From Candidatus Curtissbacteria bacterium RIFCSPLOWO2_02_FULL_40_11 (GTDB lineage: Bacteria > Patescibacteriota > Microgenomatia > Curtissbacterales > GWA2-41-24), in the NCBI GenBank assembly GCA_001776505.1, contig MFBV01000044.1, positions 1 to 38,941 on the forward strand: 38,941 nucleotides of DNA, in the 5' to 3' direction. This document shows positions 1 through 38,941 of this stretch, piece after piece. Each line of letters starts with the position of its first letter. Within the stretch, counting starts at the first letter, position 1. The translations under genes were made by a program, and so were the position numbers. The notes beneath the pieces are model-generated. The model had not been told where the DNA came from, did no database searches, and saw only the letters and a program-made list of their open reading frames with translations.

Positions 1-90
1 GAGCAACTTTGGTTCGTCTTCTGGGCATATTTCTTCTAATTGTACATTAAAATAACCTAAATTGCTATAGGTCATTTTTAGACAGAGCAT
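1..90 (-). CDS. Partial CDS, 5' end only (possible starts at 90 or 75; reads MLCLKMTYSNLGYFNVQLEEICPEDEPKLL...)
   Basis: Open reading frame on minus strand running off the window edge just after the Lon-like ATPase stop; too short to assign. Confidence 0.4.
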   Translation of the reverse strand, partial: MLCLKMTYSNLGYFNVQLEEICPEDEPKLL

Positions 91-91
91 G

Positions 92-1138
92 TTAGTCTAG
101 AATAAATTCTTTTACGTTTTCTGGAGTAATAACAATTTTGCTAATCTTGCCTTCTAACTTTTGTTTTGCCACTTTACGGCTGATGGCGTTTATTGTTCTA
201 TCAAGTGTTCTCATCCCTGCATCAAAACCCAAGGGTCTAACAATTTGATCCCAAGTATCGTCATCGATCGTTAATTCTTTCTCGCTAAGTCCTGAGCTAG
301 CTAATGCTCTGGGCAATAGATAATCCTTACCAATAGTTATTTTTTGCTCATCTGTATAGCTTGGCATTTCGATAAACTCTACCCTGTCAAGTACTGCTGT
401 TGCTATCCCTCTCGTGTTGTTGGCAGTTGCAATAAAAAGTATTTCTGAAAGATCAAAAGGGTAATCTATAAATTGATCAAGGAATTTGCTGTTTTGCTCC
501 GGGTCTAAAACTTCGACTAGAACTCCCATGATATCAGCCCTTGATTCATCGGTAACTCTATCAATTTCATCTAGAAGAATTACAGGATTCTTGGTTTGTA
601 CTCTTCTGAGAACTTTTATCACTTGACCTGGTTCAGAACCTGGATAAGCTCGGGCTTTACCTCTTAATTGTAAAGCGTCGCCCATACCCCCTAAAGGAAT
701 TCTGCCAAACTTTCTTCCGAGGGCTTCTGCAATCGAAATCGCCATAGTGGTTTTACCTGTCCCAACTAAACCCAAAAGTAGAATAGCTGGTGCTTTTGTT
801 CTCTCGCCTTTTTGCTCTTTTAAGACATTAACAGAAATATATTCCAGAATTCTTTCTTTTAATTCCGATAAGCCAAAATGATTTTTATCTAGAATTTTTT
901 TTGCGTTTTCTAGAGATAGTATGTCCTTAGTGCTTTTATTCCAAGGAAGATTGACGACCCAGTCAAGATATCTAGCAACAGAGTCGTATTCCTGAGAATA
1001 TCCTTGGCCAGAAGCGATGCGTGTTAGTCTATTAATCATTGCATTAACTTTTTGCTTAAGATTAGGTGGTAGCTGCGAACCAGTAAATTTTTGCTCAAGA
1101 ATTTGTATGTCTTCGAATTGGGCAGGAGGGGTATTCAT
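92..1138 (-). CDS. Lon-type AAA+ ATPase lacking the S16 protease domain
   Basis: Lon-like sequence: GLVGTGKTT Walker A, ALGRKFGRIPLGGMGD, VILLDEIDRV Walker B, LLVEVLDPEQN-like EVLDPEQNSKFLDQFIDYPFDLSEILFIATAN, then ends with no S16 peptidase domain. Confidence 0.85.
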   Translation of the reverse strand: MNTPPAQFEDIQILEQKFTGSQLPPNLKQKVNAMINRLTRIASGQGYSQEYDSVARYLDWVVNLPWNKSTKDILSLENAKKILDKNHFGLSELKERILEYISVNVLKEQKGERTKAPAILLLGLVGTGKTTMAISIAEALGRKFGRIPLGGMGDALQLRGKARAYPGSEPGQVIKVLRRVQTKNPVILLDEIDRVTDESRADIMGVLVEVLDPEQNSKFLDQFIDYPFDLSEILFIATANNTRGIATAVLDRVEFIEMPSYTDEQKITIGKDYLLPRALASSGLSEKELTIDDDTWDQIVRPLGFDAGMRTLDRTINAISRKVAKQKLEGKISKIVITPENVKEFILD

Positions 1139-2130
1139 TTCAAACTAATTAAACCAGAAAAGTTGACGTCCTTCAAAGCGAAATTTATTTCCTCTATTTC
1201 TTGTAAAACTTTTTGCAGATTTGGATTTGTCTTCAGCGTATCTTGACCGCTGATAAGACTAATAAAATTTACATCTATTTGAGCATCTTCTTTATTAATG
1301 AAGCTAAATAGGAAATTTGAATCATTATCAAAATCAAATGCAGGGAAATCTGTGCTATTTTTGGAATTTAGTGCATCAGACATACTAAAAGCCGCTTCTC
1401 TGGAGGAAGCAAATACTATCAGGTTTTCGTGTTGAAAAAAAGCAACTGTTTTATTTGTTTCTTCTTGTGTTATGTTGATAAGATGAAATGCGATATCGTT
1501 TCGAACTTCTTCTTTGTAAGAATTTTCCGCTTCGTTTGAAAAGTCGAGGTTTCTAAGACTTGTGAGGTCTATATCACTTGATTGGCTAATAACTGAATAC
1601 TCTACGTCAGTACCAAATATTATTAAATATTGCCCGTTATCAGAACCAAAATTATTTCCAAGCCAACTTGACAAACTTTCGGGGTATAAGTTTCTAGATG
1701 TTACAAAATTTAATACACTTGGAGAAAATATAGCTAGATTGTAGTCTTGAGGAACTTTGATTTTCTTTGGAGATAATTTTTGAATAAACGCATCGTGTGA
1801 AGTGTTTCCAGAGAAATTAATTATTCCATCGTTAAATGTTGGATTTATTTCTATTGGAGCTAAATAAGTAAGACTAACAGAAGAAGTACTATCAAGCGCA
1901 AATGACAGCTCTTCGATGCTGCTTTGTGGAATTTGAAGATTTTCAAGGATTTTCAAGAATTTATTTTGGTCTGTGATAGTTAAATCAAAATCTATATAAA
2001 ATCTGTTTTCAGAACTGGTTATTTTTATGAGACTTTTATTAGCGTCATTTTTTAGGAAGAAAATGAGTGAGATTATTGCTACAAATATAATTACCCAAAA
2101 CCCCAATTTTTTTTTGGGTATATGCTTCAT
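1135..2130 (-). CDS. Hypothetical membrane-anchored extracytoplasmic protein
   Basis: 331 aa ORF with single N-terminal TM (LGFWVIIFVAIISLIFFL); 4-nt overlap with the downstream Lon-like ORF. Confidence 0.6.
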   Translation of the reverse strand: MKHIPKKKLGFWVIIFVAIISLIFFLKNDANKSLIKITSSENRFYIDFDLTITDQNKFLKILENLQIPQSSIEELSFALDSTSSVSLTYLAPIEINPTFNDGIINFSGNTSHDAFIQKLSPKKIKVPQDYNLAIFSPSVLNFVTSRNLYPESLSSWLGNNFGSDNGQYLIIFGTDVEYSVISQSSDIDLTSLRNLDFSNEAENSYKEEVRNDIAFHLINITQEETNKTVAFFQHENLIVFASSREAAFSMSDALNSKNSTDFPAFDFDNDSNFLFSFINKEDAQIDVNFISLISGQDTLKTNPNLQKVLQEIEEINFALKDVNFSGLISLK

Positions 2131-2132
2131 TT

Positions 2133-4340
2133 TTAGTATCTGTGCCTTGGACCTCTGTTTTTAAAATTTTTCGGGTCTGGTTTTGAGAACTTTCGATTTT
2201 GGAAATCTCTACCTCTTGTTTTGTCTTTATCTTTTCTATCTTCTCCTTCGGCGTTATTACCAAATATCATTGATAGATTAACTCTTCCCTGTTCATCAAT
2301 TTCTGCAACGCGGGTTTTTACTTTTTGCCCTACTTTAACAACGTCTTCAACCTTGTTAACCCTAAAAGGGGCTAACTTAGAAATGTGTACTAAGCCCTCT
2401 TTGCCAGGCAAAATTTCAACCATTGCTCCAAATGGTAAAATTCTTTTCACTTCACCTTCGTAGACTTCACCCACTTGAGCCTCTTTGACTATACCCTCAA
2501 TTATTTCTGCAGCCTTTTTGCAAGCATTTACATCCTTACTGCTAATTGTCACCGTACCTTCGTCGTTAATGTCAATTGCCGCTCCAGTGTTTGAGATTAT
2601 TTTATTAATTATCCTGCCTCCCGAGCCAATAACGTCTCCAATTTTACTTGGGTCAATCTTTACCAAAATTATTGTTGGGGCGTATTTAGAAACACTCCTT
2701 CTATATGTTGGAATTGTTGCAAGAATCTTATCTAAAATTTCTAGTCTCGCCTTTTTAGCTTTTGAAAGCGCTTCTTCTAATATTTTTACAGGGATACCAT
2801 CAAGTTTAATATCCATCTGGATTGCAGTAACACCATTTTTGGTTCCCGCCACTTTGAAATCCATATCACCCTGAGCATCTTCTTGGTAAGCAATATCTGT
2901 TATCGTTACATAGTTCGATTTATCTTTTTTGTCGGTAATTAAGCCGATAGAGATGCCCGCTACTGGTTCTTTAATTGGGACTCCAGCATCCATTAAAGCT
3001 AAGGTTGAACCACAAACCGCAGCCATAGAGGTTGATCCTGCTGAAGACGTGATTTCAGTCACTACACGGATTGTATAAGGAAATTTATCGTTTTCAGGAA
3101 TAACAGGCCGGATGGCTTTTTCTGCTAATGCACCATGACCAATTTCTCTCCTACCGGGTGCTCCACGTCTACTGACCTCCCCAACCGAAAATGGGGGGAA
3201 ATTATAGTGGTGCATGTATCTTTTTGTTTCCTCACCTTCCATCCCCTCGATTAATTGCTCCAATGCTGGAGATCCAAGGGTGGCTATCGAGATTGCTTGC
3301 GTTTCGCCTCTTTGAAAAATTGCCGATCCATGCGTTCTTGGTAATACCTCGACTTTTGTAGTTATGTCTCTTATTTCATCAGGTGATCGACCATCTGTTC
3401 TTTTCTTATTTATAAGGATTTTGTCTCTTAGAATATTAGCAACTTCCTCATCAAGAATGTCGGAAAGAATTTTAGAATTTAATGATTCTTCATCCTCTTT
3501 TATAAACTCAGCAGTTAATGTTTCTATTTTTTCTTCAAACCACCCTTCATCCTGGCTAGCAGTTTTGAAATCTTCCATGAAATTATCTCGAATATATTTC
3601 TTTATTTTCGACTCATTCTCCTCGCTCGCTTTTTGGGGAACATATTCGTGCTTTTTTTTGCCAGCTTCTCTTGCCATATTTTCTATTTGAGAAATAACTG
3701 TTTTCCCTTGATCGAGACCAAACTTTATTGCCTCTACTACTGACTTTTCATCAGCCTCGGTAGCTTCAGCTTCAAGCATTACAACGTTTTCTTTACTGGA
3801 AGCTAATACGATTTCTAAATCGCATAATTTTCTCTCTTCTTCAGTTGGATTCAAGATATATTCCCCATTATGTTTGCCAACACGAACTCCAGATAATGGA
3901 CCATTCCAAGGTACGTCCGAAATTGCAAGAGCTGCTGATGTGGCTATTAGCGAAACGATATCTGGATCGTTTTGCTGATCGATGGAAAGTACAGTAATTA
4001 TTACCTGAACTTCATTTTGAAAATCTTTCGGGAACAGTGGTCTTATACTTCTGTCGATTAATCTTGAAGTCAAAACTGCGGCTTCAGTTGGCCTGTTTTC
4101 GCGTTTAATAAACCGCGAGGTGGATATTTTGCCACCAGCATATAATTTCTCTTCGTAGTCTACTGAGAGCGGGAAGAAACCGATATCTGTTTTGGGGGTC
4201 TGAGTTACTACCGTAGCTAGAACTACTGTTTCTCCATAAGAGGCAAGCACAGATCCGTTCGCTTGGAGTGCTATTTCTCCGGTTTCAAGAGTAAACTTCT
4301 TGCCACCAAGATCAAATTCTTTTCTTATTTTTTTATTCAT
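2133..4340 (-). CDS. pnp: Polyribonucleotide nucleotidyltransferase (PNPase)
   Basis: Full-length RNase PH repeats, KH (GSGGRIINKI) and S1 (GEVYEGEVKRILPFGAMVEILPGKEGLVHIS) domains; basic C-terminal tail. Confidence 0.97.
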   Translation of the reverse strand: MNKKIRKEFDLGGKKFTLETGEIALQANGSVLASYGETVVLATVVTQTPKTDIGFFPLSVDYEEKLYAGGKISTSRFIKRENRPTEAAVLTSRLIDRSIRPLFPKDFQNEVQVIITVLSIDQQNDPDIVSLIATSAALAISDVPWNGPLSGVRVGKHNGEYILNPTEEERKLCDLEIVLASSKENVVMLEAEATEADEKSVVEAIKFGLDQGKTVISQIENMAREAGKKKHEYVPQKASEENESKIKKYIRDNFMEDFKTASQDEGWFEEKIETLTAEFIKEDEESLNSKILSDILDEEVANILRDKILINKKRTDGRSPDEIRDITTKVEVLPRTHGSAIFQRGETQAISIATLGSPALEQLIEGMEGEETKRYMHHYNFPPFSVGEVSRRGAPGRREIGHGALAEKAIRPVIPENDKFPYTIRVVTEITSSAGSTSMAAVCGSTLALMDAGVPIKEPVAGISIGLITDKKDKSNYVTITDIAYQEDAQGDMDFKVAGTKNGVTAIQMDIKLDGIPVKILEEALSKAKKARLEILDKILATIPTYRRSVSKYAPTIILVKIDPSKIGDVIGSGGRIINKIISNTGAAIDINDEGTVTISSKDVNACKKAAEIIEGIVKEAQVGEVYEGEVKRILPFGAMVEILPGKEGLVHISKLAPFRVNKVEDVVKVGQKVKTRVAEIDEQGRVNLSMIFGNNAEGEDRKDKDKTRGRDFQNRKFSKPDPKNFKNRGPRHRY

Positions 4341-4352
4341 ATGTTAGAAAAC

Positions 4353-4440
4353 TTAGATGAGGTAATGAGGAGTTAGAAATCGGAAAGTGAGAATCATAAA
4401 TGGTTCTTACTTCTCAACTTCCAACAACTCTTACCTAATC
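4353..4440. repeat. Long imperfect hairpin between rpsO and pnp
   Basis: AGGTAATGAGGAGTT...GAGAATCAT pairs imperfectly with ATGGTTCTTACTTCTC...AACTCTTACCT. Confidence 0.5.
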
Positions 4441-4499
4441 CTTAGTTATTTACCTCGTTATTATACTACAAACTTCCGAGGACTAAAAGTCCTCAGCTT

Positions 4500-4549
4500 T
4501 ATTTCTAGGTTAATCCCAACTTGTCATAATGTCTTTTAGACCGCTCGCG
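4500..4549 (-). pseudogene. Second displaced, degenerate rpsO 3' tail (copy 3)
   Basis: Minus strand AAAGACATTATGACAAGTTGGGATTAACCTAG aligns with rpsO end AAAGATATTATTGATAAACTAGGCTTGCCGAAATAA (DKLGL conserved) with indels. Confidence 0.6.
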
Positions 4550-4570
4550 TTCGCAAGGACATTACCTTAT

Positions 4571-4622
4571 TACTTAGGTAAACCCAATTTATCTATTATA
4601 TCCTTTATTAAGAACGGCGCAC
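4571..4622 (-). pseudogene. First displaced rpsO 3' tail (copy 2)
   Basis: Minus strand GCGCCGTTCTTAATAAAGGATATAATAGATAAATTGGGTTTACCTAAGTAA = [16 protein letters not shown], versus true end [16 protein letters not shown]; mostly synonymous differences. Confidence 0.9.
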
Positions 4623-4646
4623 TATTGAAACAACGATTTCAATAGT
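4621..4646 (-). repeat. 26-nt hairpin, 10-bp perfect stem with TCGTTG loop
   Basis: ACTATTGAAA-TCGTTG-TTTCAATAGT on the minus (rpsO coding) strand. Confidence 0.85.
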
Positions 4647-4668
4647 AGTGTAGTCCTTAGCAAAGATA

Positions 4669-4938
4669 TTATTTCGGCAAGCCTAGTTTATCAATAATAT
4701 CTTTATATCTTTCTGGCGCTTTTCTCGTTAAAAAATGAAGGAGTCGGCGCCTTTTATTGATCATTGATAGGAGGCCTCTCCTAGAGTGATTATCATGAGA
4801 GTGATTTTTTAGGTGATCTGCAACATTGCCAATTCTCTGAGAAAGAAGTGCTACCTGAACTTCTGGAGAACCGGTATCACCCTCGTGAGTTTTAAACTTG
4901 TCGATTACCTGTTTTTTTGCAGTCGATTTTGTAGCCAT
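4669..4938 (-). CDS. rpsO: 30S ribosomal protein S15
   Basis: [19 protein letters not shown]...[25 protein letters not shown]...[12 protein letters not shown] signature. Confidence 0.97.
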
Positions 4939-4964
4939 TTTGATAGGGGCTTAGTATATAGAAA

Positions 4965-6008
4965 TTATGATTCTCTGTCAAAAGATTTAGATCCTCGATA
5001 GACTTTAGGCGGTTTTAACCACGCTTTTTTAGAAGCTTCTTTTGATTCCACATCTTCAATAGGTATTGTAGATTGCTCTTCAGTGTATAAAGGATTATTG
5101 GGCCCTTGAATTGACGGGATAGTTGGTGATTTTACTCTTTGGATTCTATCCATGTTTGGTGATTGTGTCTGTTGGTAATTAATCCCGGATATTCTGTCTA
5201 TTTTAATATCTCGTTGCTTGAAGATTTTATCGTACGTATGTCTGCTTGCTAAATTCACCTCTCTAGACTCGCTGGCGAGGCTGGCTCTACCTGCTCCTAA
5301 TTGTAATAAATGCTTTGCTACCTCTAATGTTGAAGGCGCTGTAGATTTTGGGGAAAACATTTGGGTAGTTAATTTTATTCCAGAATATAAATTGAAAGAT
5401 ATATCTTCATCGAACGGCAGCGCAAGATCAGTAATAATTCTTGTGGTCAACTCGCTAATAGTCGCTGCTTCTGGATCATCGAGTTCAATTTGTGCAAATT
5501 TCTCGGGTGGTTTGTTTTTATTAATAGACATGATCCACTTAGTTGAACTATTAATTTGCTCACGAGTAATTTCATTATTCATTTCTCCTGCTGAACTGAA
5601 CCCAATCGCGATAACCGTGTCTGGGTAAGAAACACTTTTGTCCAGAGAAATACTATCTTCAGAAATTCCTTCTGCACCCGCAAGTGCGTGTACCTTAATT
5701 TTTAATTCATCACCTTCCAGGTTGTAAGTTACTTTATCCACTGTATTGATTGCATTGTTAATTACTATAACTAAGTCTTCTTTCCCTTGTAGTTTGCCGA
5801 TTTTATCCACACCATATAAGTTGTTCGCATCGTTAACTGTAGGTTCACTTGCTATTACATTTGCATTTTTACCTGTTTTTTTTATCGACAGATAAAGTGC
5901 AAGTCCAGATGCAAGACCGTCAAAACCGCTTTTTTTTGAAACAGCTATCAATATAGTTTGGGAATTAGAAAGTTTTTCAAGTATTTGTTTTTTTTGGAAA
6001 TCTTCCAT
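4965..6008 (-). CDS. DHH/NrnA-like phosphoesterase-fold protein with degenerate catalytic motif
   Basis: Located between infB and rpsO where NrnA-type genes commonly lie; LDDPEAATISELTTRIITDLALPFDEDISFNLYSGI resembles NrnA, but the HxxPDgDa motif is replaced by SKKSGFDGLASG. Confidence 0.6.
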   Translation of the reverse strand: MEDFQKKQILEKLSNSQTILIAVSKKSGFDGLASGLALYLSIKKTGKNANVIASEPTVNDANNLYGVDKIGKLQGKEDLVIVINNAINTVDKVTYNLEGDELKIKVHALAGAEGISEDSISLDKSVSYPDTVIAIGFSSAGEMNNEITREQINSSTKWIMSINKNKPPEKFAQIELDDPEAATISELTTRIITDLALPFDEDISFNLYSGIKLTTQMFSPKSTAPSTLEVAKHLLQLGAGRASLASESREVNLASRHTYDKIFKQRDIKIDRISGINYQQTQSPNMDRIQRVKSPTIPSIQGPNNPLYTEEQSTIPIEDVESKEASKKAWLKPPKVYRGSKSFDRES

Positions 6009-6066
6009 GTTATTGAGTAATCAATTTATCCAGAAAATATTTTGATTTATTAGCAAGGATACAATT

Positions 6067-7500
6067 TTAACCCAATGATTCTATAATATCTCCTTCTAGG
6101 AAGTCAAGATTATTTTTGAAAGCTACACCGCATTCTTGGCCTGCTTCCACAGATTTTACTTCTTTTCTGAATTTTTTTAGTGACAAAATTTCCGACTCTA
6201 TACCTTTTCCATTTTCTTTTCTCAAAATAATTTTATCACCTGCAGATATCTTACCGTTTGTAACCTTAGATCCGGCTATTTTAATGCCTTCAACATCAAA
6301 AGTCGCTACTATTTGCGCTTTACCTTTAATTTTTATTTCATGCTTTGTTTCTTCGAAACTTTTCGCTATTTCTTCTAAATCAGCTATTAATTTATAAATT
6401 ACTTCATAATTTCGGATTACGACATGTTCTTGGTCTGCTTGTTTAGCAACAGAATTTAGTACCTTGGTATTGAAAGCAATAATTGGAGCCTTAGCTCCTT
6501 TTGCGAAATTTACGTCTGTAGATTGAACATCTCCGACAGCTGACGAAATAATTAAAACTTTTTCAGGTAAATTTTCCTTTATTGCCTCAAGAGATCCCAA
6601 AACATCTGCTTTTACTATAATCTTAAATTTATCCTTGGCTTCAAGTGCTTTCGCAATAATATCTGAGTGGGATGCAGCTTGTTGATCGCTTTCATCTTTG
6701 GTTTTTATAGTTTGACGGACAATACTCCCAACTTCTAAAGTGTTCTTAAATCCTAATATTTCTACAGGTTTCGAAGGAAAAGCCTCATTAATATTCTTTC
6801 CAATGTCATCTATCAGGGCTTTTACTTTGATAGTTTCATTGTCTACTTGAATCTTTTGACCTACAGATAAAGTGCCTTTTTTGACAATGACACTGACTAT
6901 TGCACCACGATGTTTGTCTAGAAAGGATTCCACAACTACAGCATCAAGAGGATCTTTCGGCAGCGATTCTTGGGGAGAAATTTGCCAAACAAGTTGAATA
7001 ACTTCCAGAAGTTCATCTATTCCTTTATTTTTTGTGGCTGCAACATCTACAAAAGGAACATCGCCACCGTAACTTTCTGCAACTATTTCCTCTTTCTGTA
7101 AATCCTTTTTTACTTTCTCAATATTTATATCCGGAAGATCTGTCTTTGAAATTGCTACTATTGTTGGCACATTAGCCTTTTTTATATGTTTAATTGCCTC
7201 TACTGTTTGGGGTTTAACACCGTCATTGGCAGCAACAACCAGTATGGCAATATCTGCAACTTCTGCTCCTCTTGAGCGCATTTTTTCAAAAGCAGCATGG
7301 CCAGGAGTATCTATAAAAGTTATGTAATTTTCTTGAAATTTAACTTGGTATGCACCTATGTGCTGAGTTATGCCGCCATGCTCTTTGGCAACTACGTTAG
7401 TTTTACGGATCGCGTCTAGAAGCGTGGTTTTCCCATGATCGACGTGTCCTAAAATAGCCACCACCGGCGGACGAATATTGTTTTTGGTATCTTTTTTCAT
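6067..7500 (-). CDS. infB: Translation initiation factor IF-2, short form
   Basis: RPPVVAILGHVDHGKTTLLDAIR, HIGAYQV, FIDTPGHAAFEKMRSRGA; lacks the long N-terminal extension. Confidence 0.97.
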   Translation of the reverse strand: MKKDTKNNIRPPVVAILGHVDHGKTTLLDAIRKTNVVAKEHGGITQHIGAYQVKFQENYITFIDTPGHAAFEKMRSRGAEVADIAILVVAANDGVKPQTVEAIKHIKKANVPTIVAISKTDLPDINIEKVKKDLQKEEIVAESYGGDVPFVDVAATKNKGIDELLEVIQLVWQISPQESLPKDPLDAVVVESFLDKHRGAIVSVIVKKGTLSVGQKIQVDNETIKVKALIDDIGKNINEAFPSKPVEILGFKNTLEVGSIVRQTIKTKDESDQQAASHSDIIAKALEAKDKFKIIVKADVLGSLEAIKENLPEKVLIISSAVGDVQSTDVNFAKGAKAPIIAFNTKVLNSVAKQADQEHVVIRNYEVIYKLIADLEEIAKSFEETKHEIKIKGKAQIVATFDVEGIKIAGSKVTNGKISAGDKIILRKENGKGIESEILSLKKFRKEVKSVEAGQECGVAFKNNLDFLEGDIIESLG

Positions 7501-7531
7501 TTTTTAAAGTTTCCAGCAACGACGGTTTCAT

Positions 7532-8878
7532 TTATTTGCTGTCGTCACTAGTAGACGGCGAATCGGCAGACCGAATGTTTTTCTCTTTTCCTTGTTGCTC
7601 TAGATCTGGTGTTTCTGTTTTGATTTCTTCTGCAACTCTTTGAGCTTCTTTTTCTTCCTTTTTTTCTTCTTTATCAGCAATGAGAGGCTCTTCGTCATCA
7701 GCAGGTGGCTTAGGCACGGATTGATTATCTTTGGTTTTAGACTTACTAGATTGAGTTAGTTTACTTGTTTGGGCCATTTCCTGGCCTTTTCCCTCTTTTT
7801 TTTCTGCTGTTCCTTTTTCCTGTGATACTTGTGACCCATCTGATACTTTTTGTAATTTTAATACCTTCTCTTCTACACCTAGAGCCTTTTTAGCTTCTTC
7901 TTGAGCTGCTTTTTCTTTTGCCTCGACCTCCTTTGGTGTTCCACTTTTGCCTCGGATATCAATTTTATAACCAGTCAATTTAGCGGCAAGCCTGACATTT
8001 TGGCCTTCTTTGCCTATAGCAAGAGATAATTGATCATCAGGTGCAGTAACTTCGGCAGTTTTTTCTTTCTCATTAACCTTTACTTGAAGATCTTTAGCAG
8101 GAGACAGGGCGGCCCGTATAAACTCAACCGGCTCCTCTTGGTATGCGATTACATCAATTTTTTCGTCGCCAAGTTCGTTTATAACCGCTTGGACTCGAAC
8201 ACCTTTTTGTCCTACACAGGAACCAACAGGATCTACTCCCATCTGATCAGAAAAAACAGCCATCTTAGAACGTGACCCTGCTTCTCTAGCAGTCTTTTTA
8301 ATATCAACTGTGCCAGAATTAACTTCAGGGACTTCCTGTTTGAAAAGCCCCTCGAGTAAGCCGTTGGCTGATCTGGAAACAATTATCTCTTCACCTCGAG
8401 TGCCTTCTTTTATTCCCACAACAAAAAACTTAAGGCGTTGATTAACAAAATATTTTTCTTGAGCTTGTTCTTGTGGGGGCATAATTCCCTCTGCTTTGCC
8501 CAAGTTTACTGTTATGACTGGGCCGGAAATTCGCTGGATCATCCCTGAAACAATCGTTTCAATTTTGGAAGAATACTCATCCAGAATCGCATTTTTTTCT
8601 GCCTCGCGGATTCTTTGCAAAATAACTTGTTTCGCGGTTTGCGCCGCAATTCTTCCAAATCCCGGTGGTGTCATATTTTTCTTATTTTTAGAAAGTAAAA
8701 CTTCCCCGGTTTCTTCATTTAGATGTACTTCAATCCCTTCAGGTTCACTATAATCTTTACGGTAAGCTGCCAAAATTGCCTGCTTTATTGAATCAATAAC
8801 TACTGCAGGCTCCAAACCACGTTCGGAACAAACTTGGTTTAGCGCACTTGCAAATTCGGTTCTAGCTTGGATTGCCAT
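7532..8878 (-). CDS. nusA: Transcription termination/antitermination factor NusA with long charged C-terminal tail
   Basis: S1/KH architecture with VDPVGSCVGQKGVRVQAVINELGDEKIDV and LAIGKEGQNVRLAAKLTGYKIDI. Confidence 0.96.
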   Translation of the reverse strand: MAIQARTEFASALNQVCSERGLEPAVVIDSIKQAILAAYRKDYSEPEGIEVHLNEETGEVLLSKNKKNMTPPGFGRIAAQTAKQVILQRIREAEKNAILDEYSSKIETIVSGMIQRISGPVITVNLGKAEGIMPPQEQAQEKYFVNQRLKFFVVGIKEGTRGEEIIVSRSANGLLEGLFKQEVPEVNSGTVDIKKTAREAGSRSKMAVFSDQMGVDPVGSCVGQKGVRVQAVINELGDEKIDVIAYQEEPVEFIRAALSPAKDLQVKVNEKEKTAEVTAPDDQLSLAIGKEGQNVRLAAKLTGYKIDIRGKSGTPKEVEAKEKAAQEEAKKALGVEEKVLKLQKVSDGSQVSQEKGTAEKKEGKGQEMAQTSKLTQSSKSKTKDNQSVPKPPADDEEPLIADKEEKKEEKEAQRVAEEIKTETPDLEQQGKEKNIRSADSPSTSDDSK

Positions 8879-8919
8879 TTTTTACACTTCCTTAAATTAT
8901 TATTTACAAAGTTTTGAAA

Positions 8920-8946
8920 ATAAAAGGCGCTTAAAGCACCCTACCT
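8920..8946 (-). terminator. Leader hairpin followed by T-rich run (attenuator/terminator candidate) upstream of nusA
   Basis: Minus strand GGTGCTTTAAGCGCC followed by TTTTATTTTC, between the nusA promoter and start codon. Confidence 0.45.
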
Positions 8947-8982
8947 TTCTTCTCTAAATTGTTGAGCTAATTTTGTAGTGGA

Positions 8983-9011
8983 AGTTTAGCAAAATAGGTT
9001 AAATGAGTCAA
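8983..9011 (-). promoter_or_regulatory. Sigma70-type promoter for nusA-infB
   Basis: Minus strand TTGACT-N17-TAAACT. Confidence 0.65.
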
Positions 9012-9018
9012 CTTAACA

Positions 9019-9882
9019 TCAAGAATTTTCGAGTTCTTCGAGGAGTTTCTTTTGCTCTCGGGAAAGTTTAGAAGGAACGTAGATACGGATAATCACATAG
9101 TGATCACCGTGTTGATTGCTGGAAACGTGTTTGATGCCTTTGCCTCGCAGGCGAATTTGAGTTCCCGGTTGAGTTCCTGATGGTATTTTTATTTTTACAG
9201 ATCCATCTATGGTGTTTATTTCTTCTACTGATCCCAGCGCGGCTTTGGAAAATGATATTTCATGTTCACTCACTATATCGTATCCCCTTCTTTTAAATTT
9301 AGAGTGAGTAGAAACTTGGCAAACTATAATATAGTTCGAAAATTTAATCTCCGAACCATCGTCAACACCTGCGGGGATTTTAATTTTTTGGCGATTGCCT
9401 TCAATCTCTATAGTCTTTTGAGTGCCAAGGACTGCTTCCATAAAATCAAGATTAATAACGTAGCGGGGCAGTCTGGCTTGCCTGCCAAAAGGGGATTGAC
9501 CTCCAAAAAACGCTTCAAAAATATCAAACGGGTCGGCAAAACCTCCAAAATCTTGCCCACCTTGACCGCCACTAGATGACCATGTGTACGTTCTAAAACC
9601 TCCACCGAATGGATTTCCTCCATGACCAGAACCTGCTCCACCAAATCCTCCACCACCTTGTTCGAATGCACCGTGACCGAATTGGTCATAAGCACTCTTT
9701 TTTTGAGGATCGGAAAGAACTTGATATGCTTCGTTTATTTCTTTGAATTTTTTTTCAGCATCTGGAGATTTATCAACGTCGGGGTGATGTTTCCGGGCTT
9801 TTTGGCGATAGGCGCTTTTTATTTCAGCGTCGGTAGCGTTTTTGGAAACACTAAGGACCTGATAGTAGTCTGTTTTCGCCAT
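9019..9882 (-). CDS. dnaJ: DnaJ-family co-chaperone without zinc-finger domain (type II)
   Basis: J-domain YYQVLSVSKNATDAEIKSAYRQKARKHHPDVDK, G/F region, C-terminal domain; no CxxCxGxG repeats. Confidence 0.92.
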   Translation of the reverse strand: MAKTDYYQVLSVSKNATDAEIKSAYRQKARKHHPDVDKSPDAEKKFKEINEAYQVLSDPQKKSAYDQFGHGAFEQGGGGFGGAGSGHGGNPFGGGFRTYTWSSSGGQGGQDFGGFADPFDIFEAFFGGQSPFGRQARLPRYVINLDFMEAVLGTQKTIEIEGNRQKIKIPAGVDDGSEIKFSNYIIVCQVSTHSKFKRRGYDIVSEHEISFSKAALGSVEEINTIDGSVKIKIPSGTQPGTQIRLRGKGIKHVSSNQHGDHYVIIRIYVPSKLSREQKKLLEELENS

Positions 9883-10012
9883 GATTTTAAATTTCTAATT
9901 TCTAATTGCACTAATTATTCTAATCAATTCATTAAATGTCAAAGTCACAAAAGTAATTATAATTTAAAATTAATTTCATTGGGATTTATTTAGATCAATT
10001 AGGTGAATTAGG

Positions 10013-10447
10013 TTAATTAGTAATTTTCTTCCCAGCTAGATCTTGGCCACCTGCATAAGTTGCGGTTGTCTTATTAACTTTAAATTCAATTTCTCCAACC
10101 AAATCATTACCGCTGGAAAGCTGAACCTTATGAATTCCAGAAACTTGAAGAGGGAAATTGACGAGTTCGGTCATGACATTGGCTTTGCCGTTTGGACCTA
10201 GCTTAATTTTGAATTCTTTATCTGGGAATTCCTTCTCTACTTTTTCCGGAGGAATTAATTTTAGAGTCAGAGGATATTCCTGACTCGCTTCCCCGCGTAC
10301 AACTGCTACTAAATACATTTTGGGCCAAGCGATTGGGAGGTTTTTGACAAAGAACTGATCAAAAATCCCTATAATTGATAATTTTTGTTCTTGGGAAACG
10401 CTTGCATGGTCACAAAGGACAAAGATATCTGTAGAAAGATTTGCCAT
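10013..10447 (-). CDS. Small conserved hypothetical protein in the dnaK-dnaJ operon
   Basis: 144 aa ORF MANLSTDIFVLCDHASVSQEQKLSIIGIFDQFF..., 1-nt gap to dnaK stop. Confidence 0.7.
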   Translation of the reverse strand: MANLSTDIFVLCDHASVSQEQKLSIIGIFDQFFVKNLPIAWPKMYLVAVVRGEASQEYPLTLKLIPPEKVEKEFPDKEFKIKLGPNGKANVMTELVNFPLQVSGIHKVQLSSGNDLVGEIEFKVNKTTATYAGGQDLAGKKITN

Positions 10448-10448
10448 G

Positions 10449-12374
10449 TTAATCTTTGACTACTTCGCCTTCTTGAACTTCGCCGGAATCTTTGTCTTCT
10501 TTTTCATCTTTGCTGTTGGCTTTTTTCTTATCATCTGTCTGACCATTTGTTGATTGATCAGCCCCTTCTTGAGTTTGTCCTTGAGCTTTACTCATTGCTT
10601 CACCGATTTTTGATAGAGACGATGAAAGTTCTTCGGTCTTTTGCTTCACTTCGTCCACGGGACCAGCTGCCTGGATATCTTTTACAGCTTTAATTTTTTC
10701 CTCAACTTCTTTGCGTGTATCTTCGCCAACTTTGTCACCGGCGTCTTTTAGAGATTTCTCTGCTTGATACACAAGAGAATCAGCCTGATTTCTAGTTTCA
10801 ATTTCATCTTTTTTAGTCTCATCTTCTTTGGCGTGTTCTTCCGCCTCGCGGGTCATGCGCTTTATTTCCTCGTCAGTTAAGCCGGTCGAGCCAGTAATCT
10901 TAATTGATTGTTCTTTGCCAGAAGTTTTGTCTTTGGCTTTTACATTTAGAATTCCATTTGTGTCAAGATCAAAAGTTACTTCGACTTGTGGAACACCACG
11001 CGGTGCCGGGGGAATTCCGTCCAAAATAAATCTTCCAAGTGATTTGTCGTCTGTAGCCATTGGCCTTTCCCCCTGCAGTACATTTATTTCTACTGTGGTC
11101 TGATTGTCGGCGGCTGTTGAAAAAACTTCTGATTTAGAAGTTGGAATAGTAGAGTTTTTAGTTATTAGTGGGGTTGATACTCCACCTAAAGTTTCGATTC
11201 CCATTGTAAGTGGGGTGACGTCAAGCAGAACCATTTCTTTCATTTCGCCGGTTAATACTCCGCCTTGAACTGCAGCACCAACAGCTACAACCTCATCAGG
11301 GTTTAAGCCTTTGTGTGGTTCTTTACCGAAAAATTCCTGGACTTTTTTAACAACCAGCGGCATCCTTGTCATTCCACCAACAAGAATTACTTCGTCGATT
11401 TTTTTAGAGTCCAACTTTGAGTCTTTAAGCGCAGTTTCGACCGGCTTGAATGTTTTATCTACCAAATCGCCTACAATTGCTTCGAGTTTAGACCTGGACA
11501 ATTTTACCTGCAAATGTTTTGGCCCGGCACTATCTGCCGTTAAGTAGGGAATCGAAACTTCTGTTTCTGCGGTACCTGAAAGTTCTATCTTTGCTTTTTC
11601 GGCAGCATCTCTTAGGCGCTGGAGAGCTTGCTTATCATCTTTAACGTCGATTCCCTGTTCTTTTTTAAACTCAGATGCCAGAAAGTCAATAATTTTGGCA
11701 TCAAAATCGTCACCACCTAAATGAGTATCACCGTTCGTCGCCTTTACTTCGAATACTCCTTCGCCAAGTTCAAGAATTGAAATATCGAAAGTTCCGCCGC
11801 CAAGATCGTAAACAGCAATTGTATGAGCGTGGGATTTATCCAATCCATAAGCAAGGGCTGCTGCGGTTGGTTCGTTGATGATTCTTTCAACTTTGAAGCC
11901 AGCAATTTCCCCGGCTTGTTTGGTTGCTTGTCTTTGGGAGTCGTCGAAATAAGCTGGAACCGTAATTACTGCTTTTTCTACTTTTTCCCCAAGATAACTT
12001 TCGGCGTCTTTTTTAATTTTCCCCAAAACCATTGCCGAAATTTCCTGAGGTGTATAATCTCTTCCATCTACACTGACGACAGCCATACCCTCACGGCCAT
12101 CTTTGATTTCGTAAGGAAGCCATTTAAGATCTTTTTGGACTTCGGGATCTTTGTATTTTCGTCCCATCAGACGTTTCACTGAAAATACAGTAGTTTTCGG
12201 ATTAACGACCATTTGTCTTTTTGCGGGTTCACCCACAACGTTTTTGGTTGGGTCTACAACAGAAGGAATTGTATTTTTGCCTTCGGCTGAGTGAATGATT
12301 TTTGGTTTACCGGCTTCTACAACAGCAACCGCTGAATTGGTAGTTCCTAAATCTATGCCGATGACTTTACTCAT
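10449..12374 (-). CDS. dnaK: Molecular chaperone DnaK
   Basis: [27 protein letters not shown]; full-length Hsp70. Confidence 0.98.
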
Positions 12375-12474
12375 GTTTAGTCCTTCTTAATTTTTAATTT
12401 ATAATTTTCAATTTTAAATGAATTTCTAATAATTAAATTTAAAAAATTGAGTTCAAATTTCAAATTTAAAATTC

Positions 12475-12978
12475 TTATGCATAATCACCAAAGTCACTTA
12501 CTTCCTCAGCTTTCTTCTCGGCCTCCGCATCAACTTTTTTCTTAGTAACAATTACTTTTGCATGTCTTAAAACTGTATTCTCTATTTTATATCCTTTGGC
12601 TAGTACCTTCACTACCATATTTTCTTTTTCTCCTTCTTGAGTCTCGATTGCTTCATGAAATTCTGGATTAAACTGCGCACCTTCTGCTGCAATTTCTTCA
12701 ACGCCTTCTTGTGTAAAAATATCTTTAAATTGTTTTACAACCATTTCTAAACCTTCATCTTTTAAATGTGCTTGAGCTTTTTCCAGGTTCTCCAGTACAG
12801 GAATCAGTTTTTCTATTAAAAGACTTGCGGAAAGTCTGGAAAGAAGCTTTCTTTCCTCTTCAACTCTTTTTTCTAAGTTTTGATAATCGGCAAGAGCACG
12901 CTTGAGTTGACTCTCAAGTTCGTGAGTTTTGGCAACGTTTTTAGAATTTGTTTTTCCTGCTTTTGTTGCTTTCGGCAT
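12475..12978 (-). CDS. grpE: Nucleotide exchange factor GrpE
   Basis: Coiled coil plus FNPEFHEAIETQEGEKENMVVKVLAKGYKIENTVLRHAKVIVTK. Confidence 0.93.
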   Translation of the reverse strand: MPKATKAGKTNSKNVAKTHELESQLKRALADYQNLEKRVEEERKLLSRLSASLLIEKLIPVLENLEKAQAHLKDEGLEMVVKQFKDIFTQEGVEEIAAEGAQFNPEFHEAIETQEGEKENMVVKVLAKGYKIENTVLRHAKVIVTKKKVDAEAEKKAEEVSDFGDYA

Positions 12979-12980
12979 AT

Positions 12981-13700
12981 TTACCTTCCTACTTCAGAAA
13001 GAAGTTGAGAAAAATATTTCATTGTTGGAATTATCATTGAATAATTCAACCTTGACGGACCAATAATGCCAAGAAAGCCTTGATGCGTCGGCATTTGATA
13101 GCGAGTAACTACAAAACTGCATGGTTCAAGATAAGGAATACCGAGTTCTTCTCCAAATAAAATTCTGAGCTTTTCTTCGCGTGGAAGTTGATTCATTATC
13201 GGCGCAAGCATCTCTGCTTTGTCTAACATGGAAAGTATTTGTTTGGTTATGTCGATATCGTAAAACTCTGGCATATCTAAAATATTTGCCATGCCTGCCG
13301 AATAAAGATCTCCTACGTCGTCGGTTACAACTGCAAGAGACCTTGTTTGGTCAGCTAAAGCTTTAGCTGTATGTCGGAGAAGTTTTTCATAAGGTTCGTT
13401 TGGTTCGGTTAATTCTTCTTTAATGGCAACTTCATCCTTTAGTGAAAGCGATTTTTCTTCCATTAGTTGGTCGACGTAGAATTTCATGCCAGCAGAAGTT
13501 GGAACACGGCCTGCAGAAGTGTGGAGTTGCTTTAGATAACCCATGTTGGTGAGTTTGACCATTTCGTTTCTGATAGTTGCCGGTGAAACTCCTAGTGAGG
13601 ATTCCTTTTCAATAGTTTCCGAGCCAACAGCTTCTGCGGTTTCGATATATTTTTCGATAATTACCCGAAGTAAATTTTTGTGGCGTTCGGTTAAATCCAT
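12981..13700 (-). CDS. hrcA: Heat-inducible transcription repressor HrcA, short form (239 aa)
   Basis: LTERHKNLLRVIIEKYIETAEAVGSETI...GVSPATIRNEMVKLTNMGYLKQLHTSAGRVPTSAGMKFYVD. Confidence 0.93.
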   Translation of the reverse strand: MDLTERHKNLLRVIIEKYIETAEAVGSETIEKESSLGVSPATIRNEMVKLTNMGYLKQLHTSAGRVPTSAGMKFYVDQLMEEKSLSLKDEVAIKEELTEPNEPYEKLLRHTAKALADQTRSLAVVTDDVGDLYSAGMANILDMPEFYDIDITKQILSMLDKAEMLAPIMNQLPREEKLRILFGEELGIPYLEPCSFVVTRYQMPTHQGFLGIIGPSRLNYSMIIPTMKYFSQLLSEVGR

Positions 13701-13706
13701 AGAGAG

Positions 13707-13734
13707 TTAGCAGACAATGTATCACGAGTGCTAA
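13707..13734 (-). promoter_or_regulatory. CIRCE-like HrcA operator (degenerate, N10 spacer)
   Basis: TTAGCAGAC-N10-GAGTGCTAA versus consensus TTAGCACTC-N9-GAGTGCTAA; overlaps the hrcA promoter. Confidence 0.8.
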
Positions 13735-13744
13735 TATTTGTCAA
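13716..13744 (-). promoter_or_regulatory. Sigma70-type promoter of hrcA-grpE-dnaK operon
   Basis: Minus strand TTGACA-N17-TACATT. Confidence 0.75.
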
Positions 13745-13751
13745 GAGGAAA

Positions 13752-14273
13752 TTAAACACCAAAATATTCCAGAGTATAAGTTTGTCTATCAGTGGTTACT
13801 TTTGATTTATAAACCGGAAGGCTTCTTTTTCTTCCCCTTAAGAAAAACTCTTCGGTCATTTTGTAGTCGCTTGGAATAAATAAATCTCTATTTTGTCTCA
13901 TTTCCCCCTTTGTGAACCATCTGACTTCACCCTCAGTTTGAGTTTTGGCATGATCTGTTTCAGCTGTGGTTTCACAAACCCAAATTACAAAATGATTTGT
14001 AATTTTGCCATCAGTTTGTAAATGTTCAACGACGACTCCCTTTATACTAACAAACTTAACGTTTAGTCCGGTTTCTTCGAGAGTTTCTCTAACAATCGCA
14101 TCTTCAATATCTTCTCCAAATTCTATTTTGCCGCCAATCATACTCCAGAAACCTTCGTATGGTGGCTTTGTCCTTTTTATGAATAGCAATTTATCACCAT
14201 ATATAACCGGACTTGCAGCAACGTTTTCAATCTGTAAAGTTTCTTCTTCTTTCACTGGATTTCTCTCAGACAT
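13752..14273 (-). CDS. NUDIX hydrolase
   Basis: Nudix box GGKIEFGEDIEDAIVRETLEETGL. Confidence 0.92.
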   Translation of the reverse strand: MSERNPVKEEETLQIENVAASPVIYGDKLLFIKRTKPPYEGFWSMIGGKIEFGEDIEDAIVRETLEETGLNVKFVSIKGVVVEHLQTDGKITNHFVIWVCETTAETDHAKTQTEGEVRWFTKGEMRQNRDLFIPSDYKMTEEFFLRGRKRSLPVYKSKVTTDRQTYTLEYFGV

Positions 14274-14344
14274 ATTTTAGGCATCATTTTAACATTTCAG
14301 GCACGTCAATTTGCATCACTTCAACTTGAAATCGAAATATCTTC

Positions 14345-14370
14345 ACTTTAATGATTTAAATCATTAAAGT
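14345..14370. repeat. 26-bp perfect palindrome in a divergent intergenic region
   Basis: ACTTTAATGATTTAAATCATTAAAGT. Confidence 0.85.
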
Positions 14371-14442
14371 ATTTAGCCTTAATTTTTACCGGATTTGTGG
14401 AGCCGACGGCAACTTTCATGCTTGATGTATAATACTTTTGTG

Positions 14443-14937
14443 ATGACAGAAAGACAAGATAAGTCTTCGGCGGTGATAGCTGAAAAAGCGATGATTGAAG
14501 AGATAGGAACCCTTGGCAATTCTCCTCAGAAAAGAGCGATATTCTTAAAAGCCTTTGGACGTTTTAGACAACAAGTAATTGACCTTGATCATGTCGAAGG
14601 TCTTGTTGTCGGTTTTAATAGAAAGGAAGAAACTATAAACGTAGTTCACCTCCTGAAAGATCCTGAGCCTAACCCCGAAGAAAGAATATTTGAGGAAACC
14701 TTTAAAGCAATGTTCACTAATGCTGACCCGTTTGATAGGGATCTTCTTTTAATTTCCACAGCTTACGCAAAATTAGCACCAGCATTCAGGGGTTCAACAG
14801 TTAAAGTTTTTGTATTCACTGCCCCTCTTGATATTAATCTGGAAGTTGCCTACACAAAAAATGTTCGTGATAGTTCCCATCCTATGGTACTTATATCTAA
14901 GAGTAATACTCCTAGATTGCTTTCAGCTGCAGCCTAA
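14443..14937 (+). CDS. Hypothetical protein
   Basis: ORF; likely start MTERQDKSS at 14443 rather than 14395. Confidence 0.6.
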   Translation: MTERQDKSSAVIAEKAMIEEIGTLGNSPQKRAIFLKAFGRFRQQVIDLDHVEGLVVGFNRKEETINVVHLLKDPEPNPEERIFEETFKAMFTNADPFDRDLLLISTAYAKLAPAFRGSTVKVFVFTAPLDINLEVAYTKNVRDSSHPMVLISKSNTPRLLSAAA

Positions 14938-14940
14938 CTT

Positions 14941-15014
14941 TTATATTTTTAAAACTGCAAGAAAGCCTCCTGCGGTATATCTACTTGTCCAAAGCGGCGC
15001 ATGCGCTTTTTGCC
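14941..15014 (-). pseudogene. Displaced lepA 3' tail
   Basis: Minus strand reads GKKRMRRFGQVDIPQEAF(-1 nt)AVLKI*, versus LepA GKKRMRRFGNIDIPQEAFLAVLKI*; mostly synonymous differences. Confidence 0.93.
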
Positions 15015-15380
15015 TTAATGCGAATATAATTTAACTTCGGGCATTGGAAAATGCCGCTTATTGTAGGTAATTAATGTTAAATGAAAATTTGCGGCGGTTG
15101 CTGCAATCAGCATATCTGCAATATCAAGTCTGTACTTCTGTTTAAATGCGCCGGCTTTCTCTGCTATCTCGAAAGTAGCATCGAGGGGAAAGAAAATATT
15201 TTTTAGTTGCTTCACCACTTTTTCTGGCTGCTTGGTTAAACCGGCTCTAACTTCAGATATGGTAATAACGGAACAGTAAAGATTACCGATTTTTGAGAGG
15301 TTCTCTACTAGTCTTACTTCCTTTTCTCGACTCTTAAGAAACCAAATAATGACGTCTGAATCGACTAAATATTTATCCAC
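15015..15380 (-). CDS. vapC: PIN-domain toxin (VapC-like)
   Basis: MDKYLVDSDVIIWFLK, SEVRAG, DIADMLIAATA acidic PIN residues; overlaps the antitoxin ORF. Confidence 0.88.
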   Translation of the reverse strand: MDKYLVDSDVIIWFLKSREKEVRLVENLSKIGNLYCSVITISEVRAGLTKQPEKVVKQLKNIFFPLDATFEIAEKAGAFKQKYRLDIADMLIAATAANFHLTLITYNKRHFPMPEVKLYSH

Positions 15381-15651
15381 GAATTTTCTTATTTAGACGA
15401 ACGTTCGTCGAGGCCCAAAGACTTCTTCGCCAAGCAGTCAGCTCCTTGTCCGATTTAAAATCTATACCGCCGGCTTTGGTCCATATTCCTTTTAATTTTT
15501 TCAAGCTTTCTTCCCTTTTAATTCTTGCGATTTTTTCTTTAAGGGCTTCTGCGATCACTTTACTTCTTTCTCTCGGGGAGATGATTTCCCTGAGATCTGC
15601 AGCTAAGTCTTTTGGTAATGTTATATTAATTCTGGAAACATTTGTGCTCAT
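15373..15651 (-). CDS. Ribbon-helix-helix antitoxin (VapB-like)
   Basis: RINITLPKDLAADLREIISPRERSKVIAEALKEK; 8-nt overlap with the PIN toxin. Confidence 0.85.
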   Translation of the reverse strand: MSTNVSRINITLPKDLAADLREIISPRERSKVIAEALKEKIARIKREESLKKLKGIWTKAGGIDFKSDKELTAWRRSLWASTNVRLNKKIRG

Positions 15652-15666
15652 AATCTATACACATTT

Positions 15667-15695
15667 ATAATACATACTTTAAATGCTCTTGTCAA
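15667..15695 (-). promoter_or_regulatory. Promoter of the PIN TA operon
   Basis: Minus strand TTGACA-N17-TATTAT, starting 9 nt past the lepA stop. Confidence 0.75.
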
Positions 15696-15704
15696 GGTCG
15701 TTTT

Positions 15705-17567
15705 TTAAATCTTTAACACAGCTAGGAACGCCTCTTGTGGTATGTCTATATTACCGAACCGCCTCATTCTTTTTTTACCTTTTTTCTGTTTCTCCAAGAG
15801 CTTTTTCTTGCGGGTGACATCCCCGCCATAGAGTTTTTGGGTGACGTCTTTGCGAAATGCAGGAATTGTTTCTCGGGCAATGATTTTTCCGCCGATTGCA
15901 GCTTGAAGGGGAATAGCTATCTGCTGGCGGGGAATAATGTCTTTTAATTTTTCTACCAGTTTTCTGCCAAATGTTTCGGATTTATCCTTATGTACCACCT
16001 GAGATAACCCTTCGACCTGTTCGTGATTAACTAAAATATCGAGTTTAACCAATTTTGATTCACGATACTCCCCGATTTCGAAATCAAAAGACGCAAAACC
16101 CGAAGTAGCACTTTTTAGCTGGTCATAAAAACCGATTAAAAGTTCGATTAAAGGAATTTCGGCTTCAATTTTTAAAGCGTTACCGATATTTTCAATATGT
16201 TTTTGTTCTCCTCTTTTGTCGTATATAAGATTAGAAATTACACCCATATATTTTTTGGGAGCAAATATTGTAACTATTGCAATTGGTTCTTTTAGAGATC
16301 TTGCCTGAGGATTAAACTGTTGAGCTTTATTAATAATTTCTCCGTCAACTTCAAAATTTACAGAAGGAGAAGTAACTATAATGTCTAAATCGTATTCTCT
16401 TTCCAGTCTCTCTTGAGTAATCTGCGCGTGTAGAAGCCCCAAAAATCCGCAACGGAAACCTTGGCCGAGTGATGTTGATGACTCCGAAGAAAAATTGAGT
16501 GCAGCGTCGTTTAGTTTTAATTTTTCGAGTCCTGTTTTCAATTTTTCGTGGTCATGAGGGTCGGTGGGATAAAAAGATAGGAAAACAACGGGCTTTGCTT
16601 CTTGATATCCGGGTAGAGAATTTGCGGGATTTTCGACGGTTGTTACTGTGTCTCCGACTTTTACGCAAGATAGATTTTTAATGTTTGTAATTATGTAACC
16701 GACTTCTCCATCTGATATTTTTTCAACTTGAGTGGGTTTTGGTGTCAAATAACCAATTTGCAGTACTTCGGCACGGGTTTTTGTTGCCAATAATAATATT
16801 TGATTACCAATTTTGATTTCACCACCAAAGAGCCTGATTGTTGCAATAACTCCTTTATAAGGGTCTAGAGAAGAATCGAATATTAAAGCCTGCAATCCCT
16901 CAGCTAAAGGCCAGGCCTTTTTGCTCACCGATAGACTAGACCCAAGGCCTGGCCTTGTTCTAGGTGATGGAACTTTTTTAATAATTGTTTCTATTACTTC
17001 TTCTACGTTTTCCCCTGTTTTTGCTGAAACTTTAATTATCTCGTCTTCTGAGAAACCCAATGCTTTTATTTCTTCGATGGTTTTTCCAATATTTGCCTGT
17101 GGGCTATCGATTTTATTGATAACTGGAATAATTGTGAGATTAGCGTCAAGCGACAATTTAAAATTGGCGAGTGTTTGTGCTTGAACTCCTTGCGTAGCGT
17201 CAACAATTAAAACTGCTCCTTCAACAGAAGCAAGAGATCTGGATACTTCGTAGGTAAAGTCAACGTGGCCGGGGGTATCGATGAGGTTCAGAATGTAATT
17301 CTGAACCGGTGAATGGTTAATGGTTAATGGTTCGTTGGCTTTTTCGTATTCGCGATGAACTATAAACGATGAACTATAAACCAGTCTTATAGCTTTAAGC
17401 TTAATCGTGATGCCGTATTCGCGTTCGAGTTCTAGACTGTCAAGAAGTTGTTCAGGGTGGCCCTTTTCGACAGCCCCGCAAATTTCCATGATGCGATCGG
17501 CAAGAGTTGATTTGCCGTGATCTATGTGTGCAACAAGACAGAAGTTACGGATGTTAGCTGTTTTCAT
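15705..17567 (-). CDS. lepA: Elongation factor 4 (LepA)
   Basis: NFCLVAHIDHGKSTLADRIME, LIDTPGHVDFTYEVSRSL, C-terminal KKRMRRFGNIDIPQEAFLAVLKI; extra in-frame segment in the G domain. Confidence 0.97.
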   Translation of the reverse strand: MKTANIRNFCLVAHIDHGKSTLADRIMEICGAVEKGHPEQLLDSLELEREYGITIKLKAIRLVYSSSFIVHREYEKANEPLTINHSPVQNYILNLIDTPGHVDFTYEVSRSLASVEGAVLIVDATQGVQAQTLANFKLSLDANLTIIPVINKIDSPQANIGKTIEEIKALGFSEDEIIKVSAKTGENVEEVIETIIKKVPSPRTRPGLGSSLSVSKKAWPLAEGLQALIFDSSLDPYKGVIATIRLFGGEIKIGNQILLLATKTRAEVLQIGYLTPKPTQVEKISDGEVGYIITNIKNLSCVKVGDTVTTVENPANSLPGYQEAKPVVFLSFYPTDPHDHEKLKTGLEKLKLNDAALNFSSESSTSLGQGFRCGFLGLLHAQITQERLEREYDLDIIVTSPSVNFEVDGEIINKAQQFNPQARSLKEPIAIVTIFAPKKYMGVISNLIYDKRGEQKHIENIGNALKIEAEIPLIELLIGFYDQLKSATSGFASFDFEIGEYRESKLVKLDILVNHEQVEGLSQVVHKDKSETFGRKLVEKLKDIIPRQQIAIPLQAAIGGKIIARETIPAFRKDVTQKLYGGDVTRKKKLLEKQKKGKKRMRRFGNIDIPQEAFLAVLKI

Positions 17568-17568
17568 G

Positions 17569-18019
17569 TTATTTTGTTATTGATAAAAATACACTATTTT
17601 TTAAAGTATTTATACTTTGTAAATCTGCAGTGTGCGAAAAATGACCGATGTATGATTGCAGTGATTGATATGGAAGCCGATTTTTCGTAATTCTTTTGAA
17701 GACTCTCTTCTTAGTCTTCGTCTTAACCAACCGATAATGAGGTAAAACCGTGTATCCACAGAAATCAATTCCCCAATAAAATTTTCTTAAGAATATTTTA
17801 TTGGGATGAAGCTCGAGTCTTAGCTCGCTATCTAAAAACTGTTTTAATGTATTAATACATTGGTACAAGTGCTCTCTGTTTGAACCTAGAATTAGAAAAT
17901 CATCCGCGTATCGGAGGTAGTATCTTGTTTTTAGTTTGTGCTTAATAAATTGATCAAGCTAGTTTAAGTATATATTGGTAAATATCTGGCTGGTTAGATT
18001 GCCCAGTGTATACTTTGGC
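17569..18019 (-). pseudogene. Reverse transcriptase remnant (5'-truncated, premature TAG)
   Basis: Minus strand reads YTLGNLTSQIFTNIYLN*LDQFIKHKLKTRYYLRYADDFLILGSNREHLYQCINTLKQFLDSELRLELHPNKIFLRKFYWGIDFCGYTVLPHYRLVKTKTKKR...; YADD motif; in-frame stop at 17959-17961. Confidence 0.9.
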
Positions 18020-18026
18020 AACTAGT

Positions 18027-18060
18027 AGAGGTCCGACCTGTGATAGAGGTTGAACCTCTA
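18027..18060. repeat. Pair of short GAGGT...ACCTC palindromes
   Basis: AGAGGTCCGACCT and TAGAGGTTGAACCTCTA. Confidence 0.6.
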
Positions 18061-18134
18061 TTTTCTGATCTGGTATTAATTTAAAAAAACGAAAACCAAA
18101 ATTCAAGAAGCCAAAATTCCCAAGATTTCAATTT

Positions 18135-18731
18135 TCAAATCTCAAGATTTGCAGGCACTACCACGGGGAAGGCAAAGACACCGCCAAGGGCACAGTCGCG
18201 GCGCCAGACGCAGACGCGCAATAGACCGTCAGGGCGGTACCGACCAACATCAGCAACGCGGGAACCAAACGTTTCGTCTGGTGTTCTTGCATGAAAACCA
18301 ACTAAAAGTTTCTTGCCTATTCGCTTTTGGTGTTCAATGTCAAGTTGCGTGTCAACATACGCATGAGCCATGATGGCTTTAACGCCTGGAACCTTAAGAT
18401 CTTGATCAAACTCGCCCTCAATCATTTCCTTCTGCCTGTCTAGAGCTCGCTCATTGCTTTTAGGAATGGGAACGCCTCTTTTTGTCTTTTTGTCTACAAA
18501 AGCAGCCGCTTCAAAAGAGACGGGTACCACAAGGCTTCTTAGATCTTGTGCTGCATTGACATAACCAAAATATTGTGCATCCTCAATTAGCTGTTGGGTA
18601 ATAGATTTGGGCCGGATTTGGCAAATGATAATTTCCTGACCAGCCTCCTTGGCCTTTTCGGCCAAAGCCTTGCTCTGCTCATTGGAAAACCTAAAAATTG
18701 ATTCTTCTTGTTCAGCGCGCTCAGCTGTCAT
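18135..18731 (-). CDS. Hypothetical protein
   Basis: 198 aa ORF without a recognisable family. Confidence 0.5.
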   Translation of the reverse strand: MTAERAEQEESIFRFSNEQSKALAEKAKEAGQEIIICQIRPKSITQQLIEDAQYFGYVNAAQDLRSLVVPVSFEAAAFVDKKTKRGVPIPKSNERALDRQKEMIEGEFDQDLKVPGVKAIMAHAYVDTQLDIEHQKRIGKKLLVGFHARTPDETFGSRVADVGRYRPDGLLRVCVWRRDCALGGVFAFPVVVPANLEI

Positions 18732-18784
18732 ATGGTTGCGGATTGTATATATTTATAGGTCTTTTTTCAACTTTGTAATTTTGG

Positions 18785-18953
18785 GCTTGCTGAAAACCTA
18801 CTTATTCCTGTCATTCCGAACTAGTTTCGGAATCTGAGCTTAGATCCTGAATCCCTTCGATTTCACTCAGGGCAAACAAGTTCAGGATGACAAATGGCTA
18901 GATTGTAACAATAACCTATTTTTAATTAATCATGACTGACAGGTTTTCAGCAA
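18785..18953. mobile_element. MITE-like element with 13-bp perfect terminal inverted repeats
   Basis: TTGCTGAAAACCT (18785-18797) and AGGTTTTCAGCAA (18941-18953) flank a nested GTCATTCCG...CAGGATGAC palindromic repeat; no ORF inside. Confidence 0.7.
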
Positions 18954-18971
18954 CCTAAATTTTTATTGCCA

Positions 18972-20642
18972 TTAGGGCGTCTGGTCTTGAGCATCGATAG
19001 AAGTAATTGGGGGCCTTTTTAATTTGCTTGGCCAAGTCATTACCCTTTTTAAGAAATGGGTAAAAATTATGAGCTGATCTATTTTGAAAAGATAAGAAAG
19101 AATTATGTAAACAGTAAGACCGGACAAGGTTGCAATGGTTGTCAAAAGAATCAGGCCAACAGTTCTTGTGGTGTCGAATACTAACTGGTCCAAAAGTTTC
19201 ATAGGGATGTATAGGGAAATAGCCGTAATAATTGTAATAATTCCCATCTTTATGGGAGGAACAAAAAAAGTATTAAAATCGAAGCCGCCAACTTTTTTAT
19301 GCAGGAAAAATAGAAGGCCGAGTGCGTTTAGTATCTGACCAATTGAGTAAGCGGCTGCAAGCCAAATTATGGAAAGTTTGAGGATAAAAACGAGAATAAT
19401 ACTTAATGCAATATTTGTGCCAATAGCAACAACACTCACTTTTACAGGGGTCGTGCTGTCTTTTAGAGCATAAAAGCTTCTGGTTAAAAGTAAGCTGATT
19501 GATTGAGCGGCAATCCCGATGGAAAAAGCAATCAGTACCCTTCCGGTTAAAACTGTAATTTCCCATGGAAGTTCCCGGGCACCAAATACAAGACGAACTG
19601 CGGGAACCCTAAGAATTGCAAGTATGGCTGCTGCCGGCAGAATTAAAAATAATATTTGGTGAAAAGATTCTGAGAATAATTTTTTGAATTCCTCTTTTTT
19701 ACCACCGTGATGATGGATAGACAATGTGGGCAGTGCCGCCTGGGAAATTGGTGCCGCGAAAAAAGCAATTGGTACAAGCTGTAGTACTTGGGCAAAATTA
19801 AAGGCAACTATTGAACCTATAGCGGCAATTGAGGCAAGGGCGATATTTATTATCTCGGAAAGCCGAGTTAAGCCCAGAGTTATTGACCGTGGCCACATTA
19901 AAAGAAACATTTCGCGAACATCTTTATTTTTGAGGTCGAAGCTAAATCTGAATTTAAACCCAAGATAAAAAACGAGCGGCAGCTGAACTACCATATGTAG
20001 TAGTGCTCCCAGTATCATTCCGAAGGCAGGCGCGTGAATTCCGATAACGGGAGATAGAAAAATAATTGAGATAATTATCCCGAGATTGTAAAAGATAGAT
20101 GCCACTGCCGGAATTAAAAATCTTTGGAAGGATTGTAGAATTCCGGTCAAGAAAATCGAGACTACAAAGAAAAGTTGGGCTAACAGCATTATTCTGAGTA
20201 ATCTGGCTATTAAAACTTGGGTGTTAGGGTCTTTGTCTATCAGACCGGGAGCGATGAGTGTAGCAATAGGTGAGGCAAAGATCATTATTATAATTGTGAA
20301 AATTGCGAATATTACAAGTGAGATTGTGATCATTGTGGAAGATAGCTTCCAGGCTTGTTCTAGCTTGTCACGAGATAGATATTGGGAAAAGATGGGAATA
20401 AATGCCAACGCAATGGTGCCAAAAATTAAAACTTCGAAAATAGCATCAGGCAAAATTGAGGCCGCGATAAAGCTATCCAAAAGCTTAATATCTTCACCGA
20501 AATAGGCTGCAAGTAAACGGTAGCGAATAAGCCCAAGAACTCTGGAAATTGCTACTGATACCGCGATTAAAAAGGCGGCGGAAAGAATATCTTCCTGTTT
20601 TCTTCTAAATATGTTCGCGCCGTTTTTGAAAATACTAATCAT
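18972..20642 (-). CDS. murJ: Lipid II flippase MurJ/MviN
   Basis: Polytopic membrane protein; ISRVLGLIRYRLLAAYFG, LPDAIFEVLIFGTIALAFIPIFSQY; likely start MISIFKNG at 20642. Confidence 0.92.
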   Translation of the reverse strand: MISIFKNGANIFRRKQEDILSAAFLIAVSVAISRVLGLIRYRLLAAYFGEDIKLLDSFIAASILPDAIFEVLIFGTIALAFIPIFSQYLSRDKLEQAWKLSSTMITISLVIFAIFTIIIMIFASPIATLIAPGLIDKDPNTQVLIARLLRIMLLAQLFFVVSIFLTGILQSFQRFLIPAVASIFYNLGIIISIIFLSPVIGIHAPAFGMILGALLHMVVQLPLVFYLGFKFRFSFDLKNKDVREMFLLMWPRSITLGLTRLSEIINIALASIAAIGSIVAFNFAQVLQLVPIAFFAAPISQAALPTLSIHHHGGKKEEFKKLFSESFHQILFLILPAAAILAILRVPAVRLVFGARELPWEITVLTGRVLIAFSIGIAAQSISLLLTRSFYALKDSTTPVKVSVVAIGTNIALSIILVFILKLSIIWLAAAYSIGQILNALGLLFFLHKKVGGFDFNTFFVPPIKMGIITIITAISLYIPMKLLDQLVFDTTRTVGLILLTTIATLSGLTVYIILSYLFKIDQLIIFTHFLKRVMTWPSKLKRPPITSIDAQDQTP

Positions 20643-20831
20643 TGTGATAGAATTATGCCTCAATTGACCTAATTGACCTAATTGTATTAAATTTAGTCCA
20701 TTGAAGTGCGAGGTTAGAAGTGAGACAATCCAACTTCTCACATCAGTTTCTACACTCCCATTTCACACATCTCACTTCTAGAACTGGGCTTTGGTCATTG
20801 GATATAAATTGTACTTAGAAATTTTAATGTT

Positions 20832-21098
20832 ATGCCAGTTACAAAACAAGCGATAAAAAAAGTTCGACAAGACAAGCGCAAGGCTATTTACAATGCACGA
20901 AAAAAAAGGGGCTATAAACAGGCTGTTAAGAATTACTTGAATAAACCAACAGCTGCAGCACTGCAAAAGGTCTTTAGTACTTTAGATAAAGCAATGAAAG
21001 TAAATATAATTCACAAGAATAAAGCGTCTAGATTAAAATCACAGCTAGCTAAAAAATTACCTTCTTCTAAATCCAAACCAAAAACTAGTTCGAAGTAG
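20832..21098 (+). CDS. rpsT: 30S ribosomal protein S20
   Basis: MPVTKQAIKKVRQDKRKAIYNARKK...LDKAMKVNIIHKNKASRLKSQLAKKL. Confidence 0.93.
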   Translation: MPVTKQAIKKVRQDKRKAIYNARKKRGYKQAVKNYLNKPTAAALQKVFSTLDKAMKVNIIHKNKASRLKSQLAKKLPSSKSKPKTSSK

Positions 21099-21119
21099 AC
21101 GCTTTGCGAGAATTTCGCA

Positions 21120-21145
21120 ACTATCATAATCGTTGTTACGATAGT
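21120..21145 (+). repeat. 26-nt hairpin with TCGTTG loop (same element as downstream of rpsO)
   Basis: ACTATCATAA-TCGTTG-TTACGATAGT. Confidence 0.8.
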
Positions 21146-21154
21146 TCTCCATTC

Positions 21155-21254
21155 TCTAAAAGCTGCAAGGCTTAAGTCTCAATTATCTAATAAACTACCG
21201 TCTTCAAAATCGAAAAAGGCTGCCACAACAACCGAAAAATCCCCTAAATCTTAA
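21155..21254 (+). pseudogene. Displaced rpsT 3' tail
   Basis: Reads LKAARLKSQLSNKLPSSKSKKAATTTEKSPKS*, versus true end NKASRLKSQLAKKLPSSKSKPKTSSK*. Confidence 0.92.
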
Positions 21255-21259
21255 GGGCT

Positions 21260-21328
21260 TGACCCTTCGACTCGCTTCGCTCGCTCAGGGTCTGCGCCAT
21301 GAACTGAACTTCGTTCTAGTTCATGGCT
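21260..21328. repeat. Two palindromic repeats (CCCTTCGACTCGCTTCGCTCGCTCAGGG and CCATGAACT...AGTTCATGG)
   Basis: Direct reading of inverted repeats. Confidence 0.75.
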
Positions 21329-21367
21329 TGACAAACAATTTAATTTCCAGCTAAGCTTAAAGTAGGT

Positions 21368-21631
21368 ATGAAACTTTCAAGTCTGCGAAAGTCATTATTT
21401 TCTAAAGCTGTAGGTTTTTCATCTGCACTCGCAACTTCGCTGTACCTAGCTACAAGTGCGCTGGCGCAGACATCTACAGGTACCACAGGTACAACCACTA
21501 CAACCAAAGGTGGTACAACTTCGTCTTTACCGGAGGCGGGTACTACTGAGCTTACCTACCTACTGTTTATAGGTGGAATAGTTTTGTTTGTGATTGGAAC
21601 TATAAAGGTAGTTCAAAGCTTTAGAGAGTAA
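21368..21631 (+). CDS. Small secreted Thr-rich protein with LPEAG sortase-like C-terminal signal
   Basis: N-terminal signal (SKAVGFSSALATSLYLATSALAQ), T/G-rich spacer, SLPEAG, TM segment, basic tail. Confidence 0.75.
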   Translation: MKLSSLRKSLFSKAVGFSSALATSLYLATSALAQTSTGTTGTTTTTKGGTTSSLPEAGTTELTYLLFIGGIVLFVIGTIKVVQSFRE

Positions 21632-21650
21632 GCGCGGATAAATTCCCTTT

Positions 21651-22778
21651 TTAATGTAATTCGATAAGTCGTTCGACCTCGTCTTTGAGGCGGATTAGGA
21701 CTTCGTTGTAAGTAAATTGTCCAACGAGTTCGGGGCCGCGCTTAAGATTGACGTGAGTAGGCCCACACCAAAGACCAAGGTCGGCGTCATCAGTTTCTCC
21801 CGGACCATTAACTCTACACCCCATAACAGCAATAGTTATGTTATTGTCTTTCGCAAATTCCGTTAGTTCACGCACGCTTTGCGCAAGCTCAACAAAAGCC
21901 TCGTTTTCAACTCTTGAGCAAGATGGACATGAAATTATATTTAATCCCCCATCTTGAATTTCTGATAAGGATAGAAATTCTCCTGCTTCAATTTTCTCAA
22001 GAATTTCACGACCCACGTGTATTTCTTCACCTTTTTCCTCAAAAGGTAGAGTTAGGGAAACTCGAATTGTATCACCTATGCCAATCGGAATTAATTGTTC
22101 GAAGGCGAGTCGAGTTTTCATAATGCCGCCCAGAGGCATTCCTGCTTCAGTTACACCTAAATGGATTGGTACATCTGGACGAAGCTTTGCAAAACGTTTG
22201 TTGGCTTCAACAACTTTTTTTGGATCGGAATCTTTGAGGGAAACACAGTAGCGAGTAAATCCAAGCTTGTCTAGAATCTCGCTATGTTCAAGTGCTGATG
22301 CGACTATTGGGGATATTGAGTCAGAAGGATCGAACCTGTTGGCAACTTCCGGATCGACCGACCCACAGTTAACACCTACTCTTAAAGCGCAATCATGCTT
22401 TTCTGCCTGTTCAGCAATAAATGCGACTTTTTCCCTTGTCGACATTTGTTTTTCATGGTGCCAAAGGTGACCCGGGTTGTAGCGGATTTTATCAACATAT
22501 GGTACTACTAATTTCGCCAAACGCCAGTTTTCTTGGAGATCAACCGAAAGTGGAACTACGGTCTGAGCCCGAATTTCTGCTAAAGCCTCGACATCTTTTA
22601 TGCTATCTGCTGCAATTCTAACTAAAGATGCGCCAGCCTTTTCCAGCAATTGAACTTGCTGCAGGGTTGCTTCAATATCCTGTGTGTGCGTTGCAGCCAT
22701 ACTCTGAACTGCAATAGGCTTGTCTCCACCAATTTTTAAGCTGCCAATGCCAATTTCTTTGGTCTGCCTGCGTTCTAT
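21651..22778 (-). CDS. ispG: 4-hydroxy-3-methylbut-2-enyl diphosphate synthase (IspG/GcpE), apparent ATA start
   Basis: Conserved N-terminus (I)[33 protein letters not shown] lies upstream of the first ATG; C-terminal SCPSCSR and [10 protein letters not shown] iron-sulfur ligand region. Confidence 0.9.
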
Positions 22779-23914
22779 TGTTCCTCCAACTTAAATATTT
22801 GTTGCTGAACATATTCGGCAAGATCGGAATAAAGGTTACCTCGAGGAACTAGTACAAATTGGCCGCCATGGTCTTCTGGATTACCAACCTGCAAGATGCT
22901 CCCCTTTTCTTCGGTATCGAGAACAAGCCTGCGGATAGTAGTTGGGTCTATTTTGCCAGCCAATTTAGCAAAAAGTGGAATATCATCGTTTTCGATATTA
23001 GTGTCGATTGACTGACCGAAGGTTTTAATCAAATCTATGATTGTAGAAGGGTTAGTAAGAATCTCGGACGAAAGCATTTTGTCGCGAAATGCAAGAATGG
23101 CCTTCTGTTGACGCGCGCTTCTTGCAAAATCCGAGCCTTCGTCGTTTGTCCCCTTTCTGGACCTTACGAATTTTAAAGCAGTTTCACCGTCCATCAAAGT
23201 TGAACCTTGAGCAAATTCAATAGTTTCATATCGACAGGTAAATGGGTCGTTATTGTCATTGAGTTCATCTATTCGGATTTTTTCATCATCGCTAATCTTG
23301 ACGACTTTAGTCTCTTGCCCATCTATTTCTTCAGTTTCAATTGTCAATCCGCATAGGTTGTTTTCTTTACCGCTAATTGGGTAGCGCTCGTCGATAAATG
23401 CATTTTCTACATTAACATTTAATCCATCGACTAAATCTACCGCCTTGACAAATCCATCAAAATCTAAACGCACTGCATAGTGAACAGGCATGCCAAATAG
23501 AAGGCTGATGGTTTCTTGCACTAATTCCAATCCGTCACCTTGTTCTAAGCCGTAAGCATATGCACTATTAATTTTGGCACGCAGATTAGGTGCCCAAAGA
23601 TCTCGAGGAATAGAAACTAAAACGACATCTTTGCCTTTTTTATCGATTGAGGCAAAAATCATGGTGTCGGAGAGATATGGCCCTTCATGGCCCGGCCCTC
23701 CGGTTCCAAGAAGTAAAAGGTTGACTCTCCCCCTATCGCTTTCAAGTCCCGTATCCGTGATGAGTTCGACCACCGTTTTGGGGCCTTTAAATACAAATTC
23801 GCCCAGATTCAGAAATTTAATAACTCCTAAAACCACAAACGTTAATACGATTGCTAAAATAAGGATTTTGAGAATGGGGGCAGACCGTTTCGGTTTATGG
23901 CCCAATTGCCGCAT
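22775..23914 (-). CDS. LytR-CpsA-Psr (LCP) family protein
   Basis: [69 protein letters not shown]. Confidence 0.92.
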
Positions 23915-23916
23915 TA

Positions 23917-24639
23917 CTAAATTGTAGCGTTTTCGATGAGTTTAAGAAAAGAGTCCGGTTTGACGCTTGCCTGACCAACCAAACCCCCGTGGATATTATT
24001 TTGTGAGAAAAATGATTTAACGTTACTGTCGTTTATACTACCACCGTAAATCGTTGTAACGTTTTTGCCAATTTTGCTTGTAATTTCCCCCGCATTTTTA
24101 TTAGCATCTTCAGGGTCGTCCGGTTTAAATTCGCCGCCTCCGCTGATTGCGCTAGGTGGCTCAAAAACAAAAATTATTTTGTCCCAGTTTTCTTTGAGTA
24201 GCTCACCTTTCTTTAAATACTCACCAAGTTGGCTTATATCACTTATACAAAGAATCGGGGTTATGTTGTTTTCTAGAGCGAGCTCAACTTTTTTAAAAAC
24301 GTTTTCGTTTGTTTCGCCAAAATGTTTTCTTCTTTCAGAATGACCGATGATTGCATATTCAACAAGATCTTTTATCTGGCTAGCTGCAACTGCACCAGTG
24401 TAAGCGCCTCCGTTGAACTTAGAAATATCCTGTGCGCCGAGTTTTATGCTGAAAGCTTTAGCATCAATTAATTGTTTGGCGCCGGAAAGAAACGGGTAAG
24501 ACGGACAATATATAATTGTGCCTTTGAAATCTTTTGCCCTGTTACCGACCGTATTTATCCAGTCTTGGGATTCTTCCCAAGTTTGGTTAGATTTAATGTT
24601 TGCTACCACTACAGGAGCGGGGTTACTCATATTTGGCAA
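23917..24639 (-). CDS. tpiA: Triosephosphate isomerase
   Basis: VVANIKSNQTW, GAYTGAVAASQIKDL, AIIGHSERRKHFGE, IYGGSINDSN, GGLVGQASV. Confidence 0.94.
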   Translation of the reverse strand: MPNMSNPAPVVVANIKSNQTWEESQDWINTVGNRAKDFKGTIIYCPSYPFLSGAKQLIDAKAFSIKLGAQDISKFNGGAYTGAVAASQIKDLVEYAIIGHSERRKHFGETNENVFKKVELALENNITPILCISDISQLGEYLKKGELLKENWDKIIFVFEPPSAISGGGEFKPDDPEDANKNAGEITSKIGKNVTTIYGGSINDSNVKSFFSQNNIHGGLVGQASVKPDSFLKLIENATI

Positions 24640-24886
24640 GGGTTTTTAGAAAATTATCCTTTTGGATTGCCCCAACAATCCTTTCGACCTCTTTGTCGTC
24701 CTTTTCAATGATGTAGGTCGGGATCGACATTACTTGATATTCGGCCGCCCTTTCCTGATTCTGGTCGACATCGATCCTTTCGAACTCAACTTTCCCCTTG
24801 AGTTCTTTTTCCATCTCATCGATGATGGGATTCATGAATTTACAGGGGCCGCACCATTCTGCCCAAAAATCTAATACTTTGACCAT
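24623..24886 (-). CDS. trxA: Thioredoxin
   Basis: VLDFWAEWCGPCKFMNPIIDE, IPTYII. Confidence 0.93.
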   Translation of the reverse strand: MVKVLDFWAEWCGPCKFMNPIIDEMEKELKGKVEFERIDVDQNQERAAEYQVMSIPTYIIEKDDKEVERIVGAIQKDNFLKTLAKYE

Positions 24887-24997
24887 AAAACCTCCTTGCT
24901 ATAATTTATCAGGTGTATTATTTATTGTAGCTAATTTTAACCGGATCTCTCAACCTTTGAAGTGAAATGGGTCACACTACACAATGATTATCTTTCT

Positions 24998-26902
24998 ATG
25001 TCTAGGATACTAAATGACCTAGATCAATATCAACAATTAGCTGTTGTGCAAACCGATGGGCCGGTATTGATTCTGGCTGGCGCCGGCAGTGGCAAAACTC
25101 GGGTTCTAACTTATAAAGTAGCCTATCTAATTGCAAAAGGAATCAAGCCTTCAGAGATTATCGCAGTGACTTTTACGAACAAAGCTGCAAATGAAATGAA
25201 AGAGCGAGTCAGAAAGTTAATTGTGAATAGTAAATTGTTAATAGATAAAAAAGATCAAAACCATTCACTATTAACCATTCACGATTTACCTTACGTCGGT
25301 ACTTTCCACGCCTTTTGCGCAAAAGTCTTAAGGGTCGATGGCAAATACATTGGGATCCCTAGTGGTTATTTAATTTATGACAGTGATGATTCGCTCACTT
25401 TGGTTAAAAGAATAATGAAAGATGCCAACATTTCTACGAAAATATATAAACCAAGCTCAATTCGCGCCGCTATAAGTTCTGCCAAAAACGAAATGGTGGA
25501 CAATATTGCCTACCGTGATATTGCCCGAAGCCCATTTGGTAAAACGGTATTGGAAGTTTATGAAATATACCAAAAAGAACTGCAGACAATTGGTGCGTGC
25601 GATTTTGACGATCTGCTTTTAAAAACCGTTGGACTTTTTGAAAAAGTTCCTCAGATTCTCGAAAAATACTCAAGCAAATATAAATATGTTTTGGTGGACG
25701 AATATCAGGACGTCAATACTGTCCAATATATTTTGACTAAGCAGTTAGCGTCAAAATATGGCAACTTAACTGTTGTTGGTGATGCCTCTCAGGCTATTTA
25801 TTCATTCAGAGGTGCCAATTTTCGCAACATTTTAAATTTTGAAAATGATTTTCTAAACGCTAAAGTTTTTAATTTGGAGCAAAACTACCGTAGTACAAAA
25901 AATATTTTAACAGCGGCAAACAGTATTATTTCCAAAAACACTTCCCACCCCGTTTTAAATCTATGGACAAAAAAACAAGTTGGCGAAAGAATCAGCATTT
26001 ATAATGCGCAAAATGAAATTGACGAAGCGAATTTTATTCTTGAGAGGATTGTAACGAGCAGTAAACCACTTTCTAATTTTGCAGTTCTTTATAGAACAAA
26101 TGCTCAATCCAGAAATATTGAAGAAGCGTTTTTGCACGGCAATATTCCATACAGGATTTACGGCGGTATTAGGTTTTATGAAAGGAAAGAAATTAAAGAT
26201 GTGCTGGCTTATCTGCGGCTGATTGCCAATCCTGCTGATTCAATATCTAGAACTCGAATTGAAAAACTGGGCAAAGGCAGGCTCAAGAAATTTGAGGAGC
26301 TAAAGCAAAAAATAGATATCAATGTCATTGCGAGCGAAGCGAAGCAATCTCGGAAAAAAGATCGCCACGTCGAGTCTGACTCGACTCGCGATGACAAATC
26401 TAGTTTAAAGCCACTAGAATTAATCGGTAAAGTTTTGGAAGCAACCGAATATTTGAAGTTGATTGATGATGGTACAGAACAAGGCCTGCAAAGGGTAGAA
26501 AATGTAAAAGAGCTAAAATCGGTTGCCAGTGAATTTGAAAACCTTTCAACACTTCTTGAAAACATCGCACTGATGGAAGGCAAGGTTGCTCCGGAAGGTT
26601 CTTTCGAAGAGAAAGGTAAAAATTTCGTGACACTTATGACGCTTCATGCTGCTAAAGGATTGGAGTTTGAGAACGTTTTTATTGTTGGCATGGAAGAAGG
26701 CTTGTTTCCGCATTCAAGAAGTATGCTTGACCCTGCGGAAATTGAAGAGGAGCGACGTTTAGCTTATGTTGGGATGACACGCGCAAAACAAAAACTTTAC
26801 CTTTCCTACGCTTCGCAGAGACTTTATTTTGGTTCAAAGAGCGCGAATTTAGTTTCCAGATTTATTGTAGATATTCCGGAAGAATTAATTTCGGCGATCT
26901 GA
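24998..26902 (+). CDS. pcrA: UvrD/PcrA-type superfamily 1 helicase
   Basis: ILAGAGSGKTRVLTYKVAYLI, VTFTNKAANEMKERV, VDEYQDVNTVQY, LEQNYRST, TLHAAKGLEFENVFIVGMEEGLFPH, RLAYVGMTRAKQKLYL. Confidence 0.96.
   Translation: MSRILNDLDQYQQLAVVQTDGPVLILAGAGSGKTRVLTYKVAYLIAKGIKPSEIIAVTFTNKAANEMKERVRKLIVNSKLLIDKKDQNHSLLTIHDLPYVGTFHAFCAKVLRVDGKYIGIPSGYLIYDSDDSLTLVKRIMKDANISTKIYKPSSIRAAISSAKNEMVDNIAYRDIARSPFGKTVLEVYEIYQKELQTIGACDFDDLLLKTVGLFEKVPQILEKYSSKYKYVLVDEYQDVNTVQYILTKQLASKYGNLTVVGDASQAIYSFRGANFRNILNFENDFLNAKVFNLEQNYRSTKNILTAANSIISKNTSHPVLNLWTKKQVGERISIYNAQNEIDEANFILERIVTSSKPLSNFAVLYRTNAQSRNIEEAFLHGNIPYRIYGGIRFYERKEIKDVLAYLRLIANPADSISRTRIEKLGKGRLKKFEELKQKIDINVIASEAKQSRKKDRHVESDSTRDDKSSLKPLELIGKVLEATEYLKLIDDGTEQGLQRVENVKELKSVASEFENLSTLLENIALMEGKVAPEGSFEEKGKNFVTLMTLHAAKGLEFENVFIVGMEEGLFPHSRSMLDPAEIEEERRLAYVGMTRAKQKLYLSYASQRLYFGSKSANLVSRFIVDIPEELISAI
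25217..25290. repeat. In-frame imperfect palindrome inside pcrA
   Basis: TTAATTGTGAATAGTAAATTGTTAATAG...CCATTCACTATTAACCATTCACGATTTACC, encodes NSKLLIDKKDQNHSLLTIHDLP. Confidence 0.75.
26324..26397. repeat. In-frame palindromic repeat inside pcrA
   Basis: GTCATTGCGAGCGAAGCGAAGCAATC...CTCGCGATGAC; encodes VIASEAKQSRKKDRHVESDSTRDDK. Confidence 0.9.
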
Positions 26903-26904
26903 AA

Positions 26905-27312
26905 TTATCTCCAATTGTCAATATCCACTTGTGCAAATGGAGCTGATTTTTCGTCGGGTGTTCGATCCACTTGTAATCTTACCCCTACTATGGTGACAAC
27001 TATTGGCTCATCATTGTTATTAACTACTTCCCCATCTCTAACCTCGATTGCACTTCCATCAGCTGCTGTTGCTCTAATAATTTGATCTGGAAAAGCTAAC
27101 CGGTGGCGTGGGTTAATTTTGAAATCTGCTTGAGAATTCTCATCTGGATATGCTCTCCATTCTTCGCCAGGCTTCATATCCCAGACTCTTGTACTCAAGG
27201 TTGTAGTAAAGAGTGAAGTGCGTACAACTGTTCGAGACCATGCTTCGACCGCAATCTCATCGGCAAAGTTTGTTTCGTGAGACATTGGTTGAATCAAAGC
27301 TTCTATGATCAT
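26905..27312 (-). CDS. Hypothetical protein
   Basis: ORF; likely start MIIEALIQPMSHE at 27312 because the longer frame overlaps the divergent gene at 27401. Confidence 0.5.
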   Translation of the reverse strand: MIIEALIQPMSHETNFADEIAVEAWSRTVVRTSLFTTTLSTRVWDMKPGEEWRAYPDENSQADFKINPRHRLAFPDQIIRATAADGSAIEVRDGEVVNNNDEPIVVTIVGVRLQVDRTPDEKSAPFAQVDIDNWR

Positions 27313-27400
27313 AAGTTCAGGAATTTTATACAAAAATTTTCTAAATGTCAAACTATGGGATGATGGTTTATGTGATTTGTGGCATTTGTTAAAATGAATT

Positions 27401-28177
27401 GTGAATTTGAAAGTTCTCTGGCAAGACTCAAGACTGCATGTAGGTTTTACCTTATTTTTAGTCTGGCTTCTGGCCATTTGGCAATTTAGGACTGACCCAA
27501 ATATCCTTCGAATTATTCTTTATCCCCTACTTTCTACCGCAATTATTGCACTTTTTGATTTTGAGTTAACTTATCTTAGGTATCGAAAAAATTACCTGCC
27601 GACAGCGGCAGTTGTTTCCGGATTTTTAATTGGTCTGATCTTAGCTCCCACAGAACCTTTTTATGTAATTATTCTTGCCTCGATTTTGGCCTCACTTTCA
27701 AAGCAATTTGTGGTGGCGGGAATACGTCAGCATATTTTTAATCCGGCAGCGTTTGGCATCATGGCGGTTTTTTTAATTTTTGGAACAACCGTTTCCTGGT
27801 GGGCAGTTGCTTGGGGGTTTTTACCGCTAATTATCCTCATCCCGTTGATGTTAAGAATCCTTTGGAAGCTCAAAAGGCTCTTTTTGCCTTTAGGTTTTTT
27901 ATTAGTTTATTTTTTATACCTGTTATCCACATCGACATTTGATATCGCTGCAAGAACCATAGTTGACCCAACTCTTTTGTTTTTTGCACTTGTTATGCTT
28001 CCGGAGCCAATTACTTCTCCAATTGCTGGGCACCTTAAGTATAGTTTTGGGTTGATGGTGGCAATTTTGGCAATTTTGATATCTAGATTTACGGCATTTT
28101 CTACAATTTTCTTGCCTGCGCTGCTTTTAGCAAATTTAGGATCTTTCTTAATTTTGAGAGTTAAAAAGGCATCATAA
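27401..28177 (+). CDS. RnfD/NqrB-family membrane protein
   Basis: Polytopic; RQHIFNPAAFG and MLPEPITSP motifs resemble RnfD/NqrB. Confidence 0.75.
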   Translation: MNLKVLWQDSRLHVGFTLFLVWLLAIWQFRTDPNILRIILYPLLSTAIIALFDFELTYLRYRKNYLPTAAVVSGFLIGLILAPTEPFYVIILASILASLSKQFVVAGIRQHIFNPAAFGIMAVFLIFGTTVSWWAVAWGFLPLIILIPLMLRILWKLKRLFLPLGFLLVYFLYLLSTSTFDIAARTIVDPTLLFFALVMLPEPITSPIAGHLKYSFGLMVAILAILISRFTAFSTIFLPALLLANLGSFLILRVKKAS

Positions 28178-28215
28178 TTTTCTCAAAAGAGTGATAGGAT
28201 AAAATTAGGTAAACT

Positions 28216-29235
28216 ATGATTGTTCGTGAAGTCGAAGAAAACGAAAAGAATTTATATAACAAAAAAGTTAATCATCTTGTTCAGTCTTGGGAATGGGGAG
28301 AATTTCGTAGAAAAACCGGGCTCGATGTAGTAAGGCTAGGACACTTTGAAGGTGACCATTTAGAAGAAGGTTACCAATTGACTTTCCACAAAGTTCCGCT
28401 TTTCCCCAAAAAAATTGGCTACTTTCCAAAAGGGCCAATGCCAAATACCAGAATGATTGCTGCGCTTAAAGAGGAAGCAAAAAGTAAAAATGCCGCATTT
28501 ATTAAGCTTGAGCCGAATGTGGTTTTAGCTAGTGAAAAGGGTGAAAAAGATATTATTGCCGATTTTAAAAATTTTGGTTTAATACCTTCGAAAAAACCTT
28601 TGTTTACCAAATGGAATTTTTTAATTGACCTTACAAAAAGTGAGGATAGTTTACTCGCTGCCATGCACCCCAAAACTCGTTACAACATTAAAGTAGCCCA
28701 AAGATACGGCGTAGAAGTTAAAGACAGTACAGACGAAATTGATTTTGATATTTATTTAAAACTTTATTTTGAAACTACAAAGCGGCAAAAATATTTTGGC
28801 CATACACCCCAATATCATAAACTGGTTTGGGAAACTTTAATGCCGGCTGGTATGGCGAGGGTTTTGATGGCAAGGTATCGAGGAAAGCCGCTTGTTGCTT
28901 GGATGCTCCTGAATTTTAAGGATACTCTTTATTATCCATATGGGGGTTCTTCTTTGGAACATAAAGAAGTTATGGCGTCTAATTTAATAGCTTGGGAAGC
29001 GATTCGCCTTGGCAAAAATATGGGGCTTAAAGTCTTTGATATGTGGGGAGCTTTGAGCCCAAAAGTTACAGAAAAAGACCCTTGGTACGGCTTCCATAAG
29101 TTTAAAGCAGGATATGGCGGTTTGCATGTCGAGTATGTGGGAACTTATGATTTGATTTTAAATAATGCTCTTTACAAAAGCTTAAATATGGCCGACAGAA
29201 TGAGATGGCTGATGTTGAGGATGGGACGGCGGTAA
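28216..29235 (+). CDS. FemX/FemAB-like peptidoglycan bridge aminoacyltransferase
   Basis: SWEWGEFRRKTG, MHPKTRYNIKVAQRYGVEV, YPYGGSSLEHKEVMASNLIAWEAIRLGKNMGLKVFDMWGA. Confidence 0.9.
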   Translation: MIVREVEENEKNLYNKKVNHLVQSWEWGEFRRKTGLDVVRLGHFEGDHLEEGYQLTFHKVPLFPKKIGYFPKGPMPNTRMIAALKEEAKSKNAAFIKLEPNVVLASEKGEKDIIADFKNFGLIPSKKPLFTKWNFLIDLTKSEDSLLAAMHPKTRYNIKVAQRYGVEVKDSTDEIDFDIYLKLYFETTKRQKYFGHTPQYHKLVWETLMPAGMARVLMARYRGKPLVAWMLLNFKDTLYYPYGGSSLEHKEVMASNLIAWEAIRLGKNMGLKVFDMWGALSPKVTEKDPWYGFHKFKAGYGGLHVEYVGTYDLILNNALYKSLNMADRMRWLMLRMGRR

Positions 29236-29238
29236 AGA

Positions 29239-29766
29239 TTGGAAAATGCCGAAAGTCCTAAATTATTAAGTGAGATAGATAAGATAATTGCACAAAATAG
29301 CGAAGTGAAAAAGACGGGAGTCGGCGGCTATGTTTTCTGGGGGCTTGCCATCCCGCCATTTACTACAATCTGGACAATGTATGCAGCGAGTAAAAAAGGC
29401 GTGCTTCATATCCTCGTTCCAACAATGACGCTTGTTTATACGATTTTATTTGCACTCTTTAGTTTTTCTGTCATTTACTCGCCAAAGTCTTTTGCTGATG
29501 TTTCTGCCGTAAAGTTTGCAACTCAAGTACAGTTACCAACAGTTCCTTCCTGGATTGTCGCTTCAACCATAATTTTAACAATATTGGGAATACTGGGCGG
29601 CTGGTATTTTCGTGGTGTTGCCAAAAAACAGGGTTCACTTTCGAAAGTATTGATGGTTTCCCTTTTGGGGATTTTATTATTGCAGTTTTTTGTGGAATTT
29701 AGGGAGCTCGTTTTTATTAATACTGTAATCCGCAAATCTATCGGGGATATTTATCCGGGTTTATAA
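29239..29766 (+). CDS. Hypothetical multi-pass membrane protein (TTG start)
   Basis: ORF with several TM segments, adjacent to the femX-like gene. Confidence 0.6.
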   Translation: MENAESPKLLSEIDKIIAQNSEVKKTGVGGYVFWGLAIPPFTTIWTMYAASKKGVLHILVPTMTLVYTILFALFSFSVIYSPKSFADVSAVKFATQVQLPTVPSWIVASTIILTILGILGGWYFRGVAKKQGSLSKVLMVSLLGILLLQFFVEFRELVFINTVIRKSIGDIYPGL

Positions 29767-29767
29767 G

Positions 29768-30292
29768 TCAAACTTTGTAGAGATAAATTCCGTCTTTAAC
29801 TTTAATGGGTTTTTTGTCGGGGAAAGAATGCAAATTTACTACAATTCTAGTTCCGGGTGTAGCGTTTTTGTAAACAAAGTCTTCGAATTTTTTAATTGAT
29901 TTTTTTAGGCTATAGACAAAAATTACGTCGGCGATTTTTAAATCCGCTTTCCACATATTTTTTTTCTCAATTTCAATTTGGTTACCTAAACCTTTCAGCT
30001 TTGTGTGGATTAGAGTTAAACCGATTAAAAATGGATTGAGTTCGTAACCTCTTGCTTGAGCACCCTTTTCGGCTGCAGCAAAAAGCAGCCTGCCGTCACC
30101 CGAACCAAGATCTACAACCGTCTCCCCTTTTTTAATTTGAGCAAGCTTTATAATCGTTTCAATTTTATGGCGTTTTGTGGCAACGTAAGGAAGGTCCAGA
30201 AAAATATCGATTGCATAAAATACGCCCACTAAAATAACTAAAAGAAGAAAAATCGCAACGATAATAAGAAGAGCTCCGACGATAATCTGCAT
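29768..30292 (-). CDS. Membrane-anchored SAM-dependent methyltransferase
   Basis: N-terminal TM; VVDLGSGDGRLLFAAAEKGAQARGYELNPF. Confidence 0.85.
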   Translation of the reverse strand: MQIIVGALLIIVAIFLLLVILVGVFYAIDIFLDLPYVATKRHKIETIIKLAQIKKGETVVDLGSGDGRLLFAAAEKGAQARGYELNPFLIGLTLIHTKLKGLGNQIEIEKKNMWKADLKIADVIFVYSLKKSIKKFEDFVYKNATPGTRIVVNLHSFPDKKPIKVKDGIYLYKV

Positions 30293-30305
30293 TTTAAATT
30301 ATATT

Positions 30306-30354
30306 CACCTCCGAGGTGTTCTCTTGTCGCCGACCAGACTTCACCTCGGAGGTG
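30306..30354. repeat. Pair of mutually complementary palindromes CACCTCCGAGGTG / CACCTCGGAGGTG
   Basis: Each is nearly self-complementary and is the reverse complement of the other. Confidence 0.8.
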
Positions 30355-30360
30355 GCTAGA

Positions 30361-30416
30361 TCACGGTTTTGCTAAAGAAAATGGACAGATAGATTTATAA
30401 GCACAGTATACACAAG
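30361..30416 (-). pseudogene. Displaced uvrD-recB 3' tail
   Basis: Minus strand reads CVYCAYKSICPFSLAKP*, versus true end CNYCAYNSICPFSLAKIT*. Confidence 0.9.
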
Positions 30417-30417
30417 T

Positions 30418-30437
30418 CCCCTTCGACAAGCTCAGGG
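30418..30437. repeat. Palindromic repeat CCCCTTCGACAAGCTCAGGG
   Basis: CCCTTCGA..../CTCAGGG-type repeat also found elsewhere in the window. Confidence 0.85.
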
Positions 30438-30446
30438 TGCATGCAA

Positions 30447-33400
30447 TTATGTAATCTTTGCTAATGAGAAAGGACATATCGAATTATAAGCACAATAATT
30501 GCATGCAGGTTCGCGGCCGAAATATTTGGGATTGGCTGCGAAATGATTGTTAGTAATATCCCTTCTGATATTGTCTGCGGTGTCTATAATTAATTTTTCG
30601 GTTTTTTCTAAAGTTTCTTGGGTCGGAGTATAAAATCCTTCAATTCCGGTTTCTAAAAAATGGAGCGTGAGTTTTTGGGGAATAATTTTGTGGCTTTTGT
30701 AATAATAGAGAGCGTAGACTGCAAGCTGAGTCGATTCTTTAGCCTGGCTATTCGCTCTTCCCTCGTCAATATTTTCTGAAGATTTGTAATCTATAATTTC
30801 GACTTCGGAACCTTTTCTAACGTCTACTCTATCGAATCGACCGGTAATCGTAACGCCCGACAGAGAAAACTTGAAGGGTGATTCAATGAGACTGGGAACG
30901 TCTTTAGTTTTTGATTCACGTTTATAGAATTGCTCCAGGGCAATTTTACCTTGAGCTTTTCTTTTTTCTTCATGCTCAACTGTTAAAAATCCTTCGCTGT
31001 CCCAGGCATTTTCAAAAACTTCTAGAAGATTTCCCAGCGACATTAGCTGTCCGCTTTTTTTAACTCGAAAAAACTGGGCAACTGCCGTGTGAAGAGCGGC
31101 GCCATAAGCAATTGCATGATGACGAACTATGGGAAGACGTAAAATGTGCACATAACGATATTTAAAAGCGCAAGTTAAATAATCGTCGATCGAACCTTGG
31201 GTAAGTTTTAAAACGTCAACGTCGAATAAAACTTGTTGGCTCGTCTGCCAGCCGGTGGATGTAGGGGCTGGTGCAAACTTTTCAATTTTTTCAAGTGGAG
31301 ACAGTTTGGTAAATATACTATCTGCTTTTGGCTTATCAAGCGCTTCCAAAACAAATGGTGAAATCTTTTTAAGCCTTCTGCCTCCAACATCCCGTGACCA
31401 AGAAAAGTACGCTAAATCCATGGCACGAGTTACCCCAACATAAAAAAGCCTCCTTTCCTCCTGCATATGCCAATCACCAGAGGGCAAAGTTTCGCGAATA
31501 ATTTTTTCTGGAACCTCTATTGCTTCACCACGATATCGGCTAGGGAATCTGTCGGATACCAAATTAACCATAAAGACAACCGGGAATTCTAAGCCTTTAG
31601 CACCGTGAACCGTCATGACATTAACGGCATCTAAGTCGGGATCGAACTCAATTGTTGCCGGGTCGTCTCCGGCAGACCGAAGAGCCTCGAGGTATTCTAT
31701 GAAATTTTGAGTCGAATTATTAGACGCAACTTGTTCAAACTCTTTTATCTTGTCGAAAAATTTGGCAATGTTTTGGATTTTTATCTGCCCTTCCACTTGG
31801 TTCTCGCGATCTAACCGCGTGAGATATCCGGTGCGTTTTAGAAAATCGTATAAAACTTTGCCAACATTTTGGCGACGGGAGAGCTTGATGGATTCATCTA
31901 AGTCATTCAAGATTTTTTCGATAATTGATTGGCTTTCGCTAGATAATTCGAATTCTTTAAGCCCCATACCCATGTCATCCTGAGGAGACGCAGTCGACGA
32001 AGGATCTTGTGATTCTTCGCTTCGCTCAGAATGACGTCTCTTAGAGCTAGAATGTATCTCCAAATTCTTTAATAAATAGTACAAAGATCGATTCTTTTTC
32101 TTTGCAAAAGACGTCAGTTTGATAGCATCGGTTGGTGGTAATTGATAAATGTCCGATGTTATTAGGTTGTAAATATTTAAGCTATCTTCAAAATTTGTAA
32201 TTGCAGTAAGATATGAAATTAAAATACTGACTTCTTCTTGCTGATATAGGCCAGATGAACCAACAAACTTGTGAGGGATACCTTTCATATTAAGTGATCT
32301 TAAGAAATGATCAGCCTGGAAATTGGCGCGAACTAAAATTGCAAAATCTCTGTATGTGTAACGCTTAACGCTTTTTTGATTTATCAATCTTTCAATTTCT
32401 TCAGCAACCAGATCGGCTTCTTCGCTCAGCGTGTCCGCAAAAATTTCCTGAGGCAAATGCCCGACATTAGTTTTGATGGATTTGAGTTTTTTATCAATTT
32501 TATTTTGGACTTCCAATCGGTTTGGGTCATTGTGCCTAATTAAGCGGTAAGCGCTGTCTAGAATTTTTTGAGTGGATCGATAATTAACCGTTAAAACTAC
32601 CTGTTTTGTTTTTGGATAATTTTTCTTAAATTCTAAAATGTTGGAAATTGCAGCGCCGCGGAATTTATAAATCGATTGATCGTCATCGCCAACTACACAA
32701 ATATTTTTGTGAGAGCTTGCCAAAGTTTTGACAAGTTCGTTTTGGGCAAAATTTGTATCTTGATATTCGTCTACCAAAATGTATTTAAATTGTTGTTGAT
32801 AATTTTTTAAAAGTTTTGGGCGACGCGTGAATAGTTCAATCGTTTTAACAACCTGGTCACCAAAATCTAAAAATCCAGCTTCGTCTTTAAACTTTTCATA
32901 TTTTTCAAAAGCATGCGCAAGTTCTTTGTATTTTTTTGCTTCTGCTTTCTCATCGCCTTTAGCCTTTAGCCCTTCGACTTTGCTCAGGGTTAACTGGCGT
33001 TTAACGTATTGCGAAAACTCAGCTGGACTGACGTTCTCGTCTTTTAGTCTTGAGAAAAAATCTAAAATTGACGAAATAAATTTTGTGGGATTACTAAGCG
33101 GCCGCCAATAATCTAACTCAAATCGAAACAAATTTTGCTGGAAAAATAAAACTTGTTGGGGCTTGCTAAAAACCTTGAAGTCTGGTGAAAAACCAATTTC
33201 TAAAGCGTTTTCACGAAGAACACGGTCACCAAAAGCATGGAACGTAGAAATCCAAGTGTCGATAAAACCGTATGGAACGAGTTGGTCGACGCGCTCTTCC
33301 ATTTCTCCGGCAGCCTTGTCTGTAAAAGTGAGTGCCAAAATTTCAGAGGGTTTGGCTAACTTTTTTTCAATAATGTAAGCAATGCGCCGAGCAATTACTG

Positions 33401-33503
33401 TAGTTTTACCAGTCCCGGCTCCGGCGATAATTAGAAGCGGACCTTCGGTTGTTTTAACCGCTTCCAATTGTTCATGGTTTAAATCTTTGAGTAAATCAGC
33501 CAC
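30447..33503 (-). CDS. UvrD-family helicase fused to RecB-type nuclease with C-terminal Cys cluster
   Basis: IIAGAGTGKTTVIARRIAYII, VDEYQDTNFAQ, MTVHGAKGLEFPVVFMVNL; C-terminal EIIDYKSS nuclease motif, TCAFKYRYVH and CNYCAYNSIC cysteines. Confidence 0.93.
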   Translation of the reverse strand: MADLLKDLNHEQLEAVKTTEGPLLIIAGAGTGKTTVIARRIAYIIEKKLAKPSEILALTFTDKAAGEMEERVDQLVPYGFIDTWISTFHAFGDRVLRENALEIGFSPDFKVFSKPQQVLFFQQNLFRFELDYWRPLSNPTKFISSILDFFSRLKDENVSPAEFSQYVKRQLTLSKVEGLKAKGDEKAEAKKYKELAHAFEKYEKFKDEAGFLDFGDQVVKTIELFTRRPKLLKNYQQQFKYILVDEYQDTNFAQNELVKTLASSHKNICVVGDDDQSIYKFRGAAISNILEFKKNYPKTKQVVLTVNYRSTQKILDSAYRLIRHNDPNRLEVQNKIDKKLKSIKTNVGHLPQEIFADTLSEEADLVAEEIERLINQKSVKRYTYRDFAILVRANFQADHFLRSLNMKGIPHKFVGSSGLYQQEEVSILISYLTAITNFEDSLNIYNLITSDIYQLPPTDAIKLTSFAKKKNRSLYYLLKNLEIHSSSKRRHSERSEESQDPSSTASPQDDMGMGLKEFELSSESQSIIEKILNDLDESIKLSRRQNVGKVLYDFLKRTGYLTRLDRENQVEGQIKIQNIAKFFDKIKEFEQVASNNSTQNFIEYLEALRSAGDDPATIEFDPDLDAVNVMTVHGAKGLEFPVVFMVNLVSDRFPSRYRGEAIEVPEKIIRETLPSGDWHMQEERRLFYVGVTRAMDLAYFSWSRDVGGRRLKKISPFVLEALDKPKADSIFTKLSPLEKIEKFAPAPTSTGWQTSQQVLFDVDVLKLTQGSIDDYLTCAFKYRYVHILRLPIVRHHAIAYGAALHTAVAQFFRVKKSGQLMSLGNLLEVFENAWDSEGFLTVEHEEKRKAQGKIALEQFYKRESKTKDVPSLIESPFKFSLSGVTITGRFDRVDVRKGSEVEIIDYKSSENIDEGRANSQAKESTQLAVYALYYYKSHKIIPQKLTLHFLETGIEGFYTPTQETLEKTEKLIIDTADNIRRDITNNHFAANPKYFGREPACNYCAYNSICPFSLAKIT
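31974..32035. repeat. In-frame palindromic repeat inside uvrD-recB
   Basis: GTCATCCTGAGGAGACGCAGTCGACGAAGGATC...CTTCGCTTCGCTCAGAATGAC; encodes RHSERSEESQDPSSTASPQDDM. Confidence 0.92.
32970..32989. repeat. In-frame palindromic repeat inside uvrD-recB
   Basis: CCCTTCGACTTTGCTCAGGG; encodes TLSKVEG. Confidence 0.8.
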
Positions 33504-33580
33504 GCGGCCATTTTAGCATGAGTTTTCTAAATCTTAGATCTCTGGTCAAGTTAATCGATTAATTTGGCCAAATATTTATT

Positions 33581-33606
33581 ACTTCACTGATTCGAATCAG
33601 TGAAGT
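33581..33606. repeat. 26-bp perfect palindrome upstream of uvrD-recB
   Basis: ACTTCACTGATTCGAATCAGTGAAGT. Confidence 0.9.
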
Positions 33607-33651
33607 AGGTATTTCAGCATTTGAATGTAGTAACACGAAAACTTCGGGAGC

Positions 33652-34524
33652 TTAAGATCTTTCCCACTTCACACCAACCAAATCTAGTAGATCGGCATCT
33701 GCCCACATGTAATCCCAGCGATTTGGCGGTTGAGTCGGATTTTGCAGTATACTGGGGTGAAATAGCTCTTGCACCATGCGCTCTCCTGACGGGTTAGAAT
33801 CAAAGTCTACAAAATCTAGAAGTTGACTATCCCTGAATCTTTGCATTACCAATTTCCCGTCTTCTAAATGGAAATGATAGTCACTATTTCTTCCTTGAGT
33901 TTGAAGTTCACCACGCATCAATATTTGCTCGTAGTCTGATTTTCTAAAAAAATCAGAATAACCACCAGTAGCGGATTTGTATAACAGAAAAAAAGGATCT
34001 GAATCTGCTTGGGTCTTGTTAGAAGAAGTAGTATGGTAATTTATCACTAGCACTGCGTTGTCTTCACTGTTTGGCCTCCCTCTGACCAGAGTTAGCTCAT
34101 AAAGGGTGGTTGGTGGGATAAAATTGAGAGTAGCTTGAAAGTAGTCTTCGTGATCAAAAACCCTCTTTATAAGGTGTGGTGCTATCTTGTTGTGCGTCCA
34201 AAAACTTGCAACGGATTCTGGTTCGTAACCTAAACATAGCCTTGATGAATAAACTCGCGATACTTTACGTTGTGGATCAACTTGAACATGGAACTCTCTT
34301 TCTGGATAGGAAAATACAACAAAATCCTTCGATTCTCTTTCTCTTTTTAACCTGTCTATGTATGTTAAAAAATCCAAATCGAAATGGTTTTGGGGAAGGT
34401 TTCTCCCGGGATCTATCTCTCTGAGTTTGGACCGGTCATCTACATTTGTCACACTACTCCCATTTAGTTTTTCTGCTTTTTCTGGATCGAAACCAAGTAT
34501 TTCCTTAACTCTCTCGTCGTACAT
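33652..34524 (-). CDS. Hypothetical protein
   Basis: 290 aa ORF with no recognised family. Confidence 0.6.
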   Translation of the reverse strand: MYDERVKEILGFDPEKAEKLNGSSVTNVDDRSKLREIDPGRNLPQNHFDLDFLTYIDRLKRERESKDFVVFSYPEREFHVQVDPQRKVSRVYSSRLCLGYEPESVASFWTHNKIAPHLIKRVFDHEDYFQATLNFIPPTTLYELTLVRGRPNSEDNAVLVINYHTTSSNKTQADSDPFFLLYKSATGGYSDFFRKSDYEQILMRGELQTQGRNSDYHFHLEDGKLVMQRFRDSQLLDFVDFDSNPSGERMVQELFHPSILQNPTQPPNRWDYMWADADLLDLVGVKWERS

Positions 34525-34562
34525 GAGGCAAGATTATAGCAGTTGAATTGATTTGGTAGCAA

Positions 34563-34688
34563 TTATTTAGCTTTAATTCTTTTTGCTGATTTTGCCCTTC
34601 GAGCTAAAGCCTCAGGACTTGCAGCTTCTATGGTTTAGACAGTCGATATTTTGGACGACAATCTAGTGAAATGGCTGTTGACGTCGTC
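34563..34688 (-). pseudogene. Displaced rmuC 3' tail
   Basis: Minus strand reads SDDVNSHFTRLSSKISTV*TIEAASPEALARRAKSAKRIKAK*, versus RmuC SDDVNTRFSRLSSKISTVQTIESHKTKGLKPKG*. Confidence 0.93.
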
Positions 34689-34716
34689 GCTTTTTTTGTG
34701 ATTCATATTTGTTATT

Positions 34717-35082
34717 TTAAACAAGCGATTCAAGACCCAAAACGATTTTGAGAGCGTCTTCGACTTCAAATAACTTGTAACTGGTAAGATTCCCTACCTT
34801 GTTTATCAATCTTCCCTTGTCTACCGAACGAATTTGGTCAACAATAATAGCCGATCGCTTGTCTAGGCCTTCATTCTCTATGTCTACAATGTTAGGACCC
34901 ATAAATTCGGGAACGATTGAGCTGAAAGGTACCATTATAAGAGTATTAGAATTTTTATTTAAAGTATTGTTAGAAATTACAAGTATAGGTCGTTTTTTGC
35001 GCATTTCACGGCCAAAACCCGGATCCAAATCCGCGATAAAAATTTCGCCGCGTTTAGGGTAACTTTTCGAATGCTTCTGCAT
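34717..35082 (-). CDS. mazF: MazF/PemK-family toxin
   Basis: PKRGEIFIADLDPGFGREMRKKRPILVISNNTLN...LIMVPFSSI...DQIRSVDKGRL. Confidence 0.93.
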   Translation of the reverse strand: MQKHSKSYPKRGEIFIADLDPGFGREMRKKRPILVISNNTLNKNSNTLIMVPFSSIVPEFMGPNIVDIENEGLDKRSAIIVDQIRSVDKGRLINKVGNLTSYKLFEVEDALKIVLGLESLV

Positions 35083-35293
35083 CTACGTACTTAAAATCTT
35101 CCTGAATCTCTCTATAAATTTTACTATTTAATTTGAGGCTTTTGATTAAGTCTTTTTTAAGGTTTTTTTTGCGTTTCAATTTTTCTTCTAAAGCTGCGGC
35201 AATGAACTTACTGCGTGATCCGCCGGGAATTGTTTTCCTGAGATCTCGCGCCAAATCCGCGGGCAATGTAATATTGATCCTTTGTGTCTGCAT
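35054..35293 (-). CDS. Ribbon-helix-helix antitoxin partner of MazF
   Basis: RINITLPADLARDLRKTIPGGSRSKFIAAALEEKL; overlaps mazF. Confidence 0.87.
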   Translation of the reverse strand: MQTQRINITLPADLARDLRKTIPGGSRSKFIAAALEEKLKRKKNLKKDLIKSLKLNSKIYREIQEDFKYVDAEAFEKLP

Positions 35294-35302
35294 TACACAT
35301 TA

Positions 35303-35330
35303 ATTATACACACTTGATATTTTGGGTCAA
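35303..35330 (-). promoter_or_regulatory. Promoter of the MazF TA operon
   Basis: Minus strand TTGACC-N16-TATAAT starting 5 nt after the rmuC stop. Confidence 0.75.
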
Positions 35331-35335
35331 GCTGT

Positions 35336-36331
35336 TTAACCTTTTGGTTTTAAACCTTTAGTTTTGTGACTTTCTATGGTCTGCACTGTTGATATCTTCG
35401 AGCTCAGACGAGAGAAGCGGGTGTTGACATCGTCAGAGCTGGCGGCGGCGTTTTTGATGTGCTTGGTAAGAACTGAGAGACTTCCGCCGAATTTGTCGGT
35501 CTCGTCGCCGATTTCGCGAAGAGCTGCCAGAATTTGGCCGGCTTGGGCTTCGATTTTTGAGCCTTCCAAACTCATGATGATTGCACGCAAGTAAGCATAC
35601 ATGGTGCTTGGGGAAACCGGGCGCACGCGTTTGCGGTAGGCGTAATCGTCCAGTTCAGGCGCATTTGAAATCATTTCGTAATATACCGGTTCGGAAGGGA
35701 TGTACATTAGTGCAAAATCCAATGTTCCTTCTTGTGGACGGATGTATTTCGTGCTGATCGCGTCGATGTGCTTTTTTACGTCTGATATAAATGCCTTTCG
35801 GTGGATGGCTTGATCTTTTTCTTCACGCGCCTTTGTCATCTTGCGGAAATTTTCCATAGGGAATTTAGCATCTATTGGAATAATTCCTTGTTCAAGCTGA
35901 ATCGCCGCGTCTACAATTTCCCCTCCTTTAAATGCGTATTGCAAGTGAAAATGTTGTTTGGGCAAAGCTTGACCTAAAATATCTTTGAGTACAGCCTCAC
36001 CAATTTGCCCGCGCATTTTGGGTGAGCGCAGAAATTCCTGTAGATCTTTCATAGATCTGCCAAGTTCGGTCATCTCGCCTACACTCTTGGATACTCCCGA
36101 AATTACTTGAGCTGCCCTATCAAGTCTCTCATTGATAGCTTTAGTCTGTTTGACCATGGATTCTGTAGTATTGTCCATGGAACCGCGCATATCGGAAACA
36201 AGTTGAGTTAAGAGTTTAGTAGTTTCGTCACTATTTTTATTTTCTGTCAGTTTTTTTATTTGGAAATAGATGACTGCCAAAGCTGCGATTACTAAAGAGG
36301 CGACCAGAATTAAAATTGTCTGCGAATCCAT
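35336..36331 (-). CDS. rmuC: DNA recombination protein RmuC
   Basis: N-terminal TM plus coiled coil; GQIGEAVLKDILGQALPKQHFHLQYAFKGGEIVDAAIQLEQGIIPIDAKFPMENF, FALMYIPSEPVYYE. Confidence 0.93.
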   Translation of the reverse strand: MDSQTILILVASLVIAALAVIYFQIKKLTENKNSDETTKLLTQLVSDMRGSMDNTTESMVKQTKAINERLDRAAQVISGVSKSVGEMTELGRSMKDLQEFLRSPKMRGQIGEAVLKDILGQALPKQHFHLQYAFKGGEIVDAAIQLEQGIIPIDAKFPMENFRKMTKAREEKDQAIHRKAFISDVKKHIDAISTKYIRPQEGTLDFALMYIPSEPVYYEMISNAPELDDYAYRKRVRPVSPSTMYAYLRAIIMSLEGSKIEAQAGQILAALREIGDETDKFGGSLSVLTKHIKNAAASSDDVNTRFSRLSSKISTVQTIESHKTKGLKPKG

Positions 36332-36369
36332 CCGCTAGATTTTAGCAAATTCGAAGCACGAAATACTAA

Positions 36370-36480
36370 ATTCTAAACAAATTACAATAATCAAAATTAA
36401 AAATTATAAACTCTTTTGATAATTATGATTTAGAATTTAAATATTGTTTAGTATTTAGATATTATAATTTAGAATTTAAT
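36370..36480. repeat. AT-rich inverted/direct repeat cluster
   Basis: AATACTAAATTCTAAACAA and TTGTTTAGTATTTAG arms plus TTTAGAATTTAA repeats. Confidence 0.55.
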
Positions 36481-36492
36481 TAAAATAGATTT

Positions 36493-36861
36493 ATGCAACG
36501 GTTACTTCCTTTTGTGTTTCTTATCTCAGTCGCATCGACATTCGGCATCTCTTGGATTGTGGTTGCTGTTGATCCTGATAGTGCGGGCTGGTACAATTTC
36601 GCGCTTTTGATTTTTTTGATTTTCGCGACAGTTGCCGGATTTCTGGGGTTGTTTTTGTTTTTTGTAAGAACCAGATTCTACAAAAGATACAGTGTGAACT
36701 GGTACATAAAAACTTCTTTTAAGATGAGTGTTTTTGTGGCGTTTTTCGTAGCTTTAGCGTCAACACTCGCAATTTTGCAACTGATATCAATTTTCAACCT
36801 AATTCTGGCCGGTTTGGCAGTCAGCCTATTTGCAATTTGGAGTTTTTTAGGGGGGGAATAA
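36493..36861 (+). CDS. Hypothetical membrane protein
   Basis: 122 aa ORF with several TM segments. Confidence 0.65.
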   Translation: MQRLLPFVFLISVASTFGISWIVVAVDPDSAGWYNFALLIFLIFATVAGFLGLFLFFVRTRFYKRYSVNWYIKTSFKMSVFVAFFVALASTLAILQLISIFNLILAGLAVSLFAIWSFLGGE

Positions 36862-36889
36862 GTGGTTGCTGGTTACTGGTAGCTGGAAA

Positions 36890-37381
36890 CTAGTTGCTAA
36901 GGATAATTATCCCCTCTCGCCAGCCACCGGGGTCTTTGATTATTTGGTCATCGCGGGTGTAGATGTGCGAAGTTATGGCAATTGCTTTGTTTTGGAAGGA
37001 TGCAGGGATTTGCCAGTTGAGAGTAAATGGCGCTGATACTTTTTCCCCAATCACCTGCCACTGGCCATCGGCATAAGTTTTGGCCCAAAACTGGACCTTG
37101 ACTACATTTTCCTGATCGTCGACTGAGAGGCTGATCGGCAAAGTTGAATCTCTGATAATATCACCCGCTTGTGGTGTAGTAATTGTGCCGCCTTCACTGA
37201 ATTCTTGCTGATTTTGTTGAAGAATTGTCGTTTGCTTTTGAGTCAGAGGTTTCGCAATTAAGAAAATAATAACGAGGCCAAAAATTACCAGAGCAACTAC
37301 ACCGATTGGGTTTATAGGCCAACCTTTTTCTGTCTTTTCTATGGGGCCGCGTTTTTCTTTTACTTCTGCCATCTCTGGCAA
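36890..37381 (-). CDS. Hypothetical membrane-anchored protein with Ig-like extracellular region
   Basis: TM followed by DIIRDSTLPISLSVDDQENVVKVQFWAKTYADGQWQVIGEKVSAPFTLNWQIP. Confidence 0.6.
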   Translation of the reverse strand: MPEMAEVKEKRGPIEKTEKGWPINPIGVVALVIFGLVIIFLIAKPLTQKQTTILQQNQQEFSEGGTITTPQAGDIIRDSTLPISLSVDDQENVVKVQFWAKTYADGQWQVIGEKVSAPFTLNWQIPASFQNKAIAITSHIYTRDDQIIKDPGGWREGIIILSN

Positions 37382-37452
37382 ATTATACCAAATCGACCCC
37401 CTGTCAAATTGATGAGATTTAGGTTAAAATAGGCACACTTTCTCTTCGATTT

Positions 37453-38941
37453 ATGGCTATTTTAAAATTATTTGGGCAGATTACGACAAAAATTATTGGA
37501 TTCTTAATTGGATTTTTGACCTGGTTCATTCGCTTGGTAACTTTTTTTGGTGATGTCACAATTTGGACTTTAAAGCAGTTTTCAAAAGCAATTGTCGCAG
37601 TTTTCAAAAAAGCCAGGTTTGATCTTCTTAAATTAAAACCTGTTAAAGCAACAAGAAAAACACTTAAACACCCGCTTATTCATCAGGACAGAAGCTTTAA
37701 GGTAGGACTAGCCACGATTTTTATTTTAATAACAGTGAGCTGGTTTATAACTCGCGATTTACCAAGTCCTAAGCAGCTCGAAAATCGAGAGATCCCGCAA
37801 ACTACAAAAATTTATGACAGAAATGGCGAGCTTTTATTTAATGTTTATACAGATGAAAACAGGACTCTTGTTCCTTTGAGTGAAGTTCCCCAACATATGA
37901 TTCGGGCGACACTGGCAATTGAGGATAAAGATTTTTATAAGCACAAAGGCTTTGATATTTACGGAATAGTTAGAGCATTTAATAAAACAGTGTTTCAGGG
38001 TACTTTGCAAGGTGGCTCGACAATTACCCAACAGCTCGTTAAAAGTGTTTTTTTGACGCCAGAGCGAACAATCGATCGAAAGCTAAAAGAGCTATATTTA
38101 GCATTTCGAGTCGAAATGGCCTTCCCAAAAGACAGAATTTTGGAAATGTATTTGAACCAAGTTCCTTTTGGCGGAACTGCTTGGGGGGTTGCAGCTGCCG
38201 CTGAACAATATTTTGGCAAAGAAGTTAAAGATTTAACTCTTGCAGAGAGTGCAATGCTTGCTGGTTTGCCGGCCGCACCGAGTTATTATTCACCTTTTGG
38301 GCAAGATCCAACGCGAGCCAAAACTCGTCAGATTTTGGTTTTGAATCGAATGATCGAAGAAGGTTATATAACTCGCGATGAAGCAGAAATCGTTTCAAAA
38401 GAAGAACTCAAATTTCAAGAGGCAAGAATAGATATAAAAGCACCACACTTTGTAATGTTTGTAAGGGAATTTCTAGCAGAAAAATACGGTGAGACTGTTG
38501 CAGCACATGGCGGATTGAAAGTAACTACTTCGCTTGATCTAGGAATTCAGGAAGAAGCACAAAAAATTGTGGCCGACAATGTAAATGGACTTTCCAGCTT
38601 CAACGTTGGGAACGGTGCGGCTCTTGTGACAAAACCAAAAAGTGGAGAAATTTTAGCAATGGTCGGTAGTAAGGATTTCTTTGATGTTGAGAATGACGGC
38701 AATGTAAATGTAACCGTTGCGCTGCGGCAGCCTGGATCTTCTATTAAGCCGGTAAATTATGCAACTGCCCTGGAGCGAAAATTAATCACCCCAGCAACAA
38801 TTATTATCGATTCACCGACAACTTTTTCCGGTGGACCAAAACCATATAGACCAGTTAATTACGATGGTAAGTATCATGGGGCTGTTTCTGCGCGAGAAGC
38901 CCTCGCGAACTCATACAATATTCCGGCAGTAAAAGTTCTGG
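37453..38941 (+). CDS. Class A penicillin-binding protein (PBP1A-like), 3'-truncated by window end
   Basis: Open frame from ATG 37453: AIEDKDFYKHKGFDIYGIVRAF, GGSTITQQLVK, transpeptidase SxxK in PGSSIKPVNYATALE. Confidence 0.95.
   Translation, partial: MAILKLFGQITTKIIGFLIGFLTWFIRLVTFFGDVTIWTLKQFSKAIVAVFKKARFDLLKLKPVKATRKTLKHPLIHQDRSFKVGLATIFILITVSWFITRDLPSPKQLENREIPQTTKIYDRNGELLFNVYTDENRTLVPLSEVPQHMIRATLAIEDKDFYKHKGFDIYGIVRAFNKTVFQGTLQGGSTITQQLVKSVFLTPERTIDRKLKELYLAFRVEMAFPKDRILEMYLNQVPFGGTAWGVAAAAEQYFGKEVKDLTLAESAMLAGLPAAPSYYSPFGQDPTRAKTRQILVLNRMIEEGYITRDEAEIVSKEELKFQEARIDIKAPHFVMFVREFLAEKYGETVAAHGGLKVTTSLDLGIQEEAQKIVADNVNGLSSFNVGNGAALVTKPKSGEILAMVGSKDFFDVENDGNVNVTVALRQPGSSIKPVNYATALERKLITPATIIIDSPTTFSGGPKPYRPVNYDGKYHGAVSAREALANSYNIPAVKVL

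What the first reader, a model, noticed from the sequence alone, without database searches (positions are those of the whole stretch)
20832..21254. Displaced rpsT tail after a hairpin cassette
S20 ends NKASRLKSQLAKKLPSSKSKPKTSSK*. After 57 nt containing a hairpin the same strand reads KAARLKSQLSNKLPSSKSKKAATTTEKSPKS*. Codon changes are mainly synonymous in the shared part (AGA/AGG, TTA/CTT, AAA/AAG, TCA/TCT, CAG/CAA, CTA/TTA, CCT/CCG, TCC/TCG) and the distal C-terminus differs, as expected for a divergent allele.
Basis: seen in the sequence. Interest (0 to 1): 0.86.

Follow-up and report, generated by a model that had tools for sequence, protein, structure and literature searches.

The report
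Tiny hairpin elements that replace gene tails
In an uncultured Microgenomatia (CPR) bacterium, a 138-base insert has pushed aside the last codons of the ribosomal protein S20 gene and supplied a recoded replacement; the same hairpin with the same arrangement recurs at about 35 genes in related bacteria, pointing to a family of very small mobile elements that land in essential genes without breaking them.

Summary
Confirmed, and not an isolated oddity. rpsT (20832-21098) is intact; 60 nt downstream, in the same frame, lies a second S20 tail (21159-21254). Between them is a covarying hairpin (21103-21162). The first 10 nt of the intact tail (X) recur as an exact reverse complement (X') against the hairpin foot.

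A covariance model of the hairpin found ~85 copies (E<1e-4) across 374 Microgenomatia genomes. At 36 loci the hairpin separates an intact gene tail from a displaced homologous tail: rplL, rpsT, rpsG, rpsJ, rpsO, rpsN, hppA and others. The tails differ mainly at synonymous sites (285 synonymous, 80 nonsynonymous, 228 identical codons). Other copies sit at tRNA genes with displaced 3' ends. The window holds two more cases: rpsO (three successive tails) and a UvrD-like helicase, where a different REP-type hairpin does the same.

Best reading: 70-180 bp integrative cassettes insert at WAT|AAR near gene 3' ends, carry a replacement tail plus a folded recombination site, and displace the resident tail. 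Insertion with tail replacement is well supported; circular intermediate and enzyme are inferred. Y1 transposase, integron integrase and diversity-generating retroelement tests failed. I found no published description (open-access library only).

The parts
20832..21098 (+). rpsT (ribosomal protein S20), intact, with the replacement tail T1
   Evidence: Pfam PF01649 E 3.3e-13, TIGR00029 E 6.7e-17; ORF
21021..21098 (+). T1, the replacement tail carried by the insert (KASRLKSQLAKKLPSSKSKPKTSSK*)
   Evidence: homologous to T2, mainly synonymous differences
21021..21030 (+). X, first 10 nt of T1 (AAAGCGTCTA); left junction AAT|AAA is between 21020 and 21021
   Evidence: exact reverse complement at 21096-21105
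21096..21105 (+). X' (TAGACGCTTT), overlaps the stop codon TAG and abuts the hairpin
   Evidence: control
21103..21162 (+). conserved hairpin, GCGAGAAT...loop ATCGTTGTT...ATTCTCTA, right junction TCTCTA|AAAG
   Evidence: covariance model R1, 83.3 bits, E 1.3e-20 in the window; covariation; the model was built partly from this copy
21159..21254 (+). T2, the displaced original rpsT tail (KAARLKSQLSNKLPSSKSKKAATTTEKSPKS*)
   Evidence: downstream flank syntenic with relatives
21261..21292 (.). REP-like palindrome downstream of T2, not part of the cassette; the motif has about ten copies in the genome
4669..4938 (-). rpsO (S15) with its own replacement tail T1 ([11 protein letters not shown]), second example of the same system in the window
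4604..4663 (-). hairpin of the rpsO element; X 4696-4704, X' 4662-4670 (AAAGATATT / AATATCTTT)
   Evidence: R1 58.5 bits, E 9.1e-14; this copy was not in the model; X/X' read
4570..4605 (-). rpsO T2, displaced tail [11 protein letters not shown]
   Evidence: 3 identical, 8 synonymous, 0 nonsynonymous codons
4503..4557 (-). decayed hairpin (CCTTGCGA...TCTAAAAG) and T3, an older displaced rpsO tail with a one-base deletion (4503-4536)
   Evidence: (weak match, E 0.74)
30361..30507 (-). same layout at the 3' end of a UvrD-like helicase gene (30447-33503): X TGCATGCAATTAT 30495-30507, X' 30438-30450, REP palindrome 30419-30437, displaced tail to about 30361

Best explanation
The feature is an integrated, enzyme-less mobile cassette of 138 bp. 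It entered rpsT at AAT|AAA, replaced the C-terminal codons with its own recoded tail (T1) and pushed the resident tail (T2) downstream, where it is now out of use. Shown: hairpin conservation, T1/T2 duplication, junction motif, X/X' complementarity, recurrence at many genes, repeated insertion at one site. Inferred: mobility through a circular or single-stranded form in which X' GC GAGAA...TTCTC TA X folds into one long stem, like an integron attC site, and recombines with a WAT|AAR target; a recombinase supplied in trans (housekeeping Xer-type or unknown); spread among related species, which would explain the mainly synonymous divergence. Insertions are tolerated because the cassette restores the gene end.
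For: The hairpin separates an intact from a displaced homologous tail at 36 of 87 examined hairpins, against 27 of 1500 mismatched pairings. X/X' of at least 8 nt at 34 of 86 hairpins against 4 of 577 control positions. Left junction ends in AT in 28 of 36 loci, followed by AA. T1/T2: 228 identical, 285 synonymous, 80 nonsynonymous codons with a three-base rhythm of identity. Covariation of the stem. Arrays of two or three displaced tails in rpsO, a helix-turn-helix gene and rplL. T2 is decayed in several loci while the T1-ended gene is intact. Downstream synteny puts T2 in the native position. tRNA copies show the same regenerated gene and displaced fragment.
Against: No excision, circle or empty site was observed; no congeneric genome is held. 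No recombinase tracks the hairpins. With only WAT|AAR as target, insertions with unrelated tails would be expected, yet tails are nearly always homologous, so extra specificity (X', T1 homology or selection) must be assumed. Foreign origin of T1 was not demonstrated: T1 and T2 of one genome often share lineage-specific residues.
Confidence: 0.7

Rival explanations
1. Remnants of larger integrative elements (islands, phages) that used a tyrosine integrase at gene 3' ends and later lost everything but the att ends.
For: Regenerated target plus displaced fragment is the known signature of islands in tRNA genes, with anticodon-loop and T-loop subsites (PMC4383910); both subsites are seen here. Tyrosine recombinases occur in the genome.
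Against: Size is uniformly small (72-181 bp for nearly all inserts with a clear X), geometry is fixed with X' flush to the hairpin, no long version was seen among the examined hairpins, and some hairpin-rich genomes show only Xer-like tyrosine recombinases.
Confidence: 0.15
2. The element is excised from DNA or RNA in part of the cells, so that T1 and T2 are alternative C-termini that are both kept functional.
For: T1 and T2 are often both open and conserved; the X-X' stem and the hairpin bring the two ends of the element together; in rpsT the frame is shared.
Against: T2 is frameshifted or truncated in several loci (G107, G006, G364, G066); in rplL the T2 frame differs from the gene frame; no Rfam intron or other RNA family matches the window.
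Confidence: 0.07
3. In-place tandem duplication of gene ends by replication slippage or template switching at hairpins, without a mobile element.
For: A second, REP-type hairpin shows the same layout; X/X' inverted repeats are the kind of sequence at which template switching occurs.
Against: Synonymous saturation with a conserved protein requires both copies to have evolved as coding tails, which an abandoned in-place copy would not do; the same hairpin family recurs in unrelated genes and distant families.
Confidence: 0.06

Closest known systems
Genomic islands and integrative elements at gene 3' ends (tRNA, tmRNA, some protein genes), as in the Islander definition (PMC4383910)
   Same: Integration splits the gene, the element restores the 3' end, the displaced fragment marks the far end; tRNA anticodon-loop and T-loop subsites; tandem occupation possible
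   Different: 70-180 bp instead of kilobases, no integrase gene, little shared core sequence, T1 recoded; Islander discards candidates below 2 kb or without an integrase
Integron gene cassettes with attC sites (PMC3053210)
   Same: Cassette ending in a folded hairpin site; arm complementarity completed in the circle; arrays with the newest unit proximal
   Different: No integron integrase found in the own genome, no GTTRRRY/RYYYAAC boxes, conserved loop, cargo is only a gene tail, dispersed targets inside genes
REP/RAYT and IS200/IS605 single-strand elements
   Same: Short hairpin units moved in trans; base pairing between element foot and cleavage site; the REP-type case at 30361-30507
   Different: Y1 transposases are absent from several genomes that carry the R1 hairpin; carriage of a gene tail is not a defining feature of REPs (own knowledge)
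Mobile endonuclease insertions with a foreign C-terminus in fungal mitochondrial genes such as atp6 (own knowledge, not tested)
   Same: Replacement coding tail, resident tail displaced
   Different: No endonuclease here; bacterial; one shared hairpin family serves many genes

Membership tests
Integron cassette (attC) | integron integrase (IntI) in the genome | tested here: not met
   Own C14, C9, C42 and C29 recombinases score 123 bits or less against TIGR02249 (cut-off 265)
Integron cassette (attC) | R'/R'' boxes GTTRRRY/RYYYAAC at the recombination point | tested here: not met
   Conserved edges are YTT-GC-GAGAA and TTCTC-TA-AAR
Integron cassette (attC) | folded single-strand site with arm complementarity | tested here: met
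   Covariation and X/X'
Integrative island at a gene 3' end | restored gene plus displaced 3' fragment on the same strand | tested here: met
   36 protein-type loci and several tRNA loci
Integrative island at a gene 3' end | element carries an integrase gene | tested here: not met
   Inserts are 72-181 bp with no room for a gene
IS200/IS605 or REP elements | Y1 transposase (PF01797) in the genome | tested here: not met
   None in G012, G364, G109 or G195, although each has R1 hairpins; MAGs may be incomplete
Diversity-generating retroelement | adenine-specific differences between the repeats | tested here: not met
   T2 has A at 29% and T1 at 28% of 489 differences
Group I/II intron or other Rfam RNA | match to a curated RNA family | tested here: not met
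   No match in the window at gathering scores
Element exploiting host Xer (IMEX, CTX-type) | integration at dif by host XerC/XerD | tested here: inconclusive
   Targets are gene tails, not dif as far as seen; the Xer-like gene of C9 type is near-universal in the class; activity is not testable here

The most novel reading that the evidence does not exclude
An undescribed class of mobile DNA: gene-tail cassettes consisting only of a recoded gene end and a folded recombination site, moved in trans, that preferentially colonise essential translation genes and stack up as arrays of displaced tails; a natural counterpart of recoded-rescue gene drives.
Probability: 0.4. Interest if true: 0.92.

Novelty: new variant of a known kind. 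Interest (0 to 1): 0.83.

Why it matters
Selfish DNA is usually kept out of essential genes. Here very small integrating elements sit inside ribosomal protein and tRNA genes and stay harmless by carrying a recoded replacement tail. If confirmed, they would show how streamlined CPR genomes tolerate mobile DNA, give a marker of recent transfer between uncultured species, reveal a recombination system of unknown enzyme, and explain odd ribosomal protein C-termini. Surveys that require an integrase or at least 2 kb of insert would miss them.

Tried and rejected
Assembly artefact: rejected, because the layout recurs in many MAGs, including the single-contig genome G040. Chance: rejected. Diversity-generating retroelement: rejected. 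Y1 transposase as the general mover: not supported. C9-type recombinase as a dedicated enzyme: it is a near-universal Xer-like gene (338 of 374), so uninformative; the hairpin just upstream of such a gene in G109 looks coincidental. A common non-Xer tyrosine recombinase: none in hairpin-rich G084, G295 or G012. IMG/VR: the pattern hits lack the conserved loop and the core pattern found none. A test whether T1 is foreign by comparing tails between genomes was inconclusive because of synonymous saturation. Literature: ten full-text searches gave no description; subscription papers and most preprints are not held.

Full report
Setting. The window is one contig (C44) of a 0.94 Mb genome; the nearest named records are Candidatus Curtissbacteria MAGs. 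rpsT is 20832-21098. Its product fits S20 models.

Observation. The second tail lies at 21159-21254, in frame, 60 nt after the stop codon. It is the only other S20-like stretch in the genome, and no shuffle of the region approaches its similarity. Twelve relatives of the same family with an S20 match have one match only, as do the other genomes searched; the tails and flanks inspected show a single tail.

Which tail is native. In the nearest relative (G006) the S20 stop is followed closely by a REP-like stretch and a TTGACAAACAA...TTTAAGCTT promoter before the next gene. In the window these follow T2, not T1. So T1 plus hairpin is the inserted block.

Recurrence. A search of the own genome with the intergenic DNA found the hairpin again behind rplL on contig C26, again between an intact and a displaced rplL tail, and a related hairpin behind tRNA-Gln with a displaced tRNA 3' end. 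A pattern search of 374 class genomes gave rplL in another family (G307), rpsG (G066) and a tRNA-Thr (G295). A covariance model from six copies then found matches in 68 genomes at E<=1, about 85 of them below 1e-4, concentrated in families f1 (14 of 15 genomes), f3 and f30.

Anatomy. In class 1 the order is: gene body, junction WAT|AAR, T1 with the stop codon, X', GC, GAGAA-type box, asymmetric bulge, inner stem with loop ATCGTTGTT, box TTCTC, TA, junction, T2. X' is the exact reverse complement of the first 8-15 nt of T1; of 86 hairpins 34 have X/X' of at least 8 nt, against 4 of 577 control positions. In a circle X' and X would lie on either side of the hairpin and extend it into one long stem with a 2-nt mismatch (GC/TA). 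This is an inference from sequence. Minimal inserts are 72-84 bp; others are longer by the length of the restored tail.

Targets. rplL (5 genomes), rpsG (3), rpsJ (2), rpsO (3), rpsN (G084, and G364 with a decayed T2), rpsT, hppA (6), a SecA-type C-terminal CYCGSGKKYKRCHYPN motif, a response-regulator-like gene, a helix-turn-helix gene and others. Apart from rpsT, gene names were assigned by eye from the translated C-termini. Class 2 copies lie in reverse orientation beside complete tRNA genes, several with displaced 3' ends. Two copies (own C22, G107 C32) appear to be at 23S rRNA 3' ends; this rests on sequence inspection only.

Divergence. Over 36 loci the paired tails show 228 identical, 285 synonymous and 80 nonsynonymous codons; identity is about 0.88 at first and second positions and about 0.45 at third positions near the junction. 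A few of the 36 pairs are weak or not protein tails (G008:C35, G012:C46, G164). The tails therefore evolved as coding sequence in separate lineages before they met. Some T2 copies are now broken, as expected for abandoned sequence. There is no adenine bias. A general scan of about 540 kb finds a second tail copy within 400 nt behind 40 ORFs, against 1 to 7 at displaced control offsets; these stretches were chosen around hairpins, so this is not a genome-wide rate.

Arrays. In the window rpsO has T1, T2 and a decayed T3 separated by hairpins, the second one a remnant. G364 carries three tails of a helix-turn-helix gene and G008 three rplL tails. Insertion has thus happened repeatedly at the same site, with new tails proximal.

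A second hairpin family. At 30361-30507 a UvrD-like helicase gene ends with the same layout, but the hairpin is a REP-type palindrome (CCCTGAGCTTGTCGAAGGG) and X/X' is 13 bp. A similar case is in G181 (L150). The principle is therefore not tied to one hairpin.

Enzyme. Y1 transposases are absent from several hairpin-bearing genomes. The tyrosine recombinases seen in hairpin-rich genomes are mostly Xer-like. Host Xer is a candidate by elimination only; serine recombinases and other enzymes were not surveyed. MAG incompleteness limits every absence argument.

Verdict. Insertion with tail replacement: strong. Mobility by a folded circular form: plausible, not shown. It works like an integrative island at a gene 3' end and looks like an integron cassette, but fails defining tests of both.

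Noticed in passing
window 4503-4938 (-): rpsO carries the same kind of element and has three successive tails (T1, T2 and a decayed T3).
   Followed up: yes
window 30361-30507 (-): The tail of a UvrD-like helicase gene is duplicated around a REP-type palindrome with a 13-bp X/X' inverted repeat, so a different hairpin family shows the same layout.
   Followed up: partly
L130, L131, L187, L188, L190, L194, L200 (tRNA loci): A related hairpin in reverse orientation sits behind complete tRNA genes, in several with displaced tRNA 3' ends about 190 bp away; box sequences differ (TATTGT/ACAATA).
   Followed up: partly
L128 (own C22:17977-18036) and L143 (G107:C32:14292-14352): Hairpins apparently at the 3' end of 23S rRNA genes, with the first bases repeated on both sides of the insert.
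   Followed up: no
L142 (G109:C4:60003-60980): A hairpin lies about 50 bp upstream of a C9-type Xer-like recombinase gene, in its promoter region.
   Followed up: partly
L182 (G107:C14, hppA): The displaced hppA tail is itself interrupted, its remainder appearing further downstream, which suggests a nested insertion.
   Followed up: no
window 21368-21631 (+): Small secreted protein with a C-terminal membrane segment (…LPEAGTTELTYLLFIGGIVLFVIGTIKVVQSFRE), found behind rpsT in most relatives of the family; no Pfam or NCBIfam family above cut-off.
   Followed up: no
window 22672-22821 (-): ispG (21651-22700) seems to lack its first codons in frame; an overlapping ORF in another frame hints at a frameshift or sequencing error.
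   Followed up: no

Follow-up and report, generated by a model that had tools for sequence, protein, structure and literature searches.

Duplicated gene ends, in which a live end is followed by a short hairpin and then by a displaced second copy of the same end, were found to be a real and general feature of these genomes; we know of no earlier description, and none turned up in searches of the open literature. The arrangement was seen in Candidatus Curtissbacteria and in other families of the same class, and we know of no described mobile element that replaces gene ends and leaves the old end displaced. The window, the whole stretch of 38,941 nucleotides analysed here, belongs to a genome of 938 kb in 45 contigs (G000) and contains three cases, uvrD/recB, rpsO (S15) and rpsT (S20). 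The order in the tail cases was gene body, arm A, tail, stop codon, arm A', hairpin P and displaced native tail, A' being A in reverse complement.

The uvrD/recB reading frame extends from 33503 to 30447 on the minus strand and closes with the C-terminus CNYCAYNSICPFSLAKIT and a stop codon. The locus is composed as follows.

30447-33503, minus strand: fusion of a uvrD/pcrA-like helicase gene with a nuclease end of the RecB/Cas4 type that has a CxxCxxxxxC cluster; this gene carries the insertion
30447-30507, minus strand: live, putatively incoming uvrD/recB end, running from A to the stop codon inclusive; codon identity to G006 drops here
30495-30507, minus strand: arm A, TGCATGCAATTAT, at the junction, codons P-A-C-N-Y
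30438-30450, minus strand: arm A', ATAATTGCATGCA, identical to A in reverse complement and overlapping the stop codon
30418-30437, minus strand: hairpin P, CCCTGAGCTTGTCGAAGGGG, directly behind the uvrD/recB stop
30361-30414, minus strand: displaced, probably native uvrD/recB end, CVYCAYKSICPFSLAKP and stop, in another frame than the live end; 10 of 15 codons match the G006 tail
30306-30354, minus strand: hairpin between the displaced tail and the next gene; in G006 a hairpin lies at the same place behind an undisplaced tail

The two tails form a direct repeat of 83% identity over 41 nt with a spacing of 89. The tail duplication score was 80, a value to be compared with mispaired control tails, only 2 of 1558 of which reached 55. 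The original prediction placed the old tail behind a palindrome, and this layout was found again in many genes and genomes. It also described an exact bracketing repeat of 12 bp (30439-30450 and 30495-30506); these positions are right for the part they cover, although the true length of the exact repeat is 13 bp (30438-30450 and 30495-30507). Its proposal that the inverted repeat marks the junction held, the repeat recurring as A and A' at many genes and in many genomes. An Rfam search of window positions 30250-30600 returned only SNORD24, below the cut-off with an E value of 0.93. In-frame repeat-like peptides were seen at 31968-32036 and 32970-32993 of the uvrD/recB gene and at 26324-26404 of a second uvrD-like gene in the window; peptides of these two helicase genes (RHSERSEESQDPSSTASPQDDMG, LTLSKVEG and VIASEAKQSRKKDRHVESDSTRDDKSS) resemble translated palindromic repeats.

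The two ribosomal protein genes have the same layout, and S15 carries two displaced ends.

4669-4938, minus strand: rpsO, ribosomal protein S15, named from its sequence, with a putative incoming end of 11 residues
4662-4673, minus strand: S15 A', AATAATATCTTT, 12/12 complementary to A, AAAGATATTATT (4693-4704), stop codon included
4606-4661, minus strand: S15 hairpin P with the conserved loop ATCGTTGTT
4570-4605, minus strand: first displaced S15 end, 11 residues, with a synonymous change in 8 of 12 codons
4499-4563, minus strand: older S15 layer, consisting of A2'/P2 (4537-4563) and a second displaced end decayed by indels (4499-4536)
20832-21098, plus strand: rpsT, ribosomal protein S20, named likewise, with its putative incoming end
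21096-21105, plus strand: S20 A', TAGACGCTTT, 10/10 complementary to A, AAAGCGTCTA (21021-21030), stop codon TAG included
21106-21158, plus strand: S20 hairpin P
21159-21254, plus strand: displaced S20 end, beginning KAARLKSQLSNKLPSSKSK and running to a stop

No Rfam family matched the S15 region (window 4400-5000). The S15 layers of G000 and G010 could not be dated because their synonymous sites are saturated. The displaced S15 tails of G004 and G012 (L264, L269) differ by 1 base in 33, while the S15 gene bodies of these two, which represent two genera, have only a third of their same-residue codons in common.

Displaced ends were scanned for in about 340 kb of G000, including the window, and in 200-310 kb of the other genomes. 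The last 45 residues of 1558 open reading frames were compared with the 350 nt behind them, the first 60 residues were compared with the 350 nt preceding, and each tail paired with the downstream region of a different gene served as control. Paralogues and tandem repeats (L182, L188, L191, L249, L250) were removed from the high-scoring repeats. Genuine displaced tails numbered 12 among the 859 genes of G000, G002 and G007. Seven were in the 340 kb of G000 (uvrD/recB, S15, S20, H+-PPase and genes in L184, L192 and L194), three in G002 and two in G007. None of 302 genes had a displaced tail in G014, which belongs to the family but has few of these hairpins in the scanned stretch. At L184 (contig C22, 6726-8054 and downstream) the block of tail and hairpin is tandemly repeated, and an identical 47-nt hairpin stretch is present at C22:6511 and 6674.

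Among 23 tails the arm measured 7-14 bp and A' began -7 to +6 nt from the last base of the stop codon. The remainder of the tail forms a loop of 15-76 nt between A and A'. In several cases, including S15, S20 and uvrD of G000, the stop codon itself lies within A'. Perfect arms of at least 10 bp at the stop were found in 10 of about 1540 genes, six of them genes with displaced tails (Fisher p = 1e-11). The longest exact match of A' averaged 8.6 nt to the live A, compared to 6.5 nt to the displaced A and 4.6 nt for shuffled sequence (maximum 5.2 of 500); in 4 of 24 cases the displaced copy was the better match to A'. The whole element covers about 60-150 nt and its only open reading frame content is the gene end. 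The spacers between duplicated ends range from a few to about 140 nt, with neither integrase nor cargo.

A mirror image was found at gene starts, in the order native start, hairpin, B', leader and live start. The cases are EF-G and an epimerase (G002), a mutM-like gene and L186 (G000) and, weakly, a 6PGDH-like gene (G012). In the clear cases B' complements the live start, over 12-13 nt in the mutM-like gene. Start duplications were also observed in one-contig genomes of other families, namely in a release-factor-like gene (L252, 14318-15016, G020), where a clear hairpin separates the copies, and in a YchF-like GTPase gene (L240, 8555-9676, G050).

Orthologues were surveyed in 15 family genomes, and H+-PPase also across 280 genomes of the class. 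Duplicated uvrD tails were present in five of about ten genomes (G000, G002, G005, G007 and G012) and single tails in G001, G003, G006, G010 and G013. In G002, G005, G007 and G012 the tail is followed by its A' complement, a hairpin that is different in each genome and a second tail. The junction CAY|NSIC is common to these four and is replaced by PA|C in G000. G002 has three tails in the order A1-T1-stop-A1'-P1-A2-T2-stop-A2'-P2-A3-T3; three-tail stacks were likewise found at L200b of G002 and at S15 of G000. The prediction had pointed to the 30439-30506 segment as one that relatives might show exchanged or inverted. Tail exchange was supported; inversion was rejected, no relative having an inverted allele. 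Nor is the 13-bp sequence conserved in orthologues. Those with duplicated tails instead have an inverted repeat of their own, matched to their own sequence, and the uvrD orthologues with undisplaced tails have no such repeat. Fixed junctions were found in other genes, with K|DII of S15 occupied in 6 of 14 family genomes, IIGR of rpoC in 4 of 14 and K|DTAG of H+-PPase in 3 of 13. Outside the family (f1), K|DTAG is also occupied in G051, G137, G107 (f30) and G100 (f18), and the arms in the f30 and f18 genomes are 10-12 bp, exact or nearly so. In G051 (L355) the live and displaced H+-PPase tails are identical over about 40 central bases and differ to either side of them, a pattern that resembles conversion through recombination.

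Over 364 codons, the live and displaced ends differ by 200 synonymous and 45 non-synonymous changes, with 72, 24 and 215 differences at codon positions 1, 2 and 3. A freely drifting displaced copy carrying half of the differences would be expected to give about 107 non-synonymous codons, and both ends have thus evolved as coding sequence. Identity among same-residue codons was 119/319, or 0.37, within the range of 0.28-0.61 for the same genes between genera. The near relative G006, which has a single uvrD tail ending in AKP and a hairpin at the same place behind it, allowed the two ends to be told apart. In the 100 codons upstream of the junction 45 of 74 codons are identical between G000 and G006; the displaced tail keeps 10 of 15, the live tail only 4 of 15 (p = 0.02 for the live tail). 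The displaced end thus tracks the gene body and the live end does not, which identifies the live end as the newcomer. On this codon comparison, for one gene with a near relative, it is most likely that the displaced uvrD tail is native and that the live tail came with A' and P. Decay of displaced ends was seen as indels in S15 copy 3 and in the PPase of G006, and the displaced start of the mutM-like gene no longer has its start codon. The displaced PPase end of G107 is interrupted by a second insertion.

The hairpin CCCTGAGC is present in 17 copies in G000 (at most 3 mismatches). The original prediction tied the CCCTTCGA/CTCAGGG repeat family to tail exchange. Tails are indeed exchanged, but this family is not the general agent and was rejected as such; of its 17 G000 copies a single one lies between clear gene-end duplicates, and other hairpins occupy most cases. 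The hairpins belong mainly to two families, TTATATCAG...CTGATATAA and CTTTGCG...CTAAAG; in its long form the second carries the conserved loop ATCGTTGTT. Most displaced-end cases have a TATCAG..CTGATA or a CTTTGCG..CTAAAG hairpin. TATCAG..CTGATA hairpins occur in 7 of 10 family genomes. In the sampled stretches, 4 of 27 lay between duplicated ends with a score of at least 50, compared to 0 of 135 mispaired flanks; the two uvrD copies scored slightly under 50. The TATCAG hairpins have inverted ends with TATAA or TAAAG on both sides, which could be a short target-site duplication. No GTAG-type tetranucleotide was found at the 5' foot of the hairpins, where the feet are CTTTGCG, TTATATCAG or A'CCCTGAGC.

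Of 15 family genomes 13 contain Y1_Tnp genes, and G000 has eight such genes. At the ten Y1 loci examined the flanking hairpins, for example TTTCAAGGCCAGGCCTTGGAAGCTAAAA, are other than the P families of most gene ends. TTTCAAGGCCAGGCCTTGGAAGCTAAAA stands on either side of the Y1 transposase genes at L311, L313 and L314, and its 3' foot is similar to the CTAAAAG foot of the gene-end hairpins. A Y1 transposase gene (G005:C29:33642-33887) adjoins a tail-duplicated uvrD/recB gene (34129-37041).

The best explanation would be a site-specific insertion of about 60-150 nt that consists of a replacement gene end, A' and hairpin P and spreads by guided homing, a reading that we consider evenly balanced between right and wrong. 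Insertion would take place at A of the native gene with the reading frame kept, and the inserted block would provide a new stop or, in the mirror image, a new start region. The native end would be stranded beyond the hairpin and then decay, and later insertions at the same site would stack upstream of earlier ones. Spread may occur as folded single-stranded DNA that homes between alleles of related species, and A', just 5' of the hairpin, may act as a long target-pairing guide, like those of IS200/IS605 and REP elements. Candidate enzymes would be the Y1-type (TnpA/RAYT) transposases of these genomes. The fixed sites, the foreign yet functional end and the stacking would all follow if the block homed as a whole from allele to allele among related species. 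Against this reading stand the different hairpins at the Y1 loci examined, the missing GTAG tag and the 4 of 24 cases in which A' fits the displaced copy better; no transposition event was observed. The fuller proposal of gene-end-replacing homing elements, travelling as folded single-stranded DNA with a built-in guide of 7-14 nt, entering essential genes harmlessly and spreading between species, is held somewhat more tentatively.

Related DNA from neighbours might instead have been taken up and recombined homologously, with an illegitimate join at the hairpin closing one side; the hairpin would then be a scar and A' junction filler from fold-back synthesis. Live ends do resemble orthologous coding DNA from related species, intergeneric codon identity is already about 0.45, and tail and start cases would be accounted for alike. 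However, junctions at the same codon recur across genera and families, A' begins at the stop codon in every case (-7 to +6 nt) and codon identity to G006 stays at about 0.6 up to A, dropping only in the live tail. We regard this origin as unlikely. A local tandem duplication of the gene end into which a REP-type hairpin was later inserted, with selection for A/A' as a stem in the mRNA at the stop, is already disfavoured and has a low probability. REPs are common near the 3' ends of open reading frames in other bacteria and even provide stop codons (PMC3733652). Against such an origin, about 63% of same-residue codons differ between the copies, a genus-level distance with both copies under selection, only the displaced uvrD copy tracks the nearest relative, and neither recurrence at the same site nor stacking would be predicted.

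Both ends could also be in use, if the segment were removed from DNA or RNA in some cells or transcripts, so that either end completes the protein and both are selected. Most displaced ends have an intact reading frame and stop, and lineage-specific residues are common to both copies (KLELPK in G004, KDIIDK in G000). The broken displaced ends of S15 copy 3, the G006 PPase and the mutM-like start and the interrupted end in G107 speak against dual use, and three-tail arrays would require a stepwise loss of use; we find it rather improbable. An assembly chimera, in which co-occurring strains were joined at the repeated hairpin, has to be considered since nearly all assemblies are from metagenomes and P is repeated. 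It was rejected as scarcely credible, because in one parent the essential gene would have to be broken by P at that very point. Moreover, independent assemblies share sites, triple layers exist, and the one-contig genome G020 has a start duplication with a hairpin.

Integrative conjugative and mobilizable elements (ICE, IME) and genomic islands insert into the 3' ends of conserved genes as att sites and rebuild the end, and tandem accretion is possible. The gene-end elements similarly restore a replacement end of a conserved gene. In contrast to islands they measure only about 100 nt, have no integrase or cargo, and most synonymous sites differ between copies; the end lies between complementary arms, and gene starts are targeted as well. 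Group I introns and inteins are gained repeatedly at one conserved site of conserved genes, apparently from allele to allele. The gene-end elements recur at fixed sites in conserved genes in the same manner, but they are unspliced, replace the gene end and have no nuclease gene. Rickettsia palindromic elements and MITEs are likewise small palindromic insertions in tolerant genes; those, however, add in-frame sequence, whereas the gene-end elements supply a new end and displace the old one.

The likeness to REP/RAYT systems lies in short imperfect palindromes, many per genome and frequent at the 3' ends of open reading frames, in a motif resembling a guide on the 5' side of the hairpin (PMC8266576, PMC3733652) and in the Y1 genes of these genomes. 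The GTAG of REPs has a guide role (PMC8266576). The gene-end hairpins differ in having no GTAG tag, and described REPs have neither a host gene end nor a locus-matched complementary arm. Gene-end duplication is not mentioned for REPs in the part of PMC3733652 consulted, and duplicated gene ends around REPs were not described in the open literature searched. In IS608 of the IS200/IS605 family, the target is chosen through base pairing to a guide located 5' of the hairpin, and engineered guide extensions of 8-13 nt work and give site specificity (PMC5934647). The position of A' directly 5' of the hairpin, with complementarity to A over 7-14 bp, suggests a comparable guide on grounds of base pairing. 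Natural guides, however, are 4 nt, and those elements have tnpA and no host gene ends; the gene-end elements have no tnpA, and their hairpins are linked to no enzyme.

If the proposal of homing elements is true, selfish DNA can inhabit the essential genes of very small genomes by supplying a replacement part. The elements would then represent a natural form of long base-pair-guided insertion, so far only engineered into IS608, and would leave a marked record of DNA exchange between uncultivated bacteria. They would also account for stranded gene tails and starts that annotation would overlook or dismiss as noise.
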